Origin: Aotearoamyces nothofagi
Lineage: Eukaryota > Ascomycota > Leotiomycetes > Leotiales > Tympanidaceae
Assembly: GCA_015345905.1 (NCBI GenBank)
Contig: JADDTR010000002.1
Location: 558,001-622,000, forward strand
Direction of reading: 5' to 3'
Length of the DNA stretch: 64,000 nucleotides
This document shows positions 1 through 64,000 of the stretch, one piece after another. The notes under the pieces are model-generated. The model did not search any database, was not told the DNA's origin, and saw nothing but the letters and a program-made list of their open reading frames with translations. The translations under genes were made by a program, and so were the position numbers. The number at the start of each line of letters is the position of its first letter. Positions within the stretch are counted from its first letter, which is position 1.

Positions 1-902
1 TTCAGGACCAAAGTTTCAACATTGTTGACATTAAACCAGCAAATATGGAGGAGCTCACTGAAGTGATCACAGCCGCAGAATTCCATCCCCAGAGCTGCAA
101 CTGGTTTATGTATGCTAGTTCGAAGGGTACTATCAAACTTGCAGATATGCGAGAGAGTGCTCTCTGCGATCAGCATGCAAAACGTATGCACCGATTCCCT
201 CAATAGATGGTTCAAAGCTAATATGAAATTTTCAGAATTCGAACAAGAAGAAGACCCCTCCGCACGCTCGTTCTTCTCCGAAATAATATCCTCTATCTCA
301 GATGTACGATTTTCTTACGATGGACGCTACATCTTATCAAGAGACTACCTCACAGTGAAGATTTGGGATGTGAATATGGAGCGGCAACCCGTGAAGACGA
401 TACCTATCCATGAACATCTACGCCCTAGACTTTGTGACACATACGAGAATGATAGCATTTTTGATAAGTTCGAGGTTGTGTTCTCTGGAGATGCCAAGAA
501 CGTTATGACGGGTAGCTACAATAATAACTTCATGATCTATCCCTCGGATCCAGATAAGGAAGTTGAGGTTGTTCTTCAAGCCGATAAGTCGGCATTCAAA
601 GCCAAGAAGGTAGGAGTGCCAACGCCAATCAACTCCTCCACAAGCCCAACGGCAACAAATGGAAAGAAGGGTGGTTCAAGAGCAGGAAGTCCAGCCGCAG
701 GTGCAAGCGGACAAGGAGGAAGAATGAGAAAGGAGACAGACGCAGACCAGATTGATTTCAACAAGAAGATTTTGCACATGAGCTGGCATCCCTTTGAAGA
801 TAGCATTGCGATTGCAGCGACGAATAATGTAAGTCTCCATACAAACTGCCCTCGGATTCCAGCTGACACATATTACAGCTCTTCGTTTTCTCAGCATTGT
901 AG
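1..902 (+). CDS. cdc55: PP2A regulatory subunit B (B55 family), 3' part
   Basis: WD40-repeat B55 subunit that directs the PP2A catalytic/scaffold dimer to its substrates. The 5' end lies outside the window and the reading frame begins at base 3. Exons 3-183, 236-828 and 879-902. The visible protein shows the family sequences [36 protein letters not shown]-like [11 protein letters not shown] and VMTGSYNN. It ends in ATNNLFVFSAL, which fits the usual B55 C-terminus. Both introns are GT-AG (52 and 50 nt). Between the sixth and seventh blades there is a Ser/Gly/Lys-rich insert (about bases 590-740), as is common in fungal B55 proteins. The gene converges on the permease. Family assignment is firm; the symbol follows the yeast name. 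Confidence 0.93.
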
Positions 903-1947
903 AAAGTATTATGGGAAATGGGCATCTTGGTTGGGTCGTGTGGCGTTGAAGTGCGTGGTTGCCCGAAACATTTCTGAGATCTCATTGTCCTTGAGACGTT
1001 GTCTTCGAACTCCTGAACCAACTAGTTATGAGAAATGAGCATGAAGCATCGATGGTAGAATGGCAGGGCACGATGAGGTGGGCGATCATTGCTCAGCGTG
1101 TGCCGTAGAGATACACGGTTGAATAAAGTAGCCAGTGTTGACATATTGGCTGACTACTATACATCGCACATGCATCAAAGCACTTATAGCGTATATGCTC
1201 CCAAATCAGATATCTGCCAACCCATTAGGCTTGCTAAAATTTACAAACAAGTAAAATCTAGGCTATGCTACCATGTTATGTGATAAACTATGTGGTCCAC
1301 TTCAATTGGCTCGATGCAATCTAGAGAGCGTTCTCCCATTGCCCAGTTTAGTCCAGGCTCGTCTTTGTCTAATGCATATCATCATGATTGATGAGACTGA
1401 TGGGTTCTCTTAATCTTCTTCAAAGACACGCGGACCGCCACGTCTTGATCGCCCATTCTAAGGCATACCCCACAAGCACGAACCGAATCCCGACAGCCTA
1501 CTCTGGATTCCAGGCCAAGACCATCCACCCGTGCCCTCCAATCCGCGCCTCCAGAATCCCATTCTGGACATACGTCCTTCTCCTCCCCATCATCTCTCCA
1601 CATTCTCAACACCACCACAGATCCTCGCTGCCGGAAGACGAACGGTCCGGTACCTCCTCCTATGCCTACGCGCAAATCGTCTCTCTGGGCCTTTCTTCTG
1701 GAACTCGAATGTCGATGAGATGATGCCGCGAGGTGTGCTAGGAGCGGGATGGATGGGAATAAGAAGGCCTATGAGAGATGTAAGAGGTATAGTTGTATAT
1801 ATCATGAAACAGATAGAATCATAATATAGCATATAATATGAGTATCTAAGCGAAAACTTATATTGGTTGTTATATGTAGGTTCTATGTATTTTATCTGTA
1901 CTTATGATCTCATCTGAATTTCTCCTTTCGTTAGGCAGGCATATCGG
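903..1947. other. intergenic region between convergent genes
   Basis: Lies between the 3' ends of the PP2A subunit and permease genes and should hold both 3' UTRs. Open frames of about 100 codons occur on both strands near 1380-1830, but they overlap one another, match no family I know and have no splice structure. From about 1800 to 1900 the sequence is AT-rich. No RNA gene or repeat was seen. Confidence 0.6.
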
Positions 1948-3842
1948 TTAGTCTAGATGCTCAATAGAGTGTTTCTTTTTGAAACCCATCATTTCCAGGC
2001 ACTCTTGCCAGAAGCCTATTTGCCTATCCACCAGTGCAGCCTCGTATGCATCAATGACGGGGCGTTCCCAGACTAAGTCAGCCTCGTGTGGCTTGACGAC
2101 TTTAGACCGCTTGATCACTTTGAAGCCCACGTATAGTATTGGACAAACGAAGACCATGGTGTAGTATGAAAAGAAAGTTCCAATATCCCACCAGCCTGGG
2201 AGGAACGTCGAATATCCATACATGCAGACGGTGAAAGTCATAGATCCAAGTCCAAACCAGGCACAGTATGGCTGCCACCAGCCCTTATATGGAAGGTCGT
2301 CACGTGACATGCCTTGCGCTTTGAGAGCTCGGTGAAAGAACAGATATACTACGCACATCCCAATGTAGTCGATGATCTGGCCGGCTTCCGTTAGGTTAGC
2401 CAGCCATGTAATGACCTTGGCAGCGCCGTTGCCAATGGCGAGAAATGAAAGGAAGGGGAAAATCATCGTGACGCAGAAGCAGTAAATGGGAACTCCCTTC
2501 TTGGTGCATTTCTGTAGGAACTTGGGCGCATGTCCGTCGATGGCGAGAGCATAGAGGGTTCGCGAAGCGCAGTACACATAGGAGTTACCGGCTGAGAAAA
2601 TACTGGTGACGAGAAGAGCATTTGTTATATGAGGAAGAACTTCAATGCCCAGATTCTGCATAGCAATAACATAAGGTGATGCTGCACCAGTTCCGGATCC
2701 GCTAGCATCGCCAGACAATATTGCAATGAGCTTTGGGTCATTATATGGGATAACGATGCCACAGCAAAGCGCGCCGCCGATGAAGAAGATTCCGAATCGC
2801 CAATAGGTTGTCTTGAAGGCTGTCTTGAGGGTCTTGCGCGGATTGGACGCTTCACCGGCCATCATTGCAATGTATTCGGGGCCAACAATTGTAAATGCGG
2901 CTTGAAAGAGGGCGGCAAGAAAGCCTTCGAATTTGCCTAATTGGCCGACTGTAACGTATTCTGCAAATGCGCCAGGGTCACGCCAGTATCTGAATCCGTA
3001 TACATCATGTTTTGGATTACCTCCAACCACTAGAGCAAATAATTGTCAGCATGTACTAATTCTAGAATTTATTCATGGAAACGGGAGTAGCTGCTGGTAA
3101 ACTCGTTCGAGAGTGCTTGAACGCTTCTACTGCTATGAAGTTTCGCCCCGAAAGAATATTCAAGTGAAAGGGATTACTGACTGGTGATAAAGGTAAAGCA
3201 AAAAACGATGCCTATGAGGATGACCTTTCCACTCGAAAGCCAGAACTCACTCTCCCCGTACCATTTGACTGCGAAGAGATTAATGATGCTACAGCCTGTC
3301 AGTAGTTGAGCGCATGCAGACAACAGAAACACCTACGCATATAGAACGATGCAACCAGCACAGACAGCAGCTACGGGGATGTCATCTCTCCAAAAGGTCA
3401 GGACAAGATTAAGGGCCGCAATTTCCCATGGAATAAGTACAGCCTCATAGAGAAAGAAGTTCCAGCCAAGCATAAAGCCAAAGGCTTCGTCGACCCATTG
3501 GGTGCCCATGCGAATCCAAGCACCACTGACAGGCATGAAAATGGACATCTCAGCCATGCAGTTGTTTACGGCACCGAGAAAGACACTATAGATAATGAAG
3601 GCAATAAATAGACTGCCAGGACCACCTTCGATGAGGCCATAGCCGATGCTAACGAAGAGAGCCGTGCCAATTGAGCCTCCAATGGCCACCATCTGGATCT
3701 GCCGGCCACTGAGTCTTCGCTTGAGGCCGTCGACATTCTCAACGAGACCAGCATGATAGCTGACGCTGTCATATGCTTCAGAGTTGGCAGTCTTTTCGGC
3801 GCCCGACTCGTAGGCGGGAGGCTCGTTCTTGATAGTATCCAT
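1948..3842 (-). CDS. amino-acid permease (YAT/APC family)
   Basis: Plasma-membrane proton-coupled amino-acid permease. Three exons (3842-3337, 3288-3182, 3029-1948) give 564 aa, the usual length for the family. The first membrane segment is preceded by the hallmark RRLSGRQIQMVAIGGSIGT. A polar N-terminal tail of about 60 residues and a C-terminal polar tail flank roughly 12 hydrophobic segments. The sequence GFRYWRDPGAFAEY and the Glu in GPEYIAMMAGEASNPRKTL are typical of YAT permeases and somewhat resemble the Dip5 dicarboxylic amino-acid carriers; the substrate cannot be fixed. An upstream in-frame Met (3941) would add a hydrophobic leader-like stretch that is more likely 5' UTR. The 3337/3288 junction restores LYA-IINLFAVKWYGE. 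The second intron is long (152 nt). Confidence 0.9.
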
Positions 3843-6575
3843 AGTAGAGGTTGTAGCCAAGCTGCGGAGGAAAGGAAAGAAGAGGGAGAGAAGAGTAGAA
3901 GAGTAGAATACGAGGACAGAGAAGGAGAAGGCCAGGCCCAAGGGTCGGGGAATGCCTACTGCTTATACAGAGTGACACCAATAGATCAAGATCCACGGCC
4001 CAGCTGGACGGGGACCGCCCGGTACGATCATTGCCCCCCTCGCCTAGAAGATTTTCAGTGCGTGGATTATCTTTGCCTCCGGTCTCACACAACAGGCGCG
4101 GCTGGCTGCCGGAGACGCCGCAGACACTGCAGTGCCTAGATAGGCTAGATACCCCGTGATCCAGGACGCAGAGAGCCTTCAGGTGCAGCCGCCTCAACTT
4201 CGACGAAACAGGACAAAAAGTGCCGGGCTGCCCAGCCAGATCCCAGCCGTTCCCTGCAGATAAGAGAGACCTGCACTCCCCCCGGGCCCTACCTTGCCTG
4301 AGGCTCCTGCTGCCGAGATAGCGTATGGAGGAGAGAGCTTCGGCGAGAGATAGCGCCCTGCTAGGCGTGCGGTGGGGGACGACTGGCCTTGGCCCTCCCC
4401 GTGTCTGTCTCTGTCTGGTAGCGATAAGAAACTCGGGCTCCCCGCTGTCCCCTCGGCCCACCTCCCCGCTGCCCCGTCACGCCAGTCTTGCCAGTCCTGC
4501 CAGTCCTGCCAGTCCTTCCCGTCCGGACTTCTCAGGATCCCCTCAAGCCATGTCACGTGCTGCAGTTCTGTCTACCACCGTGTTGGCAGCTGGCAAGGAC
4601 GTCATCCTGGCCGTGCCGTCTGTGGCCCCGGCTTCTTCTGCCTTCCTCTAATTGGTCTTGATTTCCGGGTGAGTTATGAGGTTGCAAGTCTTATCTTTCT
4701 TATCTCCCTTATCTCTGTCGGGAATACCATCTTGATTCTAGGATATGCGATGCAGGGAACAGTAGAGCGGGGGTCTGTCTCGCTAACTCTTCTGGTACGG
4801 TACGAGGTGTCCCTGTGCCCTGAGGGGGAAACAGAGGATGTCGAATGCTTTTTCGCATGTCGTAGACGCTGGAATAGCGGATTAGGATCCCCAGGAGGCC
4901 AGAAGATCTAGAGCTTATCGTAACAAGAAATAAAACGCTTCTATGTCTTGCCATTGAGAGATTTCCAGTGTCTTATTCGATCTTTCTTATTGAAAGTAGG
5001 ACGACCTTCTTCGTATTCTTCTGAAAGCATTCGATAGAATTGAGCTCGTTGGCTAAGATCAGCATAAGCACTAATATAGAGGATTGAGATACGCGTCGAA
5101 TGCATGTGGAAGTAGAACTCGACTACTGGAGGCTGAAGGTATATGAATCTATTAATTCTCGGGCCTCCAGATATTGGCTGGTTCTATAGAGATATAATCA
5201 GGTGAAGATGTAGGGTCCTGGGCATCTCGATGATGTAAGAACGGTAAATTATTCCCGAGACAAGGATTTTAACATAATATAATTTACTTTTCTAATCGAC
5301 CTTTCCGTTTGAAGAAAATGTATAAAAAATATTAATTCGCGGATGGCATCAACTTATCAAGTCAAGATCCTTATCCGGACCAAACTGCACTGCACTACAA
5401 GTACAAGCATGCACCTGTACCTATCCCGGCTTTCAATTTCCCCAGCATCGCAGAATGCATATATGCGGTGCGGGATGGCATATCCGGATAATCAGGTACC
5501 ATCAGAATTCAGAAGGCAATGCTGGTACGGAAATGCATAGATACCTTAGGTGCTTTGTACGGTCGATTGATCAGTTAAGATTCTGCCACTGCTGGCAACA
5601 CTCGGCCCTATTTTGTGCTTGGTTCGATGGAGTAGCTATGGCGGATGTCTGATAAGGTATGCCGGGCACCTGTCGTTGAAGTACATTGGCTAGCTAGCAC
5701 TTAACTGAGGATCCTATTGGAACGTTGCTTGTTTTTCTACCCTACCTTGGGGCATTGGCGTGGGCGACCGAAACGAGTCGTCGTTTGTGCCTTCTGTGTG
5801 GCATTTCCACATTTGGAACTTCCCGGTTGCAACTGGGCTTATAACACTGGGATACTGTGTTCCTTACATACAGTACTCATACGCTTACATACCTCAAAGT
5901 TTCATCACGTGAAGATATCTAGCAATACTGCATCAGAATGATGCTGTCGTCTTCTTTGGGCTGTGGAGCCGCACGCCAGATGTTTCATCTACAACTGGTG
6001 GTTTTCGCATTCTTTCCCTATTATTACCTTAGCTCGAATTAAGAGACACAGGCATTGTCATGCCGAGCATCGCCCGCCGGGTACCTTTCAGAACCTTGTC
6101 CTGACAACGCCACGGATATAAATGCCGGATGGTATAGGAATTCACACCAGTCTCCCTACGTCTGTGAAGAGTACGGCCTTTTATTTTCCGAGCGATTCAG
6201 CTCTGAGTAGACACAAGGCATATTGCACTTTGAAATAGCAAGTGAGCAACGTCGGTTCTTGATAGACATTCACACGTTGTGGCCTGAGGCTGCACATTAT
6301 TTTTAGCTTTATGTAATTAACGGAGCGCAGAGCGAGGCCAGGTATAGCAAAGCACGATGGCATGCTCGTGAGACTTTGGCCAATTATTACGAATGGAAAC
6401 ACCTGCTACAATTGCAAACCCTATTTCTGTACCCACCCTGTCACTCCTTCCTAAGCTGTGCGAGTGAATACTGTGAAGTAAGTGTTATGCTGTTGCTTTC
6501 TCCATCTTTCTTCATCCCAGAGGAACATCCCCAATCTGTGCGACTACGGGAATTGGGAGCGGCCCACCGGAAATC
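3843..6575. other. long divergent promoter region, no gene seen
   Basis: A 2.7-kb gap between the divergent permease and nucleotide-sugar transporter genes. Bases 4000-4650 are GC-rich and low in complexity. Bases 5000-5400 are AT-rich. Overlapping open frames near 4200-4900 lack any family sequence and appear on both strands at once, a sign of composition rather than coding. Confidence 0.55.
4481..4516. repeat. 9-bp tandem repeat, 4 copies
   Basis: Four consecutive copies of GCCAGTCCT (first copy GCCAGTCTT) in the GC-rich part of the permease upstream region. Confidence 0.9.
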
Positions 6576-8102
6576 ATGGCTAGGAAGAAACCGGCTGATC
6601 ACAATAGGACGTCGTTAAGCTCTATGCCCGGCCAATATACGCCTCGACGACGCTCTGCTTTGCGAGAAATACAATCATCTTCGGCCGATGGCGAGGGTCT
6701 TCACAAGGTGATCAACGCGGGGCCTTCCCTCGAGAAAGCAGAGATGTATGGCATAGATAACGAAAGGCCTACTTCTCGAAGAATCATGGGTCTGATAGGA
6801 CATGTATTTATGGAAACGATACCGCAATGGCTGGCAATCGGGGTCATGCTGGGTCTCATATTCGGCGGGTGTTGTTCGAATGTGAGTGAAGCACCCCAAT
6901 CCCAGGACTACTTCTACTGGGATATACTCATAGGTGATTAGGTTTTTGCTCTAGAAGCCATTATAAAGTGAGTCCTGGCCTGGTTATCCTACTCAAAGTG
7001 CCCCACGCTGATTGTTCTCAGGCCCCATCCAGATAGCGGTATGTTCTATAGAATTATCGAGCCAATGTATCTGCTAATGAACTTAGGTACTCTCCTCACA
7101 TTTGTTCAGTTCATATTCGTAGCGACCACGGGCTATGTATCCCAATTCGATACGAATCGACCACCGCTGTTCCTTAAGCCAAACCGTGTACCGATTCGAC
7201 GCTGGCTTATAAACATTACTCTATTCTTCACGATTAACGTATTAAATAACCTGGCGTTCAGCTACAATATCTCCGTTCCTATACATATAATACTACGATC
7301 AGGGGGAAGTATAACCACAATTGCGGCTGGTTATCTGTTTGGAAAGCGCTTTTCTCGCCTCCAAATTATCTCTGTTCTTCTCCTCACTGTGGGCGTTATC
7401 ATTGCCGCATGGTCAGATGCAAAGTCGAAGAGGGTGGGTTGATTCGGAAACCATTCAAGTTAATGACGCTGATTTTATTAGGAGCCAACTACGGATACGA
7501 AGCAAGGACTACCATCATTCAGCACAGGCCTTATTATCCTCTTCGTTGCGCAAGTGCTCTCTGCCATTATGGGATTGTATACCGAAGATACATATAGAGA
7601 ATACGGCCCGCATTGGAAAGAGAACCTGTTTTACTCGCATGCACTCTCACTACCGCTTTTTATACCATTCATGCCATCCATGGCAAAGCAGTTTCTACGT
7701 CTGGCAGATTCGGCACCACTTAGTCTGCCATTTACGAAGTCAGTATCGTTGGAAGACTTTCCGGTAGGATTGCAAAGTGGAATTAGCAGCATACGTATCC
7801 CGAGCCAGCTTGCGTACCTTGCTGTCAGTGTATTGACCCAATATGCATGTATTCGCGGAGTCAACCTGTTAGCTTCAAAGTCTTCGGCCTTGACAGTAAC
7901 GATAGTCCTCAATGTTCGCAAATTGATCAGCTTACTCTTAAGCATTTGGCTCTTTGGAAACAGGCTGTCGCCAGGGACACTTGTTGGTGCATTTATAGTG
8001 TTTGGGGCTGGAGGAATGTACTCCTTAGATGGCTCAAAAAGCTTGGGAAGGCCAAGGCATAGAGCGCCCAGTGCGTCGAATAATGGGAAGGTTGGACAAT
8101 GA
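6576..8102 (+). CDS. UAA-family nucleotide-sugar transporter (Yea4-like)
   Basis: Golgi/ER nucleotide-sugar carrier of the UAA (SLC35B-like) family, probably for UDP-GlcNAc or UDP-xylose. Five exons (6576-6881, 6942-6967, 7022-7038, 7087-7433, 7482-8102) give 438 aa. Exons 2 and 3 are only 26 and 17 nt, yet joining them yields the family block FGGCCSN-VFALEAIIK-PHPDSG-TLLTFVQF. Other conserved stretches are NNLAFSYNISVPIHIILRSGG, cut here to its core NNLAFSYNISVP, then QVLSAIMGLYTEDTY and LNVRKLISLLLSIWLFGN. About ten hydrophobic segments follow a polar N-terminus of some 70 residues, which is longer than in yeast Yea4. The last intron (7434-7481) is fixed by TGLIILFVAQVLSAIMG continuing in frame. 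Confidence 0.9.
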
Positions 8103-8793
8103 TTATAGAGCCTCAGTGGTGTACGGGAACAAAAGCGAGTCGACATGAATGTAGACTTGTGACAGCGTTATTGTATCGCTGGACTTCCAGCTGGTGTTAG
8201 CAGACAAGTAGCCGTCTTGTACAAAGTCGAAGCACAGGAAGGAATGCTGAGATGTGAAGAATGGCCCACTCCCTGTAGATTGCTGAAGCACAGACTACCC
8301 ACAGACTGCCAAGGACTCGGGCAGCGTCCAGCCGCATAAGTCTTTCATGGGGGATGGTTTCTATTAAGATGTAAATTAGAGCTCTTCTGCCATCCATCAT
8401 GGGTTTAAGTACCGGAGCCCTGCGAAGCTTTTCAACGACGGAAACTAAGGTAAGGTACGGACATCATGTGCCTCCCAGCCTTACCTTAGCGTAAGGGTCC
8501 GAGTAGTGTTAAAAACTGGTGTTGCTGCAGATTATGGCGCTGAAGCCTTGCAAGACCCGCTAAAGCAGAGTCCGCGACCGCTGACTGGCCCCGGAACATC
8601 GCAAGGCTCCGTCCGATAAATGCAGTTCTTTTCTGACACTTGGTATCTGGCGATTCGAGCTTATGACACTAATAATCCCGTTAACGTGACTCAATACTGT
8701 CTCCTGTTATATAGATCGATGTATGACAACCACATGTAACTACCATACTGCCAAATAAATAATTGGGCCACATTCAGATCTTGAGCTATCAAG
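8103..8793. other. intergenic, promoter of AMP deaminase gene
   Basis: Holds the 3' end of the transporter transcript and the upstream region of the AMP deaminase gene. The only structure seen is the 11-bp inverted repeat listed separately. Confidence 0.55.
8445..8489. repeat. perfect 11-bp inverted repeat
   Basis: CTAAGGTAAGG at 8445-8455 and its exact reverse complement CCTTACCTTAG at 8479-8489, separated by 23 nt. It sits about 305 nt upstream of the AMP deaminase start. It could be a dyad binding site or an RNA/DNA hairpin; function is inferred only. Confidence 0.8.
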
Positions 8794-11700
8794 ATGCCAT
8801 CAGGTACGCTCCAGCGCCCAGCCACCTGCTATGCATCTTAATATGGTGTTTGAGCCTTTGTAGCTGATAAGTCTGATGTGGCCATAGGATGTATATCTCG
8901 CGGAGACGAATCCCTGTCGAATTCGCCCCGATTGGGGCCATCACTGCCTGCTTCCGATGACCCTGCTTCTGATGGGGAAGAGCTCTATCCTCACGAGGGT
9001 GGCGATGGCGCAGACTTGGAAGGGGTTGATGACGACCCAATGCTCCCCGACGCAGCCAGAGGGGGGGCAGAGTCGGTGACTCCAGGTGATAGCACACCCT
9101 CATCTGAGGCGCAGGAAGGGATGCTTGCTCGCGATATGCAGAGGAAGACAGCATATTACGACTACGCTGCGGAAAAGGAAATGAGCCAGGCTGATGCGAA
9201 ACTATTCTATCAACGCAGCCAGAAAGATGCCCAGAGAACTGGGAGCAGCAATTACGGTTCTTCGTATTCCCCGCAAACAAGTCCAGTCCTACGAGCGAGA
9301 ACCTTTTCAAACCTTAATAATATGGACCAAGGGGACGTGAGGAGGTCAGACAGCATGCATTCAGTACATAGTGGCTTAAGCATGCCTCAGCAGTCAGTCA
9401 AATCCCAATTCATTGATACTCAATTATACTGACGAATAGCAGGCCCAGCAAATACAGAGCAGCATACCCAACAGGCCTTGCGAATCTCGAAAAATCCCCC
9501 GAGAGCAATATTGTCCAGGAACCTTCGGCGGGTGGCATTGAAAAACAGGACTCGACATTGACCCAGCATCAGGAAGCATTGCTCCAAGCTGATGCAGAAG
9601 CCAGAGCTCATGCTGCGCATCCTAGCCTTCCCCACGAAGCAAAGCCTTTGTTAGAAACTGAAGGTCTTCATGGCGCGGGCGCTGGTATCGGGGTCGGCAG
9701 CGGTGTTGGAGGATTTGCTGCAGGCGATGCGAGCATTACTTCCGAGCTCGGCACAATCTACAAGAACATACAAAAAATCTTAGATTTTCGACATAAATAC
9801 ATGCGCCTATCGTTGCAGGGACCAGGCGATAATCCAAAAGATGACCCAAGTTGGAATATATACCCCCCTCACCCGGAGCCTGCTTGGGATGAAGAGAGGG
9901 GGCGAGCTGGAACCATGGCCACTAACAGCCTCAATAACAGCTTGACAAGTAGCATGGTCCTACCACCAGACGGGGCCCATTCGAGAGGGGTCGAGAACGT
10001 TCTCATAAACTCGAGTGGGCATGGCCCTCACACCCATAACAGTGCCCATGCTTCTAAGTCATTTCGTCAAAAGCGAAAGCCAGGGCAAGATATAGGAGAC
10101 GATTTCAATATATCAGATCTGTTTCCTCTCCCAGAAGCTGGCGAAATGACGTTTCGACTCGACGAAAATAGTGTCTACCAAGTGTATGAAAACTCCAAGG
10201 CAGACGAAGCGGAACAGCCGGTCATCAGCATACCCACTATCCGTGAGTTCTATATGGACCTAGAAGAAGTTTTGAGCATCTCGTCAGATGGTCCCAGCAA
10301 AAGCTTTGCTTTTCGACGATTGCAGTATCTTGAAGGCAAGTTCAACCTTTACGTTTTGCTTAACGAGTATCAAGAAATGGCCGACAGTAAGCGCGTGCCA
10401 CATCGAGACTTCTACAATGTTAGAAAGGTCGATACTCACGTTCATCACTCTGCCTGCATGAACCAAAAGCATCTATTGCGGTTCATCAAGAGTAAGATGA
10501 AGAAGTGTCCAGATGAAATTGTCATGTTCAGAGACGGCAAGCATTTGACACTCGAAGAAGTATTTCACAGTATCAACTTGACAGCGTATGACCTTAGCAT
10601 TGACACGCTGGATATGCATGCTCATACTGATTCTTTTCACCGATTCGACAAGTTCAATCTTAAATATAACCCTGTTGGCGAATCTCGCCTACGCACGATA
10701 TTTTTGAAGACCGATAATTTCATTAATGGTAGATATCTAGCAGAGATTACAAAGGAAGTCATCTCGGATCTTGAATCTAGTAAATATCAGATGGCCGAAT
10801 GGCGAATATCGATCTATGGCCGCACAATTGACGAGTGGGATAAGCTAGCCGCTTGGGTTGTAGACAACAAGCTCTACTCGCCCAATGTTCGATGGCTCGT
10901 TCAAATTCCAAGGCTTTTTGACGTTTATAAATCAACTGGCTTGATGGAAAATTTTGAGCAGGTCATCATTAACGTCTTTAAACCTCTCTTTGAGGTGACG
11001 AAGGATCCCTCCAGTCATCCGAAGCTCCACATATTCCTCCAAAGAGTCATCGGTTTTGATAGTGTAGATGATGAGAGTAAAGCTGAGCGCAGACTGTTCA
11101 GAAAATTCCCGGTGCCAAAGGTATGGGACTCTAAGCAGAACCCACCTTACTCGTACTGGATCTATTATCTGTTTGCCAATATCTCCTCTCTAAATGTCAT
11201 GCGAAAGCAACGAGGCTTCAACACTTTCGTCCTTCGACCACATTGCGGCGAGGCTGGCGATACGGATCATTTGGCTGCAGCTGTGTTGTGCTGCCATAGT
11301 ATCAGCCATGGTCTGTTATTGCGAAAAGTGCCACTATTACAGTACATCTTCTACTTGGAACAAATTGGGGTTGCTATGTCACCCCTGAGCAACAATGCGC
11401 TCTTTTTAGCGTATGAGCGAAACCCATTCTTGCAGTACTTCAAGAGAGGACTCAATGTCTCCCTATCAACGGACGATCCATTGCAGTTTGCTTTCACAAA
11501 GGAGCCTCTGATAGAAGAATACTCGGTTGCAGCTCAAATCTATAAACTCAACGCTGTCGACATGTGTGAGCTAGCGAAACATTCCGTCAAGCAGAGTGGA
11601 TTCGAATATGTGGTTAAGCAGCGATGGCTAGGCGGCAATTTTCATCTACCAGGCGTGAAGGGGAATGATATGGCGAAAACCAATGTACCGAACATTCGTG

Positions 11701-12340
11701 AAGGCTTTAGGCACGAAACTTTACTGCAAGAATTGGCAATGTAAGTCAACTTCCTTCTGCTCTCTCGGTTAGAATCTCTCTTATCAGTTCTAGGATTGAT
11801 CGTTACACGTCGTTTGCCACGCCTACTCCAGAGGACTCCACACAACAAACCCCAACAGAACATAATCCGTACCAGCTACACCAAGATCTGACATCACCTA
11901 ACTCGTCTATCAAGACGAATCTCACCGCTCACGTGGCCGCCTTTGATCCAGCTAAACAGCCATACTCACCTTTCCCAGCACAGGCTGCACGTGTGCCATA
12001 TCAGCACCAAACGACCGAACCTTCTGTTACCAACCCCGGAAAGTCTGCCCTATCAGGTGATGCCGCATCAACTCAACAGGTTGCCTCAACTGCAAGCACA
12101 GGTAGCTTTCCCCGAGAAAGTTCATGGCCCGTGGATGGTCTTGGTAATCTCCGCCACATCTCAGGTAGTGAGCCGAGGATCTTTCCAGGCATTGTTAGTA
12201 GGTCACAAAGGAGAGATAGTCTTCCACAACGAACGAAAAGTGGATCTGAGTATGATGATCAAGCAGCAACAACTTCTAGGGGAGCTAGAGGCGGGAGTAG
12301 CCAGGTAGTTACCGAGGGGTTGGATGAGTACCAAGAATGA
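8794..12340 (+). CDS. amd1: AMP deaminase
   Basis: Converts AMP to IMP and ammonia in the cytosol (purine nucleotide cycle). Four exons (8794-8803, 8888-9392, 9443-11740, 11794-12340) give 1119 aa. The first exon codes only for MPS plus one base. The catalytic half carries the family sequences [20 protein letters not shown] (metal-binding His-x-His), [29 protein letters not shown] and the signature [13 protein letters not shown]. The N-terminal ~400 residues are acidic, Ser-rich and poorly conserved, as in yeast Amd1. The C-terminal ~180 residues are low in complexity and may be disordered. Junction 9392/9443 (donor GTCAGT) gives [16 protein letters not shown]. The tiny first exon is the least certain part. 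Confidence 0.93.
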
Positions 12341-13074
12341 AGCGGCGAAGACGATGAAGAGATAGGTAGATTAAACGAGTAAATGAAATGCGAGCTTAGA
12401 GGGAAGTTGACACGCTGTCCAACAGGAAGGATGGACTCGGCACAAACATGTAGGAACTATCATATATAGAATCTATGGCTTGGTGTGAATTCCTAAGTAA
12501 TGTGTATCGATTAACAATATGACTAGCAGAGCTTAGGTTATACTTGTAAAAGTTATGGCTTGTATATTGCCTTTGGATTTCAGAGTTCTTACCACGTCCC
12601 TGATTATATGGCTTGTACTCTAGGATTCGAGAAAGTTTTATAAGCCAAAAATACTAGCTGCCCACACGAACCTGTATTAAACCTTTATATGCTTGCATCT
12701 CAGAGCTTCTATAAAATAGTCCACACAATACAAAAACATGCGTCTTTATAGGAATTGCTTTTGGTAACGCGTCGAAAGAATGACTTGAATTTTCGTTAAA
12801 TCCCTTAACGCATTCAGGGGGTGTAGATCTCAAAAATAAATCTTATCGAAATCTCCGCACAGACCGCACCTACCCCAGACAACGCGACTAGTGCGTGTGT
12901 CCTTAAGAAATTTGGCGTTGAGGATTGTCACTCATCTGCTGGATTTATTTACTTCTAACAGAGAATAGACTGTGTGTATTGCTCCTGAGCAGCTTCAGTG
13001 TTCGTATGCGCACGATTTTAATCCGCTGAACGAGCGCAATTGATCCTAGGAAGCCCCCCCCAACGGAAGGCACA
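12341..13074. other. intergenic
   Basis: AT-rich 3' flank of the AMP deaminase gene, then the upstream region of the ELMO gene. A C-run lies just before that gene's start. No gene or repeat seen. Confidence 0.55.
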
Positions 13075-15261
13075 ATGGATCAAGGCGACATCCCCTCGCT
13101 CCTTTCACGTCTAGCTAGCGATGAAGACGCCATGCGCAAGATGGCTGTCTTTAAGCTACAGTCGTCTATCAATGACCCTTCCTTCGCCGACGTCTTCATA
13201 TCCTCCGGCGGTCTGGTCATCTTACGCCGTCTCATCATGTCGACGGGGGGCAACACTCTGGCATACTCGCTGCAAAGCCTGAGCCGTCTGCTAGAGGTCG
13301 ATATGGGATGGGAGATCTTCGAGACACATGGGGCTGGAGAACTGGTGGAGCGGGTAGTTGAACTGATCGTGACACATCCACTGGTCAACATTCTGCGCGG
13401 CGCAATGTCCATCCTCGTGGCAGTCGTGAGCCATCCACAGTCTGGCAGAGGAGCTGTAAGGTCACCTAGCGCTTTTGGCTTTAGGGCATTGAAGCCCGCC
13501 GTGGCTATATATCCGCAGTTCTTCGAGATGGTGGTGTCGCAGCTAAATTCTGCGGATCATGCGCTCTGTGCAAATGCGTTGATGTTACTAAACGCACTCA
13601 TACGGGATTCTATTACGAATGATAGTAATACTGGGAAGGATGGTACAACGAAGAGCAGTGGAACTGGGGAGGAGTGGCCGAAGTTCATCAAGAGGTTACA
13701 AGATTTAGGCGTCATAAAATCCGTTTACATCTTGATGCAGAGCTCAGCACTGCAAGACCTTGCGCATCCATTGTTGGAGTTTCAGGCCCTGTCGAAGGTG
13801 CTGCTGAGGAAATGGAAGAATGTTAAGGTGGATTTGGAACGGCCGGAGCACAGAAGAGCATTAAAAGGACTTCATCTTGCGAGTGCACCAGACAAAAAGG
13901 ACAAAGACCAGCTTCTTCCAATCGGTGCTAGATTAGAAGAATTGAACGATTCAGGCAAGAAAGGCAGTAGGAGACATAACCCAGAAAAATGGAGACGGTT
14001 GGGATTTGAAACGGAAAGTCCAGCTTGGGAATTTGACGTTAGTGGGTTCCTTGGCATGATGGACCTCACAGACTATGTGAGGAAACAGGAGGACAACTTC
14101 CAGAAGATCTTGTTGGAGCAATCATCTAGGCCATTGCATGAGAGGTGTCCAATTGCTAGATCTAGTCTAGCAGTCACCGCCATCTTATACGATCACTTCG
14201 ACGTTGAGAAATCCGATGTTGAGGATGCAAAAAGCTACCTGGTCTTGGACGGTATGAAAAATTATGAGAAAGTCTTTCGTCCGTTAATTCTACAGTGGTC
14301 GAGGTTACACGTCGCTGGATTACAGGCATTTTTTCGGCTATGGAAGTCAACAGGTGCCGAACAGGTTGACTTCGATAAAGTTGCTGAGCTTGTTCGTATT
14401 CTAATCGAGCAAGTCGTTGGGCAGGCCTCGCGAACAAAGGATGTCCAGGATGTGGAAGAGGAGCTTGCAGAATTCGAGTACTTACGGTTACGAGAGCTTC
14501 AAATGGAATTGCTGGAATTGACCTTTGAGGATCATTGGGGACCTCATTTACAGCAGGTTCGTGACGAGCTCAAGAATGAAGCTTTGCAGTTCGTCAAAGA
14601 GCAGCGTGTCCGTTGCCTCCTCCAAGGTACCTGGTTCCCGAGATCTTCCCAACGCAAAGGTAGCATAGAGGACGGCCATTCAACTCGACATCCTATCACA
14701 TCTTGGCGCTATGTCCGCCTTTCCCACAACCGGAGGTACTTACATTACTCCGATTTTGATGTCCAAGGCAACTATGAACCTTCCCTCGACCAACTGCACG
14801 AGAAGATTGACCTCAGCACCATCAGCTCCGTGATCTCCAACGTCTCTGCGGTTGAGGAGGAGGACGCATTGAGCATCTCTAGTACGTCTACCACGAAAGA
14901 AACTGTACACGCTCCGCCGAAGCCGCCGGCATCGAAAACGAAAATCACCATCAACAGCTACGTCAATCTCTCGGACAAGCCTCGCTCCACGCACGAAGAG
15001 CCTGTGGAGCGCGCCATCCTCACGCTTTCGCCAACGACACACAGCCTGGCGTCCGAGTGGCTAGATGGCCTCCTGATGCTGCTTAACCAGGCACCCATCA
15101 CGGCAGAGACGAACAAGCTTGTGGCATTGGTGTCTGATTATGGTTTGAAGATTAGGCTGCTGAATGTGAGGCTGGAAGACGGCTTTGCGGGACCGGCTGA
15201 GGGCACGGGAGCTGTGCCGAGTAGGGAAGGACTGGACGAGAATTATTACTATGAGGTCTGA
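13075..15261 (+). CDS. ELMO/CED-12 domain protein with PH domain
   Basis: Single-exon gene of 728 aa. Residues about 1-280 form leucine-rich helical repeats like the ARM-like N-terminus of ELMO proteins. The block WRRLGFETESPAWEFDVSGF, followed by GMMDLTDYVRKQEDNF and ARSSLAVTAILYDHF (about 305-400), is the ELMO domain. A PH-like region follows (SWRYVRLSHNRRYLHYSDFD, about 540-690), and a proline motif APPKPPASK sits in a linker inside it. In animals ELMO pairs with DOCK proteins to activate Rac, so this is likely a regulator of actin and polarity; that role here is inferred from the family. It is unusual in the window for having no intron. Confidence 0.85.
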   Translation: MDQGDIPSLLSRLASDEDAMRKMAVFKLQSSINDPSFADVFISSGGLVILRRLIMSTGGNTLAYSLQSLSRLLEVDMGWEIFETHGAGELVERVVELIVTHPLVNILRGAMSILVAVVSHPQSGRGAVRSPSAFGFRALKPAVAIYPQFFEMVVSQLNSADHALCANALMLLNALIRDSITNDSNTGKDGTTKSSGTGEEWPKFIKRLQDLGVIKSVYILMQSSALQDLAHPLLEFQALSKVLLRKWKNVKVDLERPEHRRALKGLHLASAPDKKDKDQLLPIGARLEELNDSGKKGSRRHNPEKWRRLGFETESPAWEFDVSGFLGMMDLTDYVRKQEDNFQKILLEQSSRPLHERCPIARSSLAVTAILYDHFDVEKSDVEDAKSYLVLDGMKNYEKVFRPLILQWSRLHVAGLQAFFRLWKSTGAEQVDFDKVAELVRILIEQVVGQASRTKDVQDVEEELAEFEYLRLRELQMELLELTFEDHWGPHLQQVRDELKNEALQFVKEQRVRCLLQGTWFPRSSQRKGSIEDGHSTRHPITSWRYVRLSHNRRYLHYSDFDVQGNYEPSLDQLHEKIDLSTISSVISNVSAVEEEDALSISSTSTTKETVHAPPKPPASKTKITINSYVNLSDKPRSTHEEPVERAILTLSPTTHSLASEWLDGLLMLLNQAPITAETNKLVALVSDYGLKIRLLNVRLEDGFAGPAEGTGAVPSREGLDENYYYEV

Positions 15262-15982
15262 GGAGCGAAGGACACTGCGCGAATGCTTTGTTGAGCGTGC
15301 ATTCTGTTATTCTTGATACCCCTGATTTTGATTGTTAAAACTTGAGGCTAGGCTAATATAAATCTACTGAACATTCGCTCATGGTATCAAGTGAGTAGAG
15401 ATTTTGAGTTGTGCTGATGTACAAGTACACGCGCACACGCATTCGTAAGAGATCGTGGTACGGCAATCACGTGCGATATCACAGGCACATGCGAGTTCTC
15501 TGGTCAGCTTCTGCTTTCCGATTGCCATATCATCATTGTAACCTTTTTTTTTTCTTTCGATTGAAACCCAGTGCCAGGAGCCAAGTGCTTTTCTCTACTT
15601 CCCCGAAACTATATGAAGCGAAAGAAAGATAAGCAAGCAATGGAGAAAATCAGCGTTTTTGGTTCGTGGCATGCCTCGTAAGCCCACCGAATCAAAAGAA
15701 GCACCGCGCAAAAAGGGAAAGATCTATCGAAATGACAGCCTCCTGATCGAAAAATTCGCATCGAAACCATGTCTCAAATTTTTGGCACTAAGATAGAAAT
15801 CATAAGATAGCCACGGCCTACCAAACGTGCAGTAAACATGCCCATTGTTCAGATCCTATCGTCCCTTCTCGTGGAAAACATATAGAGTGAGAGAAAGGAG
15901 TGGCCACTAAAGTGCTCCTGCGATACCACAGAAGCGTGATGGGCTGCGAGAAGGAGAATCACAGCCGGTAGGTTGAAGCTCT
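15262..15982. other. intergenic between convergent genes
   Basis: The 3' flanks of the ELMO and aminomutase genes. It contains a short T-run (about 15545-15553) and nothing else recognisable. Confidence 0.55.
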
Positions 15983-17840
15983 TCAGATCGGTGATGCAGT
16001 CGAGAGCGACCAGACCGGGTCATGGTACTCGAAGACCGATGGCTTTCCCTTTCCATCTGCATTTTGCGTAACTGCCGGAGCGACGAAAGTTGAAATGCCG
16101 GTCTTTCGATCATATGACTCATGTGAGGATGCGAGACGCTTACCGCCACCGCCAGGAAGATCCACGACGAATTGCGGAGTCAGGAAGCCGGCGATGCTGC
16201 CGCGGATCTCACGCTCTAGGTTGAGGATTGTCTGAAGAGGGGTTCGCAAGTCCTCGACACCTTTGACCATGTCGCCTTGGTAGACATAGTACTTTTTGAA
16301 TGTTAGTTTTGCTCTAGTGTGTATAGAGTGGATAACTCACGGGTAAGATATTAATATCAGAAAGGCCTCGAATCAGTGCCTTCATAGTATCGACATTGTC
16401 GTTGACGCCTTTGAGCAACACGGCTTGATTACGAACCATCACACCTGCCTCGAAGAGCTTCTGAGCCGCAAGCTTGGTGACCCAAGTGATCTCTGCTGGA
16501 TGGTTGAAGTGGGTATGAACTGCTACGGCCTTTCCCGCCTTCTTACCGAGATTTGATACGGCAATCAATGCACTTCCCCAGGAATCATCGGGGTCCAAAA
16601 TACGACTTGGGCATACAGCAAGTCCCTTGGTTGCGAAGCGGAATCGACGAATGTGCGGGATTGAGATCAGACGCACACCGATATCGTACATTTGCTGAGG
16701 TGTCAAGTAGTAAGAGTCGCCGCCCGAAACGACGATGTCAGTAAGTTGAGGAGTGTTCTCGACATATTTGAACATCTCTTCCCAGCGTCTACGGGTAGGC
16801 TTAAGGTTGCCAGATTTGGCGACTAAGTTGGTGTCGGCACCAATAGCGTAAGAACGGGTGCAGAAACGACAGTAGACGGGGCAAACAGAGGTGGCTGTCA
16901 GAGTTAGTAATGCTTTAGGGGGGTGCAACCTGTGGGTAGTATGGGAGTTCTAGCAACGATCTATCTGACACTAGGTAGGGGGTATGAAAAATAACAGAAA
17001 CTTGACATGAGTAGTTCGTCAACCGAACTTCTCGATCAATTGACTCAGAAGCCGAAGGCGAATGCAATCTACTATCTACTATCGGCCATTCAAAAAGAAA
17101 GATAACTTACCAAGGAACAATGCCTTATCCGGGTAACGATGAACGAGACCAGCGACTGGAGAGTCATGCTCCTCACCCAGAGAATCAAAGGTCAGTCTTG
17201 GGTGGTCTGGGAGAAGAGTCGACTTCATAGGAATGAATTGGCGACGAATGGGATCTTCCAATGGGTTGCTCCAATCCGCAACACTAAGGGTATGCGGAGT
17301 AAGACGGATTGCCATTGGTGCCATTTTGATACCTTCCATGACATCCATGATAAACTCATCGCGAGTCTTGATATGGCTTAGTCTAGAAGATTCTGAATAG
17401 CTTGGTTGCTTGATGGTCTCTGGAATTGTGGAGGAGAGAAAGTTGATCAGCTTCTTGTCACCCTGGACTGTATTCGCTATCTGAAATGGAATTAGTAAAT
17501 GGAAAGCAAGTCAATATTGATTGAAGCTTGCCTGCCAGTTGTAGTTCAGAAACTTCTCCTCTGGTATATCCTTCCAAAGTGGTATCTTTTGCCAGTAATA
17601 ATCTTGGCTTTCAGGTGAGATCTGACTTGCAGATTCGTTGACGTCATGCACGGGCCCATTGTTGACTTGAGGGGTTTCTACTATCGCGGTAGCTACTTGT
17701 GCTTGCAAGGGCGCCGTTTTGGTCATAAGATGACGAGTGATAATGACTGATGAGACTGATTTGCTGCGTTGAACATGACGCCTGAAGGATGATGAAAATG
17801 GCGTCGAAGTTGCTTTCGCATATGAGAAAGGTCGCATCAT
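15983..17840 (-). CDS. lysine 2,3-aminomutase-like radical SAM protein
   Basis: Four exons (17840-17532, 17480-17111, 16894-16341, 16291-15983) give 513 aa. The radical SAM cluster motif CxxxCxxC is complete (Cys231, 235, 238 in TSVCPVYCRFCTRSYAIG). IVVSGGDSYYLTPQQ, HTHFNHPAEIT and NQAVLLKGVND match the KamA family, which moves the alpha-amino group of lysine to the beta carbon using SAM and PLP. The C-terminal GGGGK is also KamA-like. The N-terminus (MMRPFSYAKATSTP..., rich in Arg/Ser, no acids) looks like a mitochondrial presequence, so I start there; longer in-frame upstream sequence is probably 5' UTR. Intron 1 is GC-AG (CAG|GCAAGC), joining NYNWQ to IANTVQGDKK. Intron 3 has an A-rich acceptor (CAAAAAG). 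Enzyme activity on free lysine is not proven. Confidence 0.85.
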
Positions 17841-18683
17841 AATGAATGTAAAAGTGAGTAAGTGGAACCAAAGAGGAGACTCTTCAAGTGACCTGAAGTT
17901 AAATAAATAGGTTTGAAAAGTGACAGGCGGTGTGTGGCCGCAGCTGGAGGAAGTATAAAGGATAGTGGTGGAGAGATGAGATTTAAGAAACCAAGTAGGT
18001 GGAATTCGTGGCTGCACCTTGGAAGCACCTTGCTTTTTCTCAAATTTCTTCAACCAGGTTGATCGTGGGAGATGAGATCTGATTCACTCCCTACCTGCAG
18101 TCATGAATACTAGGGAGCCTCAAGTTGGCATCCTCGGCCTTGCTGCAATAGGTATGAGAAGGACCGGTGGACATGAGATTTCACGTGAATCAGTGGCTGA
18201 CTATTCCCTTACAGATGAACCGGCAGCCATGAGATCCTTCTCCGGGGTTGATTGATGACAACACTTCACCTTCTTCTGACGTAAAGGGCCTGATACAAGA
18301 AAGTGTATCTGGGAACCTCTCGCTGAAGCCTCGGCCAGAGGCTTCACGGACGGCCAGGGAGCACTTGCTCTCTTATAGAGGGACACGTCGTGGCCGTAGC
18401 ACTATGTGGTTCAAGCATACAGGAACCAAACAGAGGGTCACGATCTTTGGCAGCTCAGAACCCAGAGATTTCTTTGAGTCCACGATAGATGCTGTTATGG
18501 TGTCAAGAAAGTTTGTGTAAGCCAGCGAGTGTAGCATTACAGGGGGATAGGTGCCAAGGCTGCCGCTTGGACTGGGAACCGAGCGACGTAAGCGGCCGAT
18601 GTGCAGCGAGCACAGCTGGGGACAGCCAGGACTTCCTTGCATGCCGTGCGCGGCCAACATACGGAGGGCATGGACGGTGGGAG

Positions 18684-18718
18684 GGGAGAAGGGAGAAGGG
18701 AGAAGGGAGAAGGGAGAT
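18684..18718. repeat. 7-bp purine tandem repeat (GGGAGAA), 5 copies
   Basis: Five tandem copies of GGGAGAA (last copy GGGAGAT): a strand-biased purine tract inside the GC-rich intergenic region. Confidence 0.9.
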
Positions 18719-19057
18719 GCGGAAGATGGGCAAACACCGGTGCCATGACAGCTGCAGCAGTGCAGGCTGTGGTGACGGCCACATAGCCTGGCAGGACGGG
18801 ACAAGAGACGGGACAGCAGACAGGATAGACAGGATAACAGACAGTATAGCAGACCGGCCAGCAGTCGGGGCAACAGGCTGGCAGGGAACTCTGCAGCGTG
18901 CCCCGGCGCCCCGAATACCCGGATGCAACTCCTGAAGGTCATCTTGCGTAAGGCCGTCTGCCCAGTCACACCGTTAGGTTGGCAGAGATGTTTGCATGCT
19001 GCGAATGCGATATGTGACATCTGCTATACACATATACACATGTACCATGCACATATA

Positions 19058-19085
19058 CCATGCGCCATGCGCCATGCACCATGCA
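19058..19085. repeat. 7-bp tandem repeat (CCATGCR), 4 copies
   Basis: CCATGCG twice, then CCATGCA twice, flanked by looser CATATACACATG-type sequence. Confidence 0.85.
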
Positions 19086-20412
19086 TCCGCACTGCTGCTT
19101 TGCTGGTGGGCATGGGATAGTGTAGCGGCTTGCGGAGAGACGCTCTTACGCACTACACTGCAAGCACCAAGCTGGTCGGCTGCTCTGCATGGCATCTAAG
19201 CCCTCAACCTCCGGCGGCTGTTGTTAGAGCTTCGCCATTGTCCCAGTACCTCCCGTATCAACTAACGAGCGTGTCGATGCACCATCCATCCTTCGGCACG
19301 CCCGGCTGCGATATGAGTCGCTCGGGCAACTCGAGCACTTTACTCAATGAGCTTACCTGTCTATACTGTCCAGCCATAGTGCAGACCGCTACTCTGTGGA
19401 CATACCGCGTATAGATAGGCCTAGAGGTTCCCGTGTAGATAGACATCGGCAGGATTCCTGCGCTTAGTGGTGAGACAGACCTTGGTTACCGTCTGACAGA
19501 TGTGATATCTGTGCATCAAAGCTCTGAAATAAATGGCGGAAGAGCCGATAACGCCGTTGGAGAGCGCTTGGGCGTCAAGTGGACTTCCTATATCGCCTAC
19601 CTGCAGATATGTCGAGGAACCATCGGATTAGACTTTTGAAACCATCACTAGTATTGTACATTTATTCCAACTGGCACTGTCAACGCCTGAAATCACCACC
19701 ATGGGAAATCAGAAGATCAAACTATCTATCTCCAGTATATGTCTCAGATATCTCTGTCGCATATTCTGTTCTCATATTTGCTACGCTAGTTTACAAGTAT
19801 TCCTCTATATATTGCATTATCTCAATCTTTAGTCAATGTGAGTAAAGTAAACCCCAACACCTCTCAGCCTTCTTTGTTCTTGTGTGACACTCTATAGCAA
19901 TTCAAACTGGCACGGCTCGCAAGCAGCGGCAAGATAGTGACAGAGCTTTTCCGTGGATGGGTGCCTCCAAGCGAAATGGCTGTCAAATGATCAAGAAACA
20001 ATATCCACTACCTCTTGATTAGACCTTGCTTATATGCTGTACAATATAGACAGATAGGTGTGCTCGCTGTGGAATACATTCACCAACAGCTCATGTTGGA
20101 TTATGAGAGTAGATACACAGGATTCCCATGGTGCGTACAACAGAAGAGCCCTGCGATGGCTGTAGCGATGGCTACGAAAGTTGAATTGGATGCTGCTGTG
20201 TTTAGAGTGGCTGTCGGTGGCCCCCAAGGATGTTAATACTTTGGTATCTTGCAAAACTGAGCAGGTGATATTCCAGAATGCAATGGGTTAAACTGGGTTC
20301 CTGGCCTGGACGGTGTCCAAAACACGCAACTGAGAAGCTCAATAGCAAATATTGCTTCCTAAAAGAAAGAAATAGACAGCGTCTGACAGTCGACCAAGCT
20401 ATTATTGAAAGA

Positions 20413-21877
20413 ATGGATGACGGTATCTCCACCAGTGCTGTCACTGCTACGTCCACAGATGCCGAAAAGGCTGGGATGGCCAACGAACACTCCGAAGGTG
20501 GTAAATCTGCCTGGCTAGTTGTATTGGGTTCCTTCTGCCTCCTCTTTGCAACTTTTGGATTCCAGACGAGCGTTGGACTCTTTCAGCTGCACTGGGGTAA
20601 CAACCAGCTGTCAAGCTATCCGCCTGGAGATATCGCCTGGATTTCGTCTGTTTTTTTATTCATCTCCCTTTTTCTGAGCATTCAAGTTGGGGCCTTTTTC
20701 GACCGCTATGGCTCCCGACAGATTCTTTTAGTCGGATCCATCGGATACGTTGCAACATTCTTTATTCTGGCACGCTGCACACTGTACTGGCATTTCATGC
20801 TCTGCCTGGGCTTCCTTGGAGGAGGTTCTTCAGCTGTTATTCTCACTGTAGCTCAAGGCGTCATCTCTCACTGGTTCTTTGAGCTTCGCGGTACTGCCAA
20901 TGGCATAGCTATGATGGGTAGTGCACTCGGAGGGATCATGTTCCCATTGATTCTGCGCTCACTCCTCGAGACCTACGGCTGGATCTGGGCAATGCAGACC
21001 TTAGGCTTCACAATTCTGGTTCTCGTGGTTATTGGTAACTGTTTGGCTAAAGGACGGCTCGCCACCCGCTGTACGAATTGTTCCATTGACCCACGGTGTT
21101 TCTTGGACTCCAGGTTCAACTGGCTGACTGTCAGTGTCTTCGGTCAGTAATCGTTATTCTCTTGACGAATATAACCCCTTACTTACCTCTTTACCAACAG
21201 GCTTCGAGTTGGTCCTTATTACTGCACTCGGGTTGATCCCAACATATGCAACTGATGCTGGCTATGGGAATGACACTGGCTTCTACCTTATTACGGCGAT
21301 GAATGTGTAGGAAAATATTTCATTTTAATCTTACTAGAACCGTTTGAACTACATTTGTAGCTGACCTGTTGGTGTCCGCAGCGGCTCGACATTTGGACGG
21401 GTGATTCCTGCCTGGCTGTCCGATTCCTTTGGTCGTTTCAATACCCTTCTTGTGATGACCGTATTTACTCTCGCTACAATGCTTATATTGTGGATTCCTT
21501 TTGGAAGGAGCTCTACTATTGCGTTGTACGCCTTTGTGGTTCTATACGGCTTTGGGACTGGAAGCTTGGTGACGCTGTCAGCGGTGTGCGTTGGTCAAAT
21601 ATGCAACAGTGGCGATTATGGTCGGTGGGTTGGTGCAATGGATTCAGCAGTTAGTCTTGCGTATGTCATCTCTTGCAGAATACCCCACTTTTTGTCCTGA
21701 CGTTTTGCACTTAGAACCCTTATTTCCATTCCAGTCGGTAGTCAATTCCAACAGCATCTAGGATCTCAGGCGATGGTGTGGTTTCTGATTGGCGTTCTTT
21801 CCCTTTCGTTAGTTACATGTACCATCGCGAGGTCAGCATGCCTAGGTTATGCATGGAAGTGGAAGGTTAAGGTTTGA
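20413..21877 (+). CDS. MFS transporter, monocarboxylate-transporter-like
   Basis: Four exons (20413-21142, 21201-21306, 21382-21660, 21715-21877) give 425 aa with about 12 hydrophobic segments. The short polar N-terminus followed by AWLVVLGSFCLLFATFGFQTS, cut here to its core GSFCLLFATFG, then FFDRYGSRQILLVGS between segments 2 and 3 and NVGSTFGRVIPAWLSDSFGR at the second half, is the pattern of fungal MCT-type (SLC16-like) MFS carriers. Such carriers move carboxylates or related small molecules; the substrate is unknown. The start is the last Met before the conserved region. All introns are GT-AG with donors GTCAGT, GTAGGA and GTATGT. The gene ends in a very short tail and converges on the DJ-1-like gene. 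Confidence 0.83.
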
Positions 21878-22425
21878 AGACTCACTTCATTATATGAGGA
21901 CCGAGTAAGCGTCTGATACCACGGGAGTGAAAATGATGAGCGAGGAGCTAATATAGTCAGTAAGGGATATCTAGTTGAATAATGGATAGCCGGCAAGTGA
22001 TTTAGTGAGCACGCCGAAGTAACAAGTAATCTCATGTCAGTTTGAACCTTGCACAGGGTCAGAGGTAGTAATTGAAGTTTGAACGAAATGCTATTGCTAA
22101 CAAACAGGAGTCGCTTGGGTTTCAATTCATCTAAGCCAATTTGGGACGGACTCTGCATCGCCAGGACAAATCTACATATATAGCAACAGCACGTTGGATC
22201 ATTCACCTGTAGTAATGAAATATTCCCATACAAACTGGTGAAATCGTCCAGAAGCCAGTATAAAAGTTTTACTTAATTGATTCTAGCTACACGTAAGTAT
22301 TCAATAAATGGAGAGTGTTAATAGCTCATATGCTACATGCTATGCTCTTAGCTACATGTAGCTTCCGACAATTCCAAGGCGGATTCTATGAATCCTAACT
22401 CCCATGGTGCCAGTCCTCTAATCGT
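21878..22425. other. intergenic between convergent genes
   Basis: AT-rich 3' flanks. A pair of related short words, AGCTACACGTAAG and AGCTACATGTAGC (near 22286 and 22350), is the only pattern noticed. Confidence 0.5.
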
Positions 22426-23542
22426 CTAAACATCAATTCCATCAACAACAACACCTTTAATCCAGTTATGCTGCAAGACTCTCGCAACCTCATTCGCCAC
22501 TTCCTCGGACACCATAATGCCGACGAGGTACAAGGCGGCGTCAATGCCACAGCTCGCACCACCAGCGGTGATAACTCTCAACCCACCCAACTTCAAAGAT
22601 GCTCTTCTAGCATTCGACTCACGTCTAGTGTTCGACTCCTTCCAAGCATTTGAGCCCTTCCGAGCTATGGATGGTCTCCTCCCATCGGATTTTCTTCTAA
22701 TATACGCTTTCTGCTCTGGATCTCCCATATCAAACCTCAGATTATTCACGACGTAACGTTCTTCGACGATGTCAGCACGTTCGGCAAGATCGCGCTGTGC
22801 GGTGGATCTGGCGATGTTCTCGATCTTGGCGAAGTAGTCAGGATGGGTGGTAGCCGAGAGGCCGGCAAGGGTGCCCTGGTGTGCGAGGAGGAGTGATCCA
22901 GTGCTGATGGAGATCAGAGTACGCTCCTTGGAATAGTTCTTGGTCTGCAGGTCGGAGAAGGCTTTGATAAGGGGGAGGGGCTGTGAATTGTTCTTGATGA
23001 TGCTGTCGAAGTGATGGGTGCCAGGGATGAGGAGGACGTCGAACCTGCCATTTGGAGATGTAAGTAAGGGTTTTTATGCAGCAAATTACTCATTGGGGAC
23101 TAATCAGTATAACCTGAACTCTAAGCATATACGTACTCTGCGAGACGCTTACGAGCTTCCTCGTAGCTGACTTGGCCAGTGAAGGTGGTGCCATGGGTGC
23201 CAGTAACGGTCTCACTGGGCGAGGCAAAGACGACCTCAAAAGCTTTGGTCGCTGGAAATTATATCAAGTCAGTCTTTTTGTTTCGTTGGAAACGTCCTGT
23301 CCCTGGCCACAACAAGACCAGATTCCACGCCAGGCGTCGGTAAGAGGTATCGGGATCATTTACAGTCAAGCCTATGTACAAAGCACCGAGAATTCGTCAT
23401 TTAATTACTTACAAGGATCAGATGGATCATGCTGGGCCTGATTCAAGACCTCAATAGGTCCTAAGATGGTAAGAGCATCGACCTCTGGGAAGAGGGCGAT
23501 GAGGACCTTAATCACAGGAATTGAAGCGGTGTCGGTGTCCAT
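22426..23542 (-). CDS. DJ-1/PfpI (class I glutamine amidotransferase-like) protein
   Basis: Three exons (23542-23413, 23251-23137, 23044-22426) give 287 aa. The fold signature is clear: VLIALFPEVDALTILGPIEV at the N-terminus, FDVLLIPGTHHFDS, GTLAGLSATTH and TAGGASCGIDAALYLVGIMV. At the nucleophile elbow, where the family usually has a Cys (C-T-G), this protein has Ser129 (LISISTGSLL). A basic, serine-rich insert of about 50 residues with three RR(E/K/A)S-type sites sits between the last two conserved blocks and reads straight through in frame. Relatives include isocyanide hydratases and ThiJ-like transcription factors; the Ser substitution makes a classical Cys-based activity doubtful. Confidence 0.85.
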
Positions 23543-24642
23543 GATTGCAATGTAAGTTTTGTGGTTGTATTCTGAATGAACTGAGGAGTATTTCGTACTT
23601 TGAAGCTGTTTTTATTGCTGCTGGCAGATGGGCGGTCAGATGATGGTGGAGTGATCAATGGAGTGACGACGTGACGAGGTCCCTTGGAGCTCGCTGTGGG
23701 GTGGAACGCGGGGTAAGACGCTAGCATCGTGATCGCGGAACCGCCCGTTGGCCCAAATCGCCCAAGTTATTGGTCTCCGCGCCTCAGCCTGGTAGGTCAG
23801 GCATCGTGTACAAGAGTACTCGAGCCGATATTATATGGTGCTTCGGTTGTACATGCTTCTCCCTTTTACCAGAAGTTTGGCTCATCTACAGTGGCCATTG
23901 TAGTCGATCACACATGTACATACATGCAACGCCTTACATAAGACACAACCGGGGTATCAAAGCCAAAAAATCCACAACAAAGCCTACGAACACATTGTAT
24001 AAAATAGCTGTGTGATCTCTGTAAACGTTCTCAAAATGGCCATTATCTGGACTTGCTTTCTTCAAGGTTTACCCGTTGCAAGAGGGCATAGCTGGGAGTT
24101 TGTGACGATAATAAAGACAGAGGGACAGGATGAAAATAACGGACTTTGGCAATGACAAAATATCAACGCTTAGTGTCCTCGAAGAAGTCGTAGCGTGGTG
24201 GAGAGGGTCTGTTGAGAGGAAGGCGGGGATCCGTCTTGATATCAGTCTTAGTATTCCCCACCGCGTTTTGCACAAAGCCGGTGACGTGCGAAGTGCAGCG
24301 CAGCGGTTACAGGCGGGAAAATCCTCGTCTTTCTTACCTCTGGCCCCATTCCAGAGGAGTGCATCAGCGATCTTCTTGGCTTTTAATCCCCGCGGTCGGA
24401 CCCCGGTCCACGCCCAGCCCCACGTGATGACGATAATTACCCTATTGCATTGCGGGACGTAATAGTGCGACCCAAATGGCGTCAATATGGTGGCAGATGT
24501 CTGGGCAATCTCATGATCAACATGAGTGTTTGGTGTGCTGGCACCGAAGAAGTCACCTGGACATGTGGGAACCTTGGGAGGATATAAGAATCCGCCAAAC
24601 GCCAACATTCTTGTCAGATCGGGCACCCTGACTTAATTCGCA
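23543..24642. other. divergent promoter region
   Basis: 1.1-kb space between the divergent DJ-1-like and NmrA-like genes. Several unrelated open frames (for example around 24070-24630 on the minus strand) have no family sequence. No repeats seen. Confidence 0.5.
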
Positions 24643-25808
24643 ATGGGTTCTGTTGGTACTTCCAGACCAGAATCGCTTTCTGTATTGTTATTCGGCGCCA
24701 CGGGGATAATTGGAAGGCCGATAACGAATGTTTTGATTGAGAACTTCGGGCTCTTTGACCGTCTGGCAATATTTACCTCTCCTGGCGGTGGAGAGAAGAA
24801 GCAGGCAGTTCTTGCGGATTGGAAGTCCAAAGGTGCAGAAGTGATAGAAGGGGACCTAAAAAATGAAAATCAAGTCCTGGAAGCATATGAAGGTCTGTCA
24901 ATCCTATCTGAGTGAGGGAGTAAGCAGGTTGACTACCTGTTGTCCTTTCTTAGCCTATATCGTACTATCATGCATATGAAAGCTAAATCGAGGGAATAAT
25001 AGGCATTGACACCGTCGTCAGTGCATTGGGACGTGGAGATATTGCCACTCAAATATCGCTCATCTACCTTGCCGACCAAAGCCCCTCGGTTCGAAGATTT
25101 ATACCCTCGGAGTTTGGCATAGACATCGAGCACAGCCTAACTTTATCAGAGGAAAACCCTCATCAAGAGAGACTTAAGGTTCGAGCAGCTCTTGCTGCTA
25201 CTGAAAATCTGGACTATACATATATTGTAACGGGTCCGTATGCAGATGCCAAGCCTCCTGCAATGCTAAGTGCGTTGGTTGACACTCCGGAACTGGGCTC
25301 TTTCAACGTCAAGACTAAGACTGCGGTATTGTTGGGTGATGGCGATGACATAGTTAGTATGACGACGGTGAAAGAGTAAGTCCCGTAAACGATCTTTAGC
25401 CTAGATACTACTAACAGTTAATATAGTGTTGGAAAGCTTGTCTTGAAGGTCCTAACCCACCCTAGCCAGAGCAGCAAACGTGCCTTGAAATTGCAGTCCT
25501 TCGTAACAACACCACTCGATATCCTCGAGGAATTCCAGCGTCAAACAAACACAGAGTGGGCTGTATCTAAGGTTCCTCTCCCTAAACTTCGCATTATGGA
25601 GGTTAATGCGTGGGCAGCAGAGGTGCCTATGGCGCCGCTCTACACGTTGCGGCGCATATGGATGGAAGGTGGAACGTTATACGATGAATGGGATAACAAG
25701 TATATCGAGGCTAATGATATGGATAGCCTGGAGGATGCTGTAAGCCTGGCGATTAAACAGCAAGAGACTCTATATCAGGCGGTCGATAGGAATAAGCAGT
25801 TTCTATAA
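24643..25808 (+). CDS. NmrA-like / isoflavone-reductase-like NAD(P)-binding protein
   Basis: Atypical short-chain dehydrogenase of the PCBER/NmrA group. Three exons (24643-24892, 25003-25375, 25427-25808) give 334 aa. The Rossmann motif is LFGATGIIGRP. IDTVVSALGRGDI follows the first junction, and the conserved RRFIPSEFGIDI with a later YIVTGPYADA marks the substrate pocket as in fungal NmrA-like reductases. The first intron uses a weak donor (GTCTGT); I accept it because it joins EAYEG to IDTVVSALG. Substrate unknown. Confidence 0.85.
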
Positions 25809-25884
25809 GCTTATTTAAAGTTCAAGGATTGATTTGAGAATATACGACTATCGTGAAATTTTCTGGAAATTTGAATCATAGCCA

Positions 25885-26981
25885 TTAGACAGGTTCGAGC
25901 CCACGACCGAGAAATGTGCTCTCTCCGAACTCCTTCTCTGCTACCTGGAATAATGGCAGGCCCATGACTATCGACAATTAATACATATATGAGGTGGGAG
26001 AGGTAAACATACAGTATCCATTCTTGTTATGTCCAATAGCCTCAAAGGTAGACTGCGCCTCCTCGTCTCCAATTTTGATAAGTGGCTTTCCAGAGCCCGC
26101 ACTCGACGCATCTGCTTGCAACTGTATCTGGCAGTTTTTTTCCAACTGGATAAACCATGAAGTGACTTCCTCAATCGATCTTCCAGCTGTCAGCAGTCCG
26201 TGGTTGCCTAGAAGTGCGGCTTTCTTATTGCCCAGTGCTTTGGCAATATTCTTGCCTTCTTCAGCAGCTAGGACAACGCCGGCAAAGGTGGGGTAGAGAA
26301 CGTGGTCGTTGTAGAAAACGCAGGAGTCTTGGGTTAGCATGTCCAAGGTACGACCTGACAAATGTCAGGAATGTATTCTGTATATGTAGTCCGGGATTTC
26401 ATACCTGTAGCACAAAATGCTCTCCCGTACGTGCTGTGGGAATGTGCGGCGCAGAGAACGTCAGGTCTGGCTCTATGAATCTCACTATGAATTGCAAAAG
26501 CAGCTTTTGAGATATTAGATATTGAAACTCTTCTAAAGTTGCTATTCAGAGCTCGACATACCATGGTTTAGGAGGCGATTCTTTCCACCATCAATAACAA
26601 CGCCAGCATGGTCAACAAGTATCAGATCGTCATCTGTGATTAGAGAGAAATGCAAACCTGAAGACGTATCAGTCACGTTCCAGAACCGCCATTGTGGCTC
26701 TATAAGCACTTACCAAATGGGTTGACCCAGAAAGATGTAGGATCCACTGGATCCCTCAGTGTTATGTGACCGGCAACACCCTCAGCGAGGCCATATTGTG
26801 CAAATATCCGGAAAGCTATGGCAAGACGATGCTTGAGGTACTTCCTTTCCTCATATTTGTCTTTGAATGTCGGTATGGAAGTAGGCGCCGAGTCCGGTAT
26901 TGCTAAGGAAGGGTCACCACTCTGATGTTGCTTGCGGCCTTTAGTTGACTCGACGTCTGGTGTAACTGCAGATGGAGCCAT
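25885..26981 (-). CDS. class II aldolase/adducin family protein
   Basis: Five exons (26981-26714, 26657-26562, 26503-26405, 26354-26013, 25967-25885) give 295 aa. Zinc-site sequences AAHSHSTYGRAF and LGNHGLLTAG, plus GVAGHITLRDP near the N-terminus, identify the fold. The C-terminal exon restores the ending FQVAEKEFGESTFLGRGLEP. Family members act as aldolases or epimerases or lack enzyme activity, so the reaction is not assigned. Introns are 45-58 nt, and one acceptor is A-rich (TCAAAAG). Confidence 0.88.
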
Positions 26982-27921
26982 AACGTGCGATAAAGATTAC
27001 GGACTTGGAGAGTCAAAATAAAAGGCACGAGTAGTAAATAAGTATAAATAACTCTTGAAGTCAAAAATTGCTGATGAAAGATAGCAAGGGAAGGAATCAA
27101 GTCGAGTGTAAAGGTCAGCCACTCCCCGTCGGCCAGCGGCACCTTGCTCCGCAAGGTATCTACGGACTGGACTACCCGCAACGGCCACTCATCTCGGGCA
27201 GACGCTGACAAGGCACGATAGCGTACGAGGCGCATCCTGACTGACATAGGCATTGGCATTGGCATTGGCATTGGCATTCGGGGGAGCCTCCAAAGAAGCC
27301 ATCCTCCTTTTCCAGTCTATCAACCAGCCTTGCTGCCTCTCATGTTTGAGCAAGAGCCTCGTGGGCTGGCTGATAGCACAACTTATCTACTGTCTAACAC
27401 AGAATAATAGGGCACATCGACACCCTCGCATTGAGCCGTCACAGATGTCACGACTGCAGGTGAGCCAGTGTCCATAATCCGGACAACTGCTGCGGGGCGG
27501 CCAGCTGGAAAGAACCGATTGCTTCCTCGCTGGCGCACACGGAGAGAGACCCCTGAGGCCCGCGCTATCGGATAAGGAGGGCTTATCTCGGTGTCTATTG
27601 CTTCCAACCCCGCCGCTCCTTCCACTGCCCATGTCAGTTGTCGATAACAACTCCCGGCACTGCGTATATGCTCAATCGGGGCTCCGAGCAGTTGTAGCTT
27701 CCTGACAGGAAATATCAGGGCCGTAAATACACCAAAAGCAACTATATAGTACATCTATACACATTTATACGCCAGTGATGCGGCTGCGGGCGTGCTCCGG
27801 TTCCGAGGGCGCGGTCCGTACCGCCTAGTGAAATGTAGGCTATCGTTAAGAATCGAGTCATAAGTTTCGTGAAGGTGGATGTGTGCATTGATTACCTTCA
27901 CTCGACTCTACCAAAAGCACC
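26982..27921. other. divergent promoter region
   Basis: 0.9-kb space between the aldolase-like and dehydrogenase genes. Apart from the hexamer repeat listed separately, no feature is visible. Confidence 0.5.
27249..27278. repeat. hexamer tandem repeat (GGCATT), 5 copies
   Basis: Five exact copies of GGCATT, about 270 nt upstream of the aldolase-like gene's start. Confidence 0.95.
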
Positions 27922-28947
27922 ATGGGACTAAAAATCGTCTGTCTGGACGAATGCCACTGTCCCATCCCGACCTTCGACATCCCGGGCCATGAATATGTAG
28001 GATATGTGACCACGCCCGCAGAGCTGGTCAATGAGCGCATCCGAGATGCCAATATCATCATCACCACGCGCGTACCGATCTCTGCCGAGAATTTTGCCGT
28101 ATGCAAGGACTTGAAGCTGATGGCGATAATGGCTGCTGGGAAAGACATCGTCGACAACGCGGCGCTGAGGAAAATGGGCGTCCCGGCGTGCAATATCCCG
28201 TCTGCCTCGTCTGAGTCGGTCGCTGAGCACGCCTTTGCGCTGTATTTTGCCGTCAAGCGGAAGGTGGTGGAGATGCACGAGCTGACAGTCAGGGGAGATG
28301 TTTGGCCGGCGAATAGGACGGCTACTCATTTGTTCCAGGGCTATCCCAGTACTTGTAGGAGAGACGTCATGGGAATAGTCGGGTATGGAATATTGGGTAC
28401 GCTTTCCTGGATATTCATACAAGTCAATGGGAATCGTTGCTGATAGACGAGAACAGGGAAACGAGTCGAGAAAATCGCAAAGGCATTAGGCATGACCGTG
28501 CTCGCCGCAGAGCGAAAAGGTCGATCGGAAGACGATGTACGGGAGGGAAGAACAAGCTTCACCGAAACGCTCCGTCAATGCACAGTACTGCTGTTGACCT
28601 GTCCGCTGGATGACTCCACACGAGACATGATCGACGAGGCGGAACTGAGGCTGATGCAGAAGAATGCCATCCTGATAAACGTCGCGAGAGGAGGAGTAGT
28701 CGTAGAAGATGCGCTCGTGAAGGCGCTGAAGGAAGGCTGGATCAAGGGAGCCGCAACAGATGTCTTCGCCATCGAACCCATCGATGGCACCAACAGCCCT
28801 TTCATCGTCGACGGAAAGGCGATTCCGAATCTAACCTTGTCGCCGCACGTCGCGTGGTACGCGAGCTCGAGTATAGAGAACTTGCAGGCCATGGTCAAGA
28901 GCAACATAGAAAGCTTCGTAGCGGGGAACCCTCAGAACATCATCTGA
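27922..28947 (+). CDS. D-isomer-specific 2-hydroxyacid dehydrogenase
   Basis: NAD(P)-dependent reductase of 2-keto acids. Two exons (27922-28396, 28457-28947) give 321 aa. The NAD motif is GIVGYGILGKRVEK. The catalytic triad is present as Arg in INVARGGVVVED, Glu in DVFAIEP and His in TLSPHVAWY. The protein resembles glycerate/hydroxypyruvate reductases (SASSESVAEHAFAL precedes the NAD domain), but substrate cannot be read from sequence. The intron (60 nt) interrupts the glycine motif. Confidence 0.9.
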
Positions 28948-29439
28948 AAATCTCTTAAAGACTCCTGTAGAGCACAGCATCAAAATAGAGAGGAACCCAC
29001 GACGGTGTGCTTTCCGTACATTGTTCCGAGTCACAAGTTCACAATAACCTAAAAATCAGGCATGGCACTGCTTGCTCGCTCGTTCAATCCATGCTGTAAA
29101 TACACAGCAACAAAGCCTTTTTTTCTGATCTGTCAAAAGACAAAACAGAAAAAAAAAAAAAAACAGACAAGCAAAGGCAATCTTCCAAACACTATAATTT
29201 ACAGACCCTCCAAAAAACACTATTCCATCTTTACTCGTCTCCGTTCCCGCTCCCTTGCTAAACGTGCAAGGACGCCTACTCCTTACCACCTGAGCCCGGA
29301 CTATACCGAGTTTAAATACCACCGCCGTACCTACTCCAGGCTGTAGCGCTATAGCTTGGAGTATACGGATCCCGAGAACGCCGGTCTACTTGGATTAAAA
29401 CCCAGAGCAGGACGGTTCGTAGCACGTGTTCCCCCCCCC

Positions 29440-29960
29440 CCTCAGGCCGAGCGGCTCAATCGATAGATAACGTTATACCTTATATTTCAGTCATAAATTC
29501 TTCATTTCCAACTTTATCTTTATAATAGCATTAATATATATTACTAAGATAGTAAGTCCAGGAGCCTATTCTAGTCTCTTGGAGCCTATTCCAACCCCCT
29601 AAACCCCTCTTACTAAGGGAGTTGACGCTCTTAATAGCTGCGTAACTAGGGACAGAAACATCCTAGACGAGATAGGAGAGCAGAGGTAAGGGAGTAGAGA
29701 GCGTATAATAGAGGCTGGTGAAGATGTACTGTAGAAGGGCGAGACAAATCGAGGAAAGCGAAGCGGTGAGACGTCATATGGGAGGTGCGGATTGGCGCGA
29801 CGCGACAGCCCGTATGCTATAACTCGGGTTGGAGACCGAGACAGCGAAGGAACAGAACAAGGGCCGTGCATGGCAAAGAAGTTGAAACAGCCAAGTCGTT
29901 TCCCTCGTCAAAGATCCTGATGGGCGATGGCGGCTTAATACTTAAGCTGTGATACGCTTA
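29440..29960. other. AT-rich patch, possible decayed repeat
   Basis: An abrupt AT-rich segment after a C-run (about 29430), with the word GGAGCCTATTC twice 20 nt apart (near 29560 and 29580). It looks unlike neighbouring DNA and may be remains of a repeated element, but no family, ends or coding remnants can be recognised. Confidence 0.25.
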
Positions 29961-30246
29961 TGATAGATTGGTAGTTGCTAGCGAATCTGGTAAACTCGAA
30001 CCCGAAGAGAAATCAGAGAGAATCGTACACGAGATAAGACAGCTTGAGGAGGGCAGAGACTGCCTTGCCCGAGAGAAGTACAGTACGTAATCTGACCACG
30101 CTGCAAGGTGAATGCTTGCTGCACAAGGAACCGCTCTCATATCCAAAACTGGCTCACCGTTGCGGAAAGTAGGTCGATGCTTGCTACCCGCGTTCTCTAG
30201 AAAGTGTCTTGATTCCTACACCGCAACGAGGCCCACGGATAACTAG

Positions 30247-30274
30247 CCGCTGTACCGCTGTACCGCTGTACCGC
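30247..30274. repeat. 8-bp tandem repeat (CCGCTGTA), 3.5 copies
   Basis: Three full and one partial copy of CCGCTGTA. Confidence 0.9.
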
Positions 30275-32305
30275 GTGCTACTGTGCTGTGACGGGTCCTT
30301 TGGGAAGAGAATGCTGGCCTGAGCTTCTTCTCAGGTCCAGTTTTATTTGTGCAGTGACGGGGATCTGGATTGTTTGGGGTCGCTGCGGAGTGTGAGAGCG
30401 CGGCCCCGATGCCCGTAGTACATACTCGTTTGTAGGAGGAGTCCAAGACACCTTGCCGCAATGCCGAATACCAGGACTCAGGGAGAGGTTTCCCGAGCCT
30501 TGCCAAGTAGAAAAGACAATCAGCACTAGAAGGATGAGGGAGCACGTTATCCAGTCCCCGGGGTTAGAGAACCTTGCCCTCGCACTGGATGAAGAAAAGC
30601 TCCCACGAATACTGCAATCGAGCGGATGTTTCACGCCCTAGACTGTGCGTGCGCCTTGGTGCGCAAGTACTTCACGACATGGAGGGCACTTGGATCTCGC
30701 AGTGGTCTGGAACCTGCCTGGCCCAAGCTCCCCACGGTGACGTGGTGTTTCGTGATGTGCACTGTTATGGCACAGGAAAAAAAAAAGGGATACTGAGCAA
30801 GAGAGAGAGAGAGAGACAGCATGCAGGCGCGTACGTACAGTAGTGCAGCAAATGGCAATCATGGATTCATGGATGAGATAGCGTACTGTTGCAATATATC
30901 CGAGAAGAACGGGCGGCTGGAAGCTCCACAGGCGAACTTGCACAAAGCCGAGTCTCTCCAGGAATGATTGATTTCTGCTTGAGCTCCTCAGCTTCCTTTT
31001 TGCAAGGACAGCAAGAATCATCACGGGAACATGACGTAGCTCCAACTGTGGAAAGAGAAAGGAGGAAGAACGACGGGAGGGGGGGAGGGAGTCAAGGAGA
31101 CAGTCCTGTATACTATACTCGAGCAGTCAAAGACGCGAAGATCAGGGACGCTCGAGCATAAAAATACCGTGTCGTCTCGAGCCGTCTCGTTTCGTCTCAT
31201 CTACCAACCCCCTGAACGTCCAGATGGGCTGCCCCTCGGAGGCGTCGCCGGGGCTCGGAAGCGGCCTCAGGGAGCGCCAGCGTGCCCGGCCACGACCGAC
31301 TCGGCAGCTTTATCGAGGGATTGCCGCCGGGACTACTGACTGTACGGCACGGCGATCGCTGCGACGGCGGCTTTTCGTCGTTCGACGGCGCCGCGCTCCA
31401 GCTCTCATATCGAGGCATTCGGAGGGACGATCCGGTCGAGATGACATCTCTCAACAGCAGTCCTCTGACCGTTGGCATTGTCGATGAGCCGTGGGCGCAC
31501 GCTGGGCTCTGGGAGGTGGGCAGTGCTACTACGGTGTAGGCCTCTGTGGAGCGTTGGAAATACTACTGTATACTACTGTATTACTTACTGTATGGGAGGG
31601 CTCTACCTACGGGGTAGGACTCGGGCGAGACATGATGGAGAGGGAGAGAGAGACCTGTTGGCAGGGAGCGACAATCAATTTCTACGTCGGGAATCAAGCT
31701 CCGCGGAATGGAATGGAACTGGTCAGAATGCGTCGAGGAGGTAGGATAGGGGTCACGATATCCTGCCCTATCCTGTGCTGTGCTGTGCTACACGATACGC
31801 TACACCACCTCTACACCACTGTGCGCCGTACGCATACCATACATTATCTGCCAGCTTATCGACGTGCATAGTGTATCAGAGAATGATCTGTGCCGTGTCT
31901 GAGCGTGTCGAGAATCGAGCACAAAGGTGGCAAAGGCGGTCGAGAGGGCGAATGCGACAGACAGTGCAGGGGCGGTACAGGAGGGAAGGATGGGAGGAGG
32001 GTGTTGTCGTCGTTGGCATCTGTGGCTGCATAGATAAAACGGCTGGAATGCGTACTGTAGATAGATGGCCGGGCCAATGCAAGTAGCCGTACTGTACGGA
32101 GGTCGCTGTCGTGCAGCACGGCTGGCGGCATTTACTGTACGATATCCAGTGCCTGGACGTCAGGCAAAGCCTGGCGAGCCACTGTGGCCGGAGTGCCGTA
32201 TGCGGTGCTGGCTGCACTGCGGGTACGGCACTGCACTGCAGCATGATGGGGGTGCGAGGTGCAGCGGACAGCAGCGGGCCACAGCGACCAACCCGCCCGC
32301 GAGAG

Positions 32306-32373
32306 CCTGTGGGAGGCCTGTGGGAGGCCGGTGGGAGGGCCTGTGGGCGCCTGTGGACGCCTGTGGACGCCTG
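32306..32373. repeat. GC-rich degenerate ~11-bp tandem repeat
   Basis: About six variants of the unit CCTGTGGGAGG / CCTGTGGACG follow one another, with strong strand asymmetry (G-rich plus strand). Confidence 0.8.
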
Positions 32374-32493
32374 GAGCACTCTGCCGGAGCCTGTCTGCAG
32401 CGAACGCAACAGCATTCCACCGCGGCTTGCATCCCGTGGCACCCACTCACTGTATGCCCAACACGCCCGACTCGCTGTCGTGGACGTGGACGT

Positions 32494-32529
32494 GTACTTG
32501 TACTTGTACTTGTACTTGTACTTGTACTT
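32494..32529. repeat. hexamer tandem repeat (GTACTT), 6 copies
   Basis: Six exact copies of GTACTT. Confidence 0.95.
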
Positions 32530-32583
32530 GGACAGAGCACAATAACGTCCTCCAGTGCATTGCAGGCCCGCGCATGTCCCCTA

Positions 32584-32608
32584 TCCCGCATCCCGCATCC
32601 CGCATCCC
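32584..32608. repeat. 7-bp tandem repeat (TCCCGCA), 3.5 copies
   Basis: Consecutive TCCCGCA units ending in a partial TCCC. Confidence 0.85.
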
Positions 32609-32662
32609 GTAGACCCAGGCTCTGGAAGCCTCACGCCCGACCCGCGAGCCTCTCTGTAGCCT

Positions 32663-32689
32663 GCCACGCCAGCCACGCCAGCCACGCCA
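32663..32689. repeat. 9-bp tandem repeat (GCCACGCCA), 3 copies
   Basis: Three exact copies of GCCACGCCA, followed by a diverged fourth. Confidence 0.9.
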
Positions 32690-32933
32690 GCCAAGCAGCC
32701 ACCGAGGCCAGCAGCTCCAAGCCCTGAGCGGAGCGCGCGAACAGTGAGCTGTCAGCGCAAAAAGGGCAGCCAGTCTCGTGTCACGGGAAGACTTGCTTGC
32801 CACACACACACACATGTGAGACTGCGACGGAGACCGAGACCGAGACCAGCTTGATACCAGTCGAGTATGGACAAGAATATGTCCCGCCCGGAATGCAGAC
32901 TGCACCGCGCTGCACCCTTCACATCACATCCAC

Positions 32934-32980
32934 ATAACACATAAAATAACACATAAAATAACACATAAAATAACACATAA
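32934..32980. repeat. 12-bp tandem repeat, ~3.9 copies
   Basis: Unit ATAACACATAAA, three full copies and one nearly full copy, with no mismatches; an AT-rich minisatellite inside GC-rich surroundings. Confidence 0.95.
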
Positions 32981-33661
32981 CTTGGCAGATTGCAAGGTGC
33001 CTACGATCCACCCATTCTAGGAAGCCGAGGGCAGCGTGTTGCGTGACGAGTAGCAATGGACAGTTGCGAGTGGCCTCGCCGGCCTCTCCCTCCTCCTCAC
33101 AAGAACTCTTCCGTCCACTGTCCGCCCCGCGAGCCGCTGCGGCACAGACGACGCGAAGGTCCAGAAATGGGACTCCACAGAATTACTTTTCGCTGAGTCG
33201 GCCAGCCGATTTTTGTCGGCCGGCCCATGGCTCAGCTGTGCTCCATGCCCATTCCGACAGTCCTGCAGTGTGTACACAGCAGTGCAGTCAGTACCGCAGG
33301 CTTGCGAGGGCCCTTTCGAAGCGTGAACCCATATAGACCGTCTGAATCTCACAAAGCACGGGAATATTGGTTTTCGGTGCCACGACTTCCATCATACCGT
33401 AGTAGTTGACACGGCGTGACGGGGTGCTCGTACTGTACGGACGGCCAGGCACGCAGCGCACGCAACGCAAGGCTGACGGGTGGCAGCGCCGTTCCCTGTC
33501 GCGCCGTCGTTTTACATTCCTGAACATCTACCGAGACTCGGATGAGGAATGTAGAAGCTCAACATCATCTCCTATCGCCAATTATATTGCGGCATGCACT
33601 TGTATGGAGGCGGAGGCATGTATGGAGATGATACAGCATCATTGATCCAGGTGAGTGAACA

Positions 33662-33693
33662 AATGAATGGATGAATGAATGAATGAATGGATG
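33662..33693. repeat. tetramer repeat (AATG)n
   Basis: AATG/GATG units in tandem with two GATG interruptions. Confidence 0.85.
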
Positions 33694-33805
33694 CGTGAGT
33701 GGATGATTATTGTCACTCTGTAATCTCTACCTCCCAATGACCATTTACCAGGGCAGATGACGTTGGAGTACAGGTATGTATCCGCAGTAGCTGTTTAGTG
33801 GGAGT

Positions 33806-33833
33806 GTACTCGTACTCCGTCGAGTGCGAGTAC
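33806..33833. repeat. 12-bp hairpin with 4-nt loop
   Basis: GTACTCGTACTC (33806-33817), loop CGTC, then GAGTGCGAGTAC (33822-33833). The arms pair with a single mismatch that would be a wobble pair in RNA. No neighbouring gene suggests terminator use. Confidence 0.7.
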
Positions 33834-34933
33834 AGCTGGCAGTCAGTACCTTACTGTAGCCCGTGAGACCCGCAAAAGCCATGGAATGATGGAAGGAAGG
33901 TGTGGAACATTCGCTCGCTTGTCCTGTCTTGTAAGTACAGTCAGTCCAGTGCAGTAAGTTGTGCCTGTCTGGCCTGAGGGTCGTGCTGGTCTCTGCTGGT
34001 CTCTGCTCTACCGCAGTACAGTAGAACATCCCCCCTGCGTGCATCCATCCCTCCCTATTTCAATCGGGCGTCCGGCTCGAAGATCACCACGCAGCCGAAC
34101 CACCGCAACCCCGGAGGAGAATGCCAAGATGCGCAGGTGCGGTATCTTAGGTTCGTAAGGTCTCAGCAATAATCGGAGTGCTGGCTGAAGTGCTGGCGCG
34201 CTGGCGGATGCAGCAAGGAGGCAAATACAGTAGTGAGCTGCAAGGAAAATCCGCCTTATTCGATCAGAACGAGGAGGCGATGATCATACAGCTAATCTAC
34301 GCGCCCTGCTCCGCTATGCTGGAGAGCATTTGTACAGTATAGCTACAGGATCTATCTCAGGAAGAATGCAGCCGTGCTCGTCCCTTTGCAGCTTTGCAGG
34401 CCGGCAGCAATTTGCCGCTGTACATGTCGCCTAGAAGCTCGCCACATTTCCGTTATCACACCTGCGGCATTGAAGACGTCTCGATTTATCATATTTCATT
34501 CGTGCCACCGGTTCATGCCTGCACCCCACCGGCACCAAAAACGGCCTGGCAGGACAAGGGTAGCTGGCTAGAATGCATTGAGCAGCCTGGCAGGGCCGCG
34601 AAAGTGAGTCTACAGGGGCTCGATCTTGCAGGCATTCGAGCGGTAAACACGTAGAGCAATTATTGTACTGATGGTAGCTGGCACGGCTGGATAGTGGATA
34701 GTCAGGTACTGACTGTTGCAAACAGGCAATCGTAATAATAGCCTCGAGCGGACTGGAGAAGGCGAGGAGCGCGGAATGCAAAATACCTTAATGCACTGGC
34801 CGCATGGCACGAAGCATGAGGACGTAGACCATTCTCTGCTAACACTTTCGATTCAACCCACAACAATAATCCCTTAAGCTTCAGCCATCGGCACACTCCT
34901 CTATACCGACTACTGGCATTCCTGCCTTCGGTG

Positions 34934-37104
34934 ATGGCGCCGCCGTGTCCGACAAATAACAACCTCAACCTCCCCATGAATACTTGCTACTCTTCAGCAA
35001 GCTTCACGAGCTCGACATCAGACCTCGACTCGCCGACTCGTCCTTTGGCACTTTTGTACGCAGAATCCTTTGACCGACCAGATACCTGCCGAAGCCTACC
35101 CTCCAGACGCTCCCTACGTGCCACAGCAGGACGAGTTCGACATAAAAATATGGCAGATGTGATTGGAACAACGACGGAGGAAGAATTCGAGGCGCTGCCA
35201 ATTGCTGTCCGACGCAAGGTACGTGACCTTTCACTCTCTACATCAGAATATATAAATGTGGTTTGGGCGTGGCGTTGCGTGCCATGGCCGCCTTTGATGT
35301 CTGGGTAAAGGGCTGTATCATTGGGAGTGGCTGCCGATCCATTCTCAATTCTCGACTACTACCTACCTTGCCTTTCCTGGGCACTTCGTATGCCACTCCT
35401 AGATCAACGGCACGACGGCCAATGATGGCCGCAACCGGCGGTGTGCCTGTGTGAGCAATTGCTAGCAATGTTCACACCCGCACTCCGTGCTTCGTGCATA
35501 GACTATCATTTGCGCTTGAAATGCAGGTCCAGGTCCACGTCCACCAAGTGCTCGTACCTGCAGGCAATGCAACACGGGCTTGCTTCCAATTCAAGCACAT
35601 GCTCTTCTATTCAAGTTACTAACCTCTTATTGTGCAGTATTTCTCGACACTCGAGCGTTTGAGATTTGCCCAAAACTCGGGCTCCGTAACACTAAATGAG
35701 CTGGCTGTGCCGGTACAACGAAAGCGTTCGATCGCGGATCGGCGTGGTGTAAGGTCACCCCTCATCGAATCCTCGAGACACAACTCGATCACAAACAACT
35801 CTGGCCTGCGACCGAAAAAGACCAATTGGCCATCATCGTCCAACTCTGCTGCAGATGCATCGTGGTTCTTAACTCTGCCCGACAAGATCCGCAAGAACCA
35901 GCCCGCACGACAGGAGCAGGTTTTTAGGAGAAGCAGGTTCCGCGAAAGTATCATACTCGATGCAGCGGATGAGGCAATATATAAAGCAAGCCGTCGAGCC
36001 AGCCGCAATCTGTCACCTATAATCCACGTGGACGAAGCGTCTCCCAGAGGCAGCATGGACCCCACGTCAACTGGCCATATGGCAGCCCGGCCTACAAGCA
36101 TGACAAGAAAGATGATGGAGGAGTTTCACTGGATGGACGAAGACAATGATTTAGATTTACGATTGGTTCTGGATGACTACCATGCTAACCTTGACGGCGT
36201 CGTCCTTCCTTCATCTACTGGAAATAGACGACCGTCATTCCGGCGTAACATGTCAGTTACAAAGATTCCGTTTGGTCGAAGCCCAGTCACGTCGAGCCAT
36301 CCTGGCTCACCATTAGCTGGGACGGCACCCTCGGAAATACATACCCGGCAGAAGTCTCGCACGATGTCCCTGATTGCACCAAAATATGGAGGGAGCGATC
36401 CGGTCGCATCGATCGATCCACATGCAACCCATTATCAAGATCCAGAAGCTCGATTGAAGCTGCGAGTCTACCTTGCTTCCCCTCAAAAGTTCGATGAGGC
36501 TATTGAGTTCGGGTTTCCTTCAATGGAAGGGGTAACAGATACTGCAGACAAAGAGAATCGAATTCCGCGAATGGCCTCTCGAGATGGCGGATTGACCAAG
36601 TCACCCTTGGGCGATACATTTTTCAATGATGACACTGTCTCTATGCTCTCCGAAGACGATGCTTCAATAATCGACCCCGACTCGCCTCTGACGCCAATCG
36701 AGGGTACTTTCAAAACGCCGCCACACATACAAACTACATTCTCGACCAGAGGCACCGGGTCCTCACTGGACTTCCCTAGTTTAGGAGGCAGGAAGCCCAC
36801 TCTACATAAGCAAGCGGAGTCATATTCGCAATCTGCTGCTGGAGCTAGAGAAATGACACTGCGAATGACCCTTACACGGCCGGACCTGAGGGCTGATGAT
36901 TCTACTATATACGGCTGGCAGAACACAAGAATCAAGAGTCCTCTTAGGGAGGAGGCACTTGCCCTGGAACCAATTGCCGCTGAGAAGGGAGAGATGAGGG
37001 GGCCGTTTGGAGGACTAGATGGCTGGGGGCCTCCAGAAAAAGATAATGGCGTTGTAAAGAGACTTTGGAATCGAGTCAGGAGCTCACAAAGGAAGAGCTC
37101 GTAA
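34934..37104 (+). CDS. hypothetical, largely disordered protein with KEN motif
   Basis: Not a family I can name. Two exons (34934-35218, 35638-37104) give 583 aa. The 419-nt intron is by far the longest in the window, with a good branch/acceptor (TTACTAAC...TTGTGCAG). It joins LPIAVRRK to YFSTLERLRFAQ in phase 0. The protein is rich in Ser, Pro, Arg and Asp and probably unfolded. It contains a KEN box (TADKENRIP), many S/T-P sites (DSPLTPIEG, SPLREEA, GRSPVTSSHPGSP) and an acidic stretch FHWMDEDNDLDLRLVLDDYH. A cell-cycle-regulated phosphoprotein would fit, but that is inference. It has no membrane segment or signal peptide. Confidence 0.72.
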
Positions 37105-37811
37105 TTTTATGACTGGGATATTGTGTGGGTTGGACTCGTCAGGAATAGACCGATCCTGCTATTAGACCTTTCTTTGTTTTCGATACCACTTCTGCGTTTG
37201 GCCACCTTTTATATTGGGTGGGATTTTGGCATTTTTTGGGCATAGCGATTGTTTGTACACCCCTACGATACCATTTTCATTTTGTTAAGTTCGGTGAAAC
37301 GAATCGGTGATTCCTTATCAGATATTTCAAAGATAATATGAACCATTAATCATTATGATGAACCTTGAAAGGGAAGGTACTGTGCCAATGACCGTAGCAT
37401 ATGTCTTGATTCCATCGTTTCGTGCCCGAGATCGTGCATTGTTCACATATGTTTCCCTGATATTTTGGCATTATCAGCCTTTATACATCTATCGTAGTAC
37501 CCAAACTCTAGAAGTATCCAATCTACAGTACTAGTGAACGCCGGCCAAACGGACATTAACACATGTGACAAAGTCCGGATGTGGCGGTGCACGCGTCATA
37601 AAATAAGCGGGTGGCTCATGCATCAACAGGTCCAATAGCTTTCGTGTGCAGTATCGCCTTGCTACAGAAAGCCACGCAACCACGTTTCAATTCTCTCAAC
37701 CTCAATCATATCTTCTAATAAGGCACTTCACAAACTGCAGCTTTCATCAGCTTAGTTTGATGAATATTCGAGGATCTTCATGCAATCCCATACCCAGGCC
37801 GAATTGCAATC
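37105..37811. other. intergenic
   Basis: The 3' flank of the KEN-motif gene and the upstream region of VPS10. No structure seen. Confidence 0.5.
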
Positions 37812-40800
37812 ATGAGGATGAGACTCCTAACAGCCGCCATCGGCTGGAGGAGCTTCCTAGTAGCAACCCTCCTCTGCACCGGCGCATGTGCAAAACAGGA
37901 TGCGCCGCGGATTACATCGACAAAGTTCGAGCATGCGCCATCAGATCTGAACTATTTTGATGGTTCAGACATTGTTCTATTCCAAGACTACTATGACGAT
38001 ACTGTTTACCGATCTTCAGACGCCGGAGAGACATGGGCACTGGTCAAGGACATACCGGCGGGGAAGGCATGGACATTGGTCATGCATCCGTTTGATAATA
38101 AACGGGCATATGTGCTGACAAAGGAGTCGACCCATTTTCTGACGAGCGATCGAGGGGAGAGCTGGGAGGAATTCTTCACTGATAGTCAACCGGATATGTA
38201 TATGCCATATCCATTAAGCTTCAATGCGGGCGACCCCGACAGGATTATTCTCAATGGACAGGATTGCTCGGCGGGATTGTTCTGCGAGGAGCTGGTATGA
38301 CCGATTTTGCTTGCTGATTTATGATATATGCTAACTAATCCAGGCTTTCTATACTACTAATGGCTTCAGAGAGGACGCGAAATTCCTGCGATCGGATACT
38401 GCCGGGTGCTATTGGGCAAAGTCAACAGCCATTTTTACAACTGGGCAGGAAGATTTGGATGCGAACAGGATACTCTGCGTGACGAAAGGCAAATACTCGC
38501 CGTGGAAGAAGGATTATCGACTACTCATTTCGGACAATTTCTTTACTTCCAATGGCGAAGCTGTCCAAGAATTCGAGCCACAATTGGAACAAGGACGAAC
38601 AGTTACGGGTGTTGCTAATATGGCTGTGGTCAAGAAATATATCCTAGCGGCAGCTATTGCCGAGGGTACTGATGAGATGGCCTTGTACGTCTCAGACGAT
38701 ACTATCAAATGGCATCGTGCGATATTTCCACATGACCACAAGCTGGCGGAGGAAGCATATACCGTTCTGGAATCGACGAATTATAGCATCCAAATCGATG
38801 TCATGACAACTAGATCGATCAACCCCATGGGTGTCCTTCTCAGTAGTAATTCCAATGGCACATATTTCACCCGAAATATCGAGCATACGAATAGAAACGC
38901 TGTAGGAAATGTGGATTTCGAGAAAATGTCTGGAGTTCAGGGTATCGTTTTGGTCAACACTGTTGATAACTGGGAGGAAGTTGAGGAATCTATTTTCACC
39001 GCAAAGAAGATCAAGACTTACATCAGCTTTGACGATGGCCGAACATGGGAAAGCCTGACGGTGGATAAGGACACGCTCCATATTCATTCTGTCACAGAGG
39101 CGGCTAATTCTGGCCGTATTTTCTCAAGTCCTGCACCTGGACTTGTTATGGGAGTGGGAAACACTGGAGACTATCTGAAGAGTTATGAAGACGGCGACAC
39201 ATATGTTTCTGACGACGCTGGTGTGACGTGGTCAAAAGCATTAGACGGGCCCCATAAGTACGAGTTCGGAGACCAAGGATCTATACTCGTGGCCGTCAAG
39301 GAAGGCTTGGCCAGCACTATCAGCTATTCCCTTGACCATGGAAAGACATGGGCAGAAGTCGATCTTCCAGATAAAATCCAGCCGTATATGTTAACGACCA
39401 TATCTGATTCTTCGAGTCTAAAGTTTCTGCTCATTGGAGACTACGAGCCAGATAATGGTGGTGGCTGGTATACGGTATCTATCGACTTTGATGACATGCA
39501 TGAGCGCCAGTGCAAAGACAGTGATATGGAGAAGTGGTATGCTCGCGTGGATGCCGATGGCGAGCCGACCTGCTTGATGGGACACAAGCAATTCTACATG
39601 AGACGTAAAGCTGATGCCGATTGCTTCCTCAAACATGAATTCCATGAATCCCAAGTCCAATCGGACTCTTGCGAATGTAGAGACGCGGACTTCGAGTGTG
39701 ATTATAACTTTGTGAGGAGTTCTGATCGCAAGGAATGTAATTTGGCTGGCAGTCTTGTCGTCCCGGAGGGGGAGTGCAAAGCGTTTAGCGAGGACGAAGG
39801 AACATTTCAAGGATCTTCTGGATGGCGGTTGATTCCCGGAAACGACTGCATCCGGACTAATGGCAAACAGAAGGACGATCCGATTGAGAGAAAGTGCGTT
39901 GATACTGTTGGCTCGCCCTCTAGCGGAATGGTTCAACATACTCTATACAAAATCCACGGTAGCAGTATATTGGCCAAGCACTACCTAGAGCGCACCGAAG
40001 CAAGTACTGGCGATGACGAGACTGTTGTCCTCCAGACTGAGAAAGGTGTCTTTTTGTCCCACGACCATGGAAAGACTTGGGATGAAATTCTAAAAGATGT
40101 CTCTGTCAAGTACATCATTCCCCACACTTCATTCAACGACGTTATCTACTTTTTGACGACAAAGGACGAAGTTTACTACTCTATGGATCGAGGAAACAAC
40201 ATCCAGAAGTTCACTGCTAAGGTGCCGTCGGAAGCAGACCACAACCTTGCTTGGCCTATGAGCTTCCACCCCAAGCAGAAGGACTGGATCATATGGACTG
40301 GAAAGGTCTGCTCAACATCCGAAACAGATAGCTGCCATGCCGTTGCATCAATTTCTACCGATCGTGGGGATAACTGGAAGACTCTAGAACGTTATGTTCG
40401 AAAGTGCGAGTTTATATATGAGGCCGAAACTCAGAAACGCGAGGAGAAACTTATCTTTTGTGAAAAGAAGACAAGAGAGTCCACTTCGGATAATAACAAC
40501 CCATGGCAACTGGTTGCAAGTTCCGACTTTTTTGAGCAACAGACAACTCATTTTGAGGATATTGTTGATTTTGCAACAATGTCCGAGTTTATCGTGGTTG
40601 CGGCAAAGGATGACAAACAAGATTTAAAAGTTGATGCTAGTATTGACGGTAACACATTCGCCGAGGCGCTCTTCCCAAGCAACTTCCGAGTTCCACACCA
40701 GCGTGCGTACACTGTTCTGGATAGCTCCACTCACGCCATATTCTTGCACGTAACAGTCGAGACTTATGCAATGGCCGAATTTGGGACCATCATCAAGAGT

Positions 40801-42406
40801 AACTCAAACGGTACATCTTACGTGGTCAGCTTGAATGGTGTCAACCGTGATAGAGTTGGTTACGTTGACTTTGAGAAGATGACTGGGGTCGAAGGAGTAG
40901 CAGTGGTCAATGTTGTGGCAAACTATGAGACCGCTGCCAAAGACCACTCTAAAATGTTAAAAACCAAGATTACGCATAACGATGGAGCTGAATGGTCCCT
41001 TCTTAACCCACCTACCAAAGATGTAGATGGCAAGGATTTCAGCTGCAAGGGATCCATTGAAAAGTGTTCACTTCATATCCACGGTTATACTGAGCGTATG
41101 GATAAATCACATACGTATTCCTCTCCTTCAGCGGTTGGGCTTATGCTTGGTGTTGGAAATGTTGGCGAGTACCTCGGAAGTTTCAAGGAGGGCAATACCT
41201 TCATTACAACGGATGCGGGCATAACATGGAAAGAGGCGAAGAAAGGCTCATACATGTGGGAATTCGGTGACCAGGGCTCTGTAATTGTTCTCGTCAATGA
41301 CCGTGTAGAGACCAACGTCGTATATTATTCTCGCGATGAGGGCGACACCTGGACAGAATACGAGTTCTCTACGGAGAAAGTAAACGTCTTAGATATGTCA
41401 ACGTTACCAAGCGACAATTCCAGGAACTTCCTACTCTGGATCGAGGGATCTGATGGCCTGGCCACTATCAACCTAGACTTTACTGGGTTGACAGCTAGGC
41501 AATGCACTCTGGATGAGTCTACTGACGAAAACGACGACTACTATCTCTGGTCTCCAAAGCATCCAATGCAAACCAATGACTGCCTCTTTGGACATGTTTC
41601 ACAGTATCACCGGAAGAAGGCGGCTGCGGATTGTTACAATGGACGCAAGATCCAACACTTGCATAATATTAAGAATAACTGCGAATGCTCCAGACGGGAT
41701 TTTGAATGGTAAGTCTCCCAAGTCTTGTTCCTCCACACCACAACTAACGTCAGTTAGCGATTACAACTACGAGAATCTTATCGACGGAAATTGTAAACCT
41801 GTACCCGGTCTCAAACCTGCAGATCACTCCCAGATCTGCCGTGATGACCCTTCTGTCATCGAATACTTCGAACCGACAGGGTACCGCCGTATTCCACTTT
41901 CGACCTGCGAAGGGGGTAAGGAAATGGAGTACATTGGCACAAGCCATCCATGCCCAGGCAAAGAAGAAGAGTACCGGAAAAAGAGGGGTATAAGCGGTGT
42001 TGCCCTCTTCTTCGCTATCATCATTCCTATTGGTATTGCAGCAGCGGTAGGTTACTGGGTATGGAGAAACTGGGAGGGCCAGTTTGGCGCGATCAGGTTG
42101 GGCGAACATTGTAAGTTGTCACTCCACTTTTTCTCATATAGTCCACTAACTGGCCGGCTAGCAACATTTGATGACCAGGCGTTCTATGTTAAGTACCCTG
42201 TCATAATCGTCTCTGGCATCGTAGCTGTTGGCCTAGCGCTGCCAGACTTGGTCTCAAGTCTATGGAATGCAGCGAGTAAAGTATTCAGTAGGGGCAGGAA
42301 CGCTAGATTTACTACGCGTGGAAGCTTTGCCAGAGATACGGACTATACGGCCGTCGATGATGATGAGGGCGAGCTGTTAGGGGACGATAGCGACGAGGAA
42401 GTCTGA
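37812..42406 (+). CDS. vps10: vacuolar protein sorting receptor Vps10 (sortilin)
   Basis: Type I membrane receptor that carries soluble hydrolases from the late Golgi to the prevacuolar compartment. Four exons (37812-38294, 38344-41708, 41758-42110, 42162-42406) give 1481 aa, normal for fungal Vps10. There is a signal peptide (RLLTAAIGWRSFLVATLLC). Two Vps10 domains are built from Asp-box repeats such as SSDAGETW, SDDAGVTW, SLDHGKTW and TTDAGITW, each closed by a Cys-rich 10CC module (NCECSRRDFE type). Two hydrophobic segments follow (GVALFFAIIIPIGIAAAVGY and YPVIIVSGIVAVGLALPDL), then an acidic tail ending GDDSDEEV. The last intron (51 nt) is in frame without a stop, so its retention would add 17 residues. 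Confidence 0.95.
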
Positions 42407-43011
42407 TCCCACGATTGTATGCTGTATGAGGGAAGAAAGCTAGGCGTAGCTATTTAGGGGTTTATAATTGTATGATCTACGGACTGGTAGGAGCTGAATC
42501 ATCAGCGTGTACAACTTAATCAATGCACATTGATGACCATGGATGCATTATTTGATAGCCTATGACTGTTTGAGACGCAATGTTATACCTTAGCTAGGTT
42601 AGAACTAGCAAAAAATCAAGTGCAGAGGTAGATAGCAACTCATTGGGAACGTCTTGAAGAGAGGGGGGCATCTCTTGTTGATATTGTATTTATATCTATC
42701 CACATCTGAAGATCTAGATCTCCTAATAGAATAGAATAGCCAACGAAACGTGCAAAACGAGTTTAAGAATCGATAGTTAGAGACCCGATTCGCTAGCTGT
42801 CCTTTTCTCTGGGTACGAAGGAAGTATGTATCTCCTAAACGCATTTCCGAACCAACAAAACTCGCACGAAATGCTAACTATTGCACGTGCCTGCTGGGCT
42901 TGGGTATTTTATTGATGGGCCGGCTGTAAAGACATCGCGAATGTGGACAGACTTCGGATTCGAACCCGGTTCTTGGCCCGAGACGGTGAAAGGCTCCGCG
43001 GGCTGGCATTA
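42407..43011. other. intergenic between convergent genes
   Basis: The 3' flanks of VPS10 and the cytidine deaminase gene. A B-box-like word near 42955-42970 (minus strand) is not part of a tRNA (see rejected items). Confidence 0.5.
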
Positions 43012-43688
43012 TCAGCTTCGGCGCCCGAACGGCAGTGCCTCTGGAGGCGGAAGGGCTTCGGGGCCAAAAGAGAACGGAAGCAGCTGGTTGAAGGGGTTAG
43101 TGTTGTTGCGCAGTGGTGCAGCCCCAGCACTCCTAGGGTGGTTGACATGCCTGGCTTAGTCTCATGACCATGAACCTCCCATCGACGTCGAACATGAAGA
43201 TTGGCAAGTCGGGCTCGCAGAACTCGCGTATGCTGTTGTCGCACGGTATCAGCAATCCGCTGCACGCCTCAACATTCACCAATCCCGGCTGTGTTATGGG
43301 CGGAGGGCACGCACAATTGCCTGCACATGCCGCATGGGCTTGCCGGAGGGGTGATATCAGTCGCAACAGCCAGTGCCTTGAAGGCGCCTTTCTGATAGCC
43401 GCCTTCCATGTCCGTGACGGCCTTGCCAAAGGCGACCCGTTCCGCACACGTCCCCACGGGGTAGCTCGCATTCTCGACATTGGCACCGCTGATATACCGC
43501 CCGTCGTTTGTGAGAATGGTGGCCCCGACACGGAACCGGCTGTACGGACAGTACGCCGTTGCCTTTGCGGCCGCGGAGTTCGCAGACAGTGCGGCGAGCT
43601 GTAGCACGTCTATGTTGTAGGTCTCGCACACCGAGACGGCGTCTGGTGACGAGAGGGAGGAATAGAGAGGGGGGCTCGGCGCTGCCAT
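43012..43688 (-). CDS. cdd1: cytidine deaminase
   Basis: Hydrolyses cytidine/deoxycytidine to uridine for pyrimidine salvage. Three exons (43688-43315, 43232-43151, 43083-43012) give 175 aa, close to the usual homotetrameric enzyme length. Zinc ligands and catalytic Glu are present: GTCAERVAF (Cys81, Glu83) and SPCGMCRQF (Cys119, Cys122). The first junction gives CRQFIREFCEPDLPIF. The second intron is GC-AG (CAG|GCATGT...CAACCAG). It is accepted because it appends LLPFSFGPEALPPPE, the conserved C-terminal helix; reading through would end the protein at RLSQACQPP. Confidence 0.9.
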
Positions 43689-44303
43689 CGTGGAGGAGGT
43701 GCGAGAGGTGGAGGCTCGAGATGCGGTCTGGTCGTTTATATAAGAGCGATTGTGCTTGCTCTGATCTGATCTGGTTATCTCGGCGGAATGCTCCGTCGTC
43801 CGGCTGAGAACTCGTCAGCAAAATTGCGATAAGCACGGGAATGAGAGAATTAAAGAGAAGATAGGTCCGTAAAAAGATATCTTCTCAAAGGAGATGCTAG
43901 TAATGATTCTTGGATTACCTCTTTGTGAGTGCGTCACCTTTATAAATCTAGGAAGCTCCCCTTTCCGCCTGGAGACTTACTGCTGAGTCGAGCGCGTCAG
44001 GGAAATGACAAGGCTCGATAGTAGCCTCGTCGGAACTCAAAGCCCCAGAAACAGCTCGCTAAACGGCAATTGCTGCCGCGCAACGGGGCCGACAAAGACG
44101 ACAACGGATAGCTAGAGCTGCCGCAAGTAGTTGTCAATAGACTTGACTGACATCTATAGCAACTCAATTAAAGACGCATCTCAATACCAACACTAAAGCA
44201 CCCGAAATATGATCCGGCGGAAGTGAGACGTCTTACGAGAAGCTTTATGCGCTGAAACGCATCAACCATAAACCTACCTCCTCACGAGTCGTACAAAGCG
44301 GAA
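43689..44303. other. divergent promoter region
   Basis: 0.6-kb space between the divergent cytidine deaminase and DPP IV genes. No repeat or clear motif. Confidence 0.5.
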
Positions 44304-47115
44304 ATGGCATCACACGAGGAAGAGGGAGCACGACTCCTACGCAATCAGGAGGAGGATTCGCCGAGACCGTCTGTTGAATCGTCCTCCTCCGTATCGACAA
44401 CGAGTCTGGTACTCGAGCGTATCAGCGACCGACTTGCTGAGAAGAGTCACGAAAAGAGTCGAGGCAGCATCAACACACATAAAGGGAATGATACACGAGG
44501 CTATGCAAACGACGCAGATATTCCATCGCCCCTAGTAGGCGGTGAAGCAAAGGATGGACTGGACCTCGAAAATGGCCCGTTCATTGGCGGCAACATGAAG
44601 GCGACCAAATCGTTTAAGAGAACCATTTGGATCGTGGCCGGCGGATTTGTTGGAATCTGGGTCCTTGCCTTTTTGATGTTTCTTGGTCAAAAGGCGTATC
44701 TCCATGCTGACTTACCTCATGACCCTTCCGCGACTACCACAAAGGGGAATGGCAGGAAGGTGACGCTTGACCAAGTGATGCGAGGCGAATGGCGGGCCCA
44801 GAGACATGGCATCAGCTGGATTGAGGGCGCAGATGGCGAGGATGGCCTCCTCCTCGAACACAACTCAATCGGCAAAGATTATCTTGTTGTCGAGGATGTT
44901 CGAGGCCAGAATGCGAGCGAGTCCGGTACTTTGAAGAGCACGACCCTGATGAAATATAGGGAATTTGTGTTTGATGGGCAAAGAATATACCCCAGCCAAG
45001 TGTGGCCAAGTAAGGATCTGAAAAAGGTACTTATCGCGACCGATGTTCAGTCTAATTGGAGACACTCCTTCTACGCACAGTACTGGATCTTCGATGTTGC
45101 TAGCCAATCTGGACAGCCCTTGGACCCCGATAACCTCGATGGAAGGGTGCAGCTGGCAAGCTGGAGCCCTCAAAGCGATGCGGTTGTATTCACGCGAGAT
45201 AATAATCTGTTTCTGAGAAAGCTTTCCTCCCCGACCGTCACTCAGATTACAACGGATGGAGGTACAGAGCTCTTCTACGGTGTACCGGACTGGGTCTATG
45301 AAGAGGAAGTCTTCGGAACGAATAGCGCCACGTGGTGGGCTGAGGACGGCAAATACGTTGCATTCCTGAGAACCGATGAGTCCGTGGTGCCGGAGTATCC
45401 TATCCAATATTTCGTGTCAAGACCAAGCGGAAAGAAGCCACTTGAGGGGGAGGAAAACTATCCAGAAGTCAGGGAGATCAAGTACCCCAAGGCTGGAGCA
45501 CCAAATCCTACCGTTACTTTACAATTCTATGATGTCCAGAAAGGCGACGTCTTCGAGGTTAAGACCTCGGACGAATTCGCGGACGAGGACAGGCTCATTA
45601 CTGAGGTTGTCTGGGCCGGCTCAACGGGAAAAGCACTCGTTCGCGAGACGAATAGAGAAAGCGACATTCTCCGAGTTGTCCTCATCGATGTCTTGACCCG
45701 AAGCGGAAAGACTGTACGTACCGACAATGTTGCGGAACTTGATGGAGGTTGGTTTGAGGTTTCTCAGAATACTAGATATCTCCCTGCAGACCCCTCAAGC
45801 GGGAGGCCACAGGATGGTTACATCGACACTATCATCCACGAGAACTATGATCATTTAGCCTACTTTACACCCTTGAATAACTCTACTCCTATTCTACTCA
45901 CATCTGGTAAATGGGAAGTGGTTTCAGCTCCGTCGGCGGTTGATCTAAAAAATAACCTCATTTACTTTGTTGCCACCAAGGAATCACCAATTCAACGACA
46001 TATTTACAGCGTCAAGCTGGATGGGTCCGACCTGAAGCCTTTGACTGATACCTCGACAGAGGGATATTATGGAGCCTCATTCTCTAGTGGCGCAGCCTAT
46101 GCCCTTCTCAATTATGAGGGGCCAAGTATACCCTGGCAGAAGGTCATTAGTACTCCTAGTAATAGCGACGAATATGAGAACATCATCGAAGAAAACCAAG
46201 GGCTTGCTGATTTGGCAAAGAAGCATGAGCTCCCTATCGAGATATATTCCACGGTAACTGTCGACGGTTATGAGCTACAGGTCGTCGAGCGTCGACCACC
46301 CCATTTCAGTGAAAAGAAGAAGTACCCAGTCCTGTTTTATCTTTATGGTGGCCCTGGTTCTCAGACAGTCAACAAGCAATTCACTGTGGACTTCCAAGCC
46401 TACATTGCTGCGAATCTTGGATACGTCGTGGTGACGGTAGATGGCCGTGGGACAGGCTATATCGGCCGTGAAGCACGCTGTATCGTCCGTGGCAACGTCG
46501 GCTACTACGAAGCTCATGATCAGATTGAGACGGCAAAGATGTGGGCCAAGAAGAAGTATGTAGACGACTCGAGACTCGCGATCTGGGGCTGGTCGTATGG
46601 CGGGTTCATGACTCTCAAGACGCTGGAGCAAGATGCTGGAGAAACCTTTTCATACGGCATGGCAGTGGCACCTGTCACTGACTGGCGTTTCTACGACTCG
46701 ATCTACACGGAGAGATACATGCACACCCCCCAAGACAACCCCGGCGGTTATGAAAACTCGAGCATCAGCGACATGGCAGCACTACAAAAGAATGTGCGGT
46801 TCCTATTAATGCACGGCGTGGCCGACGACAATGTGCATATGCAGAACTCGTTGACATTGCTGGATAAGCTGGATCTTGCGGGGGTGGAAAACTACGACGT
46901 CCATGTGTTTCCCGACAGTGATCATGGGATTTATTTCCACAACGCTAACAAGATCGTTTACGACAGTGAGCCTTTCCTCTCCGAGATTGCATCTGGGGCT
47001 AACATGTGATTTAGAACTCAACAACTGGCTCATCAACGCGTTCAATGGCGAGTGGCTGAGAACGGCCAACGCAGAACCCATCCAGGTCGATACGGCAACG
47101 GATAAGAAGATGTAG
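44304..47115 (+). CDS. dapB: dipeptidyl aminopeptidase, DPP IV/Ste13-Dap2 type
   Basis: Type II membrane serine peptidase (S9B) of the vacuole or late Golgi that removes X-Pro/X-Ala dipeptides from N-termini. Two exons (44304-46965, 47015-47115) give 920 aa. A cytosolic tail of about 100 residues precedes the signal anchor [19 protein letters not shown]. The beta-propeller follows, then the alpha/beta-hydrolase domain with nucleophile Ser764 in [10 protein letters not shown], Asp in [13 protein letters not shown] and His in [13 protein letters not shown]. The late 49-nt intron restores the ending [17 protein letters not shown]; unspliced mRNA would stop at GANM. The double Glu of the DPP motif is visible in DWVYEEEVF. 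Confidence 0.95.
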
Positions 47116-48210
47116 AGAGAGACATGGCGTGAGAGGTGCACGGCGCATTTTGGAGTTGAGGCGTGCTTGCCGAGCATTATTTGTATTATGAAACGAGAGC
47201 TGGATTCACCTGCGGACTGCTGCTGTATGTCGAATACAGATACCAAGACTCGAGTAGCGGATTCTAGGGTTATGGAGGACGGCTGAAGGGGGTGTGAAGT
47301 GTAGGGTGTGAATCTAAGATTTCTAAGATAGCCTGATAGGCAAGGGTAGCCATCAAGGGAAGGGTAAGCGAGAGGTTCCCGTGACGTCGGACGTCGGACG
47401 TCGATTTACAGAGAGGCATCAGACGTTGTAACGATATATACGATATCGTAGACAGACACCAGAACTCGAGAACCCAAGATTACTACTACCCATCCCCATC
47501 CCCCGGAACCATCTCTCCTAGATCTCCATACCGTGCTGTCGCATACTCTCAAATCGAGAAGCCCCTCATCAACCCCCCATCTCCACTTTATCCGTCATAT
47601 ATACTACCTAGCACGCCATTCGCCTGCTATCTGTTGCTATTCCCGCATCCTCGCATCTCTAGGAAGTGCATGCGGTGCCTGGGTGTCTAGCAGATAGAGA
47701 GCAGACGGGCGATCACGGGAGTTTGGTTTGCCTGAGATGCACGGGATGCATGGATTGACAGTGGGCCTGCGCCTGTAACGGATGAGGAATGCGAGATGCT
47801 GGGGTCGAGATGATGTGATAGCTGCCGCCCATGGATGGTACTGTAGGTACCGCGGCCCGTATTCGACTCGGGCATCCATCGCCATCTCCACCTCCACCTC
47901 CATGTCCCCATCTCCACCCTCCACCGGCATTCCGTGACCATCGGCGGATATCGGTAGATAGGCGGCATCTGGAGCACTCCATGCTCCAGAACGCAATCTT
48001 CCCGCAATCTGACACCATCAGACATGTCGGCTTAGCAATTGGCCTTCGAGCCTTGGATGTAAATGCCCTCACACTTCTCTACAGACCCTCTTTCTCGCGA
48101 GCTCGTTTTTCCGTTCTGAAGTCTGAAACTTGACCTTGGCCGCCTGCTTTGTTGGCCACTTGCCTGTTTTTATATCAAGAAAATCATCTTGTATATCTAT
48201 AAGTATAGCA
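47116..48210. other. intergenic
   Basis: 1.1-kb space before the dioxygenase gene. It contains the triple ACGTC repeat listed separately and a pyrimidine-rich stretch (about 47885-47930). Open frames on both strands near 47640-48070 derive from it. Confidence 0.5.
47382..47402. repeat. 7-bp tandem repeat with CRE-like half sites
   Basis: GACGTCG three times in a row, preceded by GT, so the first copy reads TGACGTC, a match to the ATF/CREB site. Distance to the dioxygenase start is about 0.8 kb. Confidence 0.85.
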
Positions 48211-49536
48211 ATGGCTCCTTCTGTAGCCGAGATCGCCGCGCACACCACAGACAAAATCCAGGAAAGGCTGGCGTCGCTCACACATAGCGACAAGCCTGCT
48301 AAAAACGCCGTTGACAGCAAGCCTGTAGAGTCTGCACCAGCCGTTCCAACCCCAACCACGGTCCACAAGGAGCCTCTCAAACTCAGCGGTGCTCTCGACA
48401 ATGTCGAACAGTTCGATGTTACTCCTGTAATTGGCCGAGAATTTGCAGGTGTTGACCTTGCAGAATGGCTCAAAGCACCAAACTCTGATGAGCTTCTGCG
48501 TGACCTGGCTATCACGAGTATGTGCCAAAACACCGAAGTCTTGAATTCGAACAAGCTAATTGCTTCGTCTAGTCTCCCAACGCGGTGTTGTTTTCTTCCG
48601 CGCCCAAGACAACCTGAACAATGGCCTGCAGAAGGAACTAGTCCAGAGACTGGGCGAACTCTCAGGCAAGCCTCCCACATCCAAGCTTCACATCCACCCC
48701 GTCACCAACTCTGGCCGTGCCCTCGGTGGCAGGGATGACGAGATCAGTGTCATCTCTTCTGAACTGCAAAGGAAGATCTTCAAGAACGTCAACGTCACGG
48801 GCGAGCAGTTGGAGAGCGAGAAGAAGCAGAGCTCCAAGGAGGGATGGCACTCGGACATCACCTTCGAGCCGATTCCAAGCGACTACGCCATCCTGAGACT
48901 CACACAGCTTCCCAAGACCGGCGGGGGTAAGTTCTCTTTCCAGACAAGAAATAGATACGATGCGACCTAACTGCTGTGCTAGACACCCTCTGGGCATCCG
49001 GATATGAGCTCTATGACCGCATCTCTCGCCCTTACCAAAAGTTTCTCGAGAGCCTTACTGCTACTTACGCCCAGCCCAAGTTCAACGAGGCCGCGGACCA
49101 CAACGGCTTCAAGCTCTACACCGAAGAGAGAGGGGCTCCAGAGAATATCGGCGACAAGCTCGAAGCCACCCATCCTGTGATCCGCACAAACCCCGTGACA
49201 GGCTGGAACTCCGTCTTCGCTGTCGGCCACCACGTGCAGAAGATCAACGGCCTCACCCCTCCCGAATCGAGGACCCTGCTCGACTGGTTCGTCAGGCTCA
49301 TCACCGATAACCACGACCTGCAGGTCCGCCACCGATGGCAGAAGCCGAACGACCTGGCCATCTGGGATAACAGGAGCGTCTACCATATTGCCACCCCCGA
49401 CTATCTGGACCAGGGCCTCGGAGAGCGCACGGGACAGAGGGCGGTGAGCTTGGGAGAGAGGCCTTACTTTGACCCGAGCAGCAGGAGCCGGCGAGAAGAT
49501 CTGGCTGCTTCGCAGAAGAAGCTGGCGACGGCTTGA
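48211..49536 (+). CDS. TauD/Jlp1-type 2-oxoglutarate-dependent dioxygenase
   Basis: Fe(II)/2-oxoglutarate dioxygenase; yeast Jlp1 and bacterial TauD release sulfite from sulfonates. Three exons (48211-48517, 48573-48926, 48983-49536) give 404 aa. The iron ligands are His195 and Asp197 in GWHSDITFEP and His355 in DNRSVYHIA. The 2-oxoglutarate-binding Arg lies in GERTGQRAVS. The sequence QRGVVFFRAQDN is typical of fungal members. Introns (55 and 56 nt) are fixed by LAITISQRGV and KTGGDTLWASGYE. The N-terminal 65 residues are Ala/Pro/Lys-rich and variable. Whether it belongs to the downstream cluster is unclear; the neighbouring AKR gene points toward it. Confidence 0.9.
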
Positions 49537-49757
49537 GGGGGAGATGATGATCCATGAGGCATAGATGATTCGGCAATACCACAGATAATGAATTACGTTA
49601 GTCATAAAATGTCACGAATATAAGTCATAGAATCTCGCATATCATGCTCTATCCTATTTGGTTGAATCTGTGCCGCTCTACTGACCAAGACAGCAACTTG
49701 TAAAATCTGCGCTGCTACTAGCTTGTCGGCAATGCTCTTGAATCGTCATCTCCCCCT

Positions 49758-51150
49758 TCAAGCCGCCGCCGACTTCTTCTGCGAAGCAGCCCAATCCAGC
49801 GCGCTCTGCCTTGCACTCGCGTCTCCAACCTCGCCGAAGACGTCGACGCCCCATCGCGCCGGGAAGTTGTACCTATGGTGCTTCTCGAGCGCGCCCAGCC
49901 TCTCGAACGCGTCTTTGGGAAGCTCGAAGTCTAGATCGCGGTCCTGTCAGCATACCATACGATACCATCCGACTGGCCCGGGCAGCCTACCTACCCTGGA
50001 AGTTGCTCTCGATGCGCGCCCTGGTCACGCTCTTTGGCAGGACGCTGGTGCCGCGCTGCACGGCCCAGCTGATGAGGACCTGAGCGGGGGTTCTGCCGAG
50101 GTCTGCGGCCACGGCGACGACGACTGGGTCGTCGACGGCTCTGGGTTCATCTGCAGTCAGCCATTTGCCATCCTTTGCCTCTGTGGGGAGCGGCCGAGGA
50201 GGGATACCTTGGGAGGCCGTAGATGTTGTTGCCGAGCGGGCTGTAGGCGGTCACGAGGATGTTCTTGCGCGGCGTCAGCTCCCTCTGCACACCTGTGAGC
50301 TTTCTGCTTGGGGGTAGTCACGTTTTTGTTCTGCCACTCGAGGAAATCCCGCTGCTGCAGGTAGGGGTGGGCCTCGATCTGGTGGACCGCGGGAGGGATT
50401 TCCGCTCTGCGCAGTCGCAGCCGTCTGTTAGCAAGTTCCCAGATCCGGGCTCGGGATGGAGCCGCGCTCACGTCTTCAGCAGTTCTTCGATCCGCGCTTG
50501 GGTAAAGTTGCTGATGCCGATGCTTCGAGCCTTGCCCTTCTTCACTAGGGACTCCATGGCTCTCCAGGTATCTGCGACGGGGATGTCCACGACCTGGATC
50601 AAGCCGGTCGCGGGATCTGTAGGGAAGGCCTTGCCGGTTTTGGGGAAGGCGACCGGCCAATGCATCTGTTGCGAGTTAATACGGCCTGCTTCCCGTGCCG
50701 GGCTCGATCACGGGGACTTGCTAGATAGAGATCCACATAATCGGTGTCCAGATCCCTGAGTGTCTTGTCCAGCGCGGCCTCTACATCCTTTGGATCATGG
50801 TCTGTATTCCACAGCTTCGACGTTATCTGCAAGATCAGTCAGCCAGATCGACCGTCAACCGGATTCTGTGCACTTGCAAAGATGTCCTGGCGCGGCACGC
50901 CAGACGCCTTGATCCCGCGCCCGACTTCCTCCTCGTTCTCGTATCCAGCGGCGCCGTCGAGATGTCTATATCCCGCCTGCAGGGCGTCCTTGACTGCATT
51001 TTCTACTTCGTGCGGCTTCGATTGCTGAAGCCATTTGTGAGAAATGTGCCCAGGAGAGGAAGAGCGAGGCCTTCTGCTTACCCAGGTCCCGAGGCCGACC
51101 GCGGGGATTTCATAACCGGACGAGAGCTTGAAAGAGCGATTGAGAGCCAT
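49758..51150 (-). CDS. aldo-keto reductase, GaaA/GAR2- or glyceraldehyde-reductase-like
   Basis: NAD(P)H-dependent carbonyl reductase. Eight exons (51150-51082, 51024-50878, 50826-50722, 50665-50472, 50406-50322, 50284-50208, 50140-49995, 49930-49758) give 331 aa. The catalytic tetrad is Asp46, Tyr51, Lys76, His109 ([27 protein letters not shown]). [11 protein letters not shown] and [17 protein letters not shown] bind cofactor. Introns 2 and 3 are GC-AG (donors GCAAGT). Intron 5 is only 37 nt. Introns 6 and 7 use later AGs, giving [13 protein letters not shown] and [13 protein letters not shown]. The ending [15 protein letters not shown] recalls fungal D-galacturonate reductases, whose gene in Aspergillus and Botrytis is divergent from a DHDPS-type aldolase, as here. 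Met56 codons upstream is absent; an alternative start at 51168 adds six residues. Confidence 0.85.
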
Positions 51151-51575
51151 GCTGATTGTGGTTTTCACTGAAGAACAACGAACTCGATGGAAAAAAGAGG
51201 CAGCTGGCCGGGAAGAGTATATTCAGGATCTGTTTACTGACGGCCTCCCTGACGGCGGGGCTCTCTTTAATTGTAGCATGATTGTGACATCGTGGTCAAG
51301 CATCGCGTGCGGGACAATTGAAGACGCCAGAGACAATGCCCCGCCGATTTGCTTTTCCGACTCCGTTTCGGGCTTATCCGCTGCTTATCCCGCCCACTTT
51401 ACCCCCTCTTGACACCCCGCCGCGGGGTATTAGACGCCGAAGGCCGAAGCACTCCGCAGCACCAGGTTCTCTATATGTATCTGCTCAAAGAATTCTACGA
51501 ATGCCCTCAAATGCCCTCTACTGTCCCTGTCAGTAAACTCTGCGAGAAGGAGAACAGAGTTTTATAGAATATCTC
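51151..51575. promoter_or_regulatory. shared divergent promoter, AKR / aldolase
   Basis: 425 nt between two start codons facing away from each other, so both genes are probably controlled together. It holds ATTGTAGCAT (51270-51279), also present in the other divergent promoter of the cluster, TTACCCC (51399-51405), and GC-rich words CCCGCCG that a Zn2Cys6 protein could bind. Function of these words is inferred. Confidence 0.6.
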
Positions 51576-52629
51576 ATGGCTTCGACGAGTTCCCCGGCGA
51601 CACCTCCCCCTCCAGGCGTGTTTGTGCCTGTGCCAACATTCTTCAAGCCCGCAGCGACGAGCTCGTCGTCGTCGTCGCGGCAGGCGGCAGTAGATGTTGC
51701 AACGCAGGCGGAGCATTCGTTGCACCTGGCAAAAGCAGGAATCACAGGATTGGTCCTCCTCGGCTCAACCGGCGAGGCCATCCACCTTTCCAGTGCAGAG
51801 CGCAAGAATCTCGTATCGGGCGTGCGAAAGGGCCTGGCAGACGGTGGCTTCCCCGACTACCCCATCATTGCGGGAGTCCTGACGAACTCTGTCGACGATG
51901 CGCTGGAGCAGGTGCAAGATGCGAAGGAATCTGGCGCCCAGTGGGCGCTGGTCCTCGCACCGGGCTACTTTGGCCCGGCTGTGACGCAGCAGAATATACA
52001 GGAATGGTACACGGTGGTTGCTGATGCCAGCCCACTTCCCATCTTGATGTGAGTTCTGGAAACGACCCGGCATGGGGAATCTTGTGCCTGATTTACCACT
52101 TAGCTATCATTATCCTGGCGTCACAAACAACGTCCAGGTTGGACTGGAGACTTATACCAAGCTTGCTGCGCACCCGAATATCGTTGGCGCAAAGATGTCT
52201 CATGGAAATGTCTCGCACCATCTCCAAGTCTCTCTCGATCCGGAAATCGACCACTCGAACTTCCGCCTCTACAGCGGTTTTGGGCAGCAGCTTTTCCCAG
52301 TCGTTATAACCGGCGGTGCAGGTGTGATCGACGGTCTTGCAGCCTTCTTCCCCAAGGCTGTTGTGCGTTTATACAGCCTGTCGGCATCCCTGCCGATCGA
52401 CCAGGAAAAGCTAGCAGAGATCCAGAAACTGCAGTTTGCTGTGAGCTCCGTCGAGGAGTTTGTAGGGGCGTATGGTATTGTCGGCATCAAAGAGGCGATC
52501 CACCGTGTTCTGGGACTGGGCACGTTGGAGGGAGGCAGGTTACCGCTCAAGGGCCAAATAGGTCATGGGGAGTGGGAGAAATGGACTGTGCAACTTAACC
52601 GGTTGCAGAAGTTGGAAGATGGGTTCTGA
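51576..52629 (+). CDS. DHDPS-family aldolase (2-keto-3-deoxy sugar acid aldolase, LGA1/GaaC-like)
   Basis: Class I aldolase of the dihydrodipicolinate synthase family. Two exons (51576-52048, 52104-52629) give 332 aa. GSTGEAIHLSSAERK is the substrate carboxylate loop, ILIYHYPGVTNN carries the catalytic Tyr (Tyr161) and IVGAKMSHGN the Schiff-base Lys188. PPPGVFVPVPTFF at the N-terminus is typical of fungal L-threo-3-deoxy-hexulosonate aldolases (2-keto-3-deoxy-L-galactonate to pyruvate and L-glyceraldehyde) and their paralogues. Its head-to-head position with the aldo-keto reductase supports sugar-acid breakdown rather than lysine synthesis, which fungi do not make by the DHDPS route. Which epimer it cleaves is open. 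Confidence 0.88.
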
Positions 52630-52724
52630 TTACATCTGGCATCGGCATAGCTAGCATAAAGAGAAACTCACAGGGAGGAATAATCTACCAATCTTGGCCT
52701 AATAATACATATTCTTCGTCGCCC

Positions 52725-53332
52725 CTATGGCAGAGCAATGCACTCAATCTCAAGATCCGCGCCCTTTGGCAACTCTTTGACCGCAATGCAGGACCTAGCC
52801 GGTTTATGCGTGATGCGCTTCTCATATTGACTGTTCATCGCTTGGAAAGACTGCATGTCTGTAAGGAAGACAGTGACCTTGACGATCCTATCCAGCGACG
52901 AGCCGGCCTCTGCCAGAATGGCCGCGAGGGCATCGACACACGCATCGGTCTTCGCGGCCATCGACCCCGTCACCAGTTCTCCCTCAGCGCTGGCCGGCAG
53001 CTGTCCCGAGACGTAGATCGCGTACGGGGTGCGGATGGCTTGGGACTAGAGGAAGGGGAGAAGGTTAAAGGGGACCGCGCGGGCACGTGATGAGCAGTAA
53101 GACTTACGTAGGGTCCGACGGCTGGGGTTTGGTCTGTTAGCTAGGGCTGAAGCAGAGAAGCGGGACGGGAGAGGAGCTACGCACGCGGCATTGCATGCTG
53201 GGTGAGGACTTGTGTCAGGTTCGCCGCGCGTTGTCTCGAGCTCTGGTGAAAGAGGCTTGCGGGGGGGTGGTTTCGCAGGCAGGCCGCCCTCACAAGGGAT
53301 GCGCGCAGCAGGCGCGGCGCGATGGCAGCCAT
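52725..53332 (-). CDS. RidA/YjgF/UK114 family imine deaminase, mitochondrial type
   Basis: Hydrolyses reactive enamine/imine intermediates released by PLP enzymes. Three exons (53332-53185, 53121-53108, 53045-52725) give 160 aa. The first ~45 residues are basic with no acidic residue (RLLRASLVRAACLRNH), a likely mitochondrial presequence as in yeast Mmf1. The middle exon is only 14 nt and encodes PVGPY, giving the family start PPVGPYSQAIRTPYAIYVSG. The imine-binding Arg is in PARSCIAVKELPKGADLEIE. It is transcribed divergently from the galactonate dehydratase-like gene, 397 nt away, so a role in this cluster is likely. Confidence 0.9.
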
Positions 53333-53729
53333 TTCGAAATGGAAGCAGTCACGTGCCGGGAGTAGGAAGGTCGCAATGGACAGATATATAGAAGATCGAA
53401 CTGGACACCTGAATAGAATACAGGAGGCCGGGATTACTCAATGGGGAATCTGTTATTGCCGTTATTTATCCTCTTGTCGGCACGGCTGCTAAAGTTGCTA
53501 ATCGCTACCCGTCCCGCCGTGAATCTCCACTTCTCCACATACGGATACGTAGCTTTGCATTGTAGCATCTAGCATTTCCCGGCACAGCAGCAGCCTCGGC
53601 GGATAAAGCCCCGGCCATGATTCCGCGATATCGGGCTACTTCGAGCCAGACTTCGAAATGATTTGGAGATTTTAAATACTTTGGGTATACGTGAAATATC
53701 AGCAGTCGTTTATAGCCGATCGTACCATC
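53333..53729. promoter_or_regulatory. shared divergent promoter, RidA / dehydratase
   Basis: 397 nt between divergent starts. It contains ATTGTAGCAT (53559-53568), the same ten bases as in the AKR/aldolase promoter and in the same orientation, plus CCCGCCG near 53513. A common regulator is inferred. Confidence 0.55.
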
Positions 53730-55031
53730 ATGACCAAAATCAAGTCTGTCGAGTATTTCCGGGTTCCTCCACGTTGGCTGTTTGTTAAAATTACGGACGA
53801 AGATGGGTGTTTTGGGTGGGGAGAGGCTTCGTTGGAGGGCCATACTCAGGCTGTGGAGGGATGCCTGGATGAGTATACTGCGAGACTGATTGGGATGGAA
53901 GCAGAGTGAGTATCTGAAGATCTGACATATGCCGATGGAGGCTGATGGTGGAACGGCAGTGATATAGAACATATATGGCAACTGCTATATCGTTTCGGCT
54001 TCTATAGAGGTGGGCCGGTTATGATGAGTGCGCTGTCCGGAATCGATATTGCGTTATGGGATCTTAAAGGTGCGTTTGTAGATATACGGTCTCTTCCATG
54101 ATGCTGATGTAGTATAGCACGAAACCTTGGCGTACCGGTTTATCAGTTACTAGGAGGCAAGGTCAGGAGCAAGCTCAAGGTCTACGCATGGATCGGTGGC
54201 GACAGGCCAAAAGATGTTGAAGCACAAGCGTAAGAACCTGACACCGAATAGCCTCGTCAACGTTCCGCGCTGACCAGAAACAGGAAAGCTCGGCAAGCAC
54301 AGGGGTTTAATGCGGTGAAGATGAATGGGACGGAAGATCTAGGTTGGCTTGACACTCCGTCTGCGCTGCAAGATTGCGTCGCGCGTTTGAAGACAGTCAA
54401 GGCGCTGGGTATGGACGCCGGTATTGATTTCCACGGCCGAGTTCATAAGCCCATGGCGAAGCAGTTAGCACGCCTTCTCGAGCCCCACGAGCCACTATTC
54501 ATAGAAGAGCCACTGCTGTCGGAAAACCTGGAAGGTATCAAGGCACTCTCCCAGCACACCAGCACGCCCATTGCGCTGGGCGAAAGACTCCACAGCCGAT
54601 GGGACATCAAGCCCTTCCTCGAGTCCGCCGCAGTGGACATTCTCCAGCCAGACATCAGCCATGTCGGCGGAATCTCCGAGATGCGAAGAATCGCATCAAT
54701 GTGCGAGGCCTACGACGTCGCCCTCGCTCCCCACTGCCCGCTCGGCCCGATCGCGCTCGCAGCCAACGTCCAGGTCGACGCCGTCTCGGCGAACTTTGCG
54801 ATTCAGGAGATGAGTCTCGGCATCCACTACAACGCGGGGTCGGAGGACCTGACGAGCTATACTCGGAATCCCGAGGTGTGGAACGTGAGGGATGGCTATA
54901 TTGACCTTCTGACGGGTCCGGGGTTGGGGATTGAGATTGATGAGGAGTGGGTGAGGCGCTTGTCCAAGGACGCGGTGCCCTGGGTCAGTCCAGGGTATAT
55001 TGGGCCTGGAGGGGAAGTCAGGGAGTGGTAA
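53730..55031 (+). CDS. D-galactonate dehydratase-like enolase-superfamily enzyme (DgoD type)
   Basis: Dehydrates an aldonic acid to a 2-keto-3-deoxy acid. Four exons (53730-53905, 53960-54069, 54118-54229, 54284-55031) give 381 aa, as in bacterial DgoD (382). [24 protein letters not shown]-like [19 protein letters not shown] and YAWIGGDRP match DgoD from memory. Metal ligands and catalytic residues are Asp181, His183 (GIDFHGR), Glu207 (LFIEEP), Glu233 (LGERLHSR) and His283 ([15 protein letters not shown]); E. coli DgoD has them at 183, 185, 209, 235 and 285. It differs from the fungal L-galactonate dehydratase LGD1/GaaB, which is longer. The start is the Met just before KIKSVEYFR; an upstream Met at 53691 is possible. 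Confidence 0.9.
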
Positions 55032-55515
55032 ATAGGATGCTAATTACTCAAGTAGATGCCGAAGGAGTAAGTTATTAAAATGTCGGTCCCACTTGGCATG
55101 CTACTTTCCTCACTCATTAGTTTTATAGTACAAGCTCATTAATTCATATCGAAACGGTGATCAGTACTTAATTGTGCCATCTCTGGTAAGGACTGACGAG
55201 TGACATATTCTCTCTATCCGTAGTAGATGTGGCTGACTTCTAGGCAATCCACTGCTAAATGGTATGCATAAACCAGACCTGTAAGTTACATCAGCCAAGG
55301 TACCAGACGGATTAACTCCTATATGACATATCTCCGTGATTTTCAAATCATAATAGCGTGCAGCCCCAGTTTGCGGGGGAGGGCCGAGGGCGCACTAAAA
55401 TCCGGGGTTCGGAAAAGCAACATCGCCCGGCCAGTTATCAACAGATGCATTGTCCACGCACAGCTTTATCTTCCTTTTCCATCTCCACACTCACCGACTA
55501 TGTCCATGATACGAT
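55032..55515. other. intergenic, promoter of regulator gene
   Basis: The dehydratase 3' flank followed by the upstream region of the Zn2Cys6 gene. No repeat seen. Confidence 0.5.
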
Positions 55516-58264
55516 ATGGCAAGCTTTCCTGCATTTCCGGTTCATTCCACTCCCGCTGAAGGTGCCTCGGATGTCTCCGAGCCGCCGATCCCTGGGAGTG
55601 TTGTTCGGGGTGCTCCAACACGCTCGCCAGTAGCCTCGTCAGCAAGGCGTACTGCCAGAGAACGTGTGAGAGTTAGTCGGGCTTGTGATAGGTGCAAGAG
55701 GTTCGTTTCAATATTAACATGTCCAATTGCTGGTTATGGACGATCCAGCAGATGACGATTTGATAGTAAAAAGATTCGGTGCACGGGAAAGAAGCCTTGC
55801 ACGTTATGTGACAAACTCGGCGTGGAATGCGACTTCAATGCCCGTTATACTCGAGGGCGAGTCCCACCCGTTGAACCAGGCGGGCAGAGCTCTCCGGTCA
55901 GAAAGCAAAATGCGCAAATGCGAGCCGTGGGAGCTGATGCAGTGTTCGAAGGGCCGGTAACGCCTGTCAGTAATGGCACGGACGCTTCACAGACCTCCAG
56001 GGAACTTATGCCTCCATTAGGGACAGAGTCGACCAACCACTCTTCAAGAAACTCACCTGAGCCATCGCAAACTGATCTTCAAGGCCATTATGTCGGGCCA
56101 TCAAGTGGTGTATCATTCCTGCTCCGAGCTCAAAAGCGGCTCCATAAGATCGTATCGTTATCACCTAACTCGTCTATATTTACATTCGGCGACACTCCTC
56201 TGCCTGAATTTGACTCGTCGTTTTTCGTTCTCCCTCCTAAAGACAAGGCGAAGGCATTGGCTGCCCGGTATTTTGATTTCGCGGTCCCAACACACAGGTT
56301 TCTGCATAGGCCAACTGTGGAAAGCTGGCTAGAGGAGATGTACGCCAATTTAGGTGTCATACGTGAGCGACAAGGAGAAAGAGGGAAACGAGCAGTGCTG
56401 TTCATGTTATTTGCACAAGCATTGGAGTACATGCCTAAAGACCACGATTCACAAGCTTCTGATTCGAGGTTTTGACTCCCTGCACGCTGGCAGTCACTAG
56501 CAGCTAACTTTATATAGTGCACGTTACTTTCAAGCGGCTGAACATCAGCTCCTAGCTGAGACGGGAGAAATCAGATTGACAAGTGTGCAGGCAAGGCTGT
56601 GCCAATGCTTTTACTTGCTGTCGGAATCCCGGATAAACCACTGCTGGAGCCTCTTCGGTACCACGGCGCATCTCGTCCTTGCGCTCGGGATTCATAGGAA
56701 AAGGAGGCGCGAAAACTCTGGGAACTACGACATGATAGATGTGGAATGTCGGAAGAGAGTGTTCTGGTCTGCCTACACTCTGGATAATTATCTTAGTGCT
56801 GCTTTGGGGCGGCCTCGAACATTTCATGATGACGATATTGATCAGGTACATCAACTTATATCTTTCTTAACACCTCAATTTTTTAAAATAAAATAAAATT
56901 GAAGAAGCAAAACTAATCTATCATATCGTAGGAGCTACCCTCGCTCTTGGATGATTCACAACTTATCTCACCAAATGCTGCGACATCGAATAATAAGGCA
57001 CAGAGTATTATGCTGGCACCCATATACCATACAAAGTACTGAGCTTGCCCATGCTTGCTATATAATACTGACTGCAATTGTAGACTCGCACAAATCATCA
57101 GTGGCATATTAAAAGATCTCTATGGTATTCATCCTGTCCGACCCGAAATCCGCGACTCGTTCGCAAGGAAACATACCGACGAGCTGCGACGCTGGCGACT
57201 GGGCATAGCACATTTCCTTGATGTAGATGCATCACTTTTAAATCAACTTTTCCAACGGCAAAGCAATGTGCTTAGGCTTGCTTATGCTCATGCTCTGATC
57301 CTCGTCCATCGGCCTTTTCTCTTAAGCAACTTTGCTGATCTGACGAGACGAAGCTATGCGTCTAGAGTGGCAAATAAGCAATCTAGGATAGAAGAAAGTG
57401 TTTCTGAATGTCTGAAGGCCGCAATAAGTATAGTTGATATTGTAAATGATCTTTGCGAAGGTGGCCAGAACTTTCGTGCATTTTGGGTGAGTACTGTCCT
57501 CCGAATCAGGAGTCCTACTTACATTTGAGCTTCAGTTTACACACTACTATGCGTTCTGCGCAGTCGTCGTCCTTTACGTGTACACGATACAGCGACGTTC
57601 TGACTCGCCCACAACATGGAAACCATATTTCTCCGCCGCGGAGAAGTGCCAAAACCAGATCTCGTCCTTGGTAGGAGAGCGAGATTCATTCGCACAGCGC
57701 TACAGCATAGTGCTCGAAGAGCTGCGTCTCGAAGCCGTCAAGCAGACCAAGGGCCAAGCATCATCAAGCAGCAGTCGTGGCACTGAAAGAGACCAAGATG
57801 CCGAGGTCGCTCACGCGATCCTGACGCTGGCTGATAACAGCCATCTGGACGGCTATACGATTCCTAGAGACGCGCAGCCGGATGCCCGTCATATGCTGGC
57901 GGCTCTTGTCGCGCAACAGGAAGAACAGGATTCGCTCGTGCCGTCTTTCGATACGTTTGATGGCTTACAGGCGATGTCGTCTGAGACGAGGGACTTTACG
58001 TTTCCACCTAGAATCGTAGGCGCCAGTCCTTCGAGTCTTATGGGCGATGCTACGGGATGGGGAGAGTTCGATTCTTTTGTAAGCACATCAGGAAAGGATT
58101 TGTAACATAGTTTTCAGGGTTAGGACTAATCGGATCTATAGGTCACGGCTGGTATAGGAGGCTTGGAATCACAATATTTTGGGAACTTGGATACCATGGA
58201 TGGCGCTGAGCGGTGGGATTTCCGAGGCCTCGATCCGGCGATAAATAATAGCAACAGTTTATAA
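55516..58264 (+). CDS. Zn2Cys6 transcription factor with fungal-specific TF domain
   Basis: Seven exons (55516-55700, 55767-56468, 56518-56845, 56932-57035, 57084-57486, 57536-58078, 58142-58264) give 795 aa. The zinc cluster Cx2Cx6Cx5Cx2Cx6C (ACDRCKSKKIRCTGKKPC, then TLCDKLGVEC) is split by intron 1 inside a Ser codon. The middle domain of the fungal-specific type runs from about residue 200 to 560: HRFLHRPTVESWLEEMY, then RVFWSAYTLDNYLSAALGRP and DDDIDQELPSLLDD; later AYAHALILVHRPFLLSN. The tail is acidic and Ser-rich, a possible activation region. Lying between the dehydratase and transporter genes it is the natural candidate regulator of the cluster. Exon joins agree in phase throughout. 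Confidence 0.88.
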
Positions 58265-58476
58265 CATTGCCTCATACTTATCTTCTAAATCACGCACGAC
58301 TTGGAGCTCGGCAAATAGAAATGCCTAATCAATGTATTTCGTCAAACTATAGCTGCCATATAACTAGCCGTTAGCCTCCTGATAATGATTACACTCTGCA
58401 CCGCTTCCTATATGAATAGTTGTTTCTTCCATCCCGCTGTAAGCTCACTGATCCTAGCTACTGTGACATGCTCCAT

Positions 58477-60333
58477 TTACAATAAGAACCTAAATCCGCG
58501 ATCTACCGCTTCCGCCGGCAAGCCGCTGTCTTCAATATCGTTGACACGGGCCCGTTCATTCATCTTTCCATCATGGCCGATCGTGACGCCCTGTTCAAGC
58601 TCCCTATTCAAGCGAGCGAGAACAAAACGAAGGATCGAGGCACCGACAATCGACATGATGGAAGTGGCACAGTTCACGGACATTGCGAGATAGTAATGCG
58701 GCTTGGCGTCAGTCGGGTACAGGAAGGGCGAATAGATCTGGCACACGTTGCTGAGGGCGTTGATGCCAGCCAGGGCCGCGGCGCGCTTTGCTGGTGGGCG
58801 CGGGAGGACGTTTGAGATCCATCCGAGCGTGACGACGTAGCCAGAGTAGGTAGCTCCGATCATTAGCATCATGGAGAAGTAACGAGGGCCGAAGCCGGTA
58901 GTGGTCATGGCGATGATATATGCAACTGCCGCGATGGCTGGGCCGATGACCACGTGCAGGTATCGCTCGCGGGTGCGGTCTGCGTGCCAGGCGTTGGTGA
59001 GGATAATGATGGTGCCGAGGACGTACGGCGGTGCTGTGAGCAGGAGGGTATCTACGTTTCCATAGCCGAGACTCTTGACGACGGTGGGGAAGAAGGTAGT
59101 GACACTTCCAGAAGATGTAAATCCGTAGACAGTTAGGAGTAATATCCATGTCTTGATATCCCTGTTACAGTATGGTTAGTACATGATTCTTCAACATGGG
59201 GCGGTTGCAGCGTACTTGACGGCTAGCAAAGCGCCGTGGAAAAACGTCTGTTCCTTAGAAGAGATCCAGTCATCAGTTCCAATATCTTCGTGAAGTCGCC
59301 AGACAGCCATCGCCTTCTCGTCTTCCTTCAACCACGAGGTTGTTCGAGGAAAGTTTGGCATCACAAAGAAGGCGCCAATAGCTACAGCGACCTTTTTGAA
59401 AGCGTTAGCTTGGAACAAGATCGTGCTCTCTTTTGCACTTACAGTTGCAGAACCTTCTATGATGAACAGCCAGCGCCATGCCCCAAGTCCTCGCACGCCG
59501 GCCATTCCACTGGTGATCCCTGCGGCAATCAACCCAGAGAACGCACCCGAGAGCAGTGATCCTGAATACAAGAGGGCTGTTCTGAGAACAAGCTCCTCGC
59601 GTGTATACCAGGCAGATAAATAAAATAGGCAACCGGGCCGTAAATCAGTCAGTCATTGAGCTACTGGAAGATTTCTCGTATGGACTTACAAAGTAGGCAG
59701 CCTCGACAAAACCTAAGAAGAAACGGCATACGAGTAGTCCAGCATAACTTTGCACGGCACCTGTGAGAGCCGATATCATACCCCAAACAATCATGCAGGT
59801 AGGCAGGTAAATTGCTGGTTTTCCAAACTTATTAAGTAAGATATTGGATGGGACTAAGCCTGATTAGCTAACAGTCAAGAAAAGAAGTCGTGGCTGAAGG
59901 CATACCCTGCATCAACAGGTATCCAACAAATAAGATACTAACAGAGGTCTATGATTGGTATTAGTTGCGGTTACTTCTCGAAGTTTTGATAACATACCTG
60001 AAATTCTGAGCCCTTCAAGTCGAGATCGTTCTCCATGCCAGCCAGCCGTGCCGATGCGATGTTGTTGCGATCAAGGTAGTTTAAGATATACATCGCGAGA
60101 GCGATGGGCATAAGACGGAGGTCTATTTTGTGCCTGAGTCTCAGATTGAGTTTTGCTCGCTCTTCCTCCGTGAGATCAAGAAGGATTGGAGGCATGCGAC
60201 TCGGCACAGACTTGATTCCAACGGATGCTACATCTTCCACTTCCTGGATAGGGATTTTGGCAGTGCCGAAGTCCACCGGCGACTTATTGGTCGAATGGAT
60301 GTTATCAGTACCCGATACGAGTTCGACGGCCAT
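58477..60333 (-). CDS. MFS transporter, anion:cation symporter (ACS) family, with non-canonical intron end
   Basis: Six exons (60333-59998, 59948-59906, 59859-59690, 59637-59443, 59391-59216, 59161-58477) give 534 aa with about 12 hydrophobic segments. The family pattern is clear: YILNYLDRNNIASARLAGME, SNILLNKFGKPAIYLP, CRFFLGFVEAAYF-PGCLFYL, SAWYTREELVLRTALLYSGS and FPRTTSWLKEDEKAMA. ACS carriers take up organic anions; bacterial DgoT (galactonate) belongs to this family, which fits the cluster. Intron 3 (59689-59638) has a good donor GTAAGT but ends in TTTACGG instead of AG, and no in-frame AG lies closer than GAG at about 59596, which would delete about 14 residues including YFPG sequence. 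Intron 4 is stop-free and in frame. The upstream Met at 60420 is probably in the leader. Either rare GT-GG splicing or impaired expression. Confidence 0.82.
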
Positions 60334-61245
60334 ATTGAGGTGTTGCCTATGGTTGAGTAGACGCTTGTCGCGATGACTAGGAGATATATAATGGAAAATG
60401 TGCAAGATGGATGGCTTCATATAGACGGCAGGTTGGGGTAAATTTAGTGGATCTGGGGTAGTATTCGATTACCCCAGTTTCTCCACGGATTGCTTATGAC
60501 AGAAGACCCGCGGAGCAGCCTTCTTAGTAGTCCAAGCTTTCTCAAGGAATGCCATCGTCAAGATGGTGCTCAGCATCGGATATCCAGGAATGCTTTTCCT
60601 TTCTCTAAGGATTCAACGGAGATGGGTTACTGGAGTCAGAAGATTGTGGCAGGTGTGCCTCATGCCTATCGAATGGAGGCTGCTGGCGTCACAAAACTTC
60701 TGCTGGGAATGGAAGCAGAATAGCTGGGTTCTGTTCGGCGGCATGCTAGCATCTGAAACCCAAGACTGCAAGAGGTACATCGCCGGCAGTGCCAACTTCT
60801 CGGATAATTGGGAGTGTACTATATGTGTCTGGTGAGGTCGTGAACATCGACACGGGCGAACATTGCTGGGATGTCGGGGAAACAGTGTATCACCTATTTA
60901 GATTAGCTTCCAATTCGGCTTTGAGTCTTGTGGGGTTGGTGCTTTTCCGGTGTCGATCTTGCTTTTCCGGTAGTCGCTTATCCGCTGGATTTGATGTGGA
61001 CCGTCCTGCTACGGAAAACTTATCGATGTCTTGAGTCTTCTCAAGCCTCACTTGAGGCCTTTGGGGCCTGGGCTTTGGCCGGAAAGTTGATTACTTCTTT
61101 CCGGAGCCGGATTGTCTTCGCTTCCTTAAGGTCCTAGCACTTTCGGCGGGCTTTTATGGTAGACGCATTCTGAGTTATATTTGCAGAGGCCCAGCTTCGT
61201 ACAGCACCTGTACTTTTTGTCATATACGCCCTTGGAACAATTAGA
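60334..61245. other. divergent promoter region, transporter / NRPS-like
   Basis: 0.9-kb space holding two start-proximal regions. Apart from the inverted repeat listed next, short open frames of both strands near 60490-61130 have no family sequence. Confidence 0.5.
60453..60477. promoter_or_regulatory. 8-bp inverted repeat, candidate operator
   Basis: CTGGGGTA (60453-60460), 9-nt spacer, TACCCCAG (60470-60477), a perfect dyad 120 nt upstream of the symporter start; another TTGGGGTAAA lies at about 60433-60442. Dimeric fungal zinc-cluster factors bind such dyads. Binding is inferred. Confidence 0.55.
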
Positions 61246-64000
61246 ATGGCAACGACTACTCTAACGGAGAGAATCAGTTCTCTACTTACCCCAAAGTCCC
61301 CAAGAATACAGCACGTAGAAATCTTGGAGGGCCCAGCTTTTAATAACCAGCCAGTTGAAGAGACTCCTGTTTATACAATCAATGACCTTCTTGTTCAACG
61401 TGCTAGGTCTACACCGGATGTTTTGTTACTAGCATATCCAGGCTCGCCAAAAGGCAAGGATGACTATCTTCATTATACAGCAAGAGATCTGGATCGATTT
61501 GCGAATGAAGCCGCCAAGAGGTACATAGGGTTGGGTATTCCGCCGAAGGTATGAACTCTTAGATCTTATTATGGTAATAACGGCTAAGGAAATGGCCTAG
61601 GAAAACGATGAGACGGATGAGGTAGTAGCTGTGCTTGCACCGACCAGTCTCGACTACGTAACAACCATTTTCGCACTCTCCAGATTGGGCTACACACTTC
61701 TTCTTCTTTCGAATCGTTTACCTCTTGAGGCATATGTGTCTCTGCTGGAGAAGACAAAATGCCATCGTATCGTCAGCACATCCGGTTTTGGAGCGACTAT
61801 CCAAAATTTGAAGGATGTATATGACATTGCTTCATACCCTGTCTTGGATAAATCTTTTTACGATCTGCCTCAGCCTACGGGTTCCTACTTTACGCGGGTC
61901 ACTGACGGACCTGCGGCAAGTAAAAGCGCTGCATTCATTGTTCATTCTTCGGGCTCGACCGGTCTACCAAAACCGATATTCCAAACACACAAGGCAGCTC
62001 TCACCAATTACTCAAGTGGACTTGCATACAGAGCTTTCCTGACTTTGCCACTCTACCATAACCATGGACTTTCATGCTTCTTCCGGGCTATTTACGCCGG
62101 TAATGAGATTGCAATGGTCAACGCCAATCTCCCCATGACTGGCAGCAGTCTCATCGCGGCTATGGAGAAATTACAACCTGGCGGTTTCCACGGTGTTCCA
62201 TATGCACTGAAGCTCTTAGGCGAGAATGAGCGTGGTATTGCTTTACTCAAAAACTGCGAGGTAGTAATGTTCGGCGGTAGCTCCTGTCCAGACGAGCTAG
62301 GAGACCGTCTAGTTAAGGCTGGCGTCTACCTTGTCTCTCATTACGGAGCGTAAGTAAAGGATTCGTCGATTATGGACGCTGGCTAACTTTGAATTGCCAG
62401 CACCGAAATTGGTCAGTTGATGACTTCATTCAGAGACCGTAAGACAGATAAAGCTTGGAATTATGTGCGGCCTATTGAAGGACGGGAGAAGTTCATTCAT
62501 TTTGCGCTTTGCGGTCCAGATACCTATGAACTGGTGGTCCTGGATGGCTTGCCCTCAAAAGTAGTATCAAACTCAGACGACCCACCTAATTCCTTCCACA
62601 CATCCGATACCTTTACTCCTCACCCCACGATCCCCAATTCCTGGAAGTATCTGGGCAGACTCGATGATAGGATCACATTAGTCAACGGCGAGAAGGTTCT
62701 GCCTATACCTTTCGAGCATCGAGTTCGAGCCAATGACTTTGTGCAGGAATGCTGGATGTTCGGTATTGGAAGAGCACTTCCTGGTATCATGATCGTCCCA
62801 AGTGATAAAGCTGTCACCATATCCAAGGCTGAACTCTTCGAGAAGATCTGGCCATCCATCGAAGCGGCCAACGCTCGAGTGGAGGGGTTCAGCCAAGTCT
62901 CAAAAGAGATGGTAGAGGTATTAGACGCTGGTACAGAGTATCCTAGCACGGATAAAGGCACCATGATAAGGATAAAGACATACAAGAAATTTGAATCCGA
63001 GATCGAGGCAATTTATGAAAGATTTGAAAATGGCACAACAGAAGAGAACGCTTCCCGCCTTGCTCTGGGCATTGACGAGCTTGAAAAGTATTTGCTTAGT
63101 GTCTTCCATGAGAAAATAGGCGTCAAAAGTCTCACTGTTGACAAAGATGTCTTCGAGGTTGGAGTTGACAGTTTGCAAGCTATAACAGTTTGGGGCCTGA
63201 TAAAGCGTGAAATAGACCTTGGATCAGGCGTCGTTGGACAGAATGTTGTTTTTGAGTATCCCAGTGTCAAAGCCTTAGCAGCACATCTTTATGCTCTTAG
63301 GACTGGTAATGGTGTCGAGGCAAAGGATGAGCTTACCATAATGGCAGAGCTAATAGAGAAGTACTCGGCTTTCCCTCAGCATACTCCTGGTGACAAGATC
63401 GTTACCAAACAGACCATTGTGAGCATTTCTGTTTTGTACAATTGCATCTTTCTGACATAAATTAGATCCTGACAGGTGCTACTGGAACACTGGGAGCACA
63501 TGTTCTCTCTCGGCTCATTGCGAAAGAAGAAGTCGAGGCTGTCTACTGTCTAGTTCGCGCGTCGTCACATGCAGCAGCTACGGACCGCGTTCTCTCAACA
63601 CTCTCATCAAAGTTACTCAACGCAGCTGATACCTCGAAAATAATTGCTCTTCCTTCAGATCTAAGCAAACCAGACCTAGATCTCGACGTTGATACAATCT
63701 CCGCACTACGATCCAAGCTAACGAAAGTCATACACTGTGCTTGGGCAGTGAATTTCAACCTTGGTGTATCCAGCTTTGAATCACAACATATTCGGGGTAC
63801 ATATAATCTAATATCCTTATGCCTATCTATCTCTACTCTGGAGCCTGCCTCGTTCTATTTCTGCTCTTCAATATCAGCCGCGGCTGGAACTCCACTACCA
63901 GCGACTATTGGAGAGACATATATCAAGGAACTAAGTCATGCACAGAATATGGGTTATGCCAGGTCGAAATTGGTTACTGAAAACATTATCAAAGCTGCTA
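61246..64000 (+). CDS. NRPS-like carboxylic acid reductase (A-T-R), 5' part
   Basis: Adenylate-forming reductase: it activates a carboxylic acid as AMP ester, binds it as thioester and reduces it with NADPH. Visible exons 61246-61548, 61601-62349, 62401-63418 and 63466 to the window end encode about 868 aa, open at the 3' side. Adenylation core SSGSTGLPKP (about 217-226) and YNHGLSCFF, HYGATEIGQLM and LGRLDDRITLVNGEKVLP follow in order. The thiolation site is Ser at about 607 in FEVGVDSLQAIT. The reductase domain starts at about 691 with ILTGATGTLGAHVLSRL and has the SDR YxxxK (GYARSKLVTEN). No condensation domain is present, so it is not a classical NRPS. Junctions are all GT-AG. Substrate unknown; relatives include aminoadipate- and aryl-acid-type reductases. 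Confidence 0.88.

Follow-up and report, generated by a model that had tools for sequence, protein, structure and literature searches.

The window, a stretch of 64,000 nucleotides from the leotiomycete fungus Aotearoamyces nothofagi, contains six adjacent genes encoding an aldo-keto reductase (AKR), an aldolase of the DHDPS/NAL family, a RidA-family protein, a sugar-acid dehydratase, a Zn2Cys6 transcription factor and a transporter of the MFS type. This set of genes raises the question of whether they belong to one catabolic pathway and, if so, which sugar acid is its substrate. The cluster is real and coherent, and nonphosphorylative catabolism of D-galactonate, with a probability of about 0.6, is the reading favoured here.

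Six genes with introns were modelled between positions 49758 and 60333 on the basis of splice consensus and homology, that is, from the sequence alone, and their products were assigned with a Pfam scan (Table 1). An earlier note on this DNA had described two divergent pairs, AKR/aldolase and RidA/dehydratase, together with a regulator and a transporter; all six genes were recovered in this arrangement and matched to families, and the outer limits proposed there are those at which the AKR gene ends (49758) and the transporter gene starts (60333). Plausible introns and open reading throughout were found for five of the six genes. Two introns of the AKR model are of the GC-AG type, and the RidA model requires an exon of 14 nt.

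Table 1. Genes and shared promoters of the locus, with positions in the window
Feature	Positions	Strand	Structure	Domain match or motif
AKR	49758-51150	minus	8 exons, 324 aa	PF00248, 186.8 bits
AKR/aldolase shared promoter	51151-51575		425 bp between divergent genes	12-mer TCGGAAAAGCAA; no CCNCCAA
DHDPS-family class I aldolase	51576-52629	plus	2 exons, 332 aa	PF00701, 106.8 bits
RidA-family protein	52725-53332	minus	3 exons, 160 aa	PF01042, 120.1 bits (full model)
RidA/dehydratase shared promoter	53333-53729		397 bp between divergent genes	CGGATAA, one copy
DgoD-type D-galactonate dehydratase (predicted)	53730-55031	plus	4 exons, 381 aa	NF010624, 529.5 bits
Zn2Cys6 transcription factor	55516-58264	plus	7 exons, 795 aa	PF00172, 35.6 bits; PF04082, 111.7 bits
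MFS transporter	58477-60333	minus		PF07690 in both parts

The genes of the window have short introns and fungus-specific domains. A gene for a TauD-family dioxygenase (48211-49536; gene model and Pfam scan) is located upstream of the cluster, and the gene beginning at 61246, downstream of it, resembles an adenylating carboxylate reductase, as judged by eye. Among the seven genes scanned with Pfam, no members of the galactose dehydrogenase or lactonase families and no match to DgoK (PF05035) were detected.

The dehydratase matched the DgoD equivalog model NF010624 over its full length (residues 3-381) with 529.5 bits, surpassing the cut-off of 311 by 218 bits; the 12 other models listed remained below their own cut-offs. 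The best match in the PDB was 3rr1, a putative D-galactonate dehydratase, with 429 bits, the second best having 197. Residues D181, E207, E233, H183 and H283, which we take to be the metal ligands (D181, E207, E233) and the catalytic histidines (H183, H283), are invariant in all 47 aligned rows. By these characters the protein is a DgoD-type D-galactonate dehydratase with intact catalytic residues, and activity on D-galactonate is predicted. Assignment to the L-galactonate dehydratases of the LGD1/GaaB type was not adopted, since the DgoD equivalog cut-off was passed and the closest solved structure, 3rr1, belongs to a putative D-galactonate dehydratase. Positions 34, 38, 52, 210 and 309 are fixed differently in the clade of the dehydratase (11 rows) and in the 36 other DgoD rows, and the substrate may therefore have shifted; positions 34 and 38 presumably lie in a stretch which in this superfamily is able to shape the substrate end of the active site.

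In the earlier note the dehydratase had been called one of the bacterial D-galactonate kind. The fungal dehydratase groups inside an Asticcacaulis-type clade of bacterial DgoD proteins. In a tree of 48 rows, comprising 46 bacterial proteins, the protein of the window as the single fungal sequence and one outgroup, it falls within a set of eight rows (support 100/98) with Asticcacaulis and other genomes of the same order, nested in a set of ten rows with Solimonas (99/93) and in a set of 11 rows with Niveispirillum (100/100). The end branch of the fungal protein is long (0.76), and its position is to be read at the level of the eight-row set.

When 84,980 species of bacteria and archaea were scanned by pattern for relatives of the dehydratase, four loci were confirmed, three in Asticcacaulis (68, 63 and 63% identity) and one in Solimonas (62%); the Asticcacaulis DgoD is thus up to 68% identical to the fungal protein. 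Whole-genome searches at E 1e-110 yielded relatives in three sets of genomes: the phylum of Asticcacaulis (40 of 398 genomes, with 48-56% identity except for the Asticcacaulis genome), its order (six of 299, five of them with 63-68% identity and the sixth with 53%) and the order of Solimonas (eight of 85, one with 62% identity and the other seven with 54-55%). Among plasmids, 270 records matched the dehydratase at E 1e-100, and the two that exceeded 60% both belong to Asticcacaulis excentricus.

The best plasmid matches of the other enzymes (aldolase, 32.5%; reductase, 45.6%; RidA, about 42%) are far weaker than that of the dehydratase (66.8%), and cross-kingdom sharing therefore looks limited to the dehydratase. 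In 53 loci of bacterial relatives, with flanks mostly of about 1.5 kb (6 kb for four loci and 8-9 kb for two), no homologue of the aldolase, AKR or RidA adjoining DgoD was detected by tblastn at 1e-4, and a weak match of the transporter was present in three. Within these flanks, the transfer of a whole bacterial operon is thus not supported.

Genes of sugar metabolism, including one for a dehydrogenase of sugar type, were found near dgoD in the bacterial relatives. In Asticcacaulis excentricus, the genes on either side of dgoD encode an FCD regulator and an SDR, and a sugar porter is encoded upstream; in Asticcacaulis sp. AC466, DgoD is followed by an SDR and an aldose epimerase; in Solimonas, a GH1 glycosidase lies upstream, and DgoD is followed by an SDR dehydrogenase and DgoK, the 2-keto-3-deoxygalactonate kinase (PF05035, 292.9 bits); and in Niveispirillum, the surroundings of dgoD include genes for glycerol kinase, a GH2 glycoside hydrolase and an FAD oxidoreductase. 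The loci of this clade look like galactose or De Ley-Doudoroff operons for the oxidation of galactose via D-galactonate, and it is mainly for this reason that D-galactonate is preferred as the substrate.

The aldolase is, judging by its conserved motifs, a class I pyruvate aldolase of the DHDPS/NAL family. Its best match in the PDB was 3qfe, a putative member of the family, with 142.6 bits (second best, 83.6). In alignments with 3qfe and 3pb2, the lysine, the tyrosine of the YxxP motif and GSTGE, corresponding to the GxxGE motif, are all kept; the lysine is presumably the Schiff-base residue. A function as 4-hydroxy-tetrahydrodipicolinate synthase (dapA) was rejected because of a score of 111.6 bits against TIGR00674, below the cut-off of 206.15, and the presence of valine at the position of an arginine of the dapA enzyme 3pb2, which we take to be carboxylate-binding. 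The protein is proposed as a candidate 2-keto-3-deoxy-D-galactonate (KDGal) aldolase.

The closest solved relatives of the reductase are the AKR1A aldehyde reductases, and its N-terminus is, as we assume, closer to fungal glyceraldehyde reductases than to the galacturonate reductase GAR1; it is proposed to be a D-glyceraldehyde reductase. Exon 3 of the RidA gene alone scored 106.8 bits against TIGR00004 (cut-off 106.25). The RidA protein contains an arginine-rich N-terminal extension, which might, at a guess, serve for organelle targeting, and it has no clear role in the proposed route.

The transporter had been described as an ACS symporter. Its membership in the MFS is upheld by PF07690, and the best NCBIfam model for both of its parts is TIGR00893 (D-galactonate transporter), at 77.7 and 90.5 bits, far below a cut-off of 395 that applies to the whole protein, the parts having been scanned apart. 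A search of the PDB with both parts gave no significant match and hence no solved DgoT-like relative. The intron at about 59638-59689 has no frame-keeping AG at its 3' end, and an acceptor further downstream would cost about 14 residues; possible causes are a defective allele, splicing of a rare kind and a mistake in the assembly. The transporter therefore does not read as a single canonical gene, and either the ability to import the substrate may have been lost or the assembly may be in error. The protein is proposed as a sugar-acid importer and the Zn2Cys6 factor as the regulator of the cluster.

Evidence for shared control of the promoters was sought in their sequence words. The 12-mer TCGGAAAAGCAA is common to the AKR/aldolase promoter and the promoter of the regulator, and the observed count of its 10-mer core was reached in none of 300 controls of either kind (random and low-ORF). 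The word CGGATAA was found in three of the four promoters, a level reached in one of 500 shuffles, four of 300 random controls and none of 300 low-ORF controls. Both words were picked post hoc, after inspection, and they are weak, suggestive signs of shared promoter control. Sharing of 7-mers among the four promoters was not reached by any of 200 dinucleotide shuffles; it is not above that of low-ORF control stretches, 113 of 300 of which reached the observed level.

No copy of the galacturonate element GARE, reported for A. niger as CCNCCAA (PMC5847190), occurs in the four promoter stretches; as only 0.94 occurrences are expected there from shuffles, this absence is weak evidence. GARE was likewise found neither in the 425 bp between the AKR and aldolase genes nor within 1 kb upstream of either gene. 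Single matches to CCNCCAA are present within 1 kb upstream of the RidA gene and of the transporter gene.

The gene families, their arrangement, the catalytic residues and the kinship of the dehydratase were observed directly, and it is from these that we infer substrates, cofactor, flux and regulation, as well as the roles of the transporter and RidA. In the proposed pathway, D-galactonate would be imported by the MFS protein and converted by DgoD, with removal of water, to 2-keto-3-deoxy-D-galactonate, which the DHDPS-family enzyme, by way of its Schiff-base lysine, would split into pyruvate and D-glyceraldehyde; with NADPH, the AKR would then reduce D-glyceraldehyde to glycerol. Both shared promoters would be switched by the Zn2Cys6 factor, with the substrate or the keto-deoxy acid as the signal, and RidA would be an accessory imine/enamine hydrolase or a passenger. 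A catabolic route of this kind had been proposed in the earlier note and is plausible, the families and arrangement of the genes being consistent with it. Two readings had been left open there, D-galactonate catabolism and a galacturonate pair with added neighbours. The former is favoured because the dehydratase passes the DgoD equivalog cut-off and the loci of its clade are De Ley-Doudoroff-like, one of them with a KDGal kinase; the latter is less favoured.

That the AKR and aldolase are a galacturonate pair which gained neighbours is unlikely. At the family level alone both proteins could be galacturonate enzymes, and the likeness of the two genes to such a pair, pointed out previously, is present in the form of a divergent AKR and DHDPS-family aldolase; this layout matches gaaA and gaaC of A. 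niger (An02g07710 and An02g07720; described in PMC5306355), and gar-1 and lga-1 of N. crassa have neighbouring locus tags. However, the dehydratase alongside is of the DgoD type and not of the L-galactonate type, and GARE is missing from the shared promoter and from 1 kb upstream, the consensus of this element having been described for A. niger, from which other fungal classes may differ. The N-terminus of the AKR, which we take to be more like those of fungal glyceraldehyde reductases than that of GAR1, also argues against a galacturonate pair.

A different acid that shares the configuration of galactonate, for example D-fuconate, L-arabinonate or galactonate in modified form, is improbable as the substrate of the cluster: the five positions at which the clade differs from the 36 other DgoD rows, including 34 and 38, would fit such a substrate, whereas Solimonas, a member of the same clade, has a KDGal kinase adjoining DgoD. 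It is about equally doubtful that the six genes share no pathway and are neighbours by chance, or that the cluster is in decay. The splice-site defect of the transporter, the lack of a clear role for RidA and the sharing of promoter words no higher than in low-ORF controls are consistent with this reading; yet a dehydratase, a pyruvate aldolase, an aldehyde reductase, a transporter and a regulator complement each other for one route, and most of the genes read through.

D-galactonate catabolism as such is not new to fungi. Aspergillus terreus forms pyruvate and D-glyceraldehyde from D-galactonate, with D-KDGal as the intermediate (Elshafei and Abdel-Fatah 1991, cited in PMC11219438), and the fungal aldolase step is described as "still elusive" in a 2022 survey of sugar metabolism (PMC9781776). 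Because the pathway is known biochemically and its aldolase step is called elusive in that text, the novelty of the locus would be a candidate aldolase and a regulated cluster rather than a new kind of system. A gene for A. niger D-galactonate dehydratase has been put to use in engineering and an A. niger protein has been employed as KDGal aldolase, so that a fungal candidate for this step is already in use; a strain with the aldolase and the dehydratase did not grow on galactose (PMC8113861). A 2025 study named six putative A. niger genes of the pathway, five of which were elevated when mutants were on sugar beet pulp, and put the D-galactonate pathway forward as a possible cause of otherwise unaccounted-for growth on D-galactose by an A. 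niger mutant (PMC12744346).

No fungal D-galactonate gene cluster was found among the open-licence papers listed in the literature searches, which agrees with the earlier note, where no characterised fungal cluster of such composition was known. In Bipolaris cookei, a gene annotated as galactonate dehydratase adjoins unrelated genes. The nonphosphorolytic pathway of A. terreus and A. niger shares with the present locus a dehydratase followed by an aldolase yielding pyruvate and D-glyceraldehyde (PMC11219438); it differs in that its genes are known only in part, and no cluster of them turned up in the open-licence literature covered. The cluster offers several concrete candidates at once: the aldolase, the glyceraldehyde reductase, the transporter and the regulator. 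A fuller proposal, according to which the cluster is complete and locally regulated, combines a dehydratase shared with Asticcacaulis-like bacteria by cross-kingdom transfer with a fungal-type aldolase and AKR, thereby bypasses the bacterial kinase step and holds the missing fungal KDGal aldolase, is tentative, with somewhat less than an even chance of being correct. If the dehydratase came from bacteria or went to them, it would be a clean example of an enzyme that passed between kingdoms and was joined to other reactions downstream.

The galacturonate pathway (gaaA, gaaB, gaaC and gaaD) resembles the locus in the divergent pair of AKR and DHDPS-family genes, in glyceraldehyde reduction and in control by a Zn2Cys6 factor; in contrast, its dehydratase GaaB acts on L-galactonate and is encoded elsewhere in the A. 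niger genome, and none of the four promoter stretches of the present cluster contains the element GARE. Bacterial dgo or De Ley-Doudoroff operons share the DgoD-type dehydratase, the enzymes of Asticcacaulis and Solimonas being close relatives, whereas DgoK is present in Solimonas and a DHDPS-family aldolase and an AKR are encoded beside DgoD in the fungal cluster. To our knowledge, the fungal L-rhamnose (LRA) cluster contains no divergent pair of AKR and aldolase genes. The LRA pathway differs in starting with a sugar dehydrogenase and in using L-rhamnonate dehydratase (PMC9781776), and it is similar in that the genes of this fungal sugar-acid pathway are clustered and have a regulator of their own (PMC5674754).

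A TauD-family dioxygenase gene, directly upstream of the cluster, is possibly a further cluster member. On the other side, the transporter gene is adjoined by a gene of which only the start is present, as it extends past the window end.

Features in and around the cluster and elsewhere in the window
Feature	Window positions	Strand	Evidence
TauD-family dioxygenase	48211-49536		PF02668, 160.2 bits
NRPS-like gene (adenylating carboxylate reductase-like)	61246-64000		sequence inspection by eye
AKR gene model	49758-51150	minus	
RidA gene model	52725-53332		
MFS transporter intron	59638-59689	minus	
Aminomutase-like ORF	16314-16949	minus	
Perfect tandem arrays	32493-32530, 32934-32980		

The locus of Solimonas terrae (L003, 6001-8872) contains genes of dgoD, SDR and the kinase DgoK, the ends of which overlap; it is a compact De Ley-Doudoroff operon. 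In the Niveispirillum plasmid locus (L053, 4652-9140), genes encoding glycerol kinase and an FAD oxidoreductase are divergent from dgoD, with a GH2 glycoside hydrolase gene alongside; this gene set may hint at a glyceraldehyde/glycerol route in bacteria too.

The transporter intron is missing a canonical 3' splice site, and splicing at the AGs farther upstream within the intron puts a stop into each of the three reading frames. Two of the seven introns of the AKR model are GC-AG, an unusually high share. The RidA model includes a 14-nt exon and an Arg-rich N-terminal extension, possibly an organelle-targeting sequence.

Elsewhere, the ORF on the minus strand resembles a radical-SAM aminomutase, unusual for a fungus; no Pfam match at 1e-5 was found for this ORF piece. 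The tandem arrays consist of 6-base and 12-base units.
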